In this document: positions 1 to 64,000 of the stretch, one piece after another | Position numbering within the stretch: position 1 is the first letter of the stretch | How the letters are laid out: the number at the start of each line of letters is the position of its first letter | Assembly: GCA_011524905.1 (NCBI GenBank) | Contig: WTJI01000022.1 | Location: 1 to 64,000, forward strand | From: Flavobacteriales bacterium | GTDB taxonomy: Bacteria > Bacteroidota > Bacteroidia > Flavobacteriales > Flavobacteriaceae | DNA: 64,000 nucleotides | Reading direction: 5' to 3' | Notes under the pieces: model-generated | The model's database searches: none | What the model was told of the DNA's origin: nothing | The model's input: the letters and a program-made list of their open reading frames with translations, nothing else | Position numbers and translations under genes: made by a program

Positions 1-90
1 AATCGACCGTTTATCGATATTTTATTGCCACCTATCGCTAAAAATGCATCTTTACATCACCAGAACATAAGTAGGTTAAGTTCATGGTAA
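1..90 (+). CDS. 3' end of a CDS truncated by the window start (unknown product)
   Basis: Frame 1 is open from base 1 (NRPFIDILLPPIAKNASLHHQNISRLSSW*) and stops just before a terminator hairpin; too short to identify. Confidence 0.4.
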   Translation, partial: NRPFIDILLPPIAKNASLHHQNISRLSSW

Positions 91-100
91 GATTTGGGGC

Positions 101-130
101 AAAAAAGGAGGAATTTATTCCTCCTTTTTT
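101..130. terminator. Bidirectional intrinsic terminator
   Basis: AAAAAAGGAGGAATTTATTCCTCCTTTTTT: perfect inverted repeat flanked by A and T runs, between the upstream CDS and sodB. Confidence 0.85.
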
Positions 131-135
131 ATTTT

Positions 136-744
136 CTATCGGTTGGCTTCAAATCTTTTGGCAACTTCTTCCCAATGTATCAGACTGAAAAAAGCCTCGA
201 TATAATCGGGTCTTCTGTTTTGGTAATTCAAATAATAAGCATGTTCCCAAACATCAATCCCTAAAATGGGTGTTCCCTCACAGCCCACGCCAGACATCAA
301 TGGATTGTCTTGGTTCGGCGTACCACAAACTTCAAGTTTACCCCCGGTCTGAACGCACAACCAAGCCCATCCAGAGCCAAACTGAGTTGCAGCTGCTTTG
401 GAAAAAGCATCTTTGAAGGCATCAAAAGAACCAAAGCTGGCATCAATAGCTGAGGCCAAGTCTCCAGCTGGTAAACCGCCACCATTTGGGCTTAGTACTT
501 CCCAAAATAAGCAGTGGTTATAATAACCGCCGCCATTGTTTCGAACGGCACCATTGCTCATATCGAGCCCTTTAAGAATAGCTTCGATCGATTGGTTTTC
601 AAGTTCAGTCCCAGCAATTGCTGCGTTGAGCTTCGTGGTGTACCCTTGGTGGTGTTTGCCATGGTGTATTTCCATAGTTCTGGCGTCAATGTGTGGCTCT
701 AATGCATCGGGTGCATAAGGGAGCGCAGGTAATTCAAACGGCAT
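136..744 (-). CDS. sodB: Superoxide dismutase (Fe/Mn type)
   Basis: Full-length [36 protein letters not shown] and [22 protein letters not shown] motifs. Confidence 0.95.
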
Positions 745-844
745 AATTTTCTGTGTTTTAGTGTTTATGCAAAAGTAAAATTTCTTTTACAATGAGCTTC
801 TTTGGATGGATTCAAAAAACGTACATTTAAATTTGATTCAATAA

Positions 845-3800
845 ATGCCAAAGCAAGGATTTCATATCATCAATGCCGCTGCTGGCTCTGGTAAAACGTA
901 TACCCTGGTATTACATTATTTGGAGCAATTGTTGGCCACACCCCAGAAAGACAGCTACCAAAGCTTATTGGCTATGACCTTTACCAATAAAGCGGTCAAT
1001 GAAATGAAGGAACGTATCTTGAAAGTTCTTTCATTATTGGCTAAAGGGGAAAATCATGACATGAAAAAAACCTTGTTGGGTCGTTTGCAACTCAGCGAAG
1101 AAGAATTGCAATGGCGTGCAGAAAACAAATTGCGAAGTTTGTTACACCACTACAGTGCATTTGAAGTAACCACCCTTGACAGTTTTACCCATAGTGTTAT
1201 CCGAACCTTTGCATTCGATTTGGGTTTGTCTCAATCATTTGAGCTTATCATTGATAGTCAGCCCTTTATTCATGATCTAGTGGAGCAACTGGTCAATAAG
1301 GTGGGGTTATCTCCCTCATTAACTAGTTTGTTAACCGAATTTAGTTTGAGTAAAATAGGGGATGAAAAAAGCTGGGATGTCACACATGACCTCAATGCTT
1401 TTGCTCCTATTTTGATGCGGGAAAATGATCGAGTCCCTTTACAGAGTCTTCGTTCCATTGACAGTAATGGTTTTCAATCAGACAGAAAAAGACTTGAGGT
1501 TCACGCTTTAGCTTTAAAACAAGATATTCAAGTGTCAGCACAAGCTTGGCTAGACAAATTAGAAAATTTAGGTCTTTCAAAAGGGGTTTTTTCACGGGAG
1601 ACACTCCCCAATCACTTTAGACGTTTAGCTGATTTTTCGGAAAGAAGTAGCGCTAAAATTCGCAAGTGGTATGATTCAAAACTGGAGCAACAATTAGAAG
1701 CTGGTTCAGGTTTTTTTAAAAAAGATATTGATGCACAAAAAAAAGCGCTGATTGGAGAAATTACTCCAGAGTTGATTGCCGCTTTTCAATCAACAAAAAA
1801 CCTGACATACCAATACCTTTTTTCACGTGCTTTACTCACCCAGTGGGTGCCCCTGTCACTTTTGGGTACGCTGGAACGCAGCCTACAAGAACAACAATTA
1901 ACGCAGAACCGAATGCTGTTAGGGCGATTTAACGAAAGAATTGCAGCATTGGTAAAAAATCAGCCTGTGCCTTTTATCTACGAACGTTTAGGTACTCGCT
2001 TTCAGCACTATTTTATTGATGAATTTCAAGATACCTCCCTGTTACAGTGGCAAAATTTAATTCCACTCATTTCACATGCTTTAGAAAATTTTGAGGGTGG
2101 ATCTCTATTGCTAGTCGGTGACCCCAAACAGGCAATTTATCGCTGGCGGGGTGGCGATGTTCAGCAGTATGTTGACCTTTTACAAGAAAAATCGCCTTTT
2201 CAACGTAAACCTCAGATCGACAGTCTTAAAAAAAACTACAGGAGTTACAGTAACTTGATAGCATTCAACAATACTTTTTTTGCTTTTGCTGGTCAGTATT
2301 TGAAAAACACCTTTCACCAGAATTTATTTGGTGAGTCACTGCAGCAACAAATCAACGACAAAAGCGGAGGTACCGTTGCCATTCATCGAATTGAGGCCAA
2401 AAAAACAGTTGCTGAACGGGCAGAATTATATGCCGATAAAATAGTGGCCCTCGCTCAAGATTTTCGAAAAGAGGGTTATCAATGGAAGGACATCACAATT
2501 CTAATCCGACAAAAAAAACAAGCCCAAGCACTTGTTAAAGCTTTGCAAGAAGCAGCCATTCCTGCTTTATCATCCGATTCTTTATTACTTGGCAGTAGTG
2601 AAAAAATACAATGGGTGATACAACTTCTTCATCTAAGTGCTTTTCCAGAAGACAAATCGGCTATGTTGGGCGTCTTAAGTTACATCAGAACACATCGACA
2701 ATCGGAAATGGCATATCATGATTTTATGCTCACCTACCTTAATACAGATATTTATCAGTTTTTTAAAGATCTGAATCGAGATTTTGATTGGCAATATGAT
2801 CTAGATATCTCAAAAGGGTTAAATGTCTATGAGACTATGGTCTACTTATTTGCTTGTTTTTCAGATTTGTTAACTGTTGATGCCTATACCCAGCGTTTAT
2901 TTGACGTGATATTTGAATTTTCAGATCAATACTCCTCACATACTTTAGATTTTTTGAAGTATTGGGAGCGAGAAGTAGAACACCTCACGATTCCACTTCC
3001 TACATTGACTGACGCCGTCCAAATCATGACAGTACATAAATCGAAGGGACTGGAATTTCCTATTGTAATTTATCCTTTTTTGGAAGATCGTTTTGCTCCC
3101 TCCTCAAAGGATTATGTATGGTATCCCCTTGGTAGCAGTCCAGTTGAGGATGTCCCTTGGGCAAGGTTGTCTTTTAGTGCGGCAATTGCTACGTATGGTG
3201 ATGTTGGTCAAAAACTTTATCAGAAAAAACAAACCAATGCAGCACTCGATGCAATGAATCTGCTTTACGTTGGATTTACCCGAGCTATTGGGCAATTACA
3301 TTTGATCACACCTGAACAAAATAAACCCTCTAAAGAACCAACTTATACCACCATCTTAAATGATTTTGTGTTAAAGCAAGGGGGCTCCTCCAACGCTGAA
3401 AGTTATTTTTGGAGCCAAGAAAAGTCCACTGTGCCGAAAGCGAATGATACAACACCAACACAATGGGTTGAAAATTCTAGTAGCCTCCAATGGCGGGTGC
3501 GACTCTTACCCGAAAGGAAACTCCAACATCTGGCACGTGATTTTGGAATCCTCATCCATGATTTATTGAGTAAAATAAGGTCAGCCGATCAGCTTGATTG
3601 GGTCATTGCATTGGCAGTTCAAGCAGGACAAATTACAGAGGAAAAAGCAAGCGAGGTGCGGCAAATACTAATAGAAGTTATTGATCATCCTGCACTGAAA
3701 GCCGCTTTTGATGAAACACAAACTGTTTGGATTGAGCAAGATATATTATTACCCGATGGGAAAAGTTTACGTCCCGACAGAGTTGTCGTACAGAACAATC

Positions 3801-3955
3801 AAGTTACTGTAATTGATTTTAAAACAGGCCAAGCCCAAGAAAAGGATCGTATTCAAATATTGGAATACGGTAAAGTGATTAAATCCATGGGTTACAGCAT
3901 CCAGAATTATCATTTGGTGTATATCGGCAAGCCCTTAACAATTGAAAGTTTTTAA
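845..3955 (+). CDS. UvrD/Rep-family ATP-dependent helicase/nuclease, AddA-like (C-terminal PD-(D/E)XK nuclease)
   Basis: Walker A NAAAGSGKTYTL, DEFQDTSLLQW, GDPKQAIYRWRGGD, TVHKSKGLEFPIV; C-terminal LRPDRVVV...VIDFKTG nuclease motif. Confidence 0.9.
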   Translation: MPKQGFHIINAAAGSGKTYTLVLHYLEQLLATPQKDSYQSLLAMTFTNKAVNEMKERILKVLSLLAKGENHDMKKTLLGRLQLSEEELQWRAENKLRSLLHHYSAFEVTTLDSFTHSVIRTFAFDLGLSQSFELIIDSQPFIHDLVEQLVNKVGLSPSLTSLLTEFSLSKIGDEKSWDVTHDLNAFAPILMRENDRVPLQSLRSIDSNGFQSDRKRLEVHALALKQDIQVSAQAWLDKLENLGLSKGVFSRETLPNHFRRLADFSERSSAKIRKWYDSKLEQQLEAGSGFFKKDIDAQKKALIGEITPELIAAFQSTKNLTYQYLFSRALLTQWVPLSLLGTLERSLQEQQLTQNRMLLGRFNERIAALVKNQPVPFIYERLGTRFQHYFIDEFQDTSLLQWQNLIPLISHALENFEGGSLLLVGDPKQAIYRWRGGDVQQYVDLLQEKSPFQRKPQIDSLKKNYRSYSNLIAFNNTFFAFAGQYLKNTFHQNLFGESLQQQINDKSGGTVAIHRIEAKKTVAERAELYADKIVALAQDFRKEGYQWKDITILIRQKKQAQALVKALQEAAIPALSSDSLLLGSSEKIQWVIQLLHLSAFPEDKSAMLGVLSYIRTHRQSEMAYHDFMLTYLNTDIYQFFKDLNRDFDWQYDLDISKGLNVYETMVYLFACFSDLLTVDAYTQRLFDVIFEFSDQYSSHTLDFLKYWEREVEHLTIPLPTLTDAVQIMTVHKSKGLEFPIVIYPFLEDRFAPSSKDYVWYPLGSSPVEDVPWARLSFSAAIATYGDVGQKLYQKKQTNAALDAMNLLYVGFTRAIGQLHLITPEQNKPSKEPTYTTILNDFVLKQGGSSNAESYFWSQEKSTVPKANDTTPTQWVENSSSLQWRVRLLPERKLQHLARDFGILIHDLLSKIRSADQLDWVIALAVQAGQITEEKASEVRQILIEVIDHPALKAAFDETQTVWIEQDILLPDGKSLRPDRVVVQNNQVTVIDFKTGQAQEKDRIQILEYGKVIKSMGYSIQNYHLVYIGKPLTIESF

Positions 3956-3966
3956 AGCGAGCGCTT

Positions 3967-6687
3967 ATGGACACTTTTCTTGCACAAGTAGCTAAAGAAA
4001 TTTTACAATCTCCATTCACATTGTCAGAGGTAAAAGTTGTATTACCCTCGCAGCGAGCGGTTCGTTTTTTGAAAAAAGCCTTTTCAGAAGCAATTCAGCA
4101 GCCAGTGATCAGTCCGCAAATACTTTCAATTACCGAGTTTGTTACAGCGCTGTCAGGTTTACAAGCCCAACCTCCATTATCTTTGTTGTTTACTTTTTAT
4201 GAGAGTTATCAGGCAGTGGTATCCAGAGAAGAGCAAGAAAGTTTTGATCAATTTTTGCACTGGGCTCCCACGCTATTACAGGATTTCAATGACCTTAGTG
4301 CACATCGTGTGCCTAAAGACAAGATATTTTCTTATTTAACTGAGGTTGAGCAGCTAAAAGAATGGGCTAGGAATGATTTGCAAACTCCATTGACTAAAAA
4401 TTACATCAAGTTTTGGAAACAAATGCCCCGTTTACATGACCATTTGATAACGAAGTTGCAAGAACAGAAAAGCGGTTTTTTGGGGATGCTGTTCTCCGAA
4501 GCAGTTGATAACATGACTTTGTATTTAGAGCACACTTCAGACTACCACTATTTGGTTGGATTCAATGCACTAACCCAATCAGAGTCCCTACTGATCCAAG
4601 AAATATTGAGCCAAGGTCGAGGAGAAATACTTTGGGATTTAGATCGGGTATTGTATGAAGATGTAGACCATGCAAGCAGCAGATTTATTCGTTCCTATTT
4701 TAAGTCGTGGAAAGCCCTGATGGGACAAGAACCGCAGTGGCTAGGAACCCATTTTTCTTCTTCCAAAAAGGTACAAATTGCTGGCGCAACTTCAGCTGTT
4801 CAACAAGTCCAATATGCAGCCCAGTTAGCACAGTCATTAACTCAAAAATACCCTGATGAAAAAATAGCACTGGTATTGGGCGACGAATCCTATCTAATTC
4901 CTGCTTTATCAGCCTTTGATGCAGATTTTGATCAGTGGAATGTCACGATGGGCTATCCATTAATTCAAACCCCTGCTGCAGAACTACTTGTTCAATGGAT
5001 AGATATTCATCAAGCCGCAACGGAAAAAAGATTAGCACTTCATGCGGTGGAAAAATTATTGCTTAGTGCGTCATTACAAACGTATTTCAGAGCGCAAGGT
5101 TGGAGTATGAATACCCACCTAAACAATGCAAAAAAAAGAAATCGCGCATTTATTACATTGGGCGAACTTTTAGATTGGTGTTCAGATGACCTATGGCATT
5201 GGCTATTTACCCCATTGAGTCACCCTTCTGACCTTTTGGAGCGAATGCATTGTTTTTGTATCAAACTACAGTCTTACTTTTTTACAACAGCAAAGGATAG
5301 TTTGTTAGGATCATATTTCTATTCAATGGAGTTAATGATACAGCAAATTATAGAAGCAAGTAAGGGGAAAGATATTTTGAACAAGCTGGTCTTGATTCGC
5401 GTATTGATCAATGACGCTCTGCGGCAAGCATCCCTTGATTTTGTTGGCGAGGCCACCCAAGGTTTGCAGGTAATGGGTCTACTGGAGACCCGACTGTTAG
5501 ATTTTGATCGCGTAGTAATTACCCATCTAAACGAAGGCAATTTACCCGCAGGCAAAACGGCTAATACCTTTTTACCCTTCGAGGTTAAAAAAGAATTTGG
5601 GGTGCCAACATATCACGAAAAAGATGCCATTTTCACCTATCATTTTTATCGGTTACTTCAACGCGCTCAACATGTCTATTTGACCTATGATGCATCTGAA
5701 GCAGGCCTAGGAGGTGCTGCCCCAAGCCGATTTATATACCAATTAGAATTATTTGCTCCTGCTGCCATGCAAATTGAAAGGATCCAACTACAAGCTCCAT
5801 TTGGTCTTGCTATTTCTAATCAAATAGAAGTTGTAAAAACAGAATCGGTTATGAAAAAACTTCACCAAATAGCGGCACAAGGTTTTTCACCCTCCGCCTT
5901 GACACATTATTTAAGGGATCCGATGGCATTTTATGAAGAACGGATACTCGGGATTAAAGCGCCAATTACAGCCGACGAAACTGTTTCATATCGTGATCAA
6001 GGCAATGTGTTACATGCTGTTTTAGAAGAATTATACATCCCATTCCAAAAAAGCCTGTTAACGGAAGAAAATATTCGGTTAATGTTGAAAGACTTAAAAG
6101 GAGTACTACAAAAACATTTTGAAAAGATATATGGTACAAGTGAAGATTTAGAGGGTCGGAATTATTTGATTTTTCAAGTTCTTGAAACCTATTGTAAAAG
6201 GTTTTTGAAAAGTGAAATAAAACGGATAAAAACGGGACAACAGATAGAAATACTTGGTTTGGAAGTCCCCTTTAGCATTGACTTACCTGTACCAGGTGTA
6301 AACATTCCTGTAAAACTTCGGGGCACTGTGGATCGTATAGATCGGGTGGATGGACAGCTCCGCATTGTAGATTATAAGACTGGAGAGATAGCTCCAAAAG
6401 CATTGTCAATTGAGCTAGAGGGCATGGATTTCGATGATCCCAAAACAGCAGTTTCTTTTCAGGTGTTGACCTATGCCTATCAATATCTCCAACAATTTCC
6501 TACACAACATATTACAGCGGGTGTCATTGCTTTAAAATCGATACAAAGTCAACTAAACCTTTACTGGCAGGACAGCAATCCAGGCGTTCTTAACCGTGAG
6601 AATATTGTTCACTTTGAAACTTTTTTACACCGATTAATACTTGAAATTCTTAATCCCAATATCCCTTTTCAAAGGAAGATTGAATGA
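3967..6687 (+). CDS. PD-(D/E)XK nuclease / inactivated-helicase protein, AddB-like
   Basis: Follows the AddA-like gene by 11 nt; C-terminal LRGTVDRIDRVDGQLRIVDYKTGEI nuclease motif. Confidence 0.85.
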   Translation: MDTFLAQVAKEILQSPFTLSEVKVVLPSQRAVRFLKKAFSEAIQQPVISPQILSITEFVTALSGLQAQPPLSLLFTFYESYQAVVSREEQESFDQFLHWAPTLLQDFNDLSAHRVPKDKIFSYLTEVEQLKEWARNDLQTPLTKNYIKFWKQMPRLHDHLITKLQEQKSGFLGMLFSEAVDNMTLYLEHTSDYHYLVGFNALTQSESLLIQEILSQGRGEILWDLDRVLYEDVDHASSRFIRSYFKSWKALMGQEPQWLGTHFSSSKKVQIAGATSAVQQVQYAAQLAQSLTQKYPDEKIALVLGDESYLIPALSAFDADFDQWNVTMGYPLIQTPAAELLVQWIDIHQAATEKRLALHAVEKLLLSASLQTYFRAQGWSMNTHLNNAKKRNRAFITLGELLDWCSDDLWHWLFTPLSHPSDLLERMHCFCIKLQSYFFTTAKDSLLGSYFYSMELMIQQIIEASKGKDILNKLVLIRVLINDALRQASLDFVGEATQGLQVMGLLETRLLDFDRVVITHLNEGNLPAGKTANTFLPFEVKKEFGVPTYHEKDAIFTYHFYRLLQRAQHVYLTYDASEAGLGGAAPSRFIYQLELFAPAAMQIERIQLQAPFGLAISNQIEVVKTESVMKKLHQIAAQGFSPSALTHYLRDPMAFYEERILGIKAPITADETVSYRDQGNVLHAVLEELYIPFQKSLLTEENIRLMLKDLKGVLQKHFEKIYGTSEDLEGRNYLIFQVLETYCKRFLKSEIKRIKTGQQIEILGLEVPFSIDLPVPGVNIPVKLRGTVDRIDRVDGQLRIVDYKTGEIAPKALSIELEGMDFDDPKTAVSFQVLTYAYQYLQQFPTQHITAGVIALKSIQSQLNLYWQDSNPGVLNRENIVHFETFLHRLILEILNPNIPFQRKIE

Positions 6688-6723
6688 AATTAGTATTTTT
6701 ATACCGAAGACTTAACTATAATT

Positions 6724-7575
6724 ATGTCAGACAAAAAGGGGGTAAAAAAGGAAGATACCAATTGGTTTATCCGGCTCATAACCTTAGGGGATCGATTTGA
6801 TACGCAAGATTTTTTCGACCGATTCAAAAAAGCATTTGTAGAGTTTTTGGTCGTTTTTTTTGGGGTATTGATTTCTTTTTCAGTAGAACGACAAGGTGAG
6901 AGTTTTGGAGACCGTCAAGATGGTATTGAAAACCTAAACAATCTACGCGAAGAAATTCAAAAGATTAAATCTTACACCCAAGATTATGCAGAAGAAATAA
7001 GCTGGGTATCAGAAATATACCAAAAACAATACCGTGCTTGGGAAGTCGATAACGATAGTGTTTTTCTACAGTTATACGAAGATGAAGAAGGGTCAATTTA
7101 CATTGCACCCATGGGGTTGTATACACAGCGGAATCCTTTCGATCCACCTCGTGTAACTTATGACGCTATCAAACTTGACGGCACGTTTCGTTTGTTAGAT
7201 ACCGAAGTTGGAAAAAAAATGACGGACACCTATGATGGCTCTGACTTGAAGTACCTCATTGAAAATACGGGTAAGATCGAAGAATCCTATGTCAATCAGT
7301 TTATCGATAGAATCGCCAACCGTTGGGTTTTTGATTTGGAGAATGTAGATGTAGAGGATAATGAATTTTGGATTAAAAACAGAAAATATATCCAGGCAGA
7401 TAAATTCATGAAATATAACCTATTCAAACGCCTAGACTTGTGGAATAACGAAATTACATATCAGTTAGAGCAATATGTAAACGTCTTAGATGAAAGTCTT
7501 CAGATGTTGGATTCAGTCATCAAAGACAAAGATGAAGAAATTGAGATTATATGGTGGGTTATTGATTATAAATAG
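6724..7575 (+). CDS. Uncharacterised protein with one N-terminal hydrophobic segment (DUF6090-like)
   Basis: Full-length ORF; FVEFLVVFFGVLISFSVER transmembrane-like segment followed by a helical region; 3' end overlaps crtI convergently. Confidence 0.6.
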   Translation: MSDKKGVKKEDTNWFIRLITLGDRFDTQDFFDRFKKAFVEFLVVFFGVLISFSVERQGESFGDRQDGIENLNNLREEIQKIKSYTQDYAEEISWVSEIYQKQYRAWEVDNDSVFLQLYEDEEGSIYIAPMGLYTQRNPFDPPRVTYDAIKLDGTFRLLDTEVGKKMTDTYDGSDLKYLIENTGKIEESYVNQFIDRIANRWVFDLENVDVEDNEFWIKNRKYIQADKFMKYNLFKRLDLWNNEITYQLEQYVNVLDESLQMLDSVIKDKDEEIEIIWWVIDYK

Positions 7576-9028
7576 CTTCTTCAATAAGTCCCGCCACTAA
7601 TTTTCCAGAAATCAAAGCAGGTGGAACACCTGGACCAGGAACTGTCAACTGACCACAAAAATAAAGCCCTTCCACTTTTTTGCTTTTGAGTTTGGGTCTT
7701 AAGAACGCCGTTTGGAAAAGTGTGTTAGCCATTCCATAGGCATTCCCTTTGTAGGAGTTATATTCACTAACAAAATCTTTGACACAAAAAGATTCATTGA
7801 AGAGAATGTGGGGTTTGATGGCTTGATCGGTTAGTTTCTCTAATCGGTTAATAACAATATCAAAGTATTTTTCGCGCAAGCTTTGGTTGTCTTCAATACC
7901 TGGTGCAATAGGGATAAGAATAAACATGGCTTCATTCCCTTTAGGCGCCATAGTTGAATCTGTGATGGATGGAAAGTTAGCATAGAAAAGTGGCTCTGTA
8001 GGCCATTCGGGGCGATCATAGATTTGTTGCGCATGCTTGTCGAAATCCACATCAAAAAATAAAGTATGGTGATGGACATTTTTCACTTTCTTATCCAATC
8101 CAACATAAAATAAAAGTGAACTCGGAGCGAATGTTTTTTTGTCCCAATAGGCCTCATCATACATACGGAATGACTTGGGTAAGAGGGTTTCAGTATGGTG
8201 GTAATCGGCACCACTCAATACAAAATCGCCATCAATTTGCTGGCCATTGGTTTCAATAGCAACAGCTCTGCCTTTTTCCACAATTATTTTTTCAACAGGG
8301 CTGTTGGTGTGAAATTGCACGCCTAGTTCTTCGGCCAAAGCGACCATTGCTTTTACAATAGAGTACATTCCTTTGTCGGGATGCCAAGTTCCCAATCCAA
8401 AATCAGCAAAATTCATAAAGTTGTAAAACGCAGGTGTATTTTGGGGTTTAGCACCTAAGAATAACACTGGGAACTGGAGTATTTGTCTAAGCTTTGGATT
8501 CTTAAACTTTCTAACGACTTGCTTTTTTATATTGGTAAGAAAATAGCCAAACTTTTTGATGGTCTTTGCAGTTACTAGTTCCAGAGGAGAGATGCCTGGA
8601 CGATAAACCAAATCCAAGATAGCGATATCATAATTGGTCCGGGCTTCTTTAATGAAGGATTGTAATTTTTTACCACTTCCTTTTTCTTCTTTTTCAAAAA
8701 CCTTGTAAATCTTATCAAGTGAGTCTCCGATTTCGATAGTATCACCTTTACCAAAATAAACTTGATAACCAGGGTCCAAGCGAAGTAGATTGTAGTAATC
8801 AGCAGGTTTTTTGCCAAAATCACTAAAGTATTTTTCAAAAACGTCGGGCATCCAATACCATGAAGGGCCCATGTCGAAGGTAAAACCATCTTTTTTTAGC
8901 TGCCTAGCACGTCCTCCTAATGAATCATTCTTTTCGAATACATGGACTTCGTGTCCCATCTGCGCTAAATAACTGGCAGAAGACAAAGAAGAAAATCCAC
9001 TACCAAGAACAAGAATTTTTCTTTTCAT
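7559..9028 (-). CDS. crtI: Phytoene desaturase (CrtI family)
   Basis: N-terminal dinucleotide-binding motif VLGSGFSSLSSASYLAQMGHEVHVFEKNDSLGGRA; C-terminal GLYFCGQLTVPGPGVPPALISGKL. Confidence 0.88.
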   Translation of the reverse strand: MKRKILVLGSGFSSLSSASYLAQMGHEVHVFEKNDSLGGRARQLKKDGFTFDMGPSWYWMPDVFEKYFSDFGKKPADYYNLLRLDPGYQVYFGKGDTIEIGDSLDKIYKVFEKEEKGSGKKLQSFIKEARTNYDIAILDLVYRPGISPLELVTAKTIKKFGYFLTNIKKQVVRKFKNPKLRQILQFPVLFLGAKPQNTPAFYNFMNFADFGLGTWHPDKGMYSIVKAMVALAEELGVQFHTNSPVEKIIVEKGRAVAIETNGQQIDGDFVLSGADYHHTETLLPKSFRMYDEAYWDKKTFAPSSLLFYVGLDKKVKNVHHHTLFFDVDFDKHAQQIYDRPEWPTEPLFYANFPSITDSTMAPKGNEAMFILIPIAPGIEDNQSLREKYFDIVINRLEKLTDQAIKPHILFNESFCVKDFVSEYNSYKGNAYGMANTLFQTAFLRPKLKSKKVEGLYFCGQLTVPGPGVPPALISGKLVAGLIEEAIYNQ

Positions 9029-9072
9029 ACTAGGGCAAAGATAGTTGAAATCTGTTTATCGCTTGATGCGCA

Positions 9073-9777
9073 CTAGCGTTCTTTTCTGCGTTTTGCAGCG
9101 ATAATTTCTTCAACAAAGGATGCGCTAATAATACCGGTAGGAATAGCAACAATACCAATTCCAACCAATGAGATGATGGCAGCAAATGCTTTACCTCCAA
9201 CAGTGATTGGGTAAACATCCCCATAACCCACAGTAGCAAGAGAAACAGTGGCCCACCAGATTGATTCAGTGATACTACTAAATTTTTCAGGTTGGGCTTC
9301 ATTTTCTAAAAAGTAGATGGCTGAAGCTGAAAAAAGTATGGTTAGTATTGAAAGAAATAGGGTGAATTTCAGTTCATTACGCACTGCAGACAAGGCTTGA
9401 ACAAATAATTTCAATGAGGCACTGTCTCTGCCCAATTTAAAGATTCGTGTTAACCTAAATAGTCTTAGTATACGTACAAATCGACCATCAATTTTAATAA
9501 ATTGATTTAAGTAAAATGGCAGAATAGATATCAGATCAATGAGTCCGAAAGTACTAAATATATATTTAGAAGCGCCTTTGATTCCAGCGCTTTTAAATCC
9601 TACGACAATTCGGTAAAAATATTCAAATGAGAAAATAATTATTGATATCAATTCAAAGACGTAAAAATAATCCTGATAAACTGCCCTTATTGAGGCATGA
9701 GACTCTAAAATCATCGCGATAACATTCGCTATGATTAAAGTGTATATGAACTTGTCAAATTTATCAGGTACCTTCAT
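9073..9777 (-). CDS. Voltage-gated-type ion transporter / K+ channel
   Basis: TVGYGDVYP selectivity filter; arginine-rich S4-like RFVRILRLFRLTRIFKLGR; multiple TM segments. Confidence 0.9.
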   Translation of the reverse strand: MKVPDKFDKFIYTLIIANVIAMILESHASIRAVYQDYFYVFELISIIIFSFEYFYRIVVGFKSAGIKGASKYIFSTFGLIDLISILPFYLNQFIKIDGRFVRILRLFRLTRIFKLGRDSASLKLFVQALSAVRNELKFTLFLSILTILFSASAIYFLENEAQPEKFSSITESIWWATVSLATVGYGDVYPITVGGKAFAAIISLVGIGIVAIPTGIISASFVEEIIAAKRRKER

Positions 9778-9778
9778 T

Positions 9779-9862
9779 TTATTTAATCATATCACGTAGT
9801 ATGACCAACAAAACAATTACAGAAGTGGCGATTACAATAAAAGCTACAGCAGCTGGAGTCAT
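9779..9862 (-). CDS. Putative 27-aa single-TM microprotein
   Basis: ATG...TAA encodes MTPAAVAFIVIATSVIVLLVILRDMIK; stop is 1 nt from the ATG of the channel gene (TAA-A-ATG); TATATTTG -7 box just upstream. Confidence 0.55.
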   Translation of the reverse strand: MTPAAVAFIVIATSVIVLLVILRDMIK

Positions 9863-9880
9863 AATAAAATAGTTTGTGGG

Positions 9881-9888
9881 CAAATATA
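9881..9888 (-). promoter_or_regulatory. Bacteroidota-type -7 element (TAnnTTTG)
   Basis: TATATTTG on the minus strand 18 nt before the microprotein ATG; no good -33 TTTG at standard spacing. Confidence 0.5.
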
Positions 9889-9949
9889 ACGAAAAAGCCT
9901 GTGCAAGGCATTAATCTTTAATTGATTGCTCATCAATAACTTAGACTTA

Positions 9950-10033
9950 TTGTTTAATAAAAAATTAAAAAAGATGAAAAATTGTTTAACAAAACCTTGT
10001 TTTGTACAAACAAAATCACTTATCTTTAAACAA
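9950..10033. promoter_or_regulatory. Candidate operator array upstream of the carotenoid operon
   Basis: TTGTTTAA at 9950 and 9982 (32 nt apart), inverted copy TTAAACAA at 10026, palindrome TTTGTACAAA at 10001-10010. Confidence 0.4.
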
Positions 10034-10054
10034 GTTTAAATTCAATTTGGTTTC

Positions 10055-10120
10055 GAACGCCTCTGACATTTACTTCCATAAGTCAAATTCTAAAATCCAA
10101 TTCAGAGGCGTTTCTTTTTT
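10055..10120 (+). terminator. Intrinsic terminator with long loop in the crtA leader (possible attenuator or sRNA 3' end)
   Basis: Stem AACGCCTCTGA / TTCAGAGGCGTT with about 35-nt loop, then CTTTTTTTTT. Confidence 0.7.
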
Positions 10121-10145
10121 TTTCCAATAGATTTAACGGTAGTAT

Positions 10146-10847
10146 ATGAGTGATAAAGAAACCAAACCGCAAGTCTTTATCAGCTTTTTTCGTTTTAGAA
10201 AAAACAAGTTCTGGGCTTTCAAGCAAATGCTTTTGGGGCCTGTTGCCTTATCAAAACAATCCAACTTGACATTTTTTAAATTTTTGGGAACTGGTGGCGG
10301 TGCTGGTTTTAGTCTGCGACCTGACTTTGGTACCTATGCTATCTTGACGGTTTGGCGTTCACCTATTGCTTTTGATCGTTTCCAAAAAGAAAATACTTAT
10401 TGGCAAAGTTATCTTTCCAAAGCATCTAAAGTAAGAACCTTGGGTTTAATACCAGTACATAGTCACGGATTGTGGAGCGGTGTTAACCCATTTGAACCTT
10501 TTCAAGTACCTACTTATCCAATCACAGAAGAGCGGGTTGCCGTTTTAACAAGAGCAACATTGCACTGGAATCGTCTGATTTCTTTTTGGCGGGCAGTCCC
10601 AAAAGCAGCAAAAACAATTGAAACGGCAAAAGGAGTTCTATTTTACAAAGGGGTTGGTGAATGGCCATGGATTCAACAAGCTACAGTCAGTATTTGGGAG
10701 AGTTTTCAAGCTGTTAATCAGTTTGCTTATCAGCACAAAGGCCATGCAGAGATTGTACGTAAAACCCGGCAGCAAAAATGGTATAAGGAGGATCTTTTTT
10801 CTAGATTTGTTGTGTATTCCGATACAGAATTTCAAGAACTAAATTAG
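10146..10847 (+). CDS. CrtA-related (spheroidene monooxygenase-like) acyclic carotenoid oxygenase/hydroxylase
   Basis: LGTGGGAGFSLRPDFGTYAILTVWRSPIAFDRF and GLWSGVNPFEPF motifs; operon with crtD and cruF. Confidence 0.82.
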   Translation: MSDKETKPQVFISFFRFRKNKFWAFKQMLLGPVALSKQSNLTFFKFLGTGGGAGFSLRPDFGTYAILTVWRSPIAFDRFQKENTYWQSYLSKASKVRTLGLIPVHSHGLWSGVNPFEPFQVPTYPITEERVAVLTRATLHWNRLISFWRAVPKAAKTIETAKGVLFYKGVGEWPWIQQATVSIWESFQAVNQFAYQHKGHAEIVRKTRQQKWYKEDLFSRFVVYSDTEFQELN

Positions 10848-12319
10848 TGAGTAAAGCAATTGTTATTGGTGCTGGCATTGGTGGTATAGCAGCAAGCATT
10901 CGGCTAGCTATTAAGGGATACCAGGTTGATGTGTATGAGAAAAATTCATATCCTGGCGGTAAACTTTCTGCCTTTTCTTTAGGTGATTATCGGTTTGATG
11001 CAGGCCCATCACTATTTACTATGCCTCATTTTGTAACAGAACTTTTTGAGTTGGCTGGTGAAAATCCGGCTGATTTTTTTGAGTACAAGAAAAAAGAAGT
11101 TAACTGTGAATATTTTTGGGAGGACGGAACACGCTTGACCGCTTATGCAGACCGTGAAAAATTTTCCCAATCGGTGGCGTCTCAGCTAAATGTTCCAGTC
11201 CAAAACATCAAAAATTACCTAGAAAATGCGCAAACTAAATATGAATTAACAGCTCCTTTATTCCTCAAACGATCACTTCACCGAATGCAAACCTACTTGA
11301 ACAAAGAAACACTACGTGCTATTGCTAATCTGGCTAAACTCGAATTGTTTCAGAGTCTCCACCAGGTCAATACACAACAGCTAAAAAACCCTTATTTGAT
11401 ACAGTTTTTTGACCGTTTTGCTACCTATAATGGCTCAGATCCTTACCAGACCTCGGGCATAATGAGTTTGGTGCAACATTTAGAAGAACACTATGGCACT
11501 TTTATCCCTAAAAAGGGGATGGTAGATATAACGGTAAGTTTGGTTAAATTGGCCCAGCGATTAGGTGTTCAATTTCATTACGATCAAAAAATAAAACGGA
11601 TTATTGTTGATGGAAAAAGCTGTAAAGGGATTGAAACCCAAGATCAAACGATCACTTCAGACATAGTTGTGAGCAACATGGACGTGGTTCCAACATACCA
11701 TCATTTACTAAGAGGGCATAAGGCACCCAATACGTATTTGAAACAAGAAAGATCCAGCTCAGCGTTAATTTTTTATTGGGGGATACAGCATTCCTTTCCA
11801 CAGTTGGACTTGCATAATATTTTCTTTTCTAAAGCTTATAAGGAGGAATTTCAAGCTATATTCAAAGAAAAGACAGTAGGTACAGATCCCACTGTTTATG
11901 TAAATATTACATCAAAAGAAGTACCAGAAGATGCCCCTTCAGGCTGTGAGAATTGGTTTGTAATGATCAACGCACCAGCAGATTACAGGCAAGACTGGGA
12001 GGCATTAGTTCGTCAGACAAGAAGGTTAGTTATCAAAAAACTAAATGCTATTTTGAACTGTGATCTAGACACTCTTATCGTTGAAGAGACCTATCTTTCA
12101 CCCCCCTTGATTGCAGCAAAAACAGCATCTTTTAAAGGCGCATTGTATGGTTCTTCTAGTAACAGTCGTATGAGTGCTTTTTTGCGGCATCCTAACTTTT
12201 CGCGCACTATAAATAATCTATATTTTTGTGGTGGTAGTGTTCATCCAGGTGGGGGCATACCCCTTTGCTTGCTTTCTGCAAAAATCACTGCTGACATGAT
12301 ACCTACTGTCCATGCTTAA
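10847..12319 (+). CDS. crtD: Carotenoid desaturase (CrtI/CrtD family, probable C-3',4' desaturase)
   Basis: GAGIGGIAASIRLAIKGYQVDVYEKNSYPGGKLSAF; C-terminal LYFCGGSVHPGGGIPLCLLSAK; GTG start overlaps the crtA-like stop by 1 nt. Confidence 0.82.
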   Translation: MSKAIVIGAGIGGIAASIRLAIKGYQVDVYEKNSYPGGKLSAFSLGDYRFDAGPSLFTMPHFVTELFELAGENPADFFEYKKKEVNCEYFWEDGTRLTAYADREKFSQSVASQLNVPVQNIKNYLENAQTKYELTAPLFLKRSLHRMQTYLNKETLRAIANLAKLELFQSLHQVNTQQLKNPYLIQFFDRFATYNGSDPYQTSGIMSLVQHLEEHYGTFIPKKGMVDITVSLVKLAQRLGVQFHYDQKIKRIIVDGKSCKGIETQDQTITSDIVVSNMDVVPTYHHLLRGHKAPNTYLKQERSSSALIFYWGIQHSFPQLDLHNIFFSKAYKEEFQAIFKEKTVGTDPTVYVNITSKEVPEDAPSGCENWFVMINAPADYRQDWEALVRQTRRLVIKKLNAILNCDLDTLIVEETYLSPPLIAAKTASFKGALYGSSSNSRMSAFLRHPNFSRTINNLYFCGGSVHPGGGIPLCLLSAKITADMIPTVHA

Positions 12320-12968
12320 ATCTATACCAATAAATATCTATACTTTGTCAATTGGTATGATTTGGTTGTTCCATGTCTCAGGAATTTTAGGAATTATTTA
12401 TGGAAACGCGCAGTGGTTTGTAGAGGCAACGCCCATCAATTTAGGACTTTCTTTTGTATTACTTTTAATCCAAGGTCGGGCGGAGCTAAAGTTTTTTGGG
12501 GTTGCCTTGTTATGCTTTGTTGTTGGGATGGGTGCCGAGTGGTTAGGCGTTAATAGAGGACTTATTTTTGGACAATACCAATATGGGGCCATGTTAGGGC
12601 CCAAATTTATGGGGGTACCATGGTTGATTGGTGCCAATTGGGTTATCGTTGTTTTTTGCACCGGAATGATAGCCAAAGGGATTTCTCAAAGCTACTGGGT
12701 AAGAGCCATCGGTGCTACTGCTTTGATGCTTTTCTTAGATGCCTTGATAGAGCCAATTGCCCCTGTTTTAGATTTTTGGACTTTTGAAGGAGGGCTAGCA
12801 CCCTTACAAAACTATATGGGTTGGTTTGCTGTTGCATTTCCTCTACAATTGGTTTTTCACTTTTCTAAGCTTCGTTCTGGAGGTTGGTTTTTCCAAAATT
12901 TGTATTTGTTGCAAGTCTTGTTTTTTACCATTCTTCTACTTCGGTTAAATAGTCTACCCAATTTATAA
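12312..12968 (+). CDS. cruF: CruF-type carotenoid 1,2-hydratase (DUF422 family)
   Basis: Multi-TM protein with GAEWLGVNRGLIFGQYQYGAMLGPKFMGVPWLIGANW; overlaps crtD by 8 nt. Confidence 0.85.
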   Translation: MLKSIPINIYTLSIGMIWLFHVSGILGIIYGNAQWFVEATPINLGLSFVLLLIQGRAELKFFGVALLCFVVGMGAEWLGVNRGLIFGQYQYGAMLGPKFMGVPWLIGANWVIVVFCTGMIAKGISQSYWVRAIGATALMLFLDALIEPIAPVLDFWTFEGGLAPLQNYMGWFAVAFPLQLVFHFSKLRSGGWFFQNLYLLQVLFFTILLLRLNSLPNL

Positions 12969-12990
12969 TACGAAGCTGTAATTTAGCAAT

Positions 12991-13497
12991 ATGTTAAAAC
13001 GTTCGACTTGCTGGCTCTATCTTCTATTAATCAGTTGTCAAAGCGCACCCCAAAAAATGCTTGTTGACCAGCCTAGCAGCACGGAGACCATTACAATCGA
13101 TTATCAAAAAAGCATACCCGAGTTGGTCAAAGTTCCTGATTCTTTCTATGAAAAAATGGAGATGGACGAGTGGGAAAAACTAACCCGCTGGTGTGGTCAA
13201 TTTGAAGATTTATCTAAAATGAATAGTAAAGGAATTGGACTTTTTATCAATGGTCTTTCGTTTCAAACAAGAGTATTTTACAAATCTGACTTTCCAGAAG
13301 TGTTTGATATATATCCAGTACGCAGTCGCTTAAAAGTTATTCTGATGCAAGCACAAAAAGCCAAATTCTACGCAGAAACAGAACAATACGATAAATTAGA
13401 TGGTGCTTTAGATACCCTTTATCAGCACTACAACACTTTTTTGAGAAGAATTCTTAGTATGGCGGAGGAAACATCATTGGAAGTCGAGACAGATTAG
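12991..13497 (+). CDS. Hypothetical lipoprotein
   Basis: Signal sequence with lipobox-like LLLISCQS. Confidence 0.6.
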   Translation: MLKRSTCWLYLLLISCQSAPQKMLVDQPSSTETITIDYQKSIPELVKVPDSFYEKMEMDEWEKLTRWCGQFEDLSKMNSKGIGLFINGLSFQTRVFYKSDFPEVFDIYPVRSRLKVILMQAQKAKFYAETEQYDKLDGALDTLYQHYNTFLRRILSMAEETSLEVETD

Positions 13498-13961
13498 CTC
13501 CAAAATTTTGTTTTGGCTTCTTTTTTTTCTTGGATCTTTTGTAGATATAATCCAGCCTCTTGTATTGCATTTAAAAGGGGTTGAATAATAATACCATCAT
13601 TTTCAGGGCGCTCGATTAATTCTAATATTTCAGTATCTATTTCTGCACATTTTTCAAGGGAAGAAGACTTTGTATGCTGCTGTAATGAAGTAACAAATCT
13701 TTGTTCTATTTGAACCCCAGCCAATTGAAAAGGCTCTTTTTCTTCATATTTTGCACGTACTTGAAGTTCTAAATCTTGAAAAAAATGATGCCGTAATCTT
13801 GCTTGGCGATGCAAAAATCGTTGTACTTCTGTAGGATGTTGACCGTCAGCTGTTTTTAAATATTCAAGCTTTGAACTTTTTAACAAGCCCATTACTCGAA
13901 TCCAATGCTTCAATGTAAGCTTCTCAGTCATAACTAATTGTAAATTTAAGTTATTTATCAA
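13494..13961 (-). CDS. Hypothetical protein
   Basis: 155-aa ORF with plausible composition, filling the gap between convergent/divergent neighbours; no family recognised. Confidence 0.55.
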   Translation of the reverse strand: MINNLNLQLVMTEKLTLKHWIRVMGLLKSSKLEYLKTADGQHPTEVQRFLHRQARLRHHFFQDLELQVRAKYEEKEPFQLAGVQIEQRFVTSLQQHTKSSSLEKCAEIDTEILELIERPENDGIIIQPLLNAIQEAGLYLQKIQEKKEAKTKFWS

Positions 13962-13981
13962 CTGAGGGGTAGACTTTTTGT

Positions 13982-14818
13982 TTAATCTATCAACAATTTT
14001 TCAACTTCAAATTTAAAATCATATTGATCAGTAAAGAGTTGACTGCTAACCTGCTTTGCCCCATCTCCCGACGATAAGAATCGTGGAAGCCTGATATTCC
14101 ATTGCTTGGCTAGAGTGGTGTAGTACTTTTCTTTACAGGGGTGGTAAGGGCTAACCAAATTGAAAATGGACTTATGAAAAGGTTTTTGGATACATTGTAC
14201 CAATGCATTAACAGCATCAATCTGATGAATAAGATTGATGGGAGAATTTCCTTGGGGGATACTTTCTTTTTTACTGAGTATATGTAATGGATGCCTGTCC
14301 TCACCAATTAACCCACCCAACCTCACGATGGTGAGTGTTTTGTGGAAATGCTTTAAAAGTAGTTTCTCTGTAGCCAAAATTTGCTTGCCACTTTGTGTCG
14401 TAGGTTCGGTTGGGCTTGTTTCATTAATGATACCAGTCAGATCACCATATACAGAAATACTACTGGTATATAAAATATGCTTGATTTTTGCATTGCTTAG
14501 GTAGGGGATTAGTATTTCCATTTTTTGCAGAAAGTTGCTGTTCGGATTTTTGCGAAGTCCTGGTGGTAAACAAATACAAAGTACATCTAAGTGATCAAAA
14601 AAGTGATATTGGTCACGCATTTCGGAATTTCCTACATTTAATTTATAACCTTGAATCCCATTTTCTTCCAAAAAAGCAACTCCTTGCTCAGACCTACGAC
14701 TCCCTCGAACCGAATATCCTAAATCCAATAACTTTTTGGCCAGTGGCATACCTAGCCAGCCACAGCCCAGCACCCCAACAGTCAAATCATTATTTTGTGA
14801 ATATGAACTATTATGCAT
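13982..14818 (-). CDS. NAD(P)-dependent epimerase/dehydratase (YeeZ-like extended SDR)
   Basis: GVLGCGWLGMPLAKKLLDLGYSVRGSRRS Rossmann motif; YTSSISVYGD; VRLGGLIGEDRHPL. Confidence 0.82.
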   Translation of the reverse strand: MHNSSYSQNNDLTVGVLGCGWLGMPLAKKLLDLGYSVRGSRRSEQGVAFLEENGIQGYKLNVGNSEMRDQYHFFDHLDVLCICLPPGLRKNPNSNFLQKMEILIPYLSNAKIKHILYTSSISVYGDLTGIINETSPTEPTTQSGKQILATEKLLLKHFHKTLTIVRLGGLIGEDRHPLHILSKKESIPQGNSPINLIHQIDAVNALVQCIQKPFHKSIFNLVSPYHPCKEKYYTTLAKQWNIRLPRFLSSGDGAKQVSSQLFTDQYDFKFEVEKLLID

Positions 14819-14901
14819 CTATATTTTGTTGAATTATTAAAAAAAACACCGATTGCTCACGATAATAATGTATATTAATAAAATTGTTTAAAGTAGAAAG
14901 T

Positions 14902-15369
14902 ATGGCAGTTAAAAGTTTTCAAGGAGAAAGAGCCAAAAAGACAGCTCATAAACCAACGCAACTGTTGGTAAAAGATATTATGTGTCAAAACTTGATAGTT
15001 TTTCATCCAGATCAGTCAATACACGAAGTAATGCAAAATTTCATTAAATATCGTATTTCAGGGGGACCAGTAATAAACGATACAGGTAAATTGATTGGTG
15101 TGATATCAGAGGCAGATTGTATGAAAGAAATATCAGAAAGTCGTTACTTCAATATGCCTATACTGGATAAGTCTGTTCGTAATTTTATGACCAGTCCTGT
15201 TGATACCATTGATGCATCTAAAAGTATTTTTGAAGCGGCATCTTTATTCTCAAAAACGAGTCGCCGCCGCTATCCAGTGATGGAACGCGGTAGATTGGTT
15301 GGTCAAATAAGTAGAAAAGATGTTGTATTGGCTGCTTTGAACCTTAAAAGTAGCACTTGGCGCCGCTAA
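14902..15369 (+). CDS. CBS-domain protein
   Basis: Two CBS repeats (VKDIMCQNLIVFHPDQSIHEVMQNF; VRNFMTSPVDTIDASKSIFEAASLF); internal ATG preferred to the upstream TTG. Confidence 0.85.
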   Translation: MAVKSFQGERAKKTAHKPTQLLVKDIMCQNLIVFHPDQSIHEVMQNFIKYRISGGPVINDTGKLIGVISEADCMKEISESRYFNMPILDKSVRNFMTSPVDTIDASKSIFEAASLFSKTSRRRYPVMERGRLVGQISRKDVVLAALNLKSSTWRR

Positions 15370-16268
15370 ACAAATAATTCATAGGCGGTTCGATAGGTGT
15401 TAGCATGTGCTTCAATAATTATTTTCAGCGACTCTGAATACCCTCCACCCATACTGCATTGTATTGGAATTTGACGATCAGAGCAGGCCTGCATAACCAA
15501 GCGATCCCTTTCTTTACAACCCGCTAGAGTCAAACCCAACCGGCCTAACTTATCAGTAGCCAAGACATCAACACCAGCCAAATAAAAAACAAAATCAGGT
15601 TGATGTGTATCCAATAACTCAGGAAGTACGTTACTTAAAACATCTAAATATGTGGCATCATTTGTGCCATCTGGCAACGCAATATCCCAATCGCTTTGTT
15701 CTTTTCTAAAGGGATAATTCTTTTCCCCATGCATGGAAAAAGTAAAAACCCGCGATTCTGATTGAAATATCTCAGCAGTTCCATTCCCTTGGTGTACATC
15801 CAAGTCTATGATAACGATTTTTTTTGCGATATCTTTATTAAGTAAATATCGAGCTGCAATAGCCTGATCATTGAGAAGGCAAAAAGCTTCTCCCCGATCG
15901 CTAAAAGCATGGTGGGTTCCGCCAGCAATGTTAAAGGCAATTTGTTTTTTGAGAGCTTGATGGCAACACCAAATGGTTCCCCCGGCTATTATAAACTCAC
16001 GTTTTATAAGTTGTGTACTTAACGGAAAACCAATTTGACGGACTTCTGTTTTGGTTAATGCTTCTTCTCGTAATCGATTGACATAATCCCTATCGTGGAC
16101 AGCTGTAACGGCATCCTCTGGAGCCATTGAGGGGCTGAAAAAACTAGCATTATCACAAATCCCCTCATGGATTAATTGTTTGGGAAGTAGTTCGTATTTC
16201 TCCATGGGAAAACGATGCCGCTCGGGCAAGGGCAGGCGATAAATGGGGTCAAAAGCTATTGCCAACAA
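15366..16268 (-). CDS. Histone deacetylase / acetoin-utilisation family deacetylase
   Basis: FNIAGGTHHAFSDRGEAFCLLNDQAIAARYL; VIIDLDVHQGNGTAEIF; YLAGVDVLATDKLG. Confidence 0.9.
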   Translation of the reverse strand: MLAIAFDPIYRLPLPERHRFPMEKYELLPKQLIHEGICDNASFFSPSMAPEDAVTAVHDRDYVNRLREEALTKTEVRQIGFPLSTQLIKREFIIAGGTIWCCHQALKKQIAFNIAGGTHHAFSDRGEAFCLLNDQAIAARYLLNKDIAKKIVIIDLDVHQGNGTAEIFQSESRVFTFSMHGEKNYPFRKEQSDWDIALPDGTNDATYLDVLSNVLPELLDTHQPDFVFYLAGVDVLATDKLGRLGLTLAGCKERDRLVMQACSDRQIPIQCSMGGGYSESLKIIIEAHANTYRTAYELFV

Positions 16269-16271
16269 AAC

Positions 16272-18323
16272 CTAACTAATTGGTGCACCTGGATTGGTAT
16301 CAGATTCTGGACCCACAAAGATAAGGTTTCCACTTTCGTCTTCAGCTAAGAGTAACATCCCCTGACTTTCGACACCTCTAATTTTTCTAGGTGCCAAATT
16401 GACTAAAACCGCCACCTGTTTTCCGATGACTTCATCTGGCGAATAGTGTTGAGCAATACCCGAGAGGATGGTGCGTACTTCACTGCCTATATTCACCTCA
16501 AATTGTAAAAGTTTATCAGTTTTTGGCACTTTTTGAGCAGCTATTATCTGACCTACTCGAAGTTCCATTTGTTGGAAGCTGTCAAAGTCAATTAAATCTT
16601 TGTCGTTGGAAATTCCCTTACTTTCCATTGTCTGTTTTGTTTGGTGGAGTTTCTCTAATTGTTTAGCAATAGCGCTATCTTCAACTTTTTCAAATAGTAG
16701 ACCTGGGGATTCAATACGATGTCCCTCTGCGACAATAGGTGTATAGATTTTATTGTGGGCTTCCCAGTCGGTTAGTTGCAGGCCCAGACTTTTTTGTAAT
16801 TTTTGGGCTGTATGCGGAATAAATGGTTCGGCATAAATGGCTAGGTAAGCAGTGATTTGTATGGCTGTGTGCAGAATGGCTTCAACACGATCGGGATCTG
16901 TTTTGATTTTTTTCCAAGGTTCTTCATCAGCCAAATACTTGTTGCCTACACGAGCCATTTGAAGGGTCAATTGACTGGCTTCTCTGAATTTATAAGCTGC
17001 AATAGCCGATTCGACTTTTTGAACTAAAACGGGTAATTCATTTAGTGTATCTTGGTCTGTTTCTGTCAGATGATTTGACGAAGGACAAAATCCATCATAA
17101 TACTTTTGTGTCAATACACACACCCGATTAACAAAGTTCCCAAAAATGGCAACCAGTTCGTTGTTGTTACGTGCCTGAAATTCTTTCCAAGTAAAGTCGT
17201 TGTCTTTGGTTTCTGGCGCATTGGCTGTCAAAACATATCGCAATACATCTTGTTGACCAGGAAAATCCTCTAAGTATTCATGTAACCATACAGCCCAATT
17301 TTTAGAAGTAGATATTTTTTGGCCTTCCAAATTCAAAAATTCATTGGCGGGAACGTTGTCTGGTAAAATATATTCACCATGAGCCTGAAGCATACTTGGG
17401 AATATGATGCAATGGAAAACAATATTGTCTTTGCCAATAAAATGAACCAATTGGGTATTCTGATCTTTCCAATATGGTTCCCAATCTATTCCTTTTTGAG
17501 CAGCCCATTCTTTGGTAGCTGATATATAACCAATGGGTGCATCGAACCAAACATAGAGTACCTTACCTTCCCCACCTTTCAACGGTACAGGAATCCCCCA
17601 GTCGAGGTCGCGTGTCACGGCACGAGCTTGTAAGCCTGTATCTACCCATGACTTAACTTGACCATAAACATTGGGTTTCCAATCTTTTTGTCTTTTGTCC
17701 AACACCCATTTTTTGATGAAGTGCTCATATTGGTCTAGTGGTAAGAACCAGTGTTTGGTTTTTTTAAGGATGGGTTGCGCTCCAGAAAGGGTTGATGCTG
17801 GTCGGATTAGGTCAGTAGCGTTCAACGATATACCACAGGCTTCACAAATATCTCCGTAGGCCTCAGGATGAGAGCAATGTGGACAAGTTCCTGTGACAAA
17901 ACGATCTGCCAGAAATTGTTGTGCTTCGGGATCATACAATTGTTCCGATGTTTTTTCTATGAAGGCTTGTTTTTCAGACAAAACTTTAAAAAAATCAGAT
18001 GCAGTTTTATGATGGATCGGCGCTGAAGTCCGAGAATAATTGTCGAATGAAATGCCGAAATCAGTGAAAGACTTACGAATGATTTGATCATATTTATCAA
18101 TGATTTCTTTTGGGCTTTTTCCCTCTTTTTTGGCTTTAATAGCAATCGCTACCCCATGCTCATCACTCCCACATATAAAAGCCACATCCTTACCTCGGGC
18201 TCTTAAATAACGGGCATAAATATCAGCAGGGACATAGACTCCAGCTAGATGCCCCACATGAACAGGTCCATTGGTGTAAGGTAGTGCTGCCGTTATTGTA
18301 TGTCTTTGATAGTTTTTTGCCAT
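16272..18323 (-). CDS. metG: Methionyl-tRNA synthetase
   Basis: [26 protein letters not shown] (HIGH-like), [11 protein letters not shown] (KMSKS-like), C-terminal tRNA-binding domain; start placed at MAKNYQRHT. Confidence 0.95.
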
Positions 18324-18404
18324 ACCAAAAATTTGACCAAAAATAAGCATTTAAATAGGGGTCTTAACAAGAAATTCCTAACTTTCATAACACCAAACCT
18401 TACT

Positions 18405-18770
18405 ATGGAAAAACACGAATTGGGCAAAGCAGCCGAAAACCAAGCACTTATATATCTCAAAAACAAAGGGTATCACATATTACGACAAAACTTTCGCTAT
18501 CTCAAAGCTGAAGTTGATATCATCGCACAAATTCAACAGACCCTTGTCATTGTAGAAGTCAAAGCAAGATCCAATATTGCTTTTGGAGATCCTGAATCTT
18601 TTGTCAATAAAAAGAAAATCAGTTTGTTGGTCATGGCAGCAGACTATTTTGTTCAAGAACAGCAACTCGATGTAAATGTTCGTTTTGATATCATTGCACT
18701 CATTCCCAAGTCGGGAAAATGGCAAGTTAACCACATCAAGGATGCCTTCTACCCCTTCGATGGTTGTTAA
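18405..18770 (+). CDS. YraN/UPF0102 family endonuclease-like protein
   Basis: ELGKAAENQALIYLKNKGYHILRQNFRYLKAEVDIIAQ...VIVEVKAR; start moved to ATG at 18405. Confidence 0.88.
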   Translation: MEKHELGKAAENQALIYLKNKGYHILRQNFRYLKAEVDIIAQIQQTLVIVEVKARSNIAFGDPESFVNKKKISLLVMAADYFVQEQQLDVNVRFDIIALIPKSGKWQVNHIKDAFYPFDGC

Positions 18771-18797
18771 ATTTTTATAAAAATTGTGATGATATTG

Positions 18798-18805
18798 TAT
18801 ATTTG
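18798..18805 (+). promoter_or_regulatory. -7 element TATATTTG overlapping a perfect palindrome
   Basis: TATATTTG at 18798-18805; TTGTTGAAA-A-TTTCAACAA at 18803-18821. Confidence 0.55.
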
Positions 18806-18820
18806 TTGAAAATTTCAACA

Positions 18821-19480
18821 ATGAAAACCATAGCCTCTGAGGTGTTAGACTACATCAAAACCAAACCATTTTTGATGAGTGCTTTGTCACAAGGAATTAT
18901 CAATTTAACCTCTTTGGCTCGTGAGATTCAGCCAGATATAGAAAAGTCATTAAAAAAATCAGCCAAAAGCGGTGCGATTGTCATGGCTCTTAAACGTATT
19001 TCCGATAGTCAGGAGTTTTTATCAACCCATAAAATTGTGCGGGTACTAAAAAACTTGGGTGACATCACCGTCCGATCATCACTAGCAGACTACTGTTTTA
19101 AAGTTTCAGATTCTCTTTTATTGGCGCAGTCCCAATTTTTGAATCAAATAAAAAATGAGCCCAATGCTTTTTATACTTCTTCTCGTGGCGTTGGTGAGTG
19201 CAATATTATTGTGAGTCAAAACTTAGCCCCGATTGTTAATGATATTTTTCAAAGCGAAATTTGCTTAGATAAAGAAGAAAATCTCTCGGCCATTACGGTA
19301 AAATTGCCAACCGAAAACGTTCAGATTCCTGGGATTTATTATTTTATTTTTCAGCGTTTGTCTTGGGAAGGGGTCAATATCAAAGAAGTTATTTCTACCT
19401 CTAATGAATTTACCATACTTATGGATGAAGGCTCTGTTAATATTGCCTTCGAGGTTATCAAGAATCTGAAGTTGCTTTAG
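18821..19480 (+). CDS. Uncharacterised protein with C-terminal ACT/aspartokinase-like domain
   Basis: C-terminus VQIPGIYYFIFQRLSWEGVNIKEVISTSNEFTILMDE resembles ACT domains; start moved to MKTIASEV. Confidence 0.7.
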   Translation: MKTIASEVLDYIKTKPFLMSALSQGIINLTSLAREIQPDIEKSLKKSAKSGAIVMALKRISDSQEFLSTHKIVRVLKNLGDITVRSSLADYCFKVSDSLLLAQSQFLNQIKNEPNAFYTSSRGVGECNIIVSQNLAPIVNDIFQSEICLDKEENLSAITVKLPTENVQIPGIYYFIFQRLSWEGVNIKEVISTSNEFTILMDEGSVNIAFEVIKNLKLL

Positions 19481-22400
19481 GGGAAGCCAGTTCCGAGAGT
19501 TGTAATAGGAGTTCAGCAGTGGTCCCGATTTCAGGGATGACCAGTAAAAGTCGTAGGCCTTGTCGTGTCTCTTTCTGTTTGATTTGTAATTTTTGCCCTG
19601 GTGTTTGCATTTGTTTCAGGATATGATGAAACCGCTGAGATTCATAAAATGAATGTTTTTCTTGAGCAATAAAATATCCAACACAGGTATTATTTTTGAT
19701 TACCAAGCGCTCCAAGCCCAGTCTTGCGGCTACCCATTTAACTCGTACACTATTCATAAGTGCATTAGCAGAATCGGGCAGGGGACCAAATCGATCTTCT
19801 AAGCTTTTTTCAAACGTCCTCAGTTCTTCTTCTTTCTTCAATCTACTAATTTGATTGTAAAGACTTAAGCGCTCTTTAACACTATTAACATAATGATCAG
19901 GCAGCATGATTTCCATATCGGTATCCAGCTGTACTTCAGAAACAAATTGGTCTTGGTTGTTGTGTTCTTTTTCAAATAGTGTTTTGAATTCGTTGTCTTT
20001 AAGTTCCGATAGGGCTTCCTCCAAAATTTTCTGATAAGCATCAAAACCAATATCGTTGATGAATCCACTTTGCTCACCACCCAGCAAGTCTCCAGCCCCA
20101 CGAATTTCTAAGTCCTTTTTAGCAATTTGAATCCCCGATCCCAATTCAGCGTATTGGGCAATGGTCTGAATGCGTTTTTGTGCATCAGAAGTCATAGCCG
20201 AAAGAGGCGGCGTCATAAAGTAACAGAAGGCTTTTTTGTTGCTTCTACCCACGCGTCCTCGCATTTGGTGTAAGTCGCTCAAGCCAAAATTATTGGCATT
20301 GTTGATAAAAATCGTGTTCGCATTGGGTACATCCAAACCATTTTCAATAATAGTTGTAGCCACCAAAATGTCATATTGACCTGCTAAAAATTTGAGTAGC
20401 GTTTTTTCCAATTTTTCACCTTCCATTTGTCCATGCCCAATCCCTATCCGCGCATCAGGAACTAGGCGTTGGATCATCCCTGCGACTTCTTGAATGCTAT
20501 CGACTCGGTTGTGAACAAAATAGACCTGTCCCCCCCGCTGTAATTCATAAATGATACCATCTCGAATAGTGTTTTCATTAAAACGGACCACTTCACTTTG
20601 TATAGGGTAGCGGTTTGGAGGCGGCGTGGCAATTACTGACAAATCCCTTGCGGCCATCAAACTGAATTGTAGCGTTCTGGGAATAGGCGTTGCAGTTAAA
20701 GTGAGTACATCGATATTCTTTTTTAAAGAGCGGATTTTCTCTTTTACCGCCACACCAAATTTTTGTTCTTCATCAACAATCAGCAAACCCAAATCAGCAT
20801 ATGCAATCGCTTTACCCGCGATTTGGTGGGTGCCGATTAGGATATCTATTTTTCCTGACTTTAGGTCCTCTAATATGGCCTTTCGATCTTTGGTCGATCG
20901 AAAGCGGTTGAGGTAATCTACCCGTACAGGAAGATTTTTGAGTCGATTACTAAAAGTTTTATAATGCTGAAAAGCCAAAATGGTCGTAGGCACCAAAACC
21001 GCTACTTGCTTGCTATTATCTACTGCTTTAAAGGCTGCTCTTACAGCAACTTCTGTTTTTCCAAATCCTACGTCACCACAAACCAAGCGATCCATGGGGC
21101 GCTCACTTTCCATATCACTCTTAATGTCTGCTGTTGCTTTTTCCTGATCAGGGGTGTCCTCATACAAGAACGAAGCTTCTAACTCCCACTGAAGATAGCT
21201 GTCTGGAGCAAAAGCATAACCGATTTTTTTACGCCTTTCTGCGTACAATTGAATCAGGTTAAATGCGATTTCTTTGACCCGTTTTTTGGTCTTTTGTTTT
21301 AGGGTCTTCCAGGCTTTAGAACCCAGTTTGTAAAGTTTAGGGACTTTACCATCTTTACCGTTAAACTTACTGATCTTGTGCAGGGCATGAATGCTCAGGT
21401 ATAGCACATCACCCTCTCCATAAACCAATTTGATGGCTTCTTGTTTTTTACCTTCAACATCGATATGCTGTAGGCCACCAAATTTGCCAATACCGTGGTC
21501 CATATGGGTGACGTAATCCCCCACTTCCATTAATGTTAGTTCTTGTAGCGTCAAGGCATCGGACTTGGTGCGCTGCGATTTGATACGGTATTTGTGATAG
21601 CGATCAAAAATTTGATGATCTGTAAAAACGGCTAACTGAGCCTCAGGGTCTTCAAATCCCTCAAACAATGGGCAAACCAAGGTTTGGTAATGAACAGTCT
21701 CTTCCATTTCCTGGAAAATATCATGAAAGCGTTTGACCTGTTGCTCGTTCGTACAGCATAAGTAATTGGTCCAGCCTTTTTGGTGATTGGCGTTGAGATG
21801 CGCAACCAAAAGATCAAATTTTTTGTTAAATGCGGGTTGCGGTTGCTGGCGGAATAACAGCTTGTTTTGCGTAGATAGTTTCTCTGCATTTTCAAATAGG
21901 ACTACCGAGCGATTTTGCAAGGTTGAAAGCCATTCTTGGGCGGTACAAAAAAGTGTTTCAGGCGGAAACTGTGTCGTGGTTTCTAGGCTTTCGTATTGCT
22001 GTGTTGCACGATCAAATAGCCCGTCAAGACGTTCGTAGCAGGCATCCAAGTTTTGGAATAGTACTGTATGATCTTCGGGCAGTAAATCTAGCAAAGTTTT
22101 CCTTTTGTCTGTAAAGCTGATGGAGGACGTATTGGGGAGTAATTCTATTTGTTCGTAATGTTTTATAGACAACTGTGTGCGGACGTCAAAGCTTCGCAGG
22201 CTTTCTACTTCATCACCAAAAAATTCAATCCGATAGGGGTGTTGATTGGCATAGGAAAACACATCAATGATACCACCGCGAACAGAAAAGGTGCCCGGTT
22301 CGGTGACAAAATCCGCTCGCTCAAAGCCGTATTCAAAAAGGGTTTCATTGATAAAATCTAAACTTAAAGCAGCGCCTTTTAGCACCTTTAAAGTATTTTT

Positions 22401-22811
22401 CTTTAAAGTATATTGAGAAATTACCTTTTCGAAAATAGCCTGTGGATAGGTTATTATGATTCGAGGACGTTTGCTGTTGGTCAGTTTACGCAGCACTTCC
22501 GCACGTAGCAAGACATTGGCATTATCAGTGGCTTCAGCTACATAAGCTTGACGGTAACTGGCAGGAAAAAAAAGAATATCTGTGTTTCCCAGAAGCGCTT
22601 CAAGATCATTGAGGAAATATGCAGCTTGTTCGGCTTGTTCCAAAACCCAAACCATACTGCGGGGGTTATTTTTGAAATATGTTGCCAGGGCTAGGGTTTG
22701 ACCAGAGCCAACAAGACCCTGAACCCGAATCGGCTTGTTTTGACCCAGTACTTTTTCTAAGGCTTTTGGTTCAGGTGCTGCTTCAAATTGATCTAACGGA
22801 AAGTCTGGCAA
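19458..22811 (-). CDS. mfd: Transcription-repair coupling factor
   Basis: 1117 aa; GDVGFGKTEVAVRAAFKAV, DEEQKFGV, LTLTATPIPRTLQ, TTIIENGLDVPNANT, MRGRVGRSNKKAFCYF. Confidence 0.96.
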   Translation of the reverse strand: MPDFPLDQFEAAPEPKALEKVLGQNKPIRVQGLVGSGQTLALATYFKNNPRSMVWVLEQAEQAAYFLNDLEALLGNTDILFFPASYRQAYVAEATDNANVLLRAEVLRKLTNSKRPRIIITYPQAIFEKVISQYTLKKNTLKVLKGAALSLDFINETLFEYGFERADFVTEPGTFSVRGGIIDVFSYANQHPYRIEFFGDEVESLRSFDVRTQLSIKHYEQIELLPNTSSISFTDKRKTLLDLLPEDHTVLFQNLDACYERLDGLFDRATQQYESLETTTQFPPETLFCTAQEWLSTLQNRSVVLFENAEKLSTQNKLLFRQQPQPAFNKKFDLLVAHLNANHQKGWTNYLCCTNEQQVKRFHDIFQEMEETVHYQTLVCPLFEGFEDPEAQLAVFTDHQIFDRYHKYRIKSQRTKSDALTLQELTLMEVGDYVTHMDHGIGKFGGLQHIDVEGKKQEAIKLVYGEGDVLYLSIHALHKISKFNGKDGKVPKLYKLGSKAWKTLKQKTKKRVKEIAFNLIQLYAERRKKIGYAFAPDSYLQWELEASFLYEDTPDQEKATADIKSDMESERPMDRLVCGDVGFGKTEVAVRAAFKAVDNSKQVAVLVPTTILAFQHYKTFSNRLKNLPVRVDYLNRFRSTKDRKAILEDLKSGKIDILIGTHQIAGKAIAYADLGLLIVDEEQKFGVAVKEKIRSLKKNIDVLTLTATPIPRTLQFSLMAARDLSVIATPPPNRYPIQSEVVRFNENTIRDGIIYELQRGGQVYFVHNRVDSIQEVAGMIQRLVPDARIGIGHGQMEGEKLEKTLLKFLAGQYDILVATTIIENGLDVPNANTIFINNANNFGLSDLHQMRGRVGRSNKKAFCYFMTPPLSAMTSDAQKRIQTIAQYAELGSGIQIAKKDLEIRGAGDLLGGEQSGFINDIGFDAYQKILEEALSELKDNEFKTLFEKEHNNQDQFVSEVQLDTDMEIMLPDHYVNSVKERLSLYNQISRLKKEEELRTFEKSLEDRFGPLPDSANALMNSVRVKWVAARLGLERLVIKNNTCVGYFIAQEKHSFYESQRFHHILKQMQTPGQKLQIKQKETRQGLRLLLVIPEIGTTAELLLQLSELASPKATSDS

Positions 22812-22881
22812 CTCTTTTTTTTTGGCAAAGGTAATTTTTTATTACTCAACAATTTTACTGATGGAATCATAAAGAAACCCA

Positions 22882-23520
22882 TTAGGCTACGATTTTAATT
22901 TCTACGACAGCTTCTCCCGTTAACGCATAAACCCGGTCCCCAGCTTTGGGTTGTAGCAGATGCAAACCCGTAAAATCACCAAAAGCGGGCAAGATCATTT
23001 GATTGGGCTGGTGAAAGAAGCAAGGTACTTTGAGCCGTTGCCGCCCAGCGCCTTGTAAGCGTACCCCTGGATGAATATGCCCACTGAAGTTAAATGAACC
23101 TGAACGATCAGTAGGGTGATGGGTTAGAAGGATGTTTTTTTCCATCCATTCAGTTACAACAAACAGGCCACTTTGTTCAAGTACCTTCGTGGGTAAAATA
23201 TCATGATTGCCCTTGACCAAAATAGTCTGCTGGGACAGGCTTTGATTCCAAGCGACAAACCGATCCCATTCTGCATTGCGGTCACTGTGGAAAAGGTCGC
23301 CCAAAAAGAAAATCTTCTCTACGTTGTGAGCGGTCAACAGTTGTTCCATTTTTTGATAAAATGAAAACTGGATTTGCGCAGGAATTGCATAGCCATTTTT
23401 TCGAAAGTGGCTGACTTTCCCCAAGTGGACATCGGCCAACAACAAAGCTTTTTGTTCCTGCCAATAAACTGCCCCTTGCGGGAGTAGTTCGAAGGTTTGT
23501 TGGACAATTTTTAGTGTCAT
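22882..23520 (-). CDS. Ligase-associated metallophosphoesterase (PdeM-like)
   Basis: LLADVHLGKVSHFRKNGYAIP, FFLGDLFHSDRN, VKGNHD, FSGHIHPG; operon with Lhr-like helicase and ligase. Confidence 0.88.
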   Translation of the reverse strand: MTLKIVQQTFELLPQGAVYWQEQKALLLADVHLGKVSHFRKNGYAIPAQIQFSFYQKMEQLLTAHNVEKIFFLGDLFHSDRNAEWDRFVAWNQSLSQQTILVKGNHDILPTKVLEQSGLFVVTEWMEKNILLTHHPTDRSGSFNFSGHIHPGVRLQGAGRQRLKVPCFFHQPNQMILPAFGDFTGLHLLQPKAGDRVYALTGEAVVEIKIVA

Positions 23521-25946
23521 GACGAACCGTCTTTTTCCAATTGCAAATACATTTTACGAATACGGTCTTCCACGGATTCAGAAGACATTTTACCCCGCAG
23601 ACGATCAGTGATCAGGGGAAAGGAAAAGGGTGTGGGTTGGTGTGTTTCGATCCAGCGGATCTGTTGTTTATTCATCCTTACAAAAGCTTGTAACAATCGA
23701 CCTTGTTCCATATCATGCTCAAAGGTTTCATCCAAAGCTTGTTGGTAAAGTAGATTGTCGGGTTCATAGTCTTTAAAGACTTCGAAGAACAATTGAGAGC
23801 TAGATTGTAGATGCTTGCTTTTAATGGGTTGACTGGGTGTTCCTTGGAATACCAATCCACCGATCACAGCAATGTCGCGAAACTTTCGTCTTGCCATTTC
23901 CGAGATGTTGATGCCCGTCCGCAGATCCGGGATAACATCCTGTGGGCTTAGCAGTTCGTTGTCCAGCAAGCCTTGCAGGTCGATGGGTGTGTCTGACAAC
24001 AACTCAAAACCATAATCGTTATAAGCCAAACTAAAACTGGTGGGCGACAGCAGGCTAAGGCGGTAGGAAACAATACTAGCCATGGCCATGTGAATAGCAT
24101 ACCCCTCAAAAGGATAAAATACAGCGTGATAGCCCTCTCGGGAGGGGAAAGTTTCTATCAGCAGTTCGTCAGTTTTCGGCAAAATGGATTGCTTTTTTTG
24201 TTGTTCCAAAACAGGTTCTAAGGCTTGTTTCTCTTTACTTTCAGTGGCTTCTAATTGGTAAAAAGTTTCCCGAAGCAGTTCACTAAGGTGGGCGCTAAAA
24301 CTCATACGTCCGCCCATCCAAGCGGGAATTTTGGCTTTTTTGGCTTTGGATTTTTTGACAAGTACCTGGTTGTTTTGAATTTTGATTAACTCCAAATTTT
24401 TTCCACCAAAAGTGAATACATCTCCTGGCACCAATTTGGCAACAAACCATTCTTCAATGGTACCGATAAATCCGCCCTTTTGATATTTGACCAGTAAATC
24501 TGCATCGCTGACAATCGTGCCAATAGTCATCCGATGTCGCATGGCGATACTACGGTTGGCCACACGGTAGCGCCCCGAGTCATCGACTGTAATTTTTTTG
24601 TACTCATCATAATTTTCCAAACTCTGGCTGCCTTGTCGAATAAAATTCAAACACCACTGCCAGGTTTCTGGTGTTAGGGTTTGATAGCAAAAAGTACGTT
24701 GAATGATTGGGAAAAGTTGTTGCGGAACAAAGCCATCGCCCACGGCCAAAGTCATCAGGAATTGAAGTAAAACATCATAACTGTTTAGGTAGGGTATGCG
24801 GTCCTCAATGCTATTTTTTTGGATGGCGGTTTGCAGTGCTAGGGCTTCGATAAGCTCCATGGCATGGGTGGGTAAAAAATAAATTGTACTGGAGGCGCCA
24901 GGTTGGTGACCACTGCGACCAGCTCGTTGTAAAAAGCGCCCAACACCTTTTGGGCTCCCTACTTGAATACAGCTTTCTACTGGACTAAAATCAACGCCCA
25001 AGTCTAGACTGGAGGTACAAACGACCAATTTTAACGCATCATTGCGCAGGGCTTCTTCTACCCACAGTCGGGTTTCTTTGTTCATGCTACCGTGATGCAT
25101 GGCCATTTGCCCAGCCCAATCGGGATGGGCATCCAGCAAACGTTGAAACCAAATTTCACATTGCGCTCGGGTGTTGGTAAATACAAGGGTAGAGCGCGAT
25201 CTCCGGACTACCTTGACCACTTCGGGTAGCAGGTGTAAACCAAGATGCCCCCGCCAAGGAAAGCGTTCCATATTTTTGGGAACCAGTGATTTTACTTTGA
25301 TATTTTTTTTTCGTTCCGAAACAATCCGTACGGCTTGATGCACTTCACTACCCAGCAAGATTTCTTGTGCCAGATCTAGATTGCCTATGGTGGCCGAAAT
25401 GCCCCAAACTTGCAATTGGGGTAAAAAAGATTTCAAATACGCCAAGGCGAGTTCTACTTGTACTCCACGTTTGGATCCCATCAGTTCGTGCCATTCATCA
25501 ATGATAATACAGCGCAGGTTGGCAAAATATTTTTGATGGTCTTTACTACCCAAAAGCAGGTGTAGGCTTTCTGGGGTGGTGACCAAGCCAAAATTAGGTT
25601 TTTGGCGTTGTTTACTTCGATGACTGGCACTGGTATCACCAGTCCGTAAATCGACTTTCCAGTTCGGGTCAAAAGTGGTGCTCATCCTTTGGGTAGCTTG
25701 CTGAATTTCAACCGCCAAGGCTTTTAAAGGAGTGATCCATAAGGCTTGTAAGCCCTTTTTTGGAGGATGATCCAGGGCCTGTTGGATGATGCCTCCCCAG
25801 AGGGCATAGGTTTTTCCGCTACCTGTGGGCGCATTGACAAATCCACTCTTACCCTTGGCATAGGCTTGCCAGCACTGTAGTTGGAAGGCGAGGGGTTTCC
25901 ATTTTTGTTCAGCAAACCAGGCCTTGACATTTTCGGGTGCTGTCAT
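23517..25946 (-). CDS. Ligase-associated DEXH-box helicase (Lhr-Core-like)
   Basis: APTGSGKTYALWG, IIDEWHELMGSKRG, WGISATIG, SLDLGVDF, QRAGRSGHQPG; 4-nt overlap with next gene. Confidence 0.93.
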   Translation of the reverse strand: MTAPENVKAWFAEQKWKPLAFQLQCWQAYAKGKSGFVNAPTGSGKTYALWGGIIQQALDHPPKKGLQALWITPLKALAVEIQQATQRMSTTFDPNWKVDLRTGDTSASHRSKQRQKPNFGLVTTPESLHLLLGSKDHQKYFANLRCIIIDEWHELMGSKRGVQVELALAYLKSFLPQLQVWGISATIGNLDLAQEILLGSEVHQAVRIVSERKKNIKVKSLVPKNMERFPWRGHLGLHLLPEVVKVVRRSRSTLVFTNTRAQCEIWFQRLLDAHPDWAGQMAMHHGSMNKETRLWVEEALRNDALKLVVCTSSLDLGVDFSPVESCIQVGSPKGVGRFLQRAGRSGHQPGASSTIYFLPTHAMELIEALALQTAIQKNSIEDRIPYLNSYDVLLQFLMTLAVGDGFVPQQLFPIIQRTFCYQTLTPETWQWCLNFIRQGSQSLENYDEYKKITVDDSGRYRVANRSIAMRHRMTIGTIVSDADLLVKYQKGGFIGTIEEWFVAKLVPGDVFTFGGKNLELIKIQNNQVLVKKSKAKKAKIPAWMGGRMSFSAHLSELLRETFYQLEATESKEKQALEPVLEQQKKQSILPKTDELLIETFPSREGYHAVFYPFEGYAIHMAMASIVSYRLSLLSPTSFSLAYNDYGFELLSDTPIDLQGLLDNELLSPQDVIPDLRTGINISEMARRKFRDIAVIGGLVFQGTPSQPIKSKHLQSSSQLFFEVFKDYEPDNLLYQQALDETFEHDMEQGRLLQAFVRMNKQQIRWIETHQPTPFSFPLITDRLRGKMSSESVEDRIRKMYLQLEKDGSS

Positions 25947-27526
25947 GCGATTAGTTTTTTTACATCCGCTAAACTGTTGGCGTCTTCAATTTTTTTGTCG
26001 TGCCGCCAGCGTAAGATTCGGGGGAAGCGGACTGCTACGCCACTTTTATGTCGGGGGGAGGGAGCAATACCTTCAAAAGCAATTTCAAAGACTAGTTTCG
26101 GAACTACTTCCCGAACCGGACCAAAGCGGTTCAGTGTATTTTGTTTGACATACCGATCGACTTCACGAATTTCTTTGTCGGTCAACCCAGAATAAGCTTT
26201 GGCAAAAGTGACTAAAGCTCCTTCATGCCAAAGCCCAAAAGTGTAGTCGGTGTAAAGGTTGGTGCGCCGCCCGTGTCCCCGCATGGCATAAGTGAGTACC
26301 GCATCGATGGTTTTGGGATCTGATTTCCATTTCCACCAAGCCCCTTTTTTGCGCCCCACTTCATAAGGGGCGTTGGCTTTTTTGAGCATTAAGCCTTCTG
26401 AACGCATGGCTTTGGCTTTTTCTCTTTCTGCAGCTACAGCATCCCAATCAGAAAAATGAAGTACGTCAGAATGCTCCCAAGGAAGACCCTCGGCATAGTT
26501 GTCGTAAAGATTTTTGAGTTGTTGTTGTCGTTGGGCCAAGGGGCGTTCTCGCCAATCGACACTTTCCCATTCCAAAAGGTCGTAGGTCATAAAACGGACG
26601 GGAACATCGGCTAATAATTTGGCACCTATATTTTTTCGACCGATGCGTTTTTGTAAGTCGTTAAAATGTCCGATTTGTCCGTTGGGGTAAGGCAGAATTT
26701 CTCCGTCCAAGACCGTGCCGCTGGGTAGTTTTTGGGCAAAAACTTCCAGTTCAGGAAACTTATCAGTGATCAGTTCTTCGCCACGGCTCCAAAGGAACAG
26801 TTGTCCTTTTCTAACGATGAGTTGCCCGCGCATACCGTCCCATTTGTGTTCGATGTGATAGTCGGTCACTTTGTGTTTTCCAAAAAAATCGTCCTCGATA
26901 GCGTAGGCGAGATAAAATGGGTAGGGTCGGCTGAGTTGGTCACTTTCTTTAGGTGCAATCAGTAAGTCTTCAAAGGAAGTGGTTTCGGGTGACCATTGCC
27001 CCATAAGTCGGTGTGCCAGGGTGTTTTCATCCAAATCTAGGGCCATACCTAAAGCACGTGTCATTAGCTTTTGACTGATTCCAATACGAAAGCCCCCGGT
27101 GAGTATTTTATTAAACACAAAGCGTTCTGTTGTGGATTGCCGATGCCACTGGTGTAGGATATATGCTTTTTTTTCTGCTTCTGATTTGGGTTTGAGATGC
27201 TGGATGTCTTCAATTACTCTTGCGAGTGAAATTTGAGATTGGCTTTGGGTTTGCGGCACCAGCAGAGCGATGGTTTCAGCAAGATCACCGACAATATGAT
27301 AAGACTCTTCAAACAGCCAAGGCGATAAGTTTGCTTGTTCGGCCGCCCATTGGCGCAGTAGCGTGGTGGTGACGGGTCGGGCAGGGCGTCGGTGTGAGAG
27401 CAAAGCCACAGCCCAGAGTGCATCAGCACTGTTGGCTTTCTGAAAATAGTCAGCAAGCAATTTCACCTTTTGATTTGTACTGTTGGTGCTATCCAAGGCG
27501 TTGATCAGATGTGCAAAGGCTTTCAT
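25943..27526 (-). CDS. ATP-dependent DNA ligase
   Basis: Adenylation motif EHKWDGMRGQLI, LDGEILPY, EGLMLKKANAPYEVGRKKGAWWKWK. Confidence 0.93.
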   Translation of the reverse strand: MKAFAHLINALDSTNSTNQKVKLLADYFQKANSADALWAVALLSHRRPARPVTTTLLRQWAAEQANLSPWLFEESYHIVGDLAETIALLVPQTQSQSQISLARVIEDIQHLKPKSEAEKKAYILHQWHRQSTTERFVFNKILTGGFRIGISQKLMTRALGMALDLDENTLAHRLMGQWSPETTSFEDLLIAPKESDQLSRPYPFYLAYAIEDDFFGKHKVTDYHIEHKWDGMRGQLIVRKGQLFLWSRGEELITDKFPELEVFAQKLPSGTVLDGEILPYPNGQIGHFNDLQKRIGRKNIGAKLLADVPVRFMTYDLLEWESVDWRERPLAQRQQQLKNLYDNYAEGLPWEHSDVLHFSDWDAVAAEREKAKAMRSEGLMLKKANAPYEVGRKKGAWWKWKSDPKTIDAVLTYAMRGHGRRTNLYTDYTFGLWHEGALVTFAKAYSGLTDKEIREVDRYVKQNTLNRFGPVREVVPKLVFEIAFEGIAPSPRHKSGVAVRFPRILRWRHDKKIEDANSLADVKKLIA

Positions 27527-28524
27527 TCAGTCAGAACAGTTTCAGGAGTTTCAGCCTCATATTGGGTTTTTTCAGTACGGGCATTCCAGCCCTTTTCTCT
27601 AAGGTATTGGGCGAAGATATCGGTATAACCGTGGGTGGTAATCACATTTTCACAGCCAGTAGCTTCAATGGCTTGTAAGAGCCCTTTCCAATCAGCGTGG
27701 TCAGATAGGACAAAGGCTTTGTCCACGGCTCGACGGCGACGGGCACCCCGAAACGCCATCCATCCAGAAGCATAGCCAGTACTCAATTTGCCTAGTTTTT
27801 TGATCCATGCACTTCCCATCACTGCTGGAGGTGCGAGTACTAATTGGCCTGTAATTTCCTTTTTTTCGGTATCTCGATGGATGAGGTGCGTTTCTGGAAA
27901 ATCAATCTGTGACCGAAGCACATCTGTCATTTTTTCAGTGGCACCATGAGTGAAAATTTTTCCAATATTGGGGTCCAGGTGTTTCAACAATCGCTGGGCT
28001 TTACCCAGCGAATAGCCCATCAAGAGGCTGGTTAAGCCTTGGGTTTGATTGGTCGCCCACCAGGTATTAATCTCATGGTGAACCCTTTCAGGCGCTTGCC
28101 AATCAAAAACAGGCAAGCCAAAAGTACATTCGGTAATAAAGCTATGACAGCGAACAGCTTCAAAAGGGGTAGATATACCATCATTGTCAAGCTTGTAATC
28201 CCCAGTAAATACCCATATTTCACCTCGGTGTTCGACTCGAATTTGCGATGAACCAGGAACATGACCGGCAGGATGAAAAGAAAAGCGGACACCGTTGATC
28301 GTAAAACTTTCTCCATAGGCTTTACCTGTTACGACAATTTTACCTAAACGGTGACGGATAATAGGGACATTGTCATGGTGGGTTATATATTGTTGGTGCC
28401 CCCATCTGGCGTGATCAGAATGACCGTGAGTGATAAGGGCCTTAGAGACCTTTTTCCAGGGATCTAAATACACATCAGCAGCAGCACAATAAATTCCTTT
28501 GGAAGTAAATTCCAACAGTGGCAT
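27523..28524 (-). CDS. Ligase-associated exonuclease (metallo-beta-lactamase/beta-CASP, SNM1-like)
   Basis: ALITHGHSDHARWGHQQYITH, FHPAGHVPGSSQI, FTGDYK, FVLSDHADW; start moved to MPLLEFTSKGIYC. Confidence 0.9.
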   Translation of the reverse strand: MPLLEFTSKGIYCAAADVYLDPWKKVSKALITHGHSDHARWGHQQYITHHDNVPIIRHRLGKIVVTGKAYGESFTINGVRFSFHPAGHVPGSSQIRVEHRGEIWVFTGDYKLDNDGISTPFEAVRCHSFITECTFGLPVFDWQAPERVHHEINTWWATNQTQGLTSLLMGYSLGKAQRLLKHLDPNIGKIFTHGATEKMTDVLRSQIDFPETHLIHRDTEKKEITGQLVLAPPAVMGSAWIKKLGKLSTGYASGWMAFRGARRRRAVDKAFVLSDHADWKGLLQAIEATGCENVITTHGYTDIFAQYLREKGWNARTEKTQYEAETPETVLTE

Positions 28525-28642
28525 TTTTCTTTTTCTTTTTGGGGAAGGTACAAAAAAGGTGCGTTTATATTTTTCTGTAAATCGTTGATAAGTCATTGCA
28601 GAGGTCTTTTCGCAAGACAAAGGGAAAAACTATTTTCGTTTT

Positions 28643-31600
28643 ATGTATTTGATTTTTGATACAGAAACAACAGGTTTGCCCAAGCGTTGGGATGCGCCAT
28701 TGACAGATAGTGATAATTGGCCCCGCTGTATTCAGATTGCGTGGCAATTGCATGATGCTTCGGGGCATTGTTTAGACCAACAAGCTTTTTTGATTCAGCC
28801 CGAGGGATTTACCATTCCCTATGAGTCTGAGCAAGTACACGGTATTTCCACCACTTTGGCTGTGACCCAGGGCGTCAATTTGCAGCAAGTTTTAGAATCT
28901 TTTTCAGCTGCAGTATCCCAAGCGACTTATCTAGTAGGGCACAACGTCAACTTTGATCGGAATATCATGGGGGCAGAGTTTCATCGTTTGTTGGGACGAG
29001 ATCCTTTGGCGGATTGTTCTTTTATCGATACTTGTACCGAAGAAACGGCCCGAATTTGTGAATTGCCTGGAGGGCGTGGGGGAAAATTTAAGCTTCCCAC
29101 TCTAAGCGAACTTTATTTTTTTCTTTTTCAGGACACATTTGAAGAAGCTCATAATGCGACAGCAGACGTTGAGGCTACTTCACGTGCTTTTTTAGAATTA
29201 CTAAGACAACAAAAGCTGCATCCAGAAGTTTTACAAGGGGAAGATGTGTTCACACCGCTGCGCAAAGCTTTCCCTGATGGCGTTAAATTATTGGGTCTGA
29301 CACATCAAAATCTAAAGGCAGCCTCCCAAGCTTTGGTAGCAACACCCAAGCTAGCTACAACCAAGACTATTTCTCAGGATGCTTTGACCGAACTAGCAGA
29401 TGCTCCTTTTGCCCATTTGCACAATCATACCCAATTTTCGGTGTTGCAATCTACTACCCGTATATCCCATTTGGTGTCTGCAGCAGCTGCCCAAAGAATG
29501 CCTGCTTTGGCCATTACCGATCACGCCAATCTGATGGGTGCTTTTCACTTTGTTAAAGCCATCAAAAATCACAACGCTGAAGCTGATGCAGACGCACAAA
29601 TTAAATCGATAATAGGTTGTGAGTTTTATGTTTGTGAGAACCATCGCGATCGGACGCGTAAAGACGACGGATACCAGATCGTCTTTTTGGCCAAGAATAA
29701 AAATGGCTATCAAAACTTGATTAAAATGACTTCTTTGGCTTATACTGAGGGATTTTATTATGTCCCACGAATTGACAAAGAGATTGTTAGCCGTTACAAA
29801 GAGGATCTGATTGTTTTGACAGGGAATATGTATGGCGAAGTACCTTCAAAAATTCTTAATATGGGAAACAGGCAGGCGGAGGAAGCTTTACTGTGGTGGC
29901 ATCAGGAATTTGGTTCGGATTTGTATATCGAGTTGATGCGTCACGGTCAAGAAGATGAGGACCGTGCCAACACGTTGTTAATAGAGTGGGCAGCGCAACA
30001 CAGCATCCCTTTGATTGCAACCAATAACACCTATTACGTAGAAAAAGAGCAAGCCAACGCCCATGATATTTTATTGTGTCTTAAAGAGGGTGAAAAGCAA
30101 GCCACGCCTATAGGACGTGGTCGGGGCTATCGATTTGGCTTTCCCAACCAGGAGTATTATTTCAAGTCTTCGGAAGACATGAAGGCCTTATTTCAAGATT
30201 GCCCCCAGGCCATACTTAATATCCAAAAACTGATTGACAAAGTCGAGCCGTATGACTTAGCTAGAGAAGTTTTATTGCCTAAGTTTGATATACCTGAAGC
30301 TTTTTGGGTTACCGATGATCCCGATGGAAAAAAAGGCGAAAACAATTACCTCAAGCATTTGACCTATGAAGGTGCAAAAAAACGGTATAAAAATCTGGAT
30401 GCTAGTATTGAAGAACGTTTGGATTTTGAACTAGAAGTGATTGCCAATACGGGATACCCGGGCTATTTTTTGATAGTTCAGGACTTAATTGCCGCAGCAA
30501 GAAATATGGGCGTATCTGTAGGTCCAGGTCGAGGTTCGGCAGCAGGATCGGTAGTGGCTTATTGTTTGGGGATTGTCAATATGGATCCCATAAAGTACGA
30601 TTTACTTTTTGAGCGATTCCTCAATCCAGATCGAGTGAGTATGCCTGATATTGATATTGATTTTGATGATGAGGGTCGCGGGAAAGTCATGGACTATGTG
30701 ATTGAAAAATATGGAGCTAGTCAGGTTGCTCAAATCATAACTTATGGGACGATGGCTGCCAAATCCTCGATACGTGATACGGCAAGAGTATTGGATTTGT
30801 CCCTGAATGAAGCGGATCATATTGCAAAGTTGTTACCCAACATGAAGCTATCCAAGATTTTTGGCTTGGAGGAAAGCGAGCTGAAACAAAAATTGCGAAC
30901 AGATGAATTTTCAAGAGTACAAGAATTCAAGTCCATAGCGCAAGAATCGGGACTGCAAGGCGAAATGATTCAACAAGCCAAAGTATTGGAAGGTTCACTG
31001 CGTAATACAGGGATTCATGCTTGTGGGGTTATTATTACCCCAGACGATATAACGCAATTTGTTCCTGTTACTACGGCCAAAGACTCAGATTTGTTCGTTA
31101 CCCAATTTGATAACTCAGTGGTGGAAGACGCAGGGCTACTCAAAATGGACTTTTTGGGATTAAAGACGTTGACGTTGATCAAAGACACCGTTAAGCTGAT
31201 CAAATACAAACATAATATAGATTTAGACCCAGATGCATTTCCTTTAGACGACAGTAAAACCTACGAACTCTTCCAAAGAGGCGAAACAGTCGGGATTTTC
31301 CAATACGAATCGGCGGGTATGCAGAAGTACCTCAAAGACCTCAAACCTACGCAATTTGCCGATCTGATAGCAATGAATGCATTGTATAGGCCTGGCCCAT
31401 TGGAATATATCCCCAGTTTTGTAAACCGAAAAAATGGCGCTGAAGAAATCACCTACGATTTACCTGAAATGGAAGAATTTTTGAAAGAGACATATGGCAT
31501 TACTGTTTACCAAGAGCAGGTAATGCGATTATCGCAAAAGCTAGCTGGTTTTTCAAAGGGTGATGCTGATGTACTGCGTAAGGCAATGGGGAAAAAGATT

Positions 31601-32962
31601 TTTGCTTTGTTAGAAAAACTAAAACCCCAATTTATCGAAGGGGGTAAATTTAACGGGCATCCAGAAGATATTTTGGAAAAAATTTGGAAAGATTGGGAAG
31701 CATTTGCCGCCTACGCCTTTAATAAGTCACATTCTACTTGTTATGCGTGGATCGGCTATCAAACAGCCTACCTCAAAGCACATTATCCAGCAGAGTATAT
31801 GGCAGCGGTGCTTTCTAACAATATGAGTGACATCAAGCAGGTTACTTTTTTTATGGAGGAATGTCGGCGGATGGGTTTGGAAGTTTTGGGCCCCGATGTC
31901 AACGAGTCATTTTACAAATTTACGGTTAATGACCATCAAGAGATTCGTTTTGGCATGGGAGCGATCAAAGGGGTTGGCAAAAGCGCTGTGGAGACCATCA
32001 TCAACTATCGCAAAGACGGGCCTTACACTTCTATTTTTGATTTGACTAAGCGCGTCGATTTGCGGGCAGCCAATAAAAAAGCTATGGAAAACTTAGCACT
32101 GGCTGGTGGGTTTGATTCCTTTAAAGGGGTACACCGCGCACAATATTTTAACCCTGACGGCGATGGCGTATTATTCTTAGAAAAAGCCATTCGCTTTGGA
32201 GCCAAATACCAAGAAAACGAAAATTCTTCACAAACAAATTTGTTTGGTGCCATAAATGACTCGACCTATCAGGAATTAAAAATACCAGCTTGTATAGATT
32301 GGGGCAACCTCGAGCGACTTAAGCGTGAAAAAGAAGTTGTTGGGATTTATATTTCAGGGCATCCCTTGGACGATTTTAAGAGAGAGGTGAAATTGTTTAC
32401 CAATGGAGCTTTAGGCCAACTGTCAGATCTGTATCCCTTGGTGGGACGAGAAATGCATGTAGCAGGTATTGTCAACAGCGTTGACCACTTGGAAACTAGA
32501 AACGGGAAAGGCTGGGGGAAGTTTCATCTAGAGGATTTTAATGATCAATTTGAGTTTCGAATTTTTGGTGAGGAATATCTAAAGTTTCGACATTTCATAG
32601 GCATCCATCAGTTTGTGCGCATCAAAATAGCCATTCGTCCTGGATGGACGAATAAAGAGACGGGAAAAGCCGGAGAGCCAAGGATACAATTTTTACACTT
32701 TGAGCAATTGCATAATACTTTGGCCAATCACGCCAAGAAAATTACATTACAATTACCCACAGAAAAGGTGGCAAGTCCAATGATTGACAAATTAACACAG
32801 GATTTGGATTCCTATAGAGGGGATAAAACTTTGATGATAGATTTTTTGGATGCTGAGTCACAGATCAAATTGACTACAACCAGCCGAAAGCTTAAATTAG
32901 ATATTAACAATGACCTATTGGATATGTTAGATGCCCATGATGTCTCGTATCGTTTAAACTAA
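28643..32962 (+). CDS. dnaE: DNA polymerase III alpha subunit with N-terminal DnaQ-like 3'-5' exonuclease domain
   Basis: N-terminal DTETTGLP, VGHNVNFDRN, AHNATADVEATSRAF exonuclease motifs; PHP HLHNHTQFSVL...AITDHANL; polymerase GPGRGSAAGS and MPDIDIDFDD. Confidence 0.95.
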   Translation: MYLIFDTETTGLPKRWDAPLTDSDNWPRCIQIAWQLHDASGHCLDQQAFLIQPEGFTIPYESEQVHGISTTLAVTQGVNLQQVLESFSAAVSQATYLVGHNVNFDRNIMGAEFHRLLGRDPLADCSFIDTCTEETARICELPGGRGGKFKLPTLSELYFFLFQDTFEEAHNATADVEATSRAFLELLRQQKLHPEVLQGEDVFTPLRKAFPDGVKLLGLTHQNLKAASQALVATPKLATTKTISQDALTELADAPFAHLHNHTQFSVLQSTTRISHLVSAAAAQRMPALAITDHANLMGAFHFVKAIKNHNAEADADAQIKSIIGCEFYVCENHRDRTRKDDGYQIVFLAKNKNGYQNLIKMTSLAYTEGFYYVPRIDKEIVSRYKEDLIVLTGNMYGEVPSKILNMGNRQAEEALLWWHQEFGSDLYIELMRHGQEDEDRANTLLIEWAAQHSIPLIATNNTYYVEKEQANAHDILLCLKEGEKQATPIGRGRGYRFGFPNQEYYFKSSEDMKALFQDCPQAILNIQKLIDKVEPYDLAREVLLPKFDIPEAFWVTDDPDGKKGENNYLKHLTYEGAKKRYKNLDASIEERLDFELEVIANTGYPGYFLIVQDLIAAARNMGVSVGPGRGSAAGSVVAYCLGIVNMDPIKYDLLFERFLNPDRVSMPDIDIDFDDEGRGKVMDYVIEKYGASQVAQIITYGTMAAKSSIRDTARVLDLSLNEADHIAKLLPNMKLSKIFGLEESELKQKLRTDEFSRVQEFKSIAQESGLQGEMIQQAKVLEGSLRNTGIHACGVIITPDDITQFVPVTTAKDSDLFVTQFDNSVVEDAGLLKMDFLGLKTLTLIKDTVKLIKYKHNIDLDPDAFPLDDSKTYELFQRGETVGIFQYESAGMQKYLKDLKPTQFADLIAMNALYRPGPLEYIPSFVNRKNGAEEITYDLPEMEEFLKETYGITVYQEQVMRLSQKLAGFSKGDADVLRKAMGKKIFALLEKLKPQFIEGGKFNGHPEDILEKIWKDWEAFAAYAFNKSHSTCYAWIGYQTAYLKAHYPAEYMAAVLSNNMSDIKQVTFFMEECRRMGLEVLGPDVNESFYKFTVNDHQEIRFGMGAIKGVGKSAVETIINYRKDGPYTSIFDLTKRVDLRAANKKAMENLALAGGFDSFKGVHRAQYFNPDGDGVLFLEKAIRFGAKYQENENSSQTNLFGAINDSTYQELKIPACIDWGNLERLKREKEVVGIYISGHPLDDFKREVKLFTNGALGQLSDLYPLVGREMHVAGIVNSVDHLETRNGKGWGKFHLEDFNDQFEFRIFGEEYLKFRHFIGIHQFVRIKIAIRPGWTNKETGKAGEPRIQFLHFEQLHNTLANHAKKITLQLPTEKVASPMIDKLTQDLDSYRGDKTLMIDFLDAESQIKLTTTSRKLKLDINNDLLDMLDAHDVSYRLN

Positions 32963-33048
32963 GTTCGCTTATATCTGTATTATTTAAATTGATTCTTTGA
33001 GACTGCTTGGCTCAATTGAAATATTTACATTTGAAAAAATTTTGAATT

Positions 33049-33366
33049 ATGGCTTTAGAAATTACAGATGCTAGTTTTGATGCAGTAGTACTCCAATCCG
33101 ATAAGCCCGTATTGGTAGATTTTTGGGCGGCATGGTGTGGCCCTTGTCGTATGGTAGGCCCGATCATAGACGAAATTAGTACAGAATACCAAGACAAAGC
33201 TGTTGTAGGTAAGGTTGATGTTGACGCCAACCAAGAATTTGCCGCCAAATATGGGGTGCGTAACATTCCAACTGTCCTGGTCTTTAAAAATGGCGAATTG
33301 GTAAACCGTCAAGTAGGTGTTGCACCGAAGCAAACGTATACAGATGCTTTAGACGCAGCCATGTAA
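33049..33366 (+). CDS. trxA: Thioredoxin
   Basis: 105 aa with VDFWAAWCGPCRMVGPIIDE and RNIPTVLVFKNGE. Confidence 0.96.
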   Translation: MALEITDASFDAVVLQSDKPVLVDFWAAWCGPCRMVGPIIDEISTEYQDKAVVGKVDVDANQEFAAKYGVRNIPTVLVFKNGELVNRQVGVAPKQTYTDALDAAM

Positions 33367-33395
33367 ATCATGCCCTACTCTTTCTCAAACAAATG

Positions 33396-33426
33396 TTTGG
33401 GTTTTCGGAATAGGGGTGTATATTTG
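33396..33426 (+). promoter_or_regulatory. Bacteroidota-type promoter of tRNA-Asp
   Basis: TTTG (33396-33399), 19-nt spacer, TATATTTG (33419-33426), 13 nt before the tRNA. Confidence 0.82.
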
Positions 33427-33439
33427 CAATCGCAAACAC

Positions 33440-33513
33440 GGTCTGGTAGTTCAGTTGGTTAGAATACATGCCTGTCACGCATGGGGTCGCGGGTTCGAGT
33501 CCCGTCCAGACCG
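33440..33513 (+). tRNA. tRNA-Asp(GTC)
   Basis: Acceptor GGTCTGG/CCAGACC, anticodon loop CTGTCAC, GGGTTCGAGTCCC T arm; CCA not encoded. Confidence 0.97.
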
Positions 33514-33566
33514 CTTTTACAAAGTTGTGTGTTGTGAAACTTTAACCGAGTTGCGCAACTAATGAG

Positions 33567-33596
33567 AAGCTTTCCAGTAAAACGGAGGGCTTTTTT
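33567..33596 (+). terminator. Intrinsic terminator downstream of tRNA-Asp
   Basis: AAGCTTTCC-AGTAAAAC-GGAGGGCTT stem (two G-U pairs) followed by TTTTTT. Confidence 0.65.
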
Positions 33597-34920
33597 ATTT
33601 TCCCACCCATTGTATTGTAAGCCAGAGCAATAATAAACCCAAAACCCCTTGGATAAAAGTTGCTACAGTATGGGTGCGAAGGGCAGTTTTCGGGTCATGG
33701 CCACCAACTTGAGATACAATCCAGAAATAGGAATCGTTGGCGTGGGACACCGTCATGGCTCCCGTACCAATGGCTAAAATTCCCCATACTTTGCCAAGAT
33801 CACTTTCTAAGCCTAAAGCTGGTAAAAGAGGGTAGACAATGGCGGAAGCTGTCAGGATAGCTACCGTTGAAGATCCTTGTGCAGTTTTTAAAAAGGCAGC
33901 CAAAAGGAAAGGAATGAGGATACCCCAACTGTCTGTTAAGTTGACTTGAGTTAGGTAATCAGCTAAAGGTACTTGCTGTAGTACTTTTCCTAAAGCGCCT
34001 CCCATCGCAGTTATCGCTATAATGGGCATCGCTTGTTGTAAACTTTTTTTGGCCAAACTGATGGGACTACTTTTTCGTAATTTATAAATCAGCCACAGGC
34101 TGAATAGACTTCCTACTAAGAGGGCTACAGCTGGCTGACTAGCATAAACTAATATGCTGCCCAATACGCTTTTCCCTGGATGCAAACTGCCCAATGCCAT
34201 TAGAATTATCGGAATTCCAATGGGAGCAATAGCAAGCAATAAATCTAATTGTTCGTCTGTTTCTGAAACCTCAAGAGCCGGTATTTTAGCGTTTTTTCTT
34301 GTTGTATAATTTCGACTAATCCAGTAAGCATATGCGGCTCCTGCTATTACTAAAATCAGAGCAAGCAGACCACCCCAGAGAAACAGAAGTAGGATGGCGT
34401 CAAGATGAAAGTTGGCTGCTGCAGCGAGTGGACCAGGTGTAGGTGGTACTAAAACATGCGTAGCGTAAAGACTGCTTGACAGGGCAACTGTTAAACCAAT
34501 TTTCGGCGTTTGGCTAGCTTGCGACAATCGATCATTGAGGTTGTTAAGTATGACAAATGCCGCATCACAAAAAACAGGTATGGCAACCCAATAACCAATA
34601 AAGCCAACAACAAAGTGCATCGGTAAGCGTGCCAAATGCTTGAGTAAAATTTGTGCAATTACGAATGTTGCCCCAGAAGCCTCAAGGGTTATGCCAATCC
34701 AGCTTCCCAGGAAGATTAAAACACCAATTTTACTAGCGGTACCCCAAAATCCAAGCCCAATTACCTCGGGGAATTGCGCTAAAGGGACTTCAAAAAGCCA
34801 GGCACCCAGAAAGGTTGCAGATAGTAGCACCCAAAAAGGAGAGCGTTTGAGCCAACTAGTTCCTAAAATAATCCAAAGTAGTAAACCAAAAAGAAAAATA
34901 ATATCTAGCGTTGCACTCAT
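33595..34920 (-). CDS. GntP-family permease
   Basis: Multi-TM protein with SSLYATHVLVPPTPGPLAAAANFHLD; next to glycerate kinase. Confidence 0.85.
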   Translation of the reverse strand: MSATLDIIFLFGLLLWIILGTSWLKRSPFWVLLSATFLGAWLFEVPLAQFPEVIGLGFWGTASKIGVLIFLGSWIGITLEASGATFVIAQILLKHLARLPMHFVVGFIGYWVAIPVFCDAAFVILNNLNDRLSQASQTPKIGLTVALSSSLYATHVLVPPTPGPLAAAANFHLDAILLLFLWGGLLALILVIAGAAYAYWISRNYTTRKNAKIPALEVSETDEQLDLLLAIAPIGIPIILMALGSLHPGKSVLGSILVYASQPAVALLVGSLFSLWLIYKLRKSSPISLAKKSLQQAMPIIAITAMGGALGKVLQQVPLADYLTQVNLTDSWGILIPFLLAAFLKTAQGSSTVAILTASAIVYPLLPALGLESDLGKVWGILAIGTGAMTVSHANDSYFWIVSQVGGHDPKTALRTHTVATFIQGVLGLLLLWLTIQWVGK

Positions 34921-36041
34921 TGTTTAATGTAGTTTTGAAGCAAACTTTCTGTGGCTAACACTAACCATTTTGTTGCATTTTGTTGTGCATCTTTCAATGA
35001 TTGGCTTTTTTCTGTCAGGGCTTGTGCATATACTATTCCATTTCTTTTGAGGTCGGTTGCGTTCAATAAAATTTGTCCGCAAACTGCCATACAGGGGATT
35101 CCTTTTTCCTTGGCTTTTTGTGCCAATGATATAGGTACTTTACCATTTGTACTTTGTGTGTCCAAACAGCCTTCTCCAGTTATTAGCAAATCCACTTGTC
35201 CCATTAGTTTATCCATTTGAGCCCATTCATAAAAGGTATCAAAGCCAGAGCTAAGTTTGGCCTTTAGTAAAGCTTTCATCCCAGCAGCTGTTCCACCGGC
35301 AGCACCGGTTTTAGGAACGTTCATTATTGGTTTTTTGCAATGTGATTCAAAAAGTCGTCCCAGATGAATACTGTTATTTTCTAATTTTTTTATGGTTTGA
35401 TCATCAGCGCCTTTTTGTCTAGCAAAAACTTGTGCGGCCCCATTTTTACCTATTAGTGGATTGGAAACATCACAAACAATTTGTAGTGTAGCTTCGGCAA
35501 GACGGGGGTGTAAATTACTGTCATCCAGGGATGTGATTTTGTCTAAAGTTCCACCTGTAGGAAGGAAAGCCTGCCTGTTGATGTCCATGGCTTTTCCTCC
35601 CAAAGCACAAAATATTCCGATCCCCAAATCGTGGGTAGCACTGCCCCCTATTCCCAGATAGATTTCATTTACACCATGGTTGAGCGCATGTTCCAGCAAA
35701 AGACCAACACCATAGGTTGAGGTATCACACGGATTTTGTGCTTTTTTGTTAAGTTGTGCCAACCCAGCTGCTTGGGATAACTCGATCCAAGCTTTTGATT
35801 TCATTCTATAGTATGGAGCTTTAATAGGTGTTTGGGCTGCGTTTTGGGTAGCAACCCAATGTAGCTCACCTTTAAAATTTTGCTGAAGAAAATCCAAAGC
35901 GCCCTCTCCGCCATCCGAAAAAGGTATAGCAGTAATCTGCGCTCCAGGGATTTTTTTTTGAATGACCGATGCAATAGTGTTTGCTACTTCAGTAGCAGAT
36001 AGGCTGCCCTTAAACGAATCAGGTGCAATCAAGATATGCAT
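34917..36041 (-). CDS. Glycerate kinase (GlxK/GarK family)
   Basis: MHILIAPDSFKGSLSATEVANTI, PFSDGGEGALDF, GIGGSATHDLGIG, ITGEGCLDTQSTNGKVP. Confidence 0.93.
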   Translation of the reverse strand: MHILIAPDSFKGSLSATEVANTIASVIQKKIPGAQITAIPFSDGGEGALDFLQQNFKGELHWVATQNAAQTPIKAPYYRMKSKAWIELSQAAGLAQLNKKAQNPCDTSTYGVGLLLEHALNHGVNEIYLGIGGSATHDLGIGIFCALGGKAMDINRQAFLPTGGTLDKITSLDDSNLHPRLAEATLQIVCDVSNPLIGKNGAAQVFARQKGADDQTIKKLENNSIHLGRLFESHCKKPIMNVPKTGAAGGTAAGMKALLKAKLSSGFDTFYEWAQMDKLMGQVDLLITGEGCLDTQSTNGKVPISLAQKAKEKGIPCMAVCGQILLNATDLKRNGIVYAQALTEKSQSLKDAQQNATKWLVLATESLLQNYIKQ

Positions 36042-36053
36042 AGGGACATTAAT

Positions 36054-36560
36054 TTACGGGGTATTGTTAAATTCTTTGAGTGTTTCTAAATGATGGACAA
36101 TGTGGAACTCTGTAAAATAGATCATCTCAATGAGTGTCATTTTTCCCAATAAGGGGTGGGGTAAGATACAACTGTCCCAGTCAGTTGCCGCACGACGATC
36201 TATTTTGTCTGCTACGCTTTCACAAAGTTTACGAAGCTTAGCTGAATTTTTTTTTCGTCCACTCAGGCTGCCCTTTGGAATATAAGGGTTACTGGCTTTA
36301 CCCCCTTTTTCCAATGCTTTTTTGTATTTATTGATAACTGTGTCGTAGTTACGAGAAGCGCGATTACTCCTACCAAAAAACAGCTTAAGAACAAAGCTTG
36401 GAAGTGACAGGGCGAGGTGAATAGGAGCAATACTTCGGTGTAAGTGATCGATGACTTCGGCAGCATTCCACTTGTCTCCTTTTTTAAAAAAAATGGAGTC
36501 TGGTAAAGATTCACAATAGTCAATGAATTCGTATGAGCTGGCTAAAAATTGTTTTTTCAT
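36054..36560 (-). CDS. DinB-like superfamily protein
   Basis: KWNAAEVIDHLHRSI and C-terminal EMIYFTEFHIVHHLETL metal-binding-like histidines. Confidence 0.7.
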   Translation of the reverse strand: MKKQFLASSYEFIDYCESLPDSIFFKKGDKWNAAEVIDHLHRSIAPIHLALSLPSFVLKLFFGRSNRASRNYDTVINKYKKALEKGGKASNPYIPKGSLSGRKKNSAKLRKLCESVADKIDRRAATDWDSCILPHPLLGKMTLIEMIYFTEFHIVHHLETLKEFNNTP

Positions 36561-37456
36561 TGGCTTTGTTGGCGTAATAAATTTGTCAATTCTTCTTCGT
36601 GTATTTGGGGGTTTGCTCCTGATTTAGAAGCTACTAAAGCTCCCATAGCACAGGCTTTTGCCAAGGTTTTTTCTGGCTTTTCTTCTAATAAAAGCCCTGT
36701 AACCAAGGTACCCAAAAAAGAGTCGCCAGCACCCACGGTATCTTTCACTGTAATCGGGAAGCCCGATTGATATATAAATTTAGATCTTTTAAACCAGAGC
36801 GCTCCTTTTTCACCTAGGGTTACGCAAAGTTGATCAGTTTGGCTAAAGTCAGCAATAAACTGCACTTGTTTTTCGATGTTGTTAGTTGGTCCACCAAGTT
36901 GATTTACAATTTCTAATAATTCTTCCTCATTGAGCTTGACGAGATCGGCTTGTCTCATCAACTCATTAATTGTTTTGTAATCATAATGTGGTGGCCGGAG
37001 ATTAACATCAAAAACTCGAAATGAAGCAATTGGTAGAAGTGCCGCTAGTGTTTTTCTCGATATTTCGTTTCGGGTCGCCAGACTCCCGAAAATCAAACAA
37101 TCACAGTTTTGAACGTCTGCTTTTATAGCTGCTTCAAGATTTATAGCATCCCAGGCTACGGGTTCTACAATGGTGTAAGAAGCAGACCCTTTACTGTTTA
37201 ATACTACCTCTACTGTGCCTGTAGGTAGACTATTGTGTGTCTGAATTAGACTTTTTACTTTCATTTCTGATATAGCAGATCTAATAGCCTGACCTAAGCT
37301 GTCACGACCTACAGCACTGATGATGGTCGCATCTACACCGTTTTGTGCTATTCGGTTGGCTACATTTAAAGGCGCACCACCCAATTTTTTACCATCTGGA
37401 AATATATCCCATAGGATTTCACCAAAGCAAATGGCATTTTTTATCTGATTTTTCAT
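36557..37456 (-). CDS. PfkB-family carbohydrate kinase (probable fructokinase)
   Basis: ICFGEILWDIFPDGKKLGGAPLNVA and DTVGAGDSFLGTLVTGLL. Confidence 0.9.
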   Translation of the reverse strand: MKNQIKNAICFGEILWDIFPDGKKLGGAPLNVANRIAQNGVDATIISAVGRDSLGQAIRSAISEMKVKSLIQTHNSLPTGTVEVVLNSKGSASYTIVEPVAWDAINLEAAIKADVQNCDCLIFGSLATRNEISRKTLAALLPIASFRVFDVNLRPPHYDYKTINELMRQADLVKLNEEELLEIVNQLGGPTNNIEKQVQFIADFSQTDQLCVTLGEKGALWFKRSKFIYQSGFPITVKDTVGAGDSFLGTLVTGLLLEEKPEKTLAKACAMGALVASKSGANPQIHEEELTNLLRQQSQ

Positions 37457-37559
37457 TGATTATTATTGGTCTGATGGTGTCTCAAATAATTATATTTGCC
37501 TGCGATTACGCTAAACAGCTTAATCTAAGCCTTCACATAACAAGAACCAAGTTAAAATC

Positions 37560-39146
37560 TTACTTCTGCTCATTGGGGGTAGCAATCTCAAATATTGTTA
37601 AGTCATCAAGATTTATCTTATCGGTCGTGCTACTTAATGATAGTTTGTTAAATGGTGCTTTTGCAAAATACAGTGCCGTTAGGGCAGTTTCTCCATCATC
37701 AAAAAAAAGCTCAACCGATGTTTTATCAATTATGACTTCAATTGGAATATTACTGGTTAGCGCAGTACGTGTTGCTTTTTGAATTTGTGCGGCAAAATCA
37801 TCTGAAAAAGAATTGATTTGTAGTCCAGTCCGATCCAAGAAAAAGGAACGGGAGGTACTGTCATATCCGAAAGTTAGTAAATCGCCCTCTGGGCTCTCCA
37901 ACTGAAAGGTGTAGCGTTCATTTTCTTTGGGTGTGAGTGTTGACTTGAGCAGTATATTACTTAGGTTCGTTCCGTTTTCTGCGATTAATACCGTTTTGGT
38001 ATCAAAAGTAGTTTGATTCCATTTTTTTTTCAGTTTGGTGTTTTTATAAATTGAGGGCTCGGGTTTAACACGCAATCTGAAGGTTTTCCCAAAAGGGACT
38101 AAATCTATTTCTCGGGCAATAGTCATTTGGTTTTTCCACTGTTGTGTAGGTACTTCTCGTGCGTATTCCCAGTTAGACATCCAGCCGATTATTACTCTTT
38201 TACCGTCAGGATGTTCCAGATTATCAAAGCTTACGCTAGCATAATTGTCTTTACCAAAATCTAACCAGAAGTCTTGTTTTTGGCTTATTTGTTGGGCAAA
38301 ATTTGGGTCAACAGTGAATGTTGATCCATCCCAATCACCAATAAAATACTGGGTTGCGCTTCCGCCATTGGGTCCTCCTGGATTAATACTAACCAATAAG
38401 ACCCATTTTTTATTTGGGGAACCTGCTATGGGAAGTTCCATTAGTTCGGGGCACTCCCAAACCCCACTGTGGTTGCCCATGTCTTTCCCGAAAGTGGAAA
38501 GTTTTTCCCATTGTTTTAAGTTACTGGAGCCATAAAAATAGACAACATCTTTCACAGCAAGTGCCATCACCCATTTTTGATTTTTGTTATCCCAAAATAC
38601 TTTTGGATCTCTAAAATCTTTAATTCCTGGATTAGCGATAACGGGGTTGCCATCATATTTCATCCAACTATATCCTTTATCCAAAGAATAGGCGATACTT
38701 TGTGTTTCATAGGTGCGGTTACCACGGTCTTCTCCGTCATGATCATGATTGGTATAAATGGCTACAATGGGTGGGTTTTCTATAGAGCCGAAGCCCGAGG
38801 TGTTTTGGTGATCGACGACAGCACTTCCTGAGAAGATTGTGCCTAATTTATCTGGGAACAAGGCAATTGGTTGTTCTTTCCAATGGATTAAATCTTCACT
38901 GGTTGCATGACCCCAGTGCATTGGTCCCCAAATATTACTAAAAGGGTGGTATTGGAAGTACAAATGGTAGGTGCCTTCCCAATAAAACATGCCATTAGGA
39001 TCATTTATCCAGTTGTTTTTTGGGCTGAAATGGAAATGGGGACGAAATTGTTTTTCTTCTTGTGTGTAATCCATTTTTTGAGATAACATCAGTTGTGGAA
39101 GGACTAATATTCCGAGTATGAAAGGATTTCTTAGCTGGGCAAACAT
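37560..39146 (-). CDS. Glycoside hydrolase family 32 (invertase/fructanase)
   Basis: NWINDPNGMFYWEGTYHLYFQYHP, FRDPKVFW and WECPELMELP motifs; N-terminal signal-like segment. Confidence 0.94.
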   Translation of the reverse strand: MFAQLRNPFILGILVLPQLMLSQKMDYTQEEKQFRPHFHFSPKNNWINDPNGMFYWEGTYHLYFQYHPFSNIWGPMHWGHATSEDLIHWKEQPIALFPDKLGTIFSGSAVVDHQNTSGFGSIENPPIVAIYTNHDHDGEDRGNRTYETQSIAYSLDKGYSWMKYDGNPVIANPGIKDFRDPKVFWDNKNQKWVMALAVKDVVYFYGSSNLKQWEKLSTFGKDMGNHSGVWECPELMELPIAGSPNKKWVLLVSINPGGPNGGSATQYFIGDWDGSTFTVDPNFAQQISQKQDFWLDFGKDNYASVSFDNLEHPDGKRVIIGWMSNWEYAREVPTQQWKNQMTIAREIDLVPFGKTFRLRVKPEPSIYKNTKLKKKWNQTTFDTKTVLIAENGTNLSNILLKSTLTPKENERYTFQLESPEGDLLTFGYDSTSRSFFLDRTGLQINSFSDDFAAQIQKATRTALTSNIPIEVIIDKTSVELFFDDGETALTALYFAKAPFNKLSLSSTTDKINLDDLTIFEIATPNEQK

Positions 39147-39159
39147 AAACTGAAAAAAA

Positions 39160-40500
39160 TTAAGTTTTGATAAGTTTTTTACTTAATTCTTCAAGGGAAA
39201 CTCCTTTGGTTTCGGGCATGCTCAAACGCGTCCAGACCAGCTGACCGATCATCATAAAAGAAAAGAAAGCAAAGATAGGCCAAGGATTGTCGCCGAAAAC
39301 ACCTTCTTTTTCATCGAGAAAAAGAGGCGTAATTAGTGTGATTAGGGCTGCAAAAACCCAATGCACGCCGGTACCCCAGGACTGTCCATAGGCCCGGACT
39401 TTATTGGGAAATATTTCTGAAATAAAGACCCAGATTACTGCACCTTGACCAATAGCATGAGAAGCGATAAATAATAGTATAAAGCTTATCAATAAAACAG
39501 GGTCGGCTTGACTGTAAAAACACCAAGCCACCATGGCCAAACTAAATATATATCCTACTGATCCAATAGTCATTAGTTGTTTGCGTCCTAAGGAGTCAAT
39601 CAAGCGTACGCCAATAATGGTAAAAATCAAGTTGACCGTACCAATTGATATGGAACTGAAAAGAGATTCTTGGGTCGCCAGACCCGAGCGCTCTAAAATT
39701 TCAGGGGCGTAGTAGAGGACAAAATTGATACCCGACCATTGGTTGAAGAATGCCAAGAAAAAAGCCAATAATAAAACCCGATTGTATTTTTTTTGAAATA
39801 GCGATTCTGTCGAAGATTCACTATTTGTAGCCGCTTTAATTTCTTCCATCTTTTTTTTGGCTTCTTTTTCTTCATAAATAAAGGAGAGTATTCTTAGACC
39901 TTCAGCATCGTTTTTTTGAGTAAGCAGTAACCATCGAGGACTTTCGGGCACACGAATAACAAGAACGCAATAGACTAAAGCTGGAAGTGCCTCAACACCT
40001 AACATATAGCGCCAATCACTACTTCCACCAACACCATCTAAGAGATAGTTGGAGAGGAATGCAACGAAAATACCAAACACAAGATTGAATTGATAAAGCG
40101 CCACATAACGACCCCGACTTTTTGCAGAAGCGATTTCAGAAATATAGACAGGGACCGCTACTGAAGAAGCTCCTACACCAAGGCCTCCAATAAATCGCAT
40201 TATAGAAAAGGTGTAAGGATCTGGAGCCAAACCAGAACCTAAAGCTGATACTAAATATAATATTCCAATCCAAAACAACGTTTTTTTACGACCAAAGTAT
40301 TGTGACGGAAGCCCACCAAAAAGCGAACCTATAACCGTTCCCCATAAAGCCATGGACATAATAAAAGTGCCGTGAAATAATGGACTCAATTGCCACAGCT
40401 CCTTGACGGGCTGGTTGGCTCCTGAAATAACAACTGTGTCAAATCCAAATAGAAAACCAGCGATAGCAGCAGTAATCGACCAGAGTAAAGTTTTATTCAT
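39160..40500 (-). CDS. Sugar porter (MFS) transporter
   Basis: GFDTVVISGA, GRKKTLFW, RFIGGLGVGASSVAVPVYISEIA, PESPRWLL, PETKGVSLEEL. Confidence 0.94.
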   Translation of the reverse strand: MNKTLLWSITAAIAGFLFGFDTVVISGANQPVKELWQLSPLFHGTFIMSMALWGTVIGSLFGGLPSQYFGRKKTLFWIGILYLVSALGSGLAPDPYTFSIMRFIGGLGVGASSVAVPVYISEIASAKSRGRYVALYQFNLVFGIFVAFLSNYLLDGVGGSSDWRYMLGVEALPALVYCVLVIRVPESPRWLLLTQKNDAEGLRILSFIYEEKEAKKKMEEIKAATNSESSTESLFQKKYNRVLLLAFFLAFFNQWSGINFVLYYAPEILERSGLATQESLFSSISIGTVNLIFTIIGVRLIDSLGRKQLMTIGSVGYIFSLAMVAWCFYSQADPVLLISFILLFIASHAIGQGAVIWVFISEIFPNKVRAYGQSWGTGVHWVFAALITLITPLFLDEKEGVFGDNPWPIFAFFSFMMIGQLVWTRLSMPETKGVSLEELSKKLIKT

Positions 40501-40591
40501 TTTGATTTCTTTTTCTAAAGAAAGTGAAAAAAAAATAAATCTGATACAATATTGTTATTTAGACTGCGTTATTAACACAAATACTGTTATT

Positions 40592-40636
40592 ATGAATTGG
40601 TGGAAAGAATTAATTAGCTATTGTATCGGAGCCTAA
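40592..40636 (+). CDS. Putative leader-like peptide MNWWKELISYCIGA
   Basis: Short ORF with tandem Trp codons whose stop lies in hairpin GAGCCTAAT-CAAAGC-ATTAGGCTC; terminator follows. Confidence 0.35.
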   Translation: MNWWKELISYCIGA

Positions 40637-40697
40637 TCAAAGCATTAGGCTCTTGATACCTTTTCTATCTGAGGTTTGTACTTCAAGATAATATTGT

Positions 40698-40741
40698 AAC
40701 AAGGAAAGTGTCACTTGACCACTTTATCCTTGTTTTTTTTT
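40698..40741 (+). terminator. Intrinsic terminator upstream of rmuC
   Basis: AACAAGGAAAGTG ... CACTTTATCCTTGTT stem with small bulge, then run of T. Confidence 0.8.
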
Positions 40742-40794
40742 GTTTCAAGATCACAATTTTTCTGTTACCTTTCCTCTTTCTAACGAAAGTGATC

Positions 40795-42075
40795 ATGGAA
40801 TATGTCCTCTTAGTTTTATTGATTGCCATTGCAGGTCTATTGGTTATGATCTTGGTACGACAATCTGCCCAGGGTACGGATGAAAACGAGTTGCAAGAAA
40901 AGCTGACCAAGGACTTGAATCGAAATAGGGAGGAATTACAACGCAACCTGAGGGAAAACAGATTAGAGTTGACGCAAAGTTTAGATCGTCTTGTGGAAAG
41001 TTTAGGAAAAAAAGCCAAAGAAGATCGCGAAGAACAGCGGAATACTTTAAAAGATTTCCAAGAGACGTTTGCAAAAAATGTTCAAAATTTCAATGAATTA
41101 CAAAAGCAGAAGTTTGAGACCATGCAGCAGAAGCAAGACGAATTGGTTAAAACTACAGAACTGCGACTGGAGAAAATGCGAGAAACAGTAGATGAAAAAC
41201 TTCACAAAACCCTTGAGGAGCGTTTGGGTAAATCTTTTGAAATAGTTACGCAGCAGTTACTTCGTGTCCAGAAAGGTTTGGGAGAAATGCAAACCCTTGC
41301 CGCTGGCGTCGGAGATTTAAAAAAAGTTTTGAGTAATGTAAAAACCAGAGGGGTGTTGGGTGAAATACAACTTGCGAATATTTTAGAACAAATTCTTGCC
41401 CCAGAGCAATACGCTGCTAATGTAAAGACCAAAAAAGGCTCTGATGCGCTAGTGGAATTTGCTCTTAAATTGCCAGGAAAAAGTGAGTCTGAAGGACCTG
41501 TTTATTTACCCATAGATGCTAAGTTTCCTCAAGAAGATTATTTGCGGTTACAGTCCGCCTATGAAAATGGCGACCCTACCCTGATAGATACAAGCCTGCG
41601 GGCTTTGTTGCAAAACATTAAAAAATTTGCGAAAGATATATCCCAAAAATATATTGATCCGCCGCATACGACAGATTTTGGGATTTTATTTTTACCCATT
41701 GAAGGCCTTTATGCTGAAGTGGTTCGGCATCCCGATTTGATTGCTCAATTGCAGCGGGAGTCTAAAATAGTTATCACCGGACCGACTACATTAGCGGCGA
41801 TGCTCAATAGTCTTCAAATGGGCTTCAGAACCTTGGCAATACAGAAAAGGAGTAGCGAAGTTTGGCAGATTTTGGCAGCTGTCAAAAAAGAATTCCAAAT
41901 GTTTGGAGGCGTTTTAGAAAAAGCCCAAAAGAAAATAAATGAAGCCGATCAAGAAATAAATAAATTGGTTACTACCCGAACCAAGATGATGTTGTCAAAG
42001 CTTCGAAAAGTAGAAACTTTGGATCAACCAAAGGAAGTTGACGACAATCCATTGGGACTACCACCAAATTCTTAA
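40795..42075 (+). CDS. rmuC: DNA recombination protein RmuC
   Basis: N-terminal TM, coiled coil, then VKTRGVLGEIQLANILEQIL...LPIDAKFPQEDYLRL; start moved to ATG at 40795. Confidence 0.92.
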   Translation: MEYVLLVLLIAIAGLLVMILVRQSAQGTDENELQEKLTKDLNRNREELQRNLRENRLELTQSLDRLVESLGKKAKEDREEQRNTLKDFQETFAKNVQNFNELQKQKFETMQQKQDELVKTTELRLEKMRETVDEKLHKTLEERLGKSFEIVTQQLLRVQKGLGEMQTLAAGVGDLKKVLSNVKTRGVLGEIQLANILEQILAPEQYAANVKTKKGSDALVEFALKLPGKSESEGPVYLPIDAKFPQEDYLRLQSAYENGDPTLIDTSLRALLQNIKKFAKDISQKYIDPPHTTDFGILFLPIEGLYAEVVRHPDLIAQLQRESKIVITGPTTLAAMLNSLQMGFRTLAIQKRSSEVWQILAAVKKEFQMFGGVLEKAQKKINEADQEINKLVTTRTKMMLSKLRKVETLDQPKEVDDNPLGLPPNS

Positions 42076-42086
42076 TAACCATAAAT

Positions 42087-42761
42087 ATGAACCGTATATT
42101 ACTCTTATGGGTGACTAGTGTATGCTGTTTGGGACTGCTATCTGATCCCGTTTATTCACAGGAAAACCAAGAGCACCATGCATGGAATGCTTTATTTAGT
42201 ACTTATTCTTTAACAGAGTCAAATAGTTTACGGCTAGAAACCCACTACCGAACCAAAGATTTTTATGCTACTCAGCAGCAAATTCTAATTCGCCCTTCCT
42301 TTATTAGAAAACTGTCAAAATATGCGAGTGTAGCAGTAGGTTATACTTATCTTGACACTGGCTTGGGAGCCGGACGGATTAAAGAAAATAATTTGTGGGA
42401 GCAGTTATTCGTAAAGATTCCTATTTATAAACGGATTAATTTTTTTGGATGGATTCGTGCTGAACACCGTTGGATAGGAATGCAAAACGCCAATTTTGTT
42501 ACGCGAATAAGATTCAGAAATGGGATTGATTTTCCTTTGATTAAGGACGATTTGCGTTTTCTGGTCTATAATGAGGCATTTTTGAATTTTGAAAATAGTT
42601 TCCCTGCACAGTTCAATCAAAATTGGTCCTACGTAGGATTGAGCAAAAAATTTGGCGATCATTTTCGTTTACAGACGGGTTACCAGCGTACCTCGATTAA
42701 TAAAAACGGGAGTATTTTAGCTAGGAATATTTGGTTTACTATTCTCTTTTGGCAGTTGTAG
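42087..42761 (+). CDS. DUF2490-like outer-membrane protein
   Basis: Signal peptide, alternating beta-strand pattern, terminal WFTILFWQL. Confidence 0.65.
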   Translation: MNRILLLWVTSVCCLGLLSDPVYSQENQEHHAWNALFSTYSLTESNSLRLETHYRTKDFYATQQQILIRPSFIRKLSKYASVAVGYTYLDTGLGAGRIKENNLWEQLFVKIPIYKRINFFGWIRAEHRWIGMQNANFVTRIRFRNGIDFPLIKDDLRFLVYNEAFLNFENSFPAQFNQNWSYVGLSKKFGDHFRLQTGYQRTSINKNGSILARNIWFTILFWQL

Positions 42762-42878
42762 TATTTGTTTCGTAAAAAAAAGATTTTGTGTCAAATGCAC
42801 CTTTCAGTTTTATGAAAGCTTGGAAAAAGCCTTGATGAAAAAGATTTATCTTACGACCATTAATAAAGAATAAGGCAC

Positions 42879-43859
42879 ATGAAAGCTATTGTATGTCATA
42901 CCCTAGGTTTACCCGATCAATTGGAATTGAGAGAATGTCCTGTTCCGTCTCCCAAGGAAAAGGAGGTAGTTGTCAAAGTGCATATCTGTAGTTTAAATTT
43001 CCCAGACACATTAATTATTCAAGGTAAATATCAAATTCAACCTACCCTACCTTTTACACCTGGGAGTGATATTGCAGGTGAGGTAGTTGCTGTTGGTAGT
43101 AAGGTCAAACATCTAGCCGAGGGTGATGCCGTTTTTGGTCTCTTACCTTATGGTGGTTTATCAGAATTTGTTGCTGTACCAGCCACTAGTGTTTTTCCAA
43201 AGCCACCGACAATGCCAGATGAAGTAGCAGCTTCATTTATGATGGCTTTTGGAACTTCTTATCATGCGCTTAAGGACAGAGCTGCACTAAAAAAAGGGGA
43301 GACGCTCGTTGTATTAGGTGCAGCAGGGGGAGTAGGCTCGGCAGCTGTTGTTTTAGGGAAACTGATGGGGGCCAAAGTTATAGCCTGTGCAGCGACAAAA
43401 GACAAGTTGGACTATTGTACTGATTTGGGTGCTGATGCAGTTATTAATTATCAAACCGAAGACCTGAAAGGTCAAATAAAAGCCTTGACCAATGGCAAAG
43501 GAGCCGATGTCGTATATGATGCTGTTGGCGGAACATTTAGCGAACCAGCACTACGCGCCATGGCTTGGGCAGGGCGGTTTTTGGTGGTTGGGTTTGCTGC
43601 GGGTGATATTCCCAAAATCCCACTCAATCTTCCTTTACTAAAATCTTGTCAGATTGTTGGCGTATTCTGGGGTTCTTGGGCCATGCAGTACCCTGCTGAA
43701 AGCATGACCAACACCCTTCAGTTAATTCAATGGTACCAAGCAGGATCTATTCAACCTCACATTGATGCCATATATGATTTAAAGGATACTCCACTTGCTT
43801 TGACAGCCATGATGCAAAGAAAAGTTAAAGGAAAGATTGTGGTAAGGTGTACCCTTTAA
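42879..43859 (+). CDS. NADPH:quinone oxidoreductase-like zinc-type dehydrogenase
   Basis: FTPGSDIAGEVVAVGSKV, VLGAAGGVGSAAVVLGKLMGAKVIA, GGTFSEPALRAMAWAGRFLVVGFAAG. Confidence 0.93.
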   Translation: MKAIVCHTLGLPDQLELRECPVPSPKEKEVVVKVHICSLNFPDTLIIQGKYQIQPTLPFTPGSDIAGEVVAVGSKVKHLAEGDAVFGLLPYGGLSEFVAVPATSVFPKPPTMPDEVAASFMMAFGTSYHALKDRAALKKGETLVVLGAAGGVGSAAVVLGKLMGAKVIACAATKDKLDYCTDLGADAVINYQTEDLKGQIKALTNGKGADVVYDAVGGTFSEPALRAMAWAGRFLVVGFAAGDIPKIPLNLPLLKSCQIVGVFWGSWAMQYPAESMTNTLQLIQWYQAGSIQPHIDAIYDLKDTPLALTAMMQRKVKGKIVVRCTL

Positions 43860-44087
43860 ATCAAGCCCACCGATAGAAGATTCATTCTTCTTTTTGCTCC
43901 TTTTTGACGTCATTCCCATTATTTACTCCTTTTTTAATAAAAAGCGACAGGGATGATTCGTTTTGTCATTAGTGGGGGTTGGTAGATTTTTGGAATGTAT
44001 TCAACTTGAATGATAAATATTGTTTTTATTCAAGATGGTTTTCTCGTAAAGGATGATAAAGGGAAACGCAAGTGAAAACTAAAAAGC

Positions 44088-44123
44088 AAAACCCCTGAAA
44101 ATCTAAGTTTATCAGGGGTTTTT
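44088..44123 (-). terminator. Intrinsic terminator downstream of tRNA-Phe
   Basis: AAAACCCCTGA ... TCAGGGGTTTTT inverted repeat; T-rich 3' side on minus strand. Confidence 0.8.
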
Positions 44124-44124
44124 G

Positions 44125-44197
44125 TGGTACCTCCAGGAATCGAACCAGGGACACAAGGATTTTCAGTCCTTTGCTCTACCAACTGAGCTAAGGTACC
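44125..44197 (-). tRNA. tRNA-Phe(GAA)
   Basis: GGTACCTTAGCTCAGTTGGTAGAGCAAAGGACTGAAAATCCTTGTGTCCCTGGTTCGATTCCAGGAGGTACCA; anticodon GAA. Confidence 0.97.
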
Positions 44198-44212
44198 CCG
44201 CTTAAAGCGAGG

Positions 44213-44244
44213 CAAATATAAATTGCTTTTTAGTTCTCTACAAA
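44213..44244 (-). promoter_or_regulatory. Bacteroidota-type promoter of tRNA-Phe
   Basis: Minus strand TTTG, 20-nt spacer, TATATTTG, 15 nt before the tRNA. Confidence 0.82.
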
Positions 44245-44287
44245 TCAAATCTTCTAAATTTGTAATTATAATCAATAAATACTGGGC

Positions 44288-45019
44288 TTGTTGTTACTGT
44301 TAGACATTGGGAATACCACTATTAAATATCGTATTTATAAGGAGGATAAGTGTGTGGATTCGGGATTGATTACTAAAATAGAGTTGGCGAAAAGAGCTGA
44401 GGAGGAAAAGGAATTTAAAGCAGTTTCAACGATTTTCTTTGCTGACGTAAGAGGTGGTTTTTCTTCTTTTTTAAGTCAGACTTTTCCTAAGGCAAAACAA
44501 GTTTCTTTACAAAGTAATGACTTGAAATATCCTTTTATCAACGCCTATCAAACTCCTGAAACCTTAGGTTCTGATCGGAAGGCCTTGGTTGCAGCAGCCT
44601 ATTTTGTATACCCAAGAACTCACTGTTTAGTGATCGATGCTGGTAGCTGTATAACCTATGATTATATTGACGATTCGGGTGTATATCATGGTGGTGCCAT
44701 TAGCCCTGGGATTGCCATGCGATACAGAGCGCTGCACCAACAAACAGGAAAACTCCCCGACTTGACCCCTTCCATAACGAATACCTTTGTTGGTCAGTCC
44801 ACAGATTCTGCAATTCATGGCGGTATTTTCCAAGGAGTGCTGGGCGAAATCTTACACCAAATTTCCTATTATCAACAAAATTATGAAAACCTACATATTG
44901 TTTTAACAGGTGGGGACTGGCATTGGTTGTTTAAAAACATAAAAAAACCCATCTTTGCCGAACCAAATTTTCTGTTGGACGGGATGTTTGCCCTTTGGCA
45001 GTACAACAAAAATTCATGA
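44288..45019 (+). CDS. coaX: Type III pantothenate kinase
   Basis: LLLLDIGNTTIKYRIY, GSDRKALVAAAYF, VIDAGSCITYDYID, GGAISPGIAMRYRALHQQTGKLP; TTG start. Confidence 0.94.
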   Translation: MLLLLDIGNTTIKYRIYKEDKCVDSGLITKIELAKRAEEEKEFKAVSTIFFADVRGGFSSFLSQTFPKAKQVSLQSNDLKYPFINAYQTPETLGSDRKALVAAAYFVYPRTHCLVIDAGSCITYDYIDDSGVYHGGAISPGIAMRYRALHQQTGKLPDLTPSITNTFVGQSTDSAIHGGIFQGVLGEILHQISYYQQNYENLHIVLTGGDWHWLFKNIKKPIFAEPNFLLDGMFALWQYNKNS

Positions 45020-46278
45020 AGCAAACTTTTTTAGTGTGCATTTCTATTCTCGTTTTCTCTGCAATACGAGCACAAGTCGGTACTGGCTCACCCTATTCAT
45101 TTGGTGGATTGGGCGATCTCAACTACCAGGGGAACCACTGGTCGAGATCAATGGGGGGATTAGAATTTTACACAGATTCTATTCATGTTGATTTTAATAA
45201 TCCCGCTAGTTTAGGTTCACTGAAAATGACCAATTTTTCGCTTGGTGTTGATTACAAAGCGAATAGCCTAAGCGACCTGGCAAATAAACAAGTTGTCACT
45301 ACGGCAACTCTCAATTACCTAGGCGTGAGTATTCCTACAAAAAGATTTGGATTTAATTTCGGACTCTTGCCCTATTCATCAGTTGGATACAGATTAGAAT
45401 ACCTCAATGAGACCGATCAATCTACTGAAATTCAGCGTTACGAGGGGAATGGTGGATTAAACATGGCTTTTGCATCCGTGGGAATGGACTTATTTCCATG
45501 GTTGTCTATTGGAGCAACTGCCCGATATAGCTTTGGAAATATCACCCATCGGAGTTCACAGTTGATCAATACCATAGACCGCACAAGCTTCCTGGAGAGT
45601 AACTCCAGTTTATCAGGGATTAGTTATAAATTTTCGAGTGTTCTTAAAATTCCAATTGGTCCCATGCGATTTCATTTTTATGGAGCCTATGCGCCAGAAG
45701 CTACCTTATATGCCCAAAATGACGAAATATTTACAACCCTATCGACTAGCACTTCTAGTGTGGGCCAACAAGTAATCATTGACCTTTCGGCATCAGGTTT
45801 AGATGAGACATTATTGATGCTTCCAGAAGCACTTACCTATGGTTTTGGTATTGGAAAAAAAAAGAAATGGTTTGCTGGGATACAATATGAAACTAGTAAG
45901 ACTTCTGATTTCAGAAACGAATTTATTACTTTAGACGACATAAGCTATGAAGATAGAAATAAATTATCCTTTGGTGGGTTTTATATTCCAAGTTTCGGTT
46001 CGTTGACCAGTTATTGGAAACGCATAGTGTATCGTTTTGGTTATTTCAATCAAACAACTGGAATTTTAGTCAAGGGAAGCAGCCTAATGGATCGTGGCAT
46101 AGCTTTTGGAGTAGGACTACCTGCATTGCGTATTGGTAGTTTTTCTAATGCCAACCTTGGGATAACCCTTGGGTCAAGAAGCACAGACAATAACAGTCTG
46201 GTAAAAGAGAGTTACTGGCAGTTAAAGCTTGGATTCTCACTTAATGATTTGTGGTTTGTAAAAAGAAAATACAATTGA
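45016..46278 (+). CDS. Outer-membrane beta-barrel-like protein
   Basis: Signal peptide FLVCISILVFSAIRAQ, GTGSPYSFGGLGDLNY, beta-rich repeats; ATGA overlap with coaX. Confidence 0.7.
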   Translation: MKQTFLVCISILVFSAIRAQVGTGSPYSFGGLGDLNYQGNHWSRSMGGLEFYTDSIHVDFNNPASLGSLKMTNFSLGVDYKANSLSDLANKQVVTTATLNYLGVSIPTKRFGFNFGLLPYSSVGYRLEYLNETDQSTEIQRYEGNGGLNMAFASVGMDLFPWLSIGATARYSFGNITHRSSQLINTIDRTSFLESNSSLSGISYKFSSVLKIPIGPMRFHFYGAYAPEATLYAQNDEIFTTLSTSTSSVGQQVIIDLSASGLDETLLMLPEALTYGFGIGKKKKWFAGIQYETSKTSDFRNEFITLDDISYEDRNKLSFGGFYIPSFGSLTSYWKRIVYRFGYFNQTTGILVKGSSLMDRGIAFGVGLPALRIGSFSNANLGITLGSRSTDNNSLVKESYWQLKLGFSLNDLWFVKRKYN

Positions 46279-46292
46279 TAAAAAAAGAAAAA

Positions 46293-47681
46293 ATGAAATT
46301 GTTACGCCTAGTTTTGAGCCTCTGCCTCTTGGTTAATATCCAGATGGGGCTGGCACAATCTAATGATGAATGTTTACAGAATCTATCCATTTTCGCTGAA
46401 TTTGCGAAAGTGAAAAATTATGAATCTGCCTATGAGCCTTGGAAGAAAGTATTGGACGCTTGCCCAAAGCTTAATGCGGCTACTTATTCTTACGGAGAAA
46501 AAATTCTTCAATACAAGATCAAAAAAAGCACAGGCACTGAGCAAGATGCCTTTAAGTCTGATTTGATTGCACTCTATGAAGGATGGGCCACGAATTTTCC
46601 TACACGAAAAGGCAAAAAAAGAATTGGGAATATTTTAAGTTCAAAAGCTCAGTCTTTACTCGATTTTAATATCGGTACCAAGATGGAGGCTTACCAAACA
46701 TTTGATAAGGCATTTACAGAAGATGCCAACAGTTTTACCAATCCCAAAAGATTGTACAACTACTTTAAAACCCTCTTTGATTTATACAAAGCAGGTGACC
46801 AAGGGGTATCAATGGAGCAAGTGTTTAACAAATACGAAGAAGTTTCTGAAAAATTTGAATTGGAAGCAACAAAACTGGCAAAACTTTTGGATAAAATCTT
46901 AAAAAAAGAAGATGCTGGCAATCCGCTTACCTCTAGAGAGACTAGAAACAAAAGGGCTTTTGGAATTAATTCTAAAGCGATAGCTACTTATGTTTCAAAT
47001 TTAGATGCGATTATATCCAAAGAAGCAACTTGTGAAAATCTGATTCCGCTCTATCAGCGGAACTTTGAAGAAAACAAAATGGACCCAGTTTGGCTCAAGC
47101 GCGCGGCTTCTCGTATGGACGCAAAGGAGTGTTCAGACGATCCGTTGTTCGTTACGCTGGTAGAAGCACTTCACAACCTTGATCCCTCAGCAGACTCGGC
47201 CTATTACCTGGGGCTACTCAATGACAAAGCAGGTAAAAGCCAAGAGGCGCTGAAGTACTATGAAGAATCCATTACATTGGAAACGGACAACTATAAGAAA
47301 GCCAAAATTCTCTACAAGATTGCGTTAAAATTTAAAAAGTCTGGACGTAAATCTTCTGCGCGAAACTATGCCCAAAAAGCACTTAACTACCAGCCTTCAA
47401 TGGGAAGAGCATACCTACTCATATCCAATCTATATGCGGCTAGTGCTAATGATTGTGGCGATTCGCAATTTAATAAGCGAGCGATTTATTGGCTAGCTGC
47501 CGACGTAGCACGTAAAGCTGCCCGTGTGGACGAGTCTATCAAAAAGTTAGCCATAAAAACGGCAGAAAGTTACATGGGGCGTGCTCCTAGTAAAACTGAT
47601 ATTTTCACAGAAGGGAACGAAGGGAGTACAATTACATTTGACTGTTGGGTACGTGGTAGTGTAAAAGTTCCCAAGCTCTAA
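46293..47681 (+). CDS. Tetratricopeptide-repeat protein with signal peptide
   Basis: MKLLRLVLSLCLLVNIQMGLAQ; TPR-like helices (SAYYLGLLNDKAGKSQEALKYYEESI). Confidence 0.75.
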   Translation: MKLLRLVLSLCLLVNIQMGLAQSNDECLQNLSIFAEFAKVKNYESAYEPWKKVLDACPKLNAATYSYGEKILQYKIKKSTGTEQDAFKSDLIALYEGWATNFPTRKGKKRIGNILSSKAQSLLDFNIGTKMEAYQTFDKAFTEDANSFTNPKRLYNYFKTLFDLYKAGDQGVSMEQVFNKYEEVSEKFELEATKLAKLLDKILKKEDAGNPLTSRETRNKRAFGINSKAIATYVSNLDAIISKEATCENLIPLYQRNFEENKMDPVWLKRAASRMDAKECSDDPLFVTLVEALHNLDPSADSAYYLGLLNDKAGKSQEALKYYEESITLETDNYKKAKILYKIALKFKKSGRKSSARNYAQKALNYQPSMGRAYLLISNLYAASANDCGDSQFNKRAIYWLAADVARKAARVDESIKKLAIKTAESYMGRAPSKTDIFTEGNEGSTITFDCWVRGSVKVPKL

Positions 47682-48256
47682 TGCGAATTACATCATATAA
47701 AATTCTAATAGGGGTTTGGCTTTGTGCGATGCCCCTATTTTTTTCTTGCTCTGATTCAACTGCTGCCCTTAAGGAAATTCAATCAATCAATTTACAACCT
47801 GTTGGAACGGCCCAAAATATTCGAATGGTCTACACGGATTCGTTAGAAATCCAAGCCATACTCACAGCTCCTCTGCACGTGGATTATACCAACTTAACCT
47901 TTCAATACGCCGAATTTCCAGAGGGTCTCAAGGTGGTCTTTTTTGATGCGCAAGGCAAAGAAAATGTTGTAACGGCAGATTACGGGCTACTCTATACAGC
48001 GACCAATCTGATCGATTTAAGGCAAAATGTTGTTCTGGCTTCACAAGATGGATCAATCCTAAAAACAGATCAACTGTTTTGGGATGCTGAAAATGAATGG
48101 TTGTTCACCGAAAGACCCTTCCAGTTTCAAAATCAAGACTATGATTTGAATGCAATCCGATTGGACACCAACAAAGAATTTAGTAAATTTCAAACGGGGA
48201 AATTGACAGGAACCATTGCTGTCTCTGAAGCCAAAGACAGTATTAATACATTATGA
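47681..48256 (+). CDS. lptC: LPS-export ABC transporter periplasmic protein LptC
   Basis: Lipobox FFSCSD; VDYTNLTFQYAEFPEGLKVVFFDAQGKENVVTADYGLLYTATNLIDLRQNVVL. Confidence 0.85.
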   Translation: MRITSYKILIGVWLCAMPLFFSCSDSTAALKEIQSINLQPVGTAQNIRMVYTDSLEIQAILTAPLHVDYTNLTFQYAEFPEGLKVVFFDAQGKENVVTADYGLLYTATNLIDLRQNVVLASQDGSILKTDQLFWDAENEWLFTERPFQFQNQDYDLNAIRLDTNKEFSKFQTGKLTGTIAVSEAKDSINTL

Positions 48257-48450
48257 AAAGCTACCGAATTTCTGAAATTATTTATTGGATAATTAGCGTT
48301 CTATCAATTTACCAAACTTTTGCACAATGGTCTATAAACCGACAAAAGGCTTACATATTTTTGGGATTTTCATTGCTCTCTGTTTTTATGGCTTTATTCA
48401 GACGTCATTTCCGCAAAAAATTTGAAAACCGAAGGCCACCTGAATCATGA
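48253..48450 (+). CDS. Small membrane protein (65 aa)
   Basis: 4-nt overlaps with both flanking genes; two hydrophobic segments. Confidence 0.7.
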   Translation: MKSYRISEIIYWIISVLSIYQTFAQWSINRQKAYIFLGFSLLSVFMALFRRHFRKKFENRRPPES

Positions 48451-49715
48451 TCCCTGAGGATGCCATTATCGCTGTTTGCTTGCTGCTTTCTGCTTTTTTT
48501 TCTGGGATGGAGATTGCTTTCGTTTCAGCCAACAGAATTGAGTTGGCTATGGACAAACAGAATCCCAGTTTTCAGGCAAGCTTATTAAAAAAGTTCACTA
48601 ACAATTCCTCCCGTTTTATAGCGACCATGTTGGTTGGGAATAATATTGCCTTGGTTGCTTATGGGATTTTTATGGGAGATCGTATAACAACGCTTTTATT
48701 TTATAATAGTAATCTGATTGAAGGTGATTTGACACTTTTGTTGTATCAAACCCTTATTTCAACCCTCATTATTTTATTTACGGCCGAATTTTTACCAAAA
48801 GTTTTTTTCCAATTGTACGCAAATCAATGGTTGAAATTTTTTTTATTGCCTACAGCTTTTTTTTATTATCTGCTGGCCCCCATTTCGGTAACGGTAATGG
48901 CTTTAACAGATAGGGTATTGAAACGATTTATGCAGGTTGAGGCAGATCAGGTGCAGCTAAGTTTTTCTAAAGTCGAACTCGGGGATTATATCGGTGAGCA
49001 AATTGAACTCAGCAAGGACAAAGAAAATTTAGATTCAGAAATTCAAATTTTCCAAAATGCTCTTGAATTCTCGAATGTCAAGGTGCGTGAAGCTATGGTG
49101 CCTAGGGCAGAAATAACGGCTGTTGCACAAGATACCCCCATTAAAGAATTACAGGCTTTATTTGTAGCTACTGGATTATCCAAAATATTAGTCTATCGAA
49201 ATACCCTTGATGATATTGTAGGTTATGTTCATGCTTTTGAAATGTTCAAAAGCCCCAAAAATTTAAAAAGTATTCTTTTACCAGTCGCTCAAGTACACGA
49301 GCCAGTCCCCGTCAATCAAGCATTAAAACTCCTTACACGGCAAAGAAAAAGTATAGCTGTTGTTATTGATGAATATGGGGGAACAGCAGGGATTGTTACT
49401 TTAGAAGATATTGTTGAGGAACTATTTGGCGAAATTGAGGATGAACACGATAGCATAGCCCACTATGAAAAAAAATTAGACGACCATACTTATGAATTTT
49501 CAGCACGATTGGAAGTAGATTACCTCAATCAGACATATGATCTTCATCTTCCAGAAAACGAATTTTATGAAACACTCGGAGGAATGATTGTCTTCCACAC
49601 AGAAGACATCCCCAAAAAAGGAGCAGAAATCAAAATAGGAAATTTTTCAATGACTGTAACCAAAGTTTCCTCAACTAAAATAGAGCGATTGATCATAAAA
49701 ATATTAGAAGCGTAA
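48447..49715 (+). CDS. CNNM/CorB-type (hemolysin family) CBS-domain transporter
   Basis: FFSGMEIAFVSANRIELAM, VKVREAMVPRAEITAV, DEYGGTAGIVTLEDIVEELFGEI. Confidence 0.92.
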   Translation: MIPEDAIIAVCLLLSAFFSGMEIAFVSANRIELAMDKQNPSFQASLLKKFTNNSSRFIATMLVGNNIALVAYGIFMGDRITTLLFYNSNLIEGDLTLLLYQTLISTLIILFTAEFLPKVFFQLYANQWLKFFLLPTAFFYYLLAPISVTVMALTDRVLKRFMQVEADQVQLSFSKVELGDYIGEQIELSKDKENLDSEIQIFQNALEFSNVKVREAMVPRAEITAVAQDTPIKELQALFVATGLSKILVYRNTLDDIVGYVHAFEMFKSPKNLKSILLPVAQVHEPVPVNQALKLLTRQRKSIAVVIDEYGGTAGIVTLEDIVEELFGEIEDEHDSIAHYEKKLDDHTYEFSARLEVDYLNQTYDLHLPENEFYETLGGMIVFHTEDIPKKGAEIKIGNFSMTVTKVSSTKIERLIIKILEA

Positions 49716-49806
49716 AACTACTCTGATACGCCCGATTTGATCTGCAAAAATATTTTGATATCCCTTTAATAATCGTAAATTCGCAACCTAGTAAAAATGG
49801 TTAAAA

Positions 49807-51921
49807 ATGGCAATTTTAGGACAAATTAGACAACGTTCTTTTTTCTTGATTTTCATCATAGGGATGGCGCTTTTCGCCTTCGTGATTTCTGGTGTATTGG
49901 ATGGAAATAATAATGGTGGAGCTCCAACCGACCCCATTGCTGTCGTCAATGAGGAAGAAATGGATTTGGCAACCTTCCGTTCTATGGTAGAACAAACGGA
50001 GCGAAATTATGGATATTCAACATTGCAGGCGGTAAGAGCTGTTTGGAACCAAAGTATTCAGCAGACCATTCTTAATCAGCAGTTTGAGACCTTAGGTATA
50101 GATGCAGGGAAAGAACAAATAGAACAAATTATTTCCAGAAATCCTGCCTTTCTTAATGATGAACGTTTTCTTAACGCCTATGGTGTTTTCGATTTTGGTT
50201 TGTTCTCTAATTTTATCAATTTGATGAAAGATCAAAACCCAGCTGCTTACGAGCAATGGAAGATTCAAGAAGCTGGCTTAATAGATATTGCCAAGCAAAA
50301 TATTTATCTAGATCTTATTCGTTCAACGACTGGGTTTACTGAAGAGGAAGGTAAATGGGCTTATCATATGGAAAATGACAAAATCAATATGGAGTTTGTT
50401 CATATCCCATTAAACGCAGTAGATGACAGTTTGTCTAAAGTAACTGACTCAGATATCCAAAAGTATATTCAAGCGAATGAAGATGAATTTAAAACAGAAG
50501 CGAGAACGAGCATACGATATGTTGTTTTTAATGATGAGGCTTCTCCTGAAGATGAGGCATTTATTTATGCTGATTTAGAAAAATTACTCGATCAGCAAGT
50601 CGAATACAATGCAGTTTCAAAATTGACCGATACCTTAGCAGGGTTTCGAACGACCAAAAACATTTTTGACTTTGTAGAAAAACACTCAGAAGAACCTTTT
50701 GATTCTGTTTATCTTCCAAAAGGAAGACTAGCTAGTGAGTACGCAGAATCTTTATTTAACTTAAAAGCAGGTGAAGTTTTTGGTCCATTTAAGGATGGGA
50801 ACTCCCTTAAGCTGGCTCGAATGCTAGATAAAAAGCGTAACGGTTCCATCCGTGCCAGCCATATTTTAATTTCATTTGATGGGGTAACCAATCCAACACC
50901 TGGGGTTACTCGAACCAAAGAAGAAGCGGAGCGACTCGCAAATCGTCTGTTGCGTCAAGCCAGAAGAAACCCAAGTAATTTTGAGTCTCTTGCACGTGAA
51001 AACTCCGATGGCCCTTCAAGAAGCCTAGGTGGTGATCTTGGTTTTTACCAGGAAGGTGCGATGGCCAAAGAATTTTTTGATTACACGAACAAAAACAGAG
51101 TAGGTCGAATTGGCTTAGTGGAAACTGATTTTGGATTTCATGTCATTAAGATTACCGATAAAGAAGATGTTGTCCTTTTAGCCGAAATAGTTAAGGAAAT
51201 CGTTCCTTCAGATGAGACGTCAAATATTGTTTTTCGTAAAGCCACAGAATTAGAAAAAGCCGCCAAAGAAATGGGGAGTTTAGAAGAAGCTGCCGAAGCA
51301 GCAGACGTCAGCTTCCGTGATGCAACAGAATTAGACCCTTTAAGTGAATTGATTCCTGATATAGGTTTACAACGTAACGTTGTGCAATGGGCTTATGAGT
51401 TAGAAACTAAGGTAGGTGATGTCCGCCGCTTTAGTTTATCTAGAGGTGGCTATGCAGTTGTTCAAGTCTCAGAAAAAATTAATGCTGGGATTCAGACCGT
51501 AGCCCAGGCTAAAAGTGAAGTTTTTCCGAAGTTGAGAGATCAAAAGCGTATTACAGCGCTTCAACAGCAGTATGGCAATTTCACAAGCCTTGAAGAATTG
51601 GCGCAAGCCGCCAATACCGAAATTAAGACAGCCTCGGCAATGACACAAGAAAATACAACAATTGCAGGTGTCGGAAGAGAACCCTATGTAATTGGTGTTG
51701 CATTTTCACTTGAAGAAGGTGCTACTTCCACTTTGATTGCAGGAAATGAAGGTGTCTTTTTAGTCCGGGTTAAGAGTAAGGAGGTAGCTCCTGATCTACC
51801 TAGTTACGTTGCTTATGCCAATTCCTTGCAAGAGGCTGAAAAAGCTAATTTGGAAGAGGCTATCCTAGAAGCCCTAGAATCGGTTGCAGATATTACCGAT
51901 AACAGAACAGTCTATTATTAA
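49807..51921 (+). CDS. SurA/PpiD-type peptidylprolyl isomerase, membrane anchored
   Basis: N-terminal TM, SurA_N-like segment, parvulin GSIRASHILISF...LGGDLGFYQEGAMAKEF...GLVETDFGFHVIKI. Confidence 0.92.
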   Translation: MAILGQIRQRSFFLIFIIGMALFAFVISGVLDGNNNGGAPTDPIAVVNEEEMDLATFRSMVEQTERNYGYSTLQAVRAVWNQSIQQTILNQQFETLGIDAGKEQIEQIISRNPAFLNDERFLNAYGVFDFGLFSNFINLMKDQNPAAYEQWKIQEAGLIDIAKQNIYLDLIRSTTGFTEEEGKWAYHMENDKINMEFVHIPLNAVDDSLSKVTDSDIQKYIQANEDEFKTEARTSIRYVVFNDEASPEDEAFIYADLEKLLDQQVEYNAVSKLTDTLAGFRTTKNIFDFVEKHSEEPFDSVYLPKGRLASEYAESLFNLKAGEVFGPFKDGNSLKLARMLDKKRNGSIRASHILISFDGVTNPTPGVTRTKEEAERLANRLLRQARRNPSNFESLARENSDGPSRSLGGDLGFYQEGAMAKEFFDYTNKNRVGRIGLVETDFGFHVIKITDKEDVVLLAEIVKEIVPSDETSNIVFRKATELEKAAKEMGSLEEAAEAADVSFRDATELDPLSELIPDIGLQRNVVQWAYELETKVGDVRRFSLSRGGYAVVQVSEKINAGIQTVAQAKSEVFPKLRDQKRITALQQQYGNFTSLEELAQAANTEIKTASAMTQENTTIAGVGREPYVIGVAFSLEEGATSTLIAGNEGVFLVRVKSKEVAPDLPSYVAYANSLQEAEKANLEEAILEALESVADITDNRTVYY

Positions 51922-51944
51922 GGATCTCAATTAAAATAAATTAG

Positions 51945-51976
51945 AAGGGCATGCTTTTTATGAGATGCCCTTTTTT
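51945..51976 (+). terminator. Intrinsic terminator after the PPIase gene
   Basis: AAGGGCAT-GCTTTTTATGAG-ATGCCCTT followed by TTTT. Confidence 0.82.
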
Positions 51977-51994
51977 GTTGAAAGCTGGTCTGGG

Positions 51995-52882
51995 CTACAA
52001 TATAAATTTATCGTACTCAATCACTACATCAAAGCCTTTTTGTTTAAAGTAATTTGGGTTACCTCCACACGCTAAAACAAAATCCCCTCCCCAGGCACCT
52101 AAACTTTTGATCACACCTTCAAAATCGGGAAAGTATTCTTCTTGCAAGCGAGGTCGATTAAGATGTTTGGACATGAGTGTTTCATGCTCAGTTAGAAGTG
52201 ACTGGAAGCTGTCTAGCGTTTTGCAGCTCATTATCGCTTCTGTTAAATTGCTAATCATTTCTAAAAAAGCAGACTGAGGTGTTTTTTTTAGGTAATCCGC
52301 TACTTCTTTTTGACTGTCCTGTTTTTGGTTGAGATAAACAAAGTAGAGATCCTTTTTAAAAGCCGGGTCAAAGTCAATGGCTTTATAGGAAGGTGTCCCT
52401 GTATTCCTCTGGTAGCAAATGGCCCCTGTTGCCTGGGCGCAGGCAATATCATAGCCACTACCCCCAAGAGTGTTATCTAACAAATCAAAGGGATCACATT
52501 TTGCCCATTCGGCCAGATTGGAAAGCAGTGTTGAAGAGGAACCCAAACCCCAGTATCTATCAAATTCTAATTCTGTTTGTATATGAAAAGGGGTACGGCA
52601 AAATTCAACTTGTCGATGTCTGAGGAATTTTAGAAAAGTTTCTAGACGTTTTCCTACTGCAACGTCATTGGCTTGGACCAGGCTAAGGTCGTCCAGTTTA
52701 AAGTCTGCCTCAAACCAAATAACCTTATTGCTATCAAGACTGGTCCAGCTCAAATATTTTCCTTGGCTGGGCTGGACTGTCAATGCCTGTCCTAGTCGGG
52801 TTGGAAGGGCCAAAGCTTTTGCACCGTGTAAAACACAGTACTCACCCGATAGTAATATTTTCCCATGGCTATAGTATCGCAT
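51995..52882 (-). CDS. GYDIA-family GHMP kinase
   Basis: KILLSGEYCVLHGAKALALPTRLG, YWGLGSSSTLLSNLAEW, GGSGYDIACAQATG; TGATG overlap with HMG-CoA reductase. Confidence 0.9.
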   Translation of the reverse strand: MRYYSHGKILLSGEYCVLHGAKALALPTRLGQALTVQPSQGKYLSWTSLDSNKVIWFEADFKLDDLSLVQANDVAVGKRLETFLKFLRHRQVEFCRTPFHIQTELEFDRYWGLGSSSTLLSNLAEWAKCDPFDLLDNTLGGSGYDIACAQATGAICYQRNTGTPSYKAIDFDPAFKKDLYFVYLNQKQDSQKEVADYLKKTPQSAFLEMISNLTEAIMSCKTLDSFQSLLTEHETLMSKHLNRPRLQEEYFPDFEGVIKSLGAWGGDFVLACGGNPNYFKQKGFDVVIEYDKFIL

Positions 52883-54192
52883 CACGCCTTGGCTAAAAAG
52901 TCTTGCACCGCCGCATGACTAACTTTATGGGTTTTAAAATATGCAATGGCGGCTTCTTTTTCTGTGCCTTTTGCCCCCAATTGATTTAATATATTTAGCA
53001 AGTGCATTTTCATATGGCCCTTTTGAATACCCGAAGTTACTAATGAGCGTACTGCAGCAAAGTTTTGTGCCAGTCCTGCAACAGCAATGATTTGCATTAA
53101 TTCTTCAGCACTTGGATAACCTAATAATTCTAAGTTCCACTGCACTAGGGGATGGAGTTGTGTCAGTCCGCCTACAGTTCCTAGTGCCAATGGAAGATCG
53201 AGTTGAAAGACAAATTGATCGCCATCGATGAAAGCTGTGGATAAACTACGATACTGTCCGTCTTTTGCAGCATAGGCATGAACCGCAGCTTCAATGGCTC
53301 GGAAGTCGTTGCCAGTTGCCAAAACTACGGCATCAACTCCGTTCATGATGCCTTTGTTATGAGTAACAGCCCGATAAGGTTCTACTTGTGCTATCTGCAC
53401 TGCTTGTACCATTTTTTTTGCAAACGCGGTTGCGCTAAGTCCTTCTTCTTCTTCTAGCTGATTGATAGGGCAGCTTACTTTTGCCCGTGCTATACAATTT
53501 GGAACATAATTTGACAAAATGCTCATCACCACTTCTATGGGTTTATCTATATGGCTAAACTTGGCATATTCATTAGCTACTTGGCGAAGTATTTCGGCAA
53601 GTCTTTCTAAAACAGAGTTTATAAAATTGGCTCCCATTGCGTCACGGGTATCAAAAGTGGCGTGAAGTTGGTAATAGTCGGCCATTGCCGCAGTTTTGTC
53701 TATTAGTTGTAACGACAAAAGACCACCGCCTCGTTTTTCCATCCGTTCGAGCATAGGGGCGCAACCTTCCAGGAGTTTGGGTTTGATGTGCTCAAAAAAA
53801 TCAGTTACTTTTTTTGGATCTTCAGGGCAAATAAAATGAACCTGACCTACTTTTTCTGTTCCCAGTATTTGCGTGTGAAACCCACCTTTGTTGGCCCAAT
53901 ACTTAGCAGACTTACCTGCAGCAGCAACCACTGAACTCTCCTCAATGACCATGGGTAGTGTATATTGCTTATTGTTAATTAAGAAATTCGGAGCTACTCC
54001 TAAGGGTAGATAAAAATTGGAAAGGGTGTTTTCAATAAACTCATCGTGTTTTTCCTGACGGGCTGCATCTGGATGGCAATAGGTGGCAAGTAGTGTGCTA
54101 GCTTCTTGTGGTTGATCAAAATGGTTTTGGGTAATCCATTTAATTTTTTCTGCTTTACTGAGTTTGGAAAATCCACTAATACTCGATGCCAT
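52882..54192 (-). CDS. Hydroxymethylglutaryl-CoA reductase, degradative (class II) type
   Basis: VEESSVVAAAGKSAKYWANKGGF, DTRDAMGANFINSV, NKGIMNGVDAVVLATGNDFRAIEAA; start moved to MASSISGFSK. Confidence 0.92.
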   Translation of the reverse strand: MASSISGFSKLSKAEKIKWITQNHFDQPQEASTLLATYCHPDAARQEKHDEFIENTLSNFYLPLGVAPNFLINNKQYTLPMVIEESSVVAAAGKSAKYWANKGGFHTQILGTEKVGQVHFICPEDPKKVTDFFEHIKPKLLEGCAPMLERMEKRGGGLLSLQLIDKTAAMADYYQLHATFDTRDAMGANFINSVLERLAEILRQVANEYAKFSHIDKPIEVVMSILSNYVPNCIARAKVSCPINQLEEEEGLSATAFAKKMVQAVQIAQVEPYRAVTHNKGIMNGVDAVVLATGNDFRAIEAAVHAYAAKDGQYRSLSTAFIDGDQFVFQLDLPLALGTVGGLTQLHPLVQWNLELLGYPSAEELMQIIAVAGLAQNFAAVRSLVTSGIQKGHMKMHLLNILNQLGAKGTEKEAAIAYFKTHKVSHAAVQDFLAKA

Positions 54193-54354
54193 ACTATTTT
54201 TTTTCAAAGATAGGTCTTCATAAACAAATCACTAACCAGTCTAAAATCTGGGTATAGTTGGATGCTAACACAATCTGATAAAATCAAAATAAATATTTTT
54301 ACGTGTATCACATGTTTGGGTGCCGTAACGAAATAAATTTTTTATTTTGCCCTA

Positions 54355-56541
54355 ATGAACTTTTATAACAGTAAGATGAAATCTTTCTTAACCTTCCTAC
54401 TCCTTTTGTTGACTTCAGTACTTTCAAGCCAAGAACTTACCAATAAAATAATTTTCAGCGGCGAATTAGATGCAGAACGTTTAGAGCGCTATCGTTCGAT
54501 GAATGATGGGCGACACTATACTGTTTTAGAAAACAACCGCAAGGAGAAAAAGGCTCAGGTTGTAAAATATGCTTTTTTAGATGGCCAGGCCCAGACAGTT
54601 TTATTGGCCTCTGGAGATTCCATTCCCTATTTCACCTCTTATTCTTTTTCTGCCGATGAGAATAAAATATTAATTGCTACTTCTGAGTACCCAATTTATA
54701 GACGTTCTAAGCAGGCGATTTACTACGTCTATGATTTGACTACAAAAAATTTAGAACCACTATTTGACCCAGATGCATCCTATCCGTGGGTACAAGAACC
54801 ACTTTTTTCACCCGATGGAACAAAGGTGGCTTTTGTTCATTTAAGGAATATATATATCAAAGATTTAGTCTCAGGTCGCTTAAAGCAAATCACACAAGAT
54901 GGTGGTGCCAATATCAGTAATGGATTAACAGATTGGGTCTATGAAGAAGAATTTGGTTATGTGCGTGCTTTCGATTGGAATACTGCGGGAACCTATTTGG
55001 CCTATTTACGCTTTGATGAGTCTGAGGTACCTGTATTTTCTATGGATATTTACGGGGATGATTTGTATCCCTATCCTTATCAATTCAGATATCCAAAAGC
55101 CGGCGAAACCAATGCTACTTTGACCATACACGCTTATGCCTTGCAGACTCAAACACATACCGAGTTGAATTTGGGGGACAAAATGCCCGAATATATTCCT
55201 AGATTTCAATTTTCAAATGATCCTAATTTACTAAGTATACAAACCCTTAATCGGCACCAAAATCATTTGAAACTGTGGGCCTTAAACGTCAAATCCGGAG
55301 ATGCTGAGGTATTGTTAGAAGAAACAGATGAACGCTATGTTGACATACACAGTAATCTACGTTTTTTGGAAGACAATAGTTTTTTGTGGACAAGCGAAAG
55401 GGATGGCTTTAACCACCTCTATCACTTTAGCGCAGATGGGGAATTAAAAACCCAGCTTACCAGTGGTAAGTGGGAGGTGACGGCTTTTTATCAATACAGT
55501 CCACAAAATAAAGAGGTATATTACGCCTCTACTGAAATTGGAAGTACCCAACGTGCAGTGTATGGTGTAAGCATCAATGGCAAGAAAAAACGTTTACTGT
55601 CTGATGACAATGGTTATAACGGTGCTTTATTTAGCAAAAGCGGACGGTACTATATTCACTCCTTTTCAGATGCCCAAACCCCGCCTATATATCGACTCCG
55701 AAAGACTTCAAATACAAAAGTACTACGGACCATCTTGGATAACAAAGCGCTAAAGAAAAAGATGTCTGCTTATGAGCTCCCTCAAAAAGAGTTTACCCAA
55801 CTTGCTGTAAATAACAATAACCTCAATATGTGGCTACTCAAGCCAGTAGATTTTGACCCCACTAAAAGTTATCCGCTATTGATGTTTCAGTACTCGGGTC
55901 CCGGTTCACAGCAGGTTTCCAACCGCTGGGGTTCTCAGCGAGATTTGTGGCATTATTTGCTTACCCAAAAGGGTTATATAGTTGCCTGTATCGATGGACG
56001 GGGAACAGGTTTTAGAGGGGCAGATTTTAAAAAGCAAACCTATCTGAATTTGGTCAAATATGAAACGGAAGACCAAATAGAAGCTGCCAGAATTTTAGGA
56101 AAACGTTCATACATTGACGCTGGTCGCGTGGGTATTTGGGGATGGAGTTTTGGTGGGCATATGGCATTACAAAGTCTATTGACAGGTCATGACGTTTTTG
56201 CCGCAGCTATTTCTGTAGCTCCAGTCACTACCTGGCGCTTTTATGATACGATTTATACCGAACGATTTATGCGTACACCCCAAGAAAACCCTGATGGATA
56301 CGATTTAAATTCACCCCTTAATTATGCTGACCAATTGAAAGGCAAACTTCTATTGGTCCATGGTAGTGGTGACGACAATGTTCACGTTCAAAATTCAATG
56401 CGGATGATTCAGGCCTTGATCGAAGCAGATAAGTCCTTTGATTGGGCTATCTATCCCGATCAAAATCATGGAATTGGCTCAGGAAACGCACGTATTCACC
56501 TCTATCAAAAAATGACTACTTTTATTGAAACCAATTTGTAA
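54355..56541 (+). CDS. S9-family dipeptidyl peptidase IV-like
   Basis: Signal peptide, DPPIV N-terminal beta-propeller, GIWGWSFGGHMALQSLL, HGSGDDNVHVQNS, DQNHGIG. Confidence 0.94.
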   Translation: MNFYNSKMKSFLTFLLLLLTSVLSSQELTNKIIFSGELDAERLERYRSMNDGRHYTVLENNRKEKKAQVVKYAFLDGQAQTVLLASGDSIPYFTSYSFSADENKILIATSEYPIYRRSKQAIYYVYDLTTKNLEPLFDPDASYPWVQEPLFSPDGTKVAFVHLRNIYIKDLVSGRLKQITQDGGANISNGLTDWVYEEEFGYVRAFDWNTAGTYLAYLRFDESEVPVFSMDIYGDDLYPYPYQFRYPKAGETNATLTIHAYALQTQTHTELNLGDKMPEYIPRFQFSNDPNLLSIQTLNRHQNHLKLWALNVKSGDAEVLLEETDERYVDIHSNLRFLEDNSFLWTSERDGFNHLYHFSADGELKTQLTSGKWEVTAFYQYSPQNKEVYYASTEIGSTQRAVYGVSINGKKKRLLSDDNGYNGALFSKSGRYYIHSFSDAQTPPIYRLRKTSNTKVLRTILDNKALKKKMSAYELPQKEFTQLAVNNNNLNMWLLKPVDFDPTKSYPLLMFQYSGPGSQQVSNRWGSQRDLWHYLLTQKGYIVACIDGRGTGFRGADFKKQTYLNLVKYETEDQIEAARILGKRSYIDAGRVGIWGWSFGGHMALQSLLTGHDVFAAAISVAPVTTWRFYDTIYTERFMRTPQENPDGYDLNSPLNYADQLKGKLLLVHGSGDDNVHVQNSMRMIQALIEADKSFDWAIYPDQNHGIGSGNARIHLYQKMTTFIETNL

Positions 56542-56547
56542 ATAAAC

Positions 56548-58080
56548 ATGACGCAGGCGACCAAACCAGCCACACCTCAGGATTATCTTGGCCATCCTAG
56601 GGGACTATTCTATTTATTTTTTGCAGAACTATGGGAGCGATTTAGTTTCTATGGGATGCGTGCCTTGTTAACCCTTTACATGGTCAACGAAATTTTTGAG
56701 GCATTGATGAATCGAGATATGGCAGCAGCGGCAGTCTACGCTTCATACGGTTCCTTAGTTTATGCTTCTACCGTAGTTGGTGGGCGTATTTCTGATATTT
56801 ATTTGGGATATCGCCGCTCAATCTATTTAGGCGGTATTCTTATGGCTTTGGGACATTTTGTATTGGCTATTGAAAATAATATGGCCTTCTTTTTGGCATT
56901 GGCGTTCATAGTTGTTGGGAATGGCTTTTTCAAACCCAATATTTCTACTTTTGTGGGATCACTCTATCCTGACGGCGATCAGAGAAAAGATGCAGGATTT
57001 GTTATTTTTTACATGGGCATTAATATTGGTGGATGGATCGCACCTTTATTGTGTGGATATTTGGGGCGCGAATATGGTTGGCATTATGGCTTTGGTTTAG
57101 CGGGATTTGGGATGCTTACAGGACTATTGTTTTTTTGGCGCGGAGTCAAACAAGGCGTATTTGGAGACAAAGGACTACCTGCTAACACATCCTTGCTAAA
57201 TGAAACGATTTTGGGTGTGAAACGCTCTGCAATGATACCTATCCTAGCTTTTCTTACCGCCCCTCTAATTGCTTTCTTATTGTCTTCCTACCAAGCAGTG
57301 GGCAACGGTACAACATGGTTTGGCGATCAAAATCTTGTTAATATTTTCTTTAAGGTTATTGGGCTGTTTATTCTCATTTACATGGGCGTTATCCTCCAAC
57401 AAGCGCAACCCCAAGAACGTAAAAAATTATTTGCAGCCTTGCTGTTTACTTTGTTTATTACTTTGTTTTGGGGCTTTCATGAATTGTCTGGATCAGTGAT
57501 TACTTTATTTGCTGCCCGAAATGTAAACCTGAGTTTGATGGACGCAGCACAATCCAATTCGCTCAACTCAATGTTTATCATTTTATTGTCAATACCACTT
57601 TCTTGGATGTTCACTCGTTTAAGATCTATAGGACGTGATCCACGGACGCCTGTCAAGTTTGGATTGGGGTTACTCTTTGCCGGATTTAGTTTTTATTTAC
57701 TTTCAATTAGTGGTGTTTCAGCTGATGAAACTGGGCGTGTTCCTTTTAGTTATTTGCTGATTATGTATTTTTTACTGTCAGTGGGTGAGTTATTTATGTC
57801 ACCCGTTGGTTTGTCTAAAATTACGGATCTCTCTCCTAAACGAATTGTTGCATTTATGATGGGCGTGTGGTTTTTATCATCTGCCTATGCTTTTCAACTG
57901 GTTGGATTTATTGGCAAACAGTTGGCTATTGAAAGTAGTGATAGCAATGTGAGTGGCTTCCAATCTTTAGATATTTATTTGGATGGTTTTAGCTTGATTG
58001 CACAATATGCAATTGGTGCCGCATTAATTGTTTTAGTTTTTTCGCGTTGGATTAACAAACTAATGGGTGAGGTGCATTAA
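56548..58080 (+). CDS. Proton-dependent oligopeptide transporter (POT/PTR2)
   Basis: FAELWERFSFYGMRALLTLYMV; GNGFFKPNISTFVGSLYPDGDQRKDAGFVIFYMGINIG. Confidence 0.95.
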   Translation: MTQATKPATPQDYLGHPRGLFYLFFAELWERFSFYGMRALLTLYMVNEIFEALMNRDMAAAAVYASYGSLVYASTVVGGRISDIYLGYRRSIYLGGILMALGHFVLAIENNMAFFLALAFIVVGNGFFKPNISTFVGSLYPDGDQRKDAGFVIFYMGINIGGWIAPLLCGYLGREYGWHYGFGLAGFGMLTGLLFFWRGVKQGVFGDKGLPANTSLLNETILGVKRSAMIPILAFLTAPLIAFLLSSYQAVGNGTTWFGDQNLVNIFFKVIGLFILIYMGVILQQAQPQERKKLFAALLFTLFITLFWGFHELSGSVITLFAARNVNLSLMDAAQSNSLNSMFIILLSIPLSWMFTRLRSIGRDPRTPVKFGLGLLFAGFSFYLLSISGVSADETGRVPFSYLLIMYFLLSVGELFMSPVGLSKITDLSPKRIVAFMMGVWFLSSAYAFQLVGFIGKQLAIESSDSNVSGFQSLDIYLDGFSLIAQYAIGAALIVLVFSRWINKLMGEVH

Positions 58081-58152
58081 CTTTGAAGTCAAAATAAAAA
58101 AAACCGAGTCCACATAAAACTGGGCTTATCTTTGAAAGAAAAATTTAATTAG

Positions 58153-58692
58153 GTGAAAAAAATTTTATTACTATGTGCATTGTTTCTAAGTGCTTGGACC
58201 AGTGCGCAGCAGATAAAGTGGATGACTTTGGATGAAGCCTTAGCAGCGCAAAAAGATAATCCCAAAAAAATATTTATGGATGTTTACACCAAATGGTGTG
58301 GTCCTTGTAAGTTATTGGATCGAAAAACATTTGCCAATCCCTATTTAGCTGCCTATGTTAGTGAACATTATTATGCAGTTAAGTTTGATGCAGAAGGACA
58401 GGAAACGATTAACTTTTTTGGCAATACATTTACGAATCCCAACTATGACCCCAATCGAAAGGGGCGCAATGCAACCCACCAATTCACTCAGTTTCTTGGA
58501 GTTTCTGGCTATCCTACCATGGTATTTTTAAGTGAAACAGGTGATCCTATCATGCCTGTTGTAGGGTACCATACTGCCCAACAACTGGAAATGTATCTAA
58601 AGATGATCAAGCAGGGTGACTATCAGGTTTTTTCCAAACCGGAGGACTTTGAGAATTACCGAAAAAACTTTACACCGCGCTTCAAGGGGTAA
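58153..58692 (+). CDS. Secreted thioredoxin-family protein
   Basis: Signal peptide, FMDVYTKWCGPCKLLDRKTF, GVSGYPTMVFL; GTG start. Confidence 0.88.
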   Translation: MKKILLLCALFLSAWTSAQQIKWMTLDEALAAQKDNPKKIFMDVYTKWCGPCKLLDRKTFANPYLAAYVSEHYYAVKFDAEGQETINFFGNTFTNPNYDPNRKGRNATHQFTQFLGVSGYPTMVFLSETGDPIMPVVGYHTAQQLEMYLKMIKQGDYQVFSKPEDFENYRKNFTPRFKG

Positions 58693-60681
58693 ATGACACG
58701 GCTTTTTCAGCGGTAGTATAAAATGCAATGCCTGCTTTATTGCAGCTGGCTTTCCACGATTCGAAATCCCAAGGGCCATTACTCCCATCGGCCACAACAA
58801 CTTTAGGTTGCCATTGACTGAAAATCCGTTCCAAATGAACTTTAGGATTGTTTTTTAGTAGAATTATATCAGCCCTTGGAAAAGCAGCGTCCTGCAAGAC
58901 TGTATCAAAATCAAGAACCAATAGTCGTATTGATTTAAAATCCAACCATCGCCATAAACTATCTATTCGTATTTCTTTGGCAGGATATTCCCTTTGGAAA
59001 TCTTGTAACAATCTTTGTGTTCTTGTTTCTGGTGCATCACTAAAAAAATGGATGGACTGGTTTTCATACCAGATAAGTGCTGTATGCTTTGGTTGATGAA
59101 GAACCCATAATTGCCCCTTGTCATAAGTTGATATGCGTGAAAAGGCAAAGACTATGACAGCAACAAGTGATATGAAAAATGGAGGGTTCCATTGATAAAC
59201 TTTTTTAGACTGCCAGCCTAGGATGGCGCCCACCAAAAGAGCGTATAACAGCACTACTTCCTCTTGCGATAAATATATATTGTCCCATAGTAAACTTTCA
59301 TAACTACTGATTTTTTTGACAATAGAATGGATTACAGAGACCAGAAGATCATATAGCTTGAGAGCGTTTGTCATTGGTAAATCCAGAAGCAGCAATGGTG
59401 TTCCTAGGATAGCTACAATCAAAGAGAGGGTAAATAAGTGGAGAACCAATAGATTACTGACTAAAAAAAGGAAAGGGAATTGGTTGAAGTAATATATTGT
59501 TAGAGGGGCTACAGCTAGCTGAGCAGCTACACACACAACTGTGAATTCCCATAGCCAGCGTTTCCATTTCTTTCTGGGATGGTAAATTTTTTTGGCAATA
59601 GCTAAGCCAAATATAATTCCAAGAACAGCAATATAACTTAGCTGGAATCCAATTTGTGTTAAAAAAGGTGGGTAAATAATTAGCAGGATCCAAGCAGACA
59701 AAAATATGCGTTGTAGAGGGGGTTGGGGTCGTTTTGTCCACTCTCCAATGTGTAGGAGTGAAAAGAGCGTTACAGCCCGAACTACAGCTGGTTGGAGCCC
59801 TGTTAACAGCGCGAAGCCCCACAGCATGAAGATTAAAATTACTTTCCTGATCCAGCTTCCCCCTTTTGTATAATGTAAAGGCAACAAAAGCTACCCCATA
59901 AAAAAAGAGATAATACCAATATGCAAGCCAGAAATGGCCAATAAATGTACCAGGCCTGCACGGGCATAGGCTTCTCTTAATTCACTTTCAATATATTGAC
60001 GCTCAACAAAAATCAAAGCTAGTATATGGGCGGTAGCTGCAGGACTCAATCCACTGTTTTGTATTTTTTCAATGGCTTGTGACTTGGCTACCAATAATTG
60101 ATCAATTTTAGTAAGCGGTGTATTCAATAGCACTAAATGGTTGTTTTTTTTAATCGGTATTGTGCCAAAATCCCCTTGTTTTTTAAGTAGGCAGCATAGT
60201 CAAAAGCACCCGGGTTTTGGGGTGGGTCAATGGGTTTCGGTTTAACTTTTGTAACCAGCTGCTGTCCTACTTTTAAAGCCACAGCTCTATCTTCTTTACT
60301 CACTGTTACAAGAACTTTTACGCTACTGGCAGTGTCATTGACAGAAACTACTTTTCCATAATAACGATAGTTAAATGTATTGGCCCTAAGGACTTCGTAG
60401 ATTTTGATACGGGACAGACTTTTTTCATTTTTTGAGAATAGATCTGTTACAGATTCTTGATGTTGAGCAGCCGTAAAAATACCTAGAATGAAAAGTTCAT
60501 AGAAGACAATAGTTCTAATCAACCAAGTTTTTCTAAAAACCAGTAAAGGGATTGGAAGCAAAAATAAAATGATGGTCCCAACTAGACCATTTGAGAGCGT
60601 TTCTGAGTAATAATTTGACAGTAGTTGACCAGCAATTAAAGCGATCAAAGCATAAAAAAGGAAGCTATCAAATCGGGGCAT
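58682..60681 (-). pseudogene. comEC: ComEC/Rec2-family competence protein, interrupted by a frameshift and an in-frame stop
   Basis: Three consecutive ORFs (60681-60133, 60133-59891, 59887-58682) together give an N-terminal soluble domain, HLLAISGLHIGIISFF motif, TM competence region and C-terminal domain; frame changes at A8 (60144-60151), then TAG at 59891-59893 with the same frame resuming. Confidence 0.85.
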
Positions 60682-60706
60682 ACCCCAAATTAGGCATTCT
60701 ATATCT

Positions 60707-61807
60707 TTATTTCAAATGCGCTACAATTTGTTCTGCTGTTTTTTGACTGGCTCCGCCTGCATCTAATAATTGGTACAGATTTTTATATTGATCCAAAATA
60801 TTTTGCCGACCACCCTGAGAAAGGATATGCTGCAAGGCTTTTTGTAGCGATGCTGGATGGCAGTCCTGTTGGATTAATTCTTGGACAACTTTTTTTTCTA
60901 AAATTAGATTGACAAGAGAAATGTATTCGAGTTTGACCCATTGTTTGGCTAGCCAATAACTTAATTTACTGGTTTTATAACAAACCAATTGCGGGACATT
61001 AAAAAGAGCCGTTTCCAGCGTTGCAGTCCCACTGGTAACAATTGCTGCTTTGGCCGCTTGGAGTAGGGGATAGGTTTGCCCCATAACTAATTGACAAGAA
61101 GCGTTTTCAATCCACGGTTTATAGAAATCGGAACCTAGATTTTTTGTACCCGCTACAACAAACTGATATTGAGTAAAGTGTGGAATTAGACTCAAAAATA
61201 GGGGTAGCATTTTCTGCACTTCTTGTTGGCGACTGCCAGGCAGCAAAGCAATGATGGGTTTTTCATCAGATGGATATTGTAATTGGATGGGTTCTGTCTT
61301 TTTTTGTAAACTGTCTAACAGCGGATGCCCTACATAGTGTACTTCATATTGGTGATGCTCAGAAAAGTATTTTTTTTCAAAAGGCAGGATAGTATATAAG
61401 GCTGTTAGATTTTGTTTCATTTGCTGCACCCGATTGGCCTTCCAGGCCCAAACTTGTGGACTGATGTAGTAATGATTTTGAAACCCCTGTTTTTTAGCCC
61501 ATTTGGCAATACGGAGATTAAACCCTGGATAGTCAATGTAGACAATAGCATCGGGCTGGAAAGCTAAAATATCTTTTTTGCAAAAGGCAATATTTTCAAG
61601 TATGGTTGGTAGATGGGTTAAAACTTCCCAGAAACCCATAAAAGCCAAGTCACGATAGTGTTTTACCAATTGCCCTCCAGCCTTTTCCATCAGATCCCCT
61701 CCCCAGCAACGAATTTTGGCATTGCAATCTTTTTGGAGGAGGGATTCAATTAGTCTAGCTCCGTGCAAGTCTCCAGAAGCTTCACCAGCGATGAGGTAGT
61801 ACTTCAT
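60707..61807 (-). CDS. lpxB: Lipid-A-disaccharide synthase
   Basis: KYYLIAGEASGDLHGARLIESL, DYPGFNLRIAKWAKKQG, ALLPGSRQQEVQKMLPLFL. Confidence 0.95.
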   Translation of the reverse strand: MKYYLIAGEASGDLHGARLIESLLQKDCNAKIRCWGGDLMEKAGGQLVKHYRDLAFMGFWEVLTHLPTILENIAFCKKDILAFQPDAIVYIDYPGFNLRIAKWAKKQGFQNHYYISPQVWAWKANRVQQMKQNLTALYTILPFEKKYFSEHHQYEVHYVGHPLLDSLQKKTEPIQLQYPSDEKPIIALLPGSRQQEVQKMLPLFLSLIPHFTQYQFVVAGTKNLGSDFYKPWIENASCQLVMGQTYPLLQAAKAAIVTSGTATLETALFNVPQLVCYKTSKLSYWLAKQWVKLEYISLVNLILEKKVVQELIQQDCHPASLQKALQHILSQGGRQNILDQYKNLYQLLDAGGASQKTAEQIVAHLK

Positions 61808-61897
61808 CTATTTGAAATTTGGTATTGAATAGCAATCATATAGCAAATAAAAAAATAATTACGCTTGGGTGGTATACAACTCAAGATATAGGATTCA

Positions 61898-62182
61898 TCA
61901 ACCCATAATTTTTAAGAAAGCAATACCAACAACTAGTAATAAAGAGAGTATCAATATACCCGTAGCAAAATCATTTTTTCTTTTTCGTATGGCAACAAAA
62001 AAAAGTAATAAATTGATTAAAGCACCAAGACTAATCAATCCACCCAATTTATTTTGGTAATATAAGAACTGAATGCTATCAAATGTATCACCCCTGGAAA
62101 CTATTGAAGTCAGTAATAACACACTTGATGCTGTGGCAAGTAAAGCTGCAAAAAATCCTTTTCCAATATCGTTTCTATTCAA
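61898..62182 (-). CDS. Small multi-TM hypothetical protein
   Basis: 94 aa, three hydrophobic segments; overlaps surE by 8 nt. Confidence 0.7.
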   Translation of the reverse strand: MNRNDIGKGFFAALLATASSVLLLTSIVSRGDTFDSIQFLYYQNKLGGLISLGALINLLLFFVAIRKRKNDFATGILILSLLLVVGIAFLKIMG

Positions 62183-62948
62183 ACTGCCAAGTATTTAGTT
62201 TTTGTATGGCATGGTGCGCTGTAAGATCATATTGAACGGGGACAACAGAAATATAGTTGTTTTCCAACGCCCATTCGTCAGTATCTTCACCACCATCTTC
62301 ATTAATGAATTTGCCAGTAAGCCAATAATATTCACGCCCCATAGGATTGGTGCGTTTATCAAATTCTTCGACCCAATACGCTTTGGCTTGTCTACATACT
62401 TTGATCCCCTGTATGGGCGTGTCAACTCCTTTAGGGAAATTCACGTTAAGGACCACATTTTCTGGTATTTTGTTTTTGAGTGCTTTTTGAGTTATCTCCT
62501 TGACATAGGGTTTAATGATATCAAAATTAGCACCCCAACGGAAATCGAGAAGGGAAAAACCAATGGCAGGTATACCTTCGATACCAGCTTCTAGGGCAGC
62601 ACTCATTGTTCCCGAATAAATGACATTTATAGAAGAATTAGAGCCATGATTGATTCCAGAGACACATAAGTCAGGTTTGCGGTCTAGTAATTCGTTGACA
62701 GCTAATTTGACGCAATCGGCTGGTGTGCCAGAGCAACTGTATTCAGTTTGCGGCCCATCATCCAAGCTGATTTTACTACAATGTAAGGTCGAATTGATAG
62801 TAATGGCATGCCCCATTCCAGATTGAGGGCTGTCGGGTGCAACAACAACAACATCACCCAACTCGTTCATTACTTCAATAAGTGCTCGGATACCAGGGGC
62901 TGTAATCCCATCGTCGTTTGTAACTAAAATTAAAGGTTTTTTTCCCAT
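62175..62948 (-). CDS. surE: 5'/3'-nucleotidase SurE
   Basis: KPLILVTNDDGITAPGIRALIEVM, VVAPDSPQSGMGHAITI, CSGTPADCVKLAV, SGINHGSNSSINVIYSGTMSAALEG-like; start moved to MGKKPL because a -7 box (TAAATTTG) lies in the longer ORF. Confidence 0.94.
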   Translation of the reverse strand: MGKKPLILVTNDDGITAPGIRALIEVMNELGDVVVVAPDSPQSGMGHAITINSTLHCSKISLDDGPQTEYSCSGTPADCVKLAVNELLDRKPDLCVSGINHGSNSSINVIYSGTMSAALEAGIEGIPAIGFSLLDFRWGANFDIIKPYVKEITQKALKNKIPENVVLNVNFPKGVDTPIQGIKVCRQAKAYWVEEFDKRTNPMGREYYWLTGKFINEDGGEDTDEWALENNYISVVPVQYDLTAHHAIQKLNTWQFE

Positions 62949-63085
62949 GTTGTATTCTTGTTGCAATCCCTCAAATTTAGGCATTCTACTTGGGAACTAG
63001 CCTTTCTATTTTAACAAAAACTTTTAAGACGAAGCCCACTATTTACCTGCATTTTACTTATTTTAGAGGTTCAAAAAATTTTGCT

Positions 63086-64000
63086 ATGCGAATTTTAGGA
63101 ATCCTTCTGAGTGGTCTGTTGAGCGGATGGTTGTTTTGGAATGTCTCATCGGCCCCGAATGCTACTGAAAAAGATGAACTGTTACTTGAGATTCTCAATT
63201 ACGTTCTGGAAAGAGGACACTACGACCCAAAAATCATTGATGATACTTTTTCTGAAAACGCTTTTCACCAATACTTGGAAGGCTTGGACGGACAACATCG
63301 TTTTTTGTTACAGACAGACATCAACACTTTCAAACGGTATCGCTATGCGATAGACGACGAGTTTAAGGCTCACAACCTTAATTTTTTCAACATTAGCCAT
63401 GAGCGCCTGCTTTCACGCATGAAGCAGGTCGAAAAGTTTTACCCTCAATTACTAGAGACGCCTTTCGACTTTAGCAAACCAGAGACAATTAGTTTGGATT
63501 ATGAAAACTTGGAATATGCCAGTACCGTAACAGAACTAAAGAATCGATGGAGAAAACGACTAAAACTATCAGCTTTAGATCGTTATGCAGATAAGAAAAA
63601 AGAAGAAAGGAAGAAAAAAGAAAAAGACAGCAGTTACATAATGCGTTCAGACCTAGAGCTGGAAAAAGAGGCTCGTGAATTGACCCTTGAGAATACCCAA
63701 GAGTACTTTGAACTGGTCAATGATTTAGAACGCAAAGATTGGTTTTCCATATATGTCAACGCCATAGTCATGCAATTTGATCCCCATACTTTCTATTTTG
63801 CGCCCGAAGATAAAGATCGATTTGACACGAGTATGTCCGGAAAGTTTGAAGGAATTGGAGCCCGATTGCAAAAGCGTAACCAAGAAGTTAAAATTGTCGA
63901 AGTCATTTCTGGTGGCCCAGTATGGCGTGGCAAACTACTTGATGTAGGTGATGCCATTCTCAAGGTAGCACAAAAAGACGAAGACCCTGTCGAGATAGTT
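63086..64000 (+). CDS. Carboxy-terminal processing (tail-specific, Prc/S41) protease, truncated by window end
   Basis: Open frame from ATG 63086 to window end (305 codons): LEGLDGQHRFLLQTDINTFKRY, MQFDPHTFYFAPEDKDRF, start of PDZ FEGIGARLQKRNQEVKIVEVISGGPVWRG. Confidence 0.9.
   Translation, partial: MRILGILLSGLLSGWLFWNVSSAPNATEKDELLLEILNYVLERGHYDPKIIDDTFSENAFHQYLEGLDGQHRFLLQTDINTFKRYRYAIDDEFKAHNLNFFNISHERLLSRMKQVEKFYPQLLETPFDFSKPETISLDYENLEYASTVTELKNRWRKRLKLSALDRYADKKKEERKKKEKDSSYIMRSDLELEKEARELTLENTQEYFELVNDLERKDWFSIYVNAIVMQFDPHTFYFAPEDKDRFDTSMSGKFEGIGARLQKRNQEVKIVEVISGGPVWRGKLLDVGDAILKVAQKDEDPVEIV

Follow-up and report, generated by a model that had tools for sequence, protein, structure and literature searches.

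Losses of competence genes in other bacteria

Competence genes of the Pasteurellaceae show unique and recent defects, namely stop codons, deletions and frameshifts, of which any affected gene carries only a few (Redfield et al. 2006; PMC1626085). Frequent loss of competence, with non-competent lineages being selected against in the long term, has been offered as the explanation (PMC1626085). The decay of comEC described here in the Flavobacteriaceae is similar in that apparently recent, unique lesions occur in separate lineages and loss is repeated (PMC1626085). However, the genes affected in the Pasteurellaceae are comA, comB, comM, comD/comE and pilB, whereas here comEC is commonly affected; all eight of the Pasteurellaceae genomes are recorded as having rec2, the homologue of comEC (PMC1626085). 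The comM pseudogenes of Acinetobacter baumannii likewise reflect recurrent inactivation of a transformation gene in one group, but within that species most of them arose through the insertion of mobile elements, in contrast to the point lesions without insertion found here (PMC11472951). ComEC has also been lost from the reduced Bacteroidetes genomes of endosymbionts such as Blattabacterium; there the whole protein is lost, whereas here what is very probably a fresh pseudogene persists, in genomes of about 2 Mb (PMC6299819). By itself, a single broken comEC is ordinary gene decay of a kind already known in other bacteria, although the present case is a clean one, and the decay reported below is a further instance, in another family, of known competence-gene loss.

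Two lesions in the comEC gene of the window

The window (the whole stretch of 64,000 nucleotides analysed, positions 1 to 64,000 of contig WTJI01000022.1) belongs to a 1.98-Mb draft assembly (G000; 63 contigs) with an estimated completeness of 90%. Its comEC gene, including both lesions, spans 58682..60681 on the minus strand and is the only Competence-domain locus of the genome. The first minus-strand frame, starting from 60681, ends in YRLKKTTI, with its stop immediately past CGATTAAAAAAAACAACC; this N-terminal open reading frame (ORF; 60133..60681, minus; 182 amino acids) contains the DUF4131 domain (Pfam, E = 9e-22) and closes shortly past a change of reading frame at an A8 tract (60144..60151, minus). 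The other frame goes on with NNHLVLLNTPL to SGLHIGIISFFMG and then meets an in-frame TAG inside the Competence domain (59891..59893, minus; read 59893-59891), which closes a middle piece (59891..60142, minus) that holds the start of that domain (Pfam, 5e-12). Past the TAG, the frame stays free of stops until the natural TGA at 58682, and this third part (58682..59890, minus) carries the remaining Competence domain (1e-33) and the C-terminal region. Across the broken gene, the Competence domain (PF03772) scored 172.5 bits.

Frameshift-aware alignment with the intact 670-amino-acid ComEC of G023 recovered exactly two lesions and no more, bearing out the first-pass annotation of this DNA, which had described a frame change at the A8 tract, an in-frame amber codon and an otherwise open frame down to the C terminus. 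Two more distant references also recovered both lesions, with the frame change positioned no more than about 20 bases from the tract. The combination of DUF4131 and Competence is the dominant ComEC profile in Bacteroidetes (PMC6299819). The C-terminal piece gave no Pfam match to Lactamase_B, which is no bar to membership of the ComEC/Rec2 family because Bacteroidetes members usually do not have this domain, which is present in some family members (PMC6299819). Since the pieces are collinear with the family-wide gene and represent the only comEC in the genome, the three ORFs are parts of one gene and not a chance overlap of ORFs. What this comEC does not offer is a single uninterrupted reading frame for the channel, and a Competence-domain search of the 90%-complete assembly returned this one match and no second copy.

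With a one-base frame change in the A8 run and a nonsense codon early in the Competence domain, comEC should yield no full-length inner-membrane DNA channel for natural transformation, and DNA uptake would be expected to be lost. The first-pass annotation had also raised the possibility that a full-length product is still made through programmed −1 frameshifting on A AAA AAA combined with amber readthrough. In principle, A runs in this register can be slippery. Neither a slippery site with its stimulator nor the amber codon is conserved in any relative, however, and the fold downstream of the tract (−10.8 kcal/mol compared with −8.2 ± 3.0 kcal/mol for shuffled sequences) is only weakly better than expected, whereas the stretch past the TAG folds worse than shuffled sequences. 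Moreover, TAG serves as an ordinary stop codon here, closing 12 of the 47 long ORFs of the window, and a product that depends on two inefficient steps one after the other would be made in very small amounts. We regard such recoding as hardly credible; the window comEC is very probably a young pseudogene that reflects a real and recent loss of function.

Genomic surroundings and intact relatives

The window comEC sits in surE–lpxB–comEC, a conserved locus of the family. Its upstream neighbour lpxB (60707..61807, minus), which adjoins comEC across the family, and surE (62175..62984, minus) are both intact and served as rate controls. A thioredoxin-like gene (58153..58692, plus), also intact, is convergent with comEC; the 3′ ends of the two genes overlap by 11 bases (58682-58692), and the same overlap occurs in the congener G002 (L003:2711-2721). 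We measured the background of gene breakage by tiling the window and by comparing the 48 kb over which the window contig and G002 have a common gene order. Every gene pair in these 48 kb apart from comEC is whole in both genomes, with length differences that correspond to start-site choices; comEC is broken in the window genome as well as in G002.

Across 18 other genera of the family, comEC forms a single ORF of 663–714 codons with surE and lpxB adjoining. The gene was found in 227 of the 251 family genomes sampled and is unbroken, at about 640–730 codons, in the larger Flavobacteriaceae (about 195); no internal stop was seen among roughly 197 larger family genomes (2.5 Mb and above), these large-genome counts being approximate because they were made by eye from listings. 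Four short comEC frames among the larger genomes (G018, G019, G098 and G141) lie at, or apparently at, contig ends. The window gene is thus one that is intact in relatives, carries disabling lesions and is accompanied by no second intact copy in a genome estimated to be 90% complete.

Given that all three pieces remain open, ComEC might instead be made as separate polypeptides that assemble. No relative was found to encode ComEC in separate pieces by design, an arrangement that the first-pass annotation had named as contrary to its reading, and the breaks, which are not the same from lineage to lineage, lie within domains; the middle piece would comprise about 80 amino acids and be cut within the Competence domain. 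A functional split gene therefore has a negligible probability, and a young pseudogene remains the preferred reading.

The survey of comM, comF and dprA that the first-pass annotation had proposed found all three whole in the window genome, with open frames of 521, 239 and 384 codons, respectively. Natural transformation of Riemerella anatipestifer, another member of the Flavobacteriaceae, cannot proceed without comEC, dprA, comF and recA (PMC8459023). Because comEC is essential in that species, its breakage very likely leaves the window organism unable to undergo transformation.

Pathway decay in a congener and age of the probable loss

In G002, the best-assembled congener (97% complete), comEC occupies the corresponding genomic place and is likewise broken. 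Its lesions—one TAA and two frame changes, in a gene that also contains a scaffold gap of 10 N near its end—include none in common with the window gene; at the position aligned with the window TAG, G002 has a tryptophan codon, as expected from the earlier proposal that the amber codon derives from Trp, and at the place aligned with the window tract there is no A8. With no lesion in common, comEC has been broken independently in the two genomes. In G002, dprA (L050:957-2087) is interrupted by an internal TAG and has lost a short stretch at its C terminus, comF (L105:792-1466) has two TAA codons and comM gave no match above the cut-off in this 97%-complete genome. Decay in G002 extends to the competence pathway as a whole. 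The other two congeners, G001 and G003, are too incomplete to inform on comEC: G001 (66% complete) retains only the last 107 codons, open and at a contig edge, and the absence of comEC from G003 was rejected as evidence of deletion because lpxB is missing too, the whole locus being absent. In G001, the last codons of dprA (L053:1331-2560) are out of frame relative to those of relatives, giving an altered C terminus.

Errors of assembly or consensus would offer a different account of the window lesions, in which comEC is intact in the organism and both apparent lesions, the A8 length and the TAG, stem from mistakes or from variants of a minority strain. The sequence is a draft in 63 contigs, in which base-calling or strain mixing could have gone wrong at one or both sites, and homopolymer length is a classic error. 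Intact dprA, comM and comF in the same genome would fit such an account, as would the codons around the lesions, which still look constrained and are compatible both with error and with recent loss. However, two independent mistakes would be needed in one gene, although intact genes of the window contain about 30 other A8–A9 or T8–T9 runs and no other gene pair in the shared 48 kb is broken. In addition, comEC of the congener is also broken, by different lesions and along with the rest of the pathway, and recG, a gene of similar length, has no internal stop in 38 near-full-length matches (48-genome set). We consider error unlikely and retain the reading of the window comEC as a young pseudogene.

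The age of the loss was approached through divergence. In intact pairs, the ratio of ComEC to LpxB divergence is about 2.8 (s.d. 0.5, n = 120 pairs); the comEC/lpxB distance ratio between G000 and G002 is 2.2. On a fixed tree, the tip branches were 0.51 (G000) and 0.81 (G002) for comEC, and 0.41 (G000) and 0.31 (G002) for lpxB. Judged against lpxB, no excess comEC divergence and no lengthening of the comEC tips was found in G000 or G002, which suggests that normal constraint acted on comEC during most of the interval since the split between these genomes. With two lesions in 2 kb and no excess divergence, the loss would be recent. Synonymous sites are saturated in the dN/dS comparison between G000 and G002, and a recent loss would leave no trace of relaxed constraint; in the C-terminal part of comEC compared between G001 and G002, values were 19.5 of 174.7 sites for nonsynonymous and 16.5 of 50.3 for synonymous changes. 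The earlier view of a recently inactivated gene as the simplest reading gains support from the single ORF in relatives, the different lesions of G002, the intact neighbours and the divergence data.

Split comEC in other small-genome genera

Beyond what the first-pass annotation had considered, the loss is recurrent: in addition to the pathway decay in G002, five unrelated genera with small genomes carry comparable lesions. With comEC broken or absent in several small-genome lineages of the family, these bacteria seem to be losing DNA uptake time and again. The comEC gene has a frame change at an A8 run in G061 (L076), at an A10 run in G156 (L096) and near a C6 run in G065 (L075), and is interrupted by an in-frame TAG in G111 (L085) and by an in-frame TAA in G147 (L079). 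We compared size classes using the 30 comEC-bearing family genomes no larger than 2.4 Mb (27 when the window's genus is left out). Split comEC was found in 5 of these 27 genomes, compared with 0 of about 193 larger ones (Fisher's exact test, P of about 2e-5), on the understanding that single lesions in the five draft genomes could include errors and that the size classes include incomplete assemblies. Against recG, the length-matched control with an internal stop in 0 of 38 near-full-length matches, the contrast is weaker (P of about 0.01, again with the window's genus left out).

Frame changes at homopolymers in several genomes bear on another earlier suggestion, that slippage at the A8 tract toggles ComEC within the population. 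The frame change of the window falls in such a tract, as do those at A8 in G061 and A10 in G156. Yet the tract is not conserved, being absent at the aligned position of G002 and located elsewhere in G061; many runs in intact genes are at least as long, and a change in the tract length would leave the downstream amber codon in place. Phase variation is, on these grounds, highly improbable, and even when taken jointly with recoding it accounts for the locus with very low probability.

As in the window genome, dprA is open in all five genomes (G061, G065, G111, G147 and G156), whereas 14 of the 18 small genomes without comEC are also without dprA, the other 4 being only 75–82% complete. Because dprA is open where comEC is split and mostly gone where comEC is absent, the comparison suggests that comEC tends to break first, often as the first part of the pathway to do so, and the rest follows later. 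A likely cause would be that DNA uptake is under relaxed or negative selection in Flavobacteriaceae with small genomes. We tentatively raise the broader possibility, which we hold to be rather doubtful, that these lineages repeatedly lose DNA uptake with comEC as the preferred first target, and that the lesions seen are mostly young because lineages without uptake are short-lived. If true, repeated comEC-first loss would be a pattern of lineage selection across one family, not within one species. It has long been asked why natural transformation is lost in many bacteria, and whether losing it does no harm, is selected or leads to a dead end. A family with comEC whole in nearly all of its larger genomes but freshly split or missing in many small ones offers a clear comparative test set, which would allow the timing of losses, the first-broken pathway gene and later recombination rates to be addressed.

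Two larger and nearly complete family genomes, G162 and G048 (3.1 and 3.6 Mb, respectively), have no comEC; dprA is absent too from G162 and gave a weak match only in G048. Short ComEC frames that end past the Competence domain with no visible lesion were seen in G186 (L093, 489 codons) and G083 (L100, 465 codons); they were left uncounted as broken genes for want of a lesion, and are possibly natural forms without the C-terminal region.
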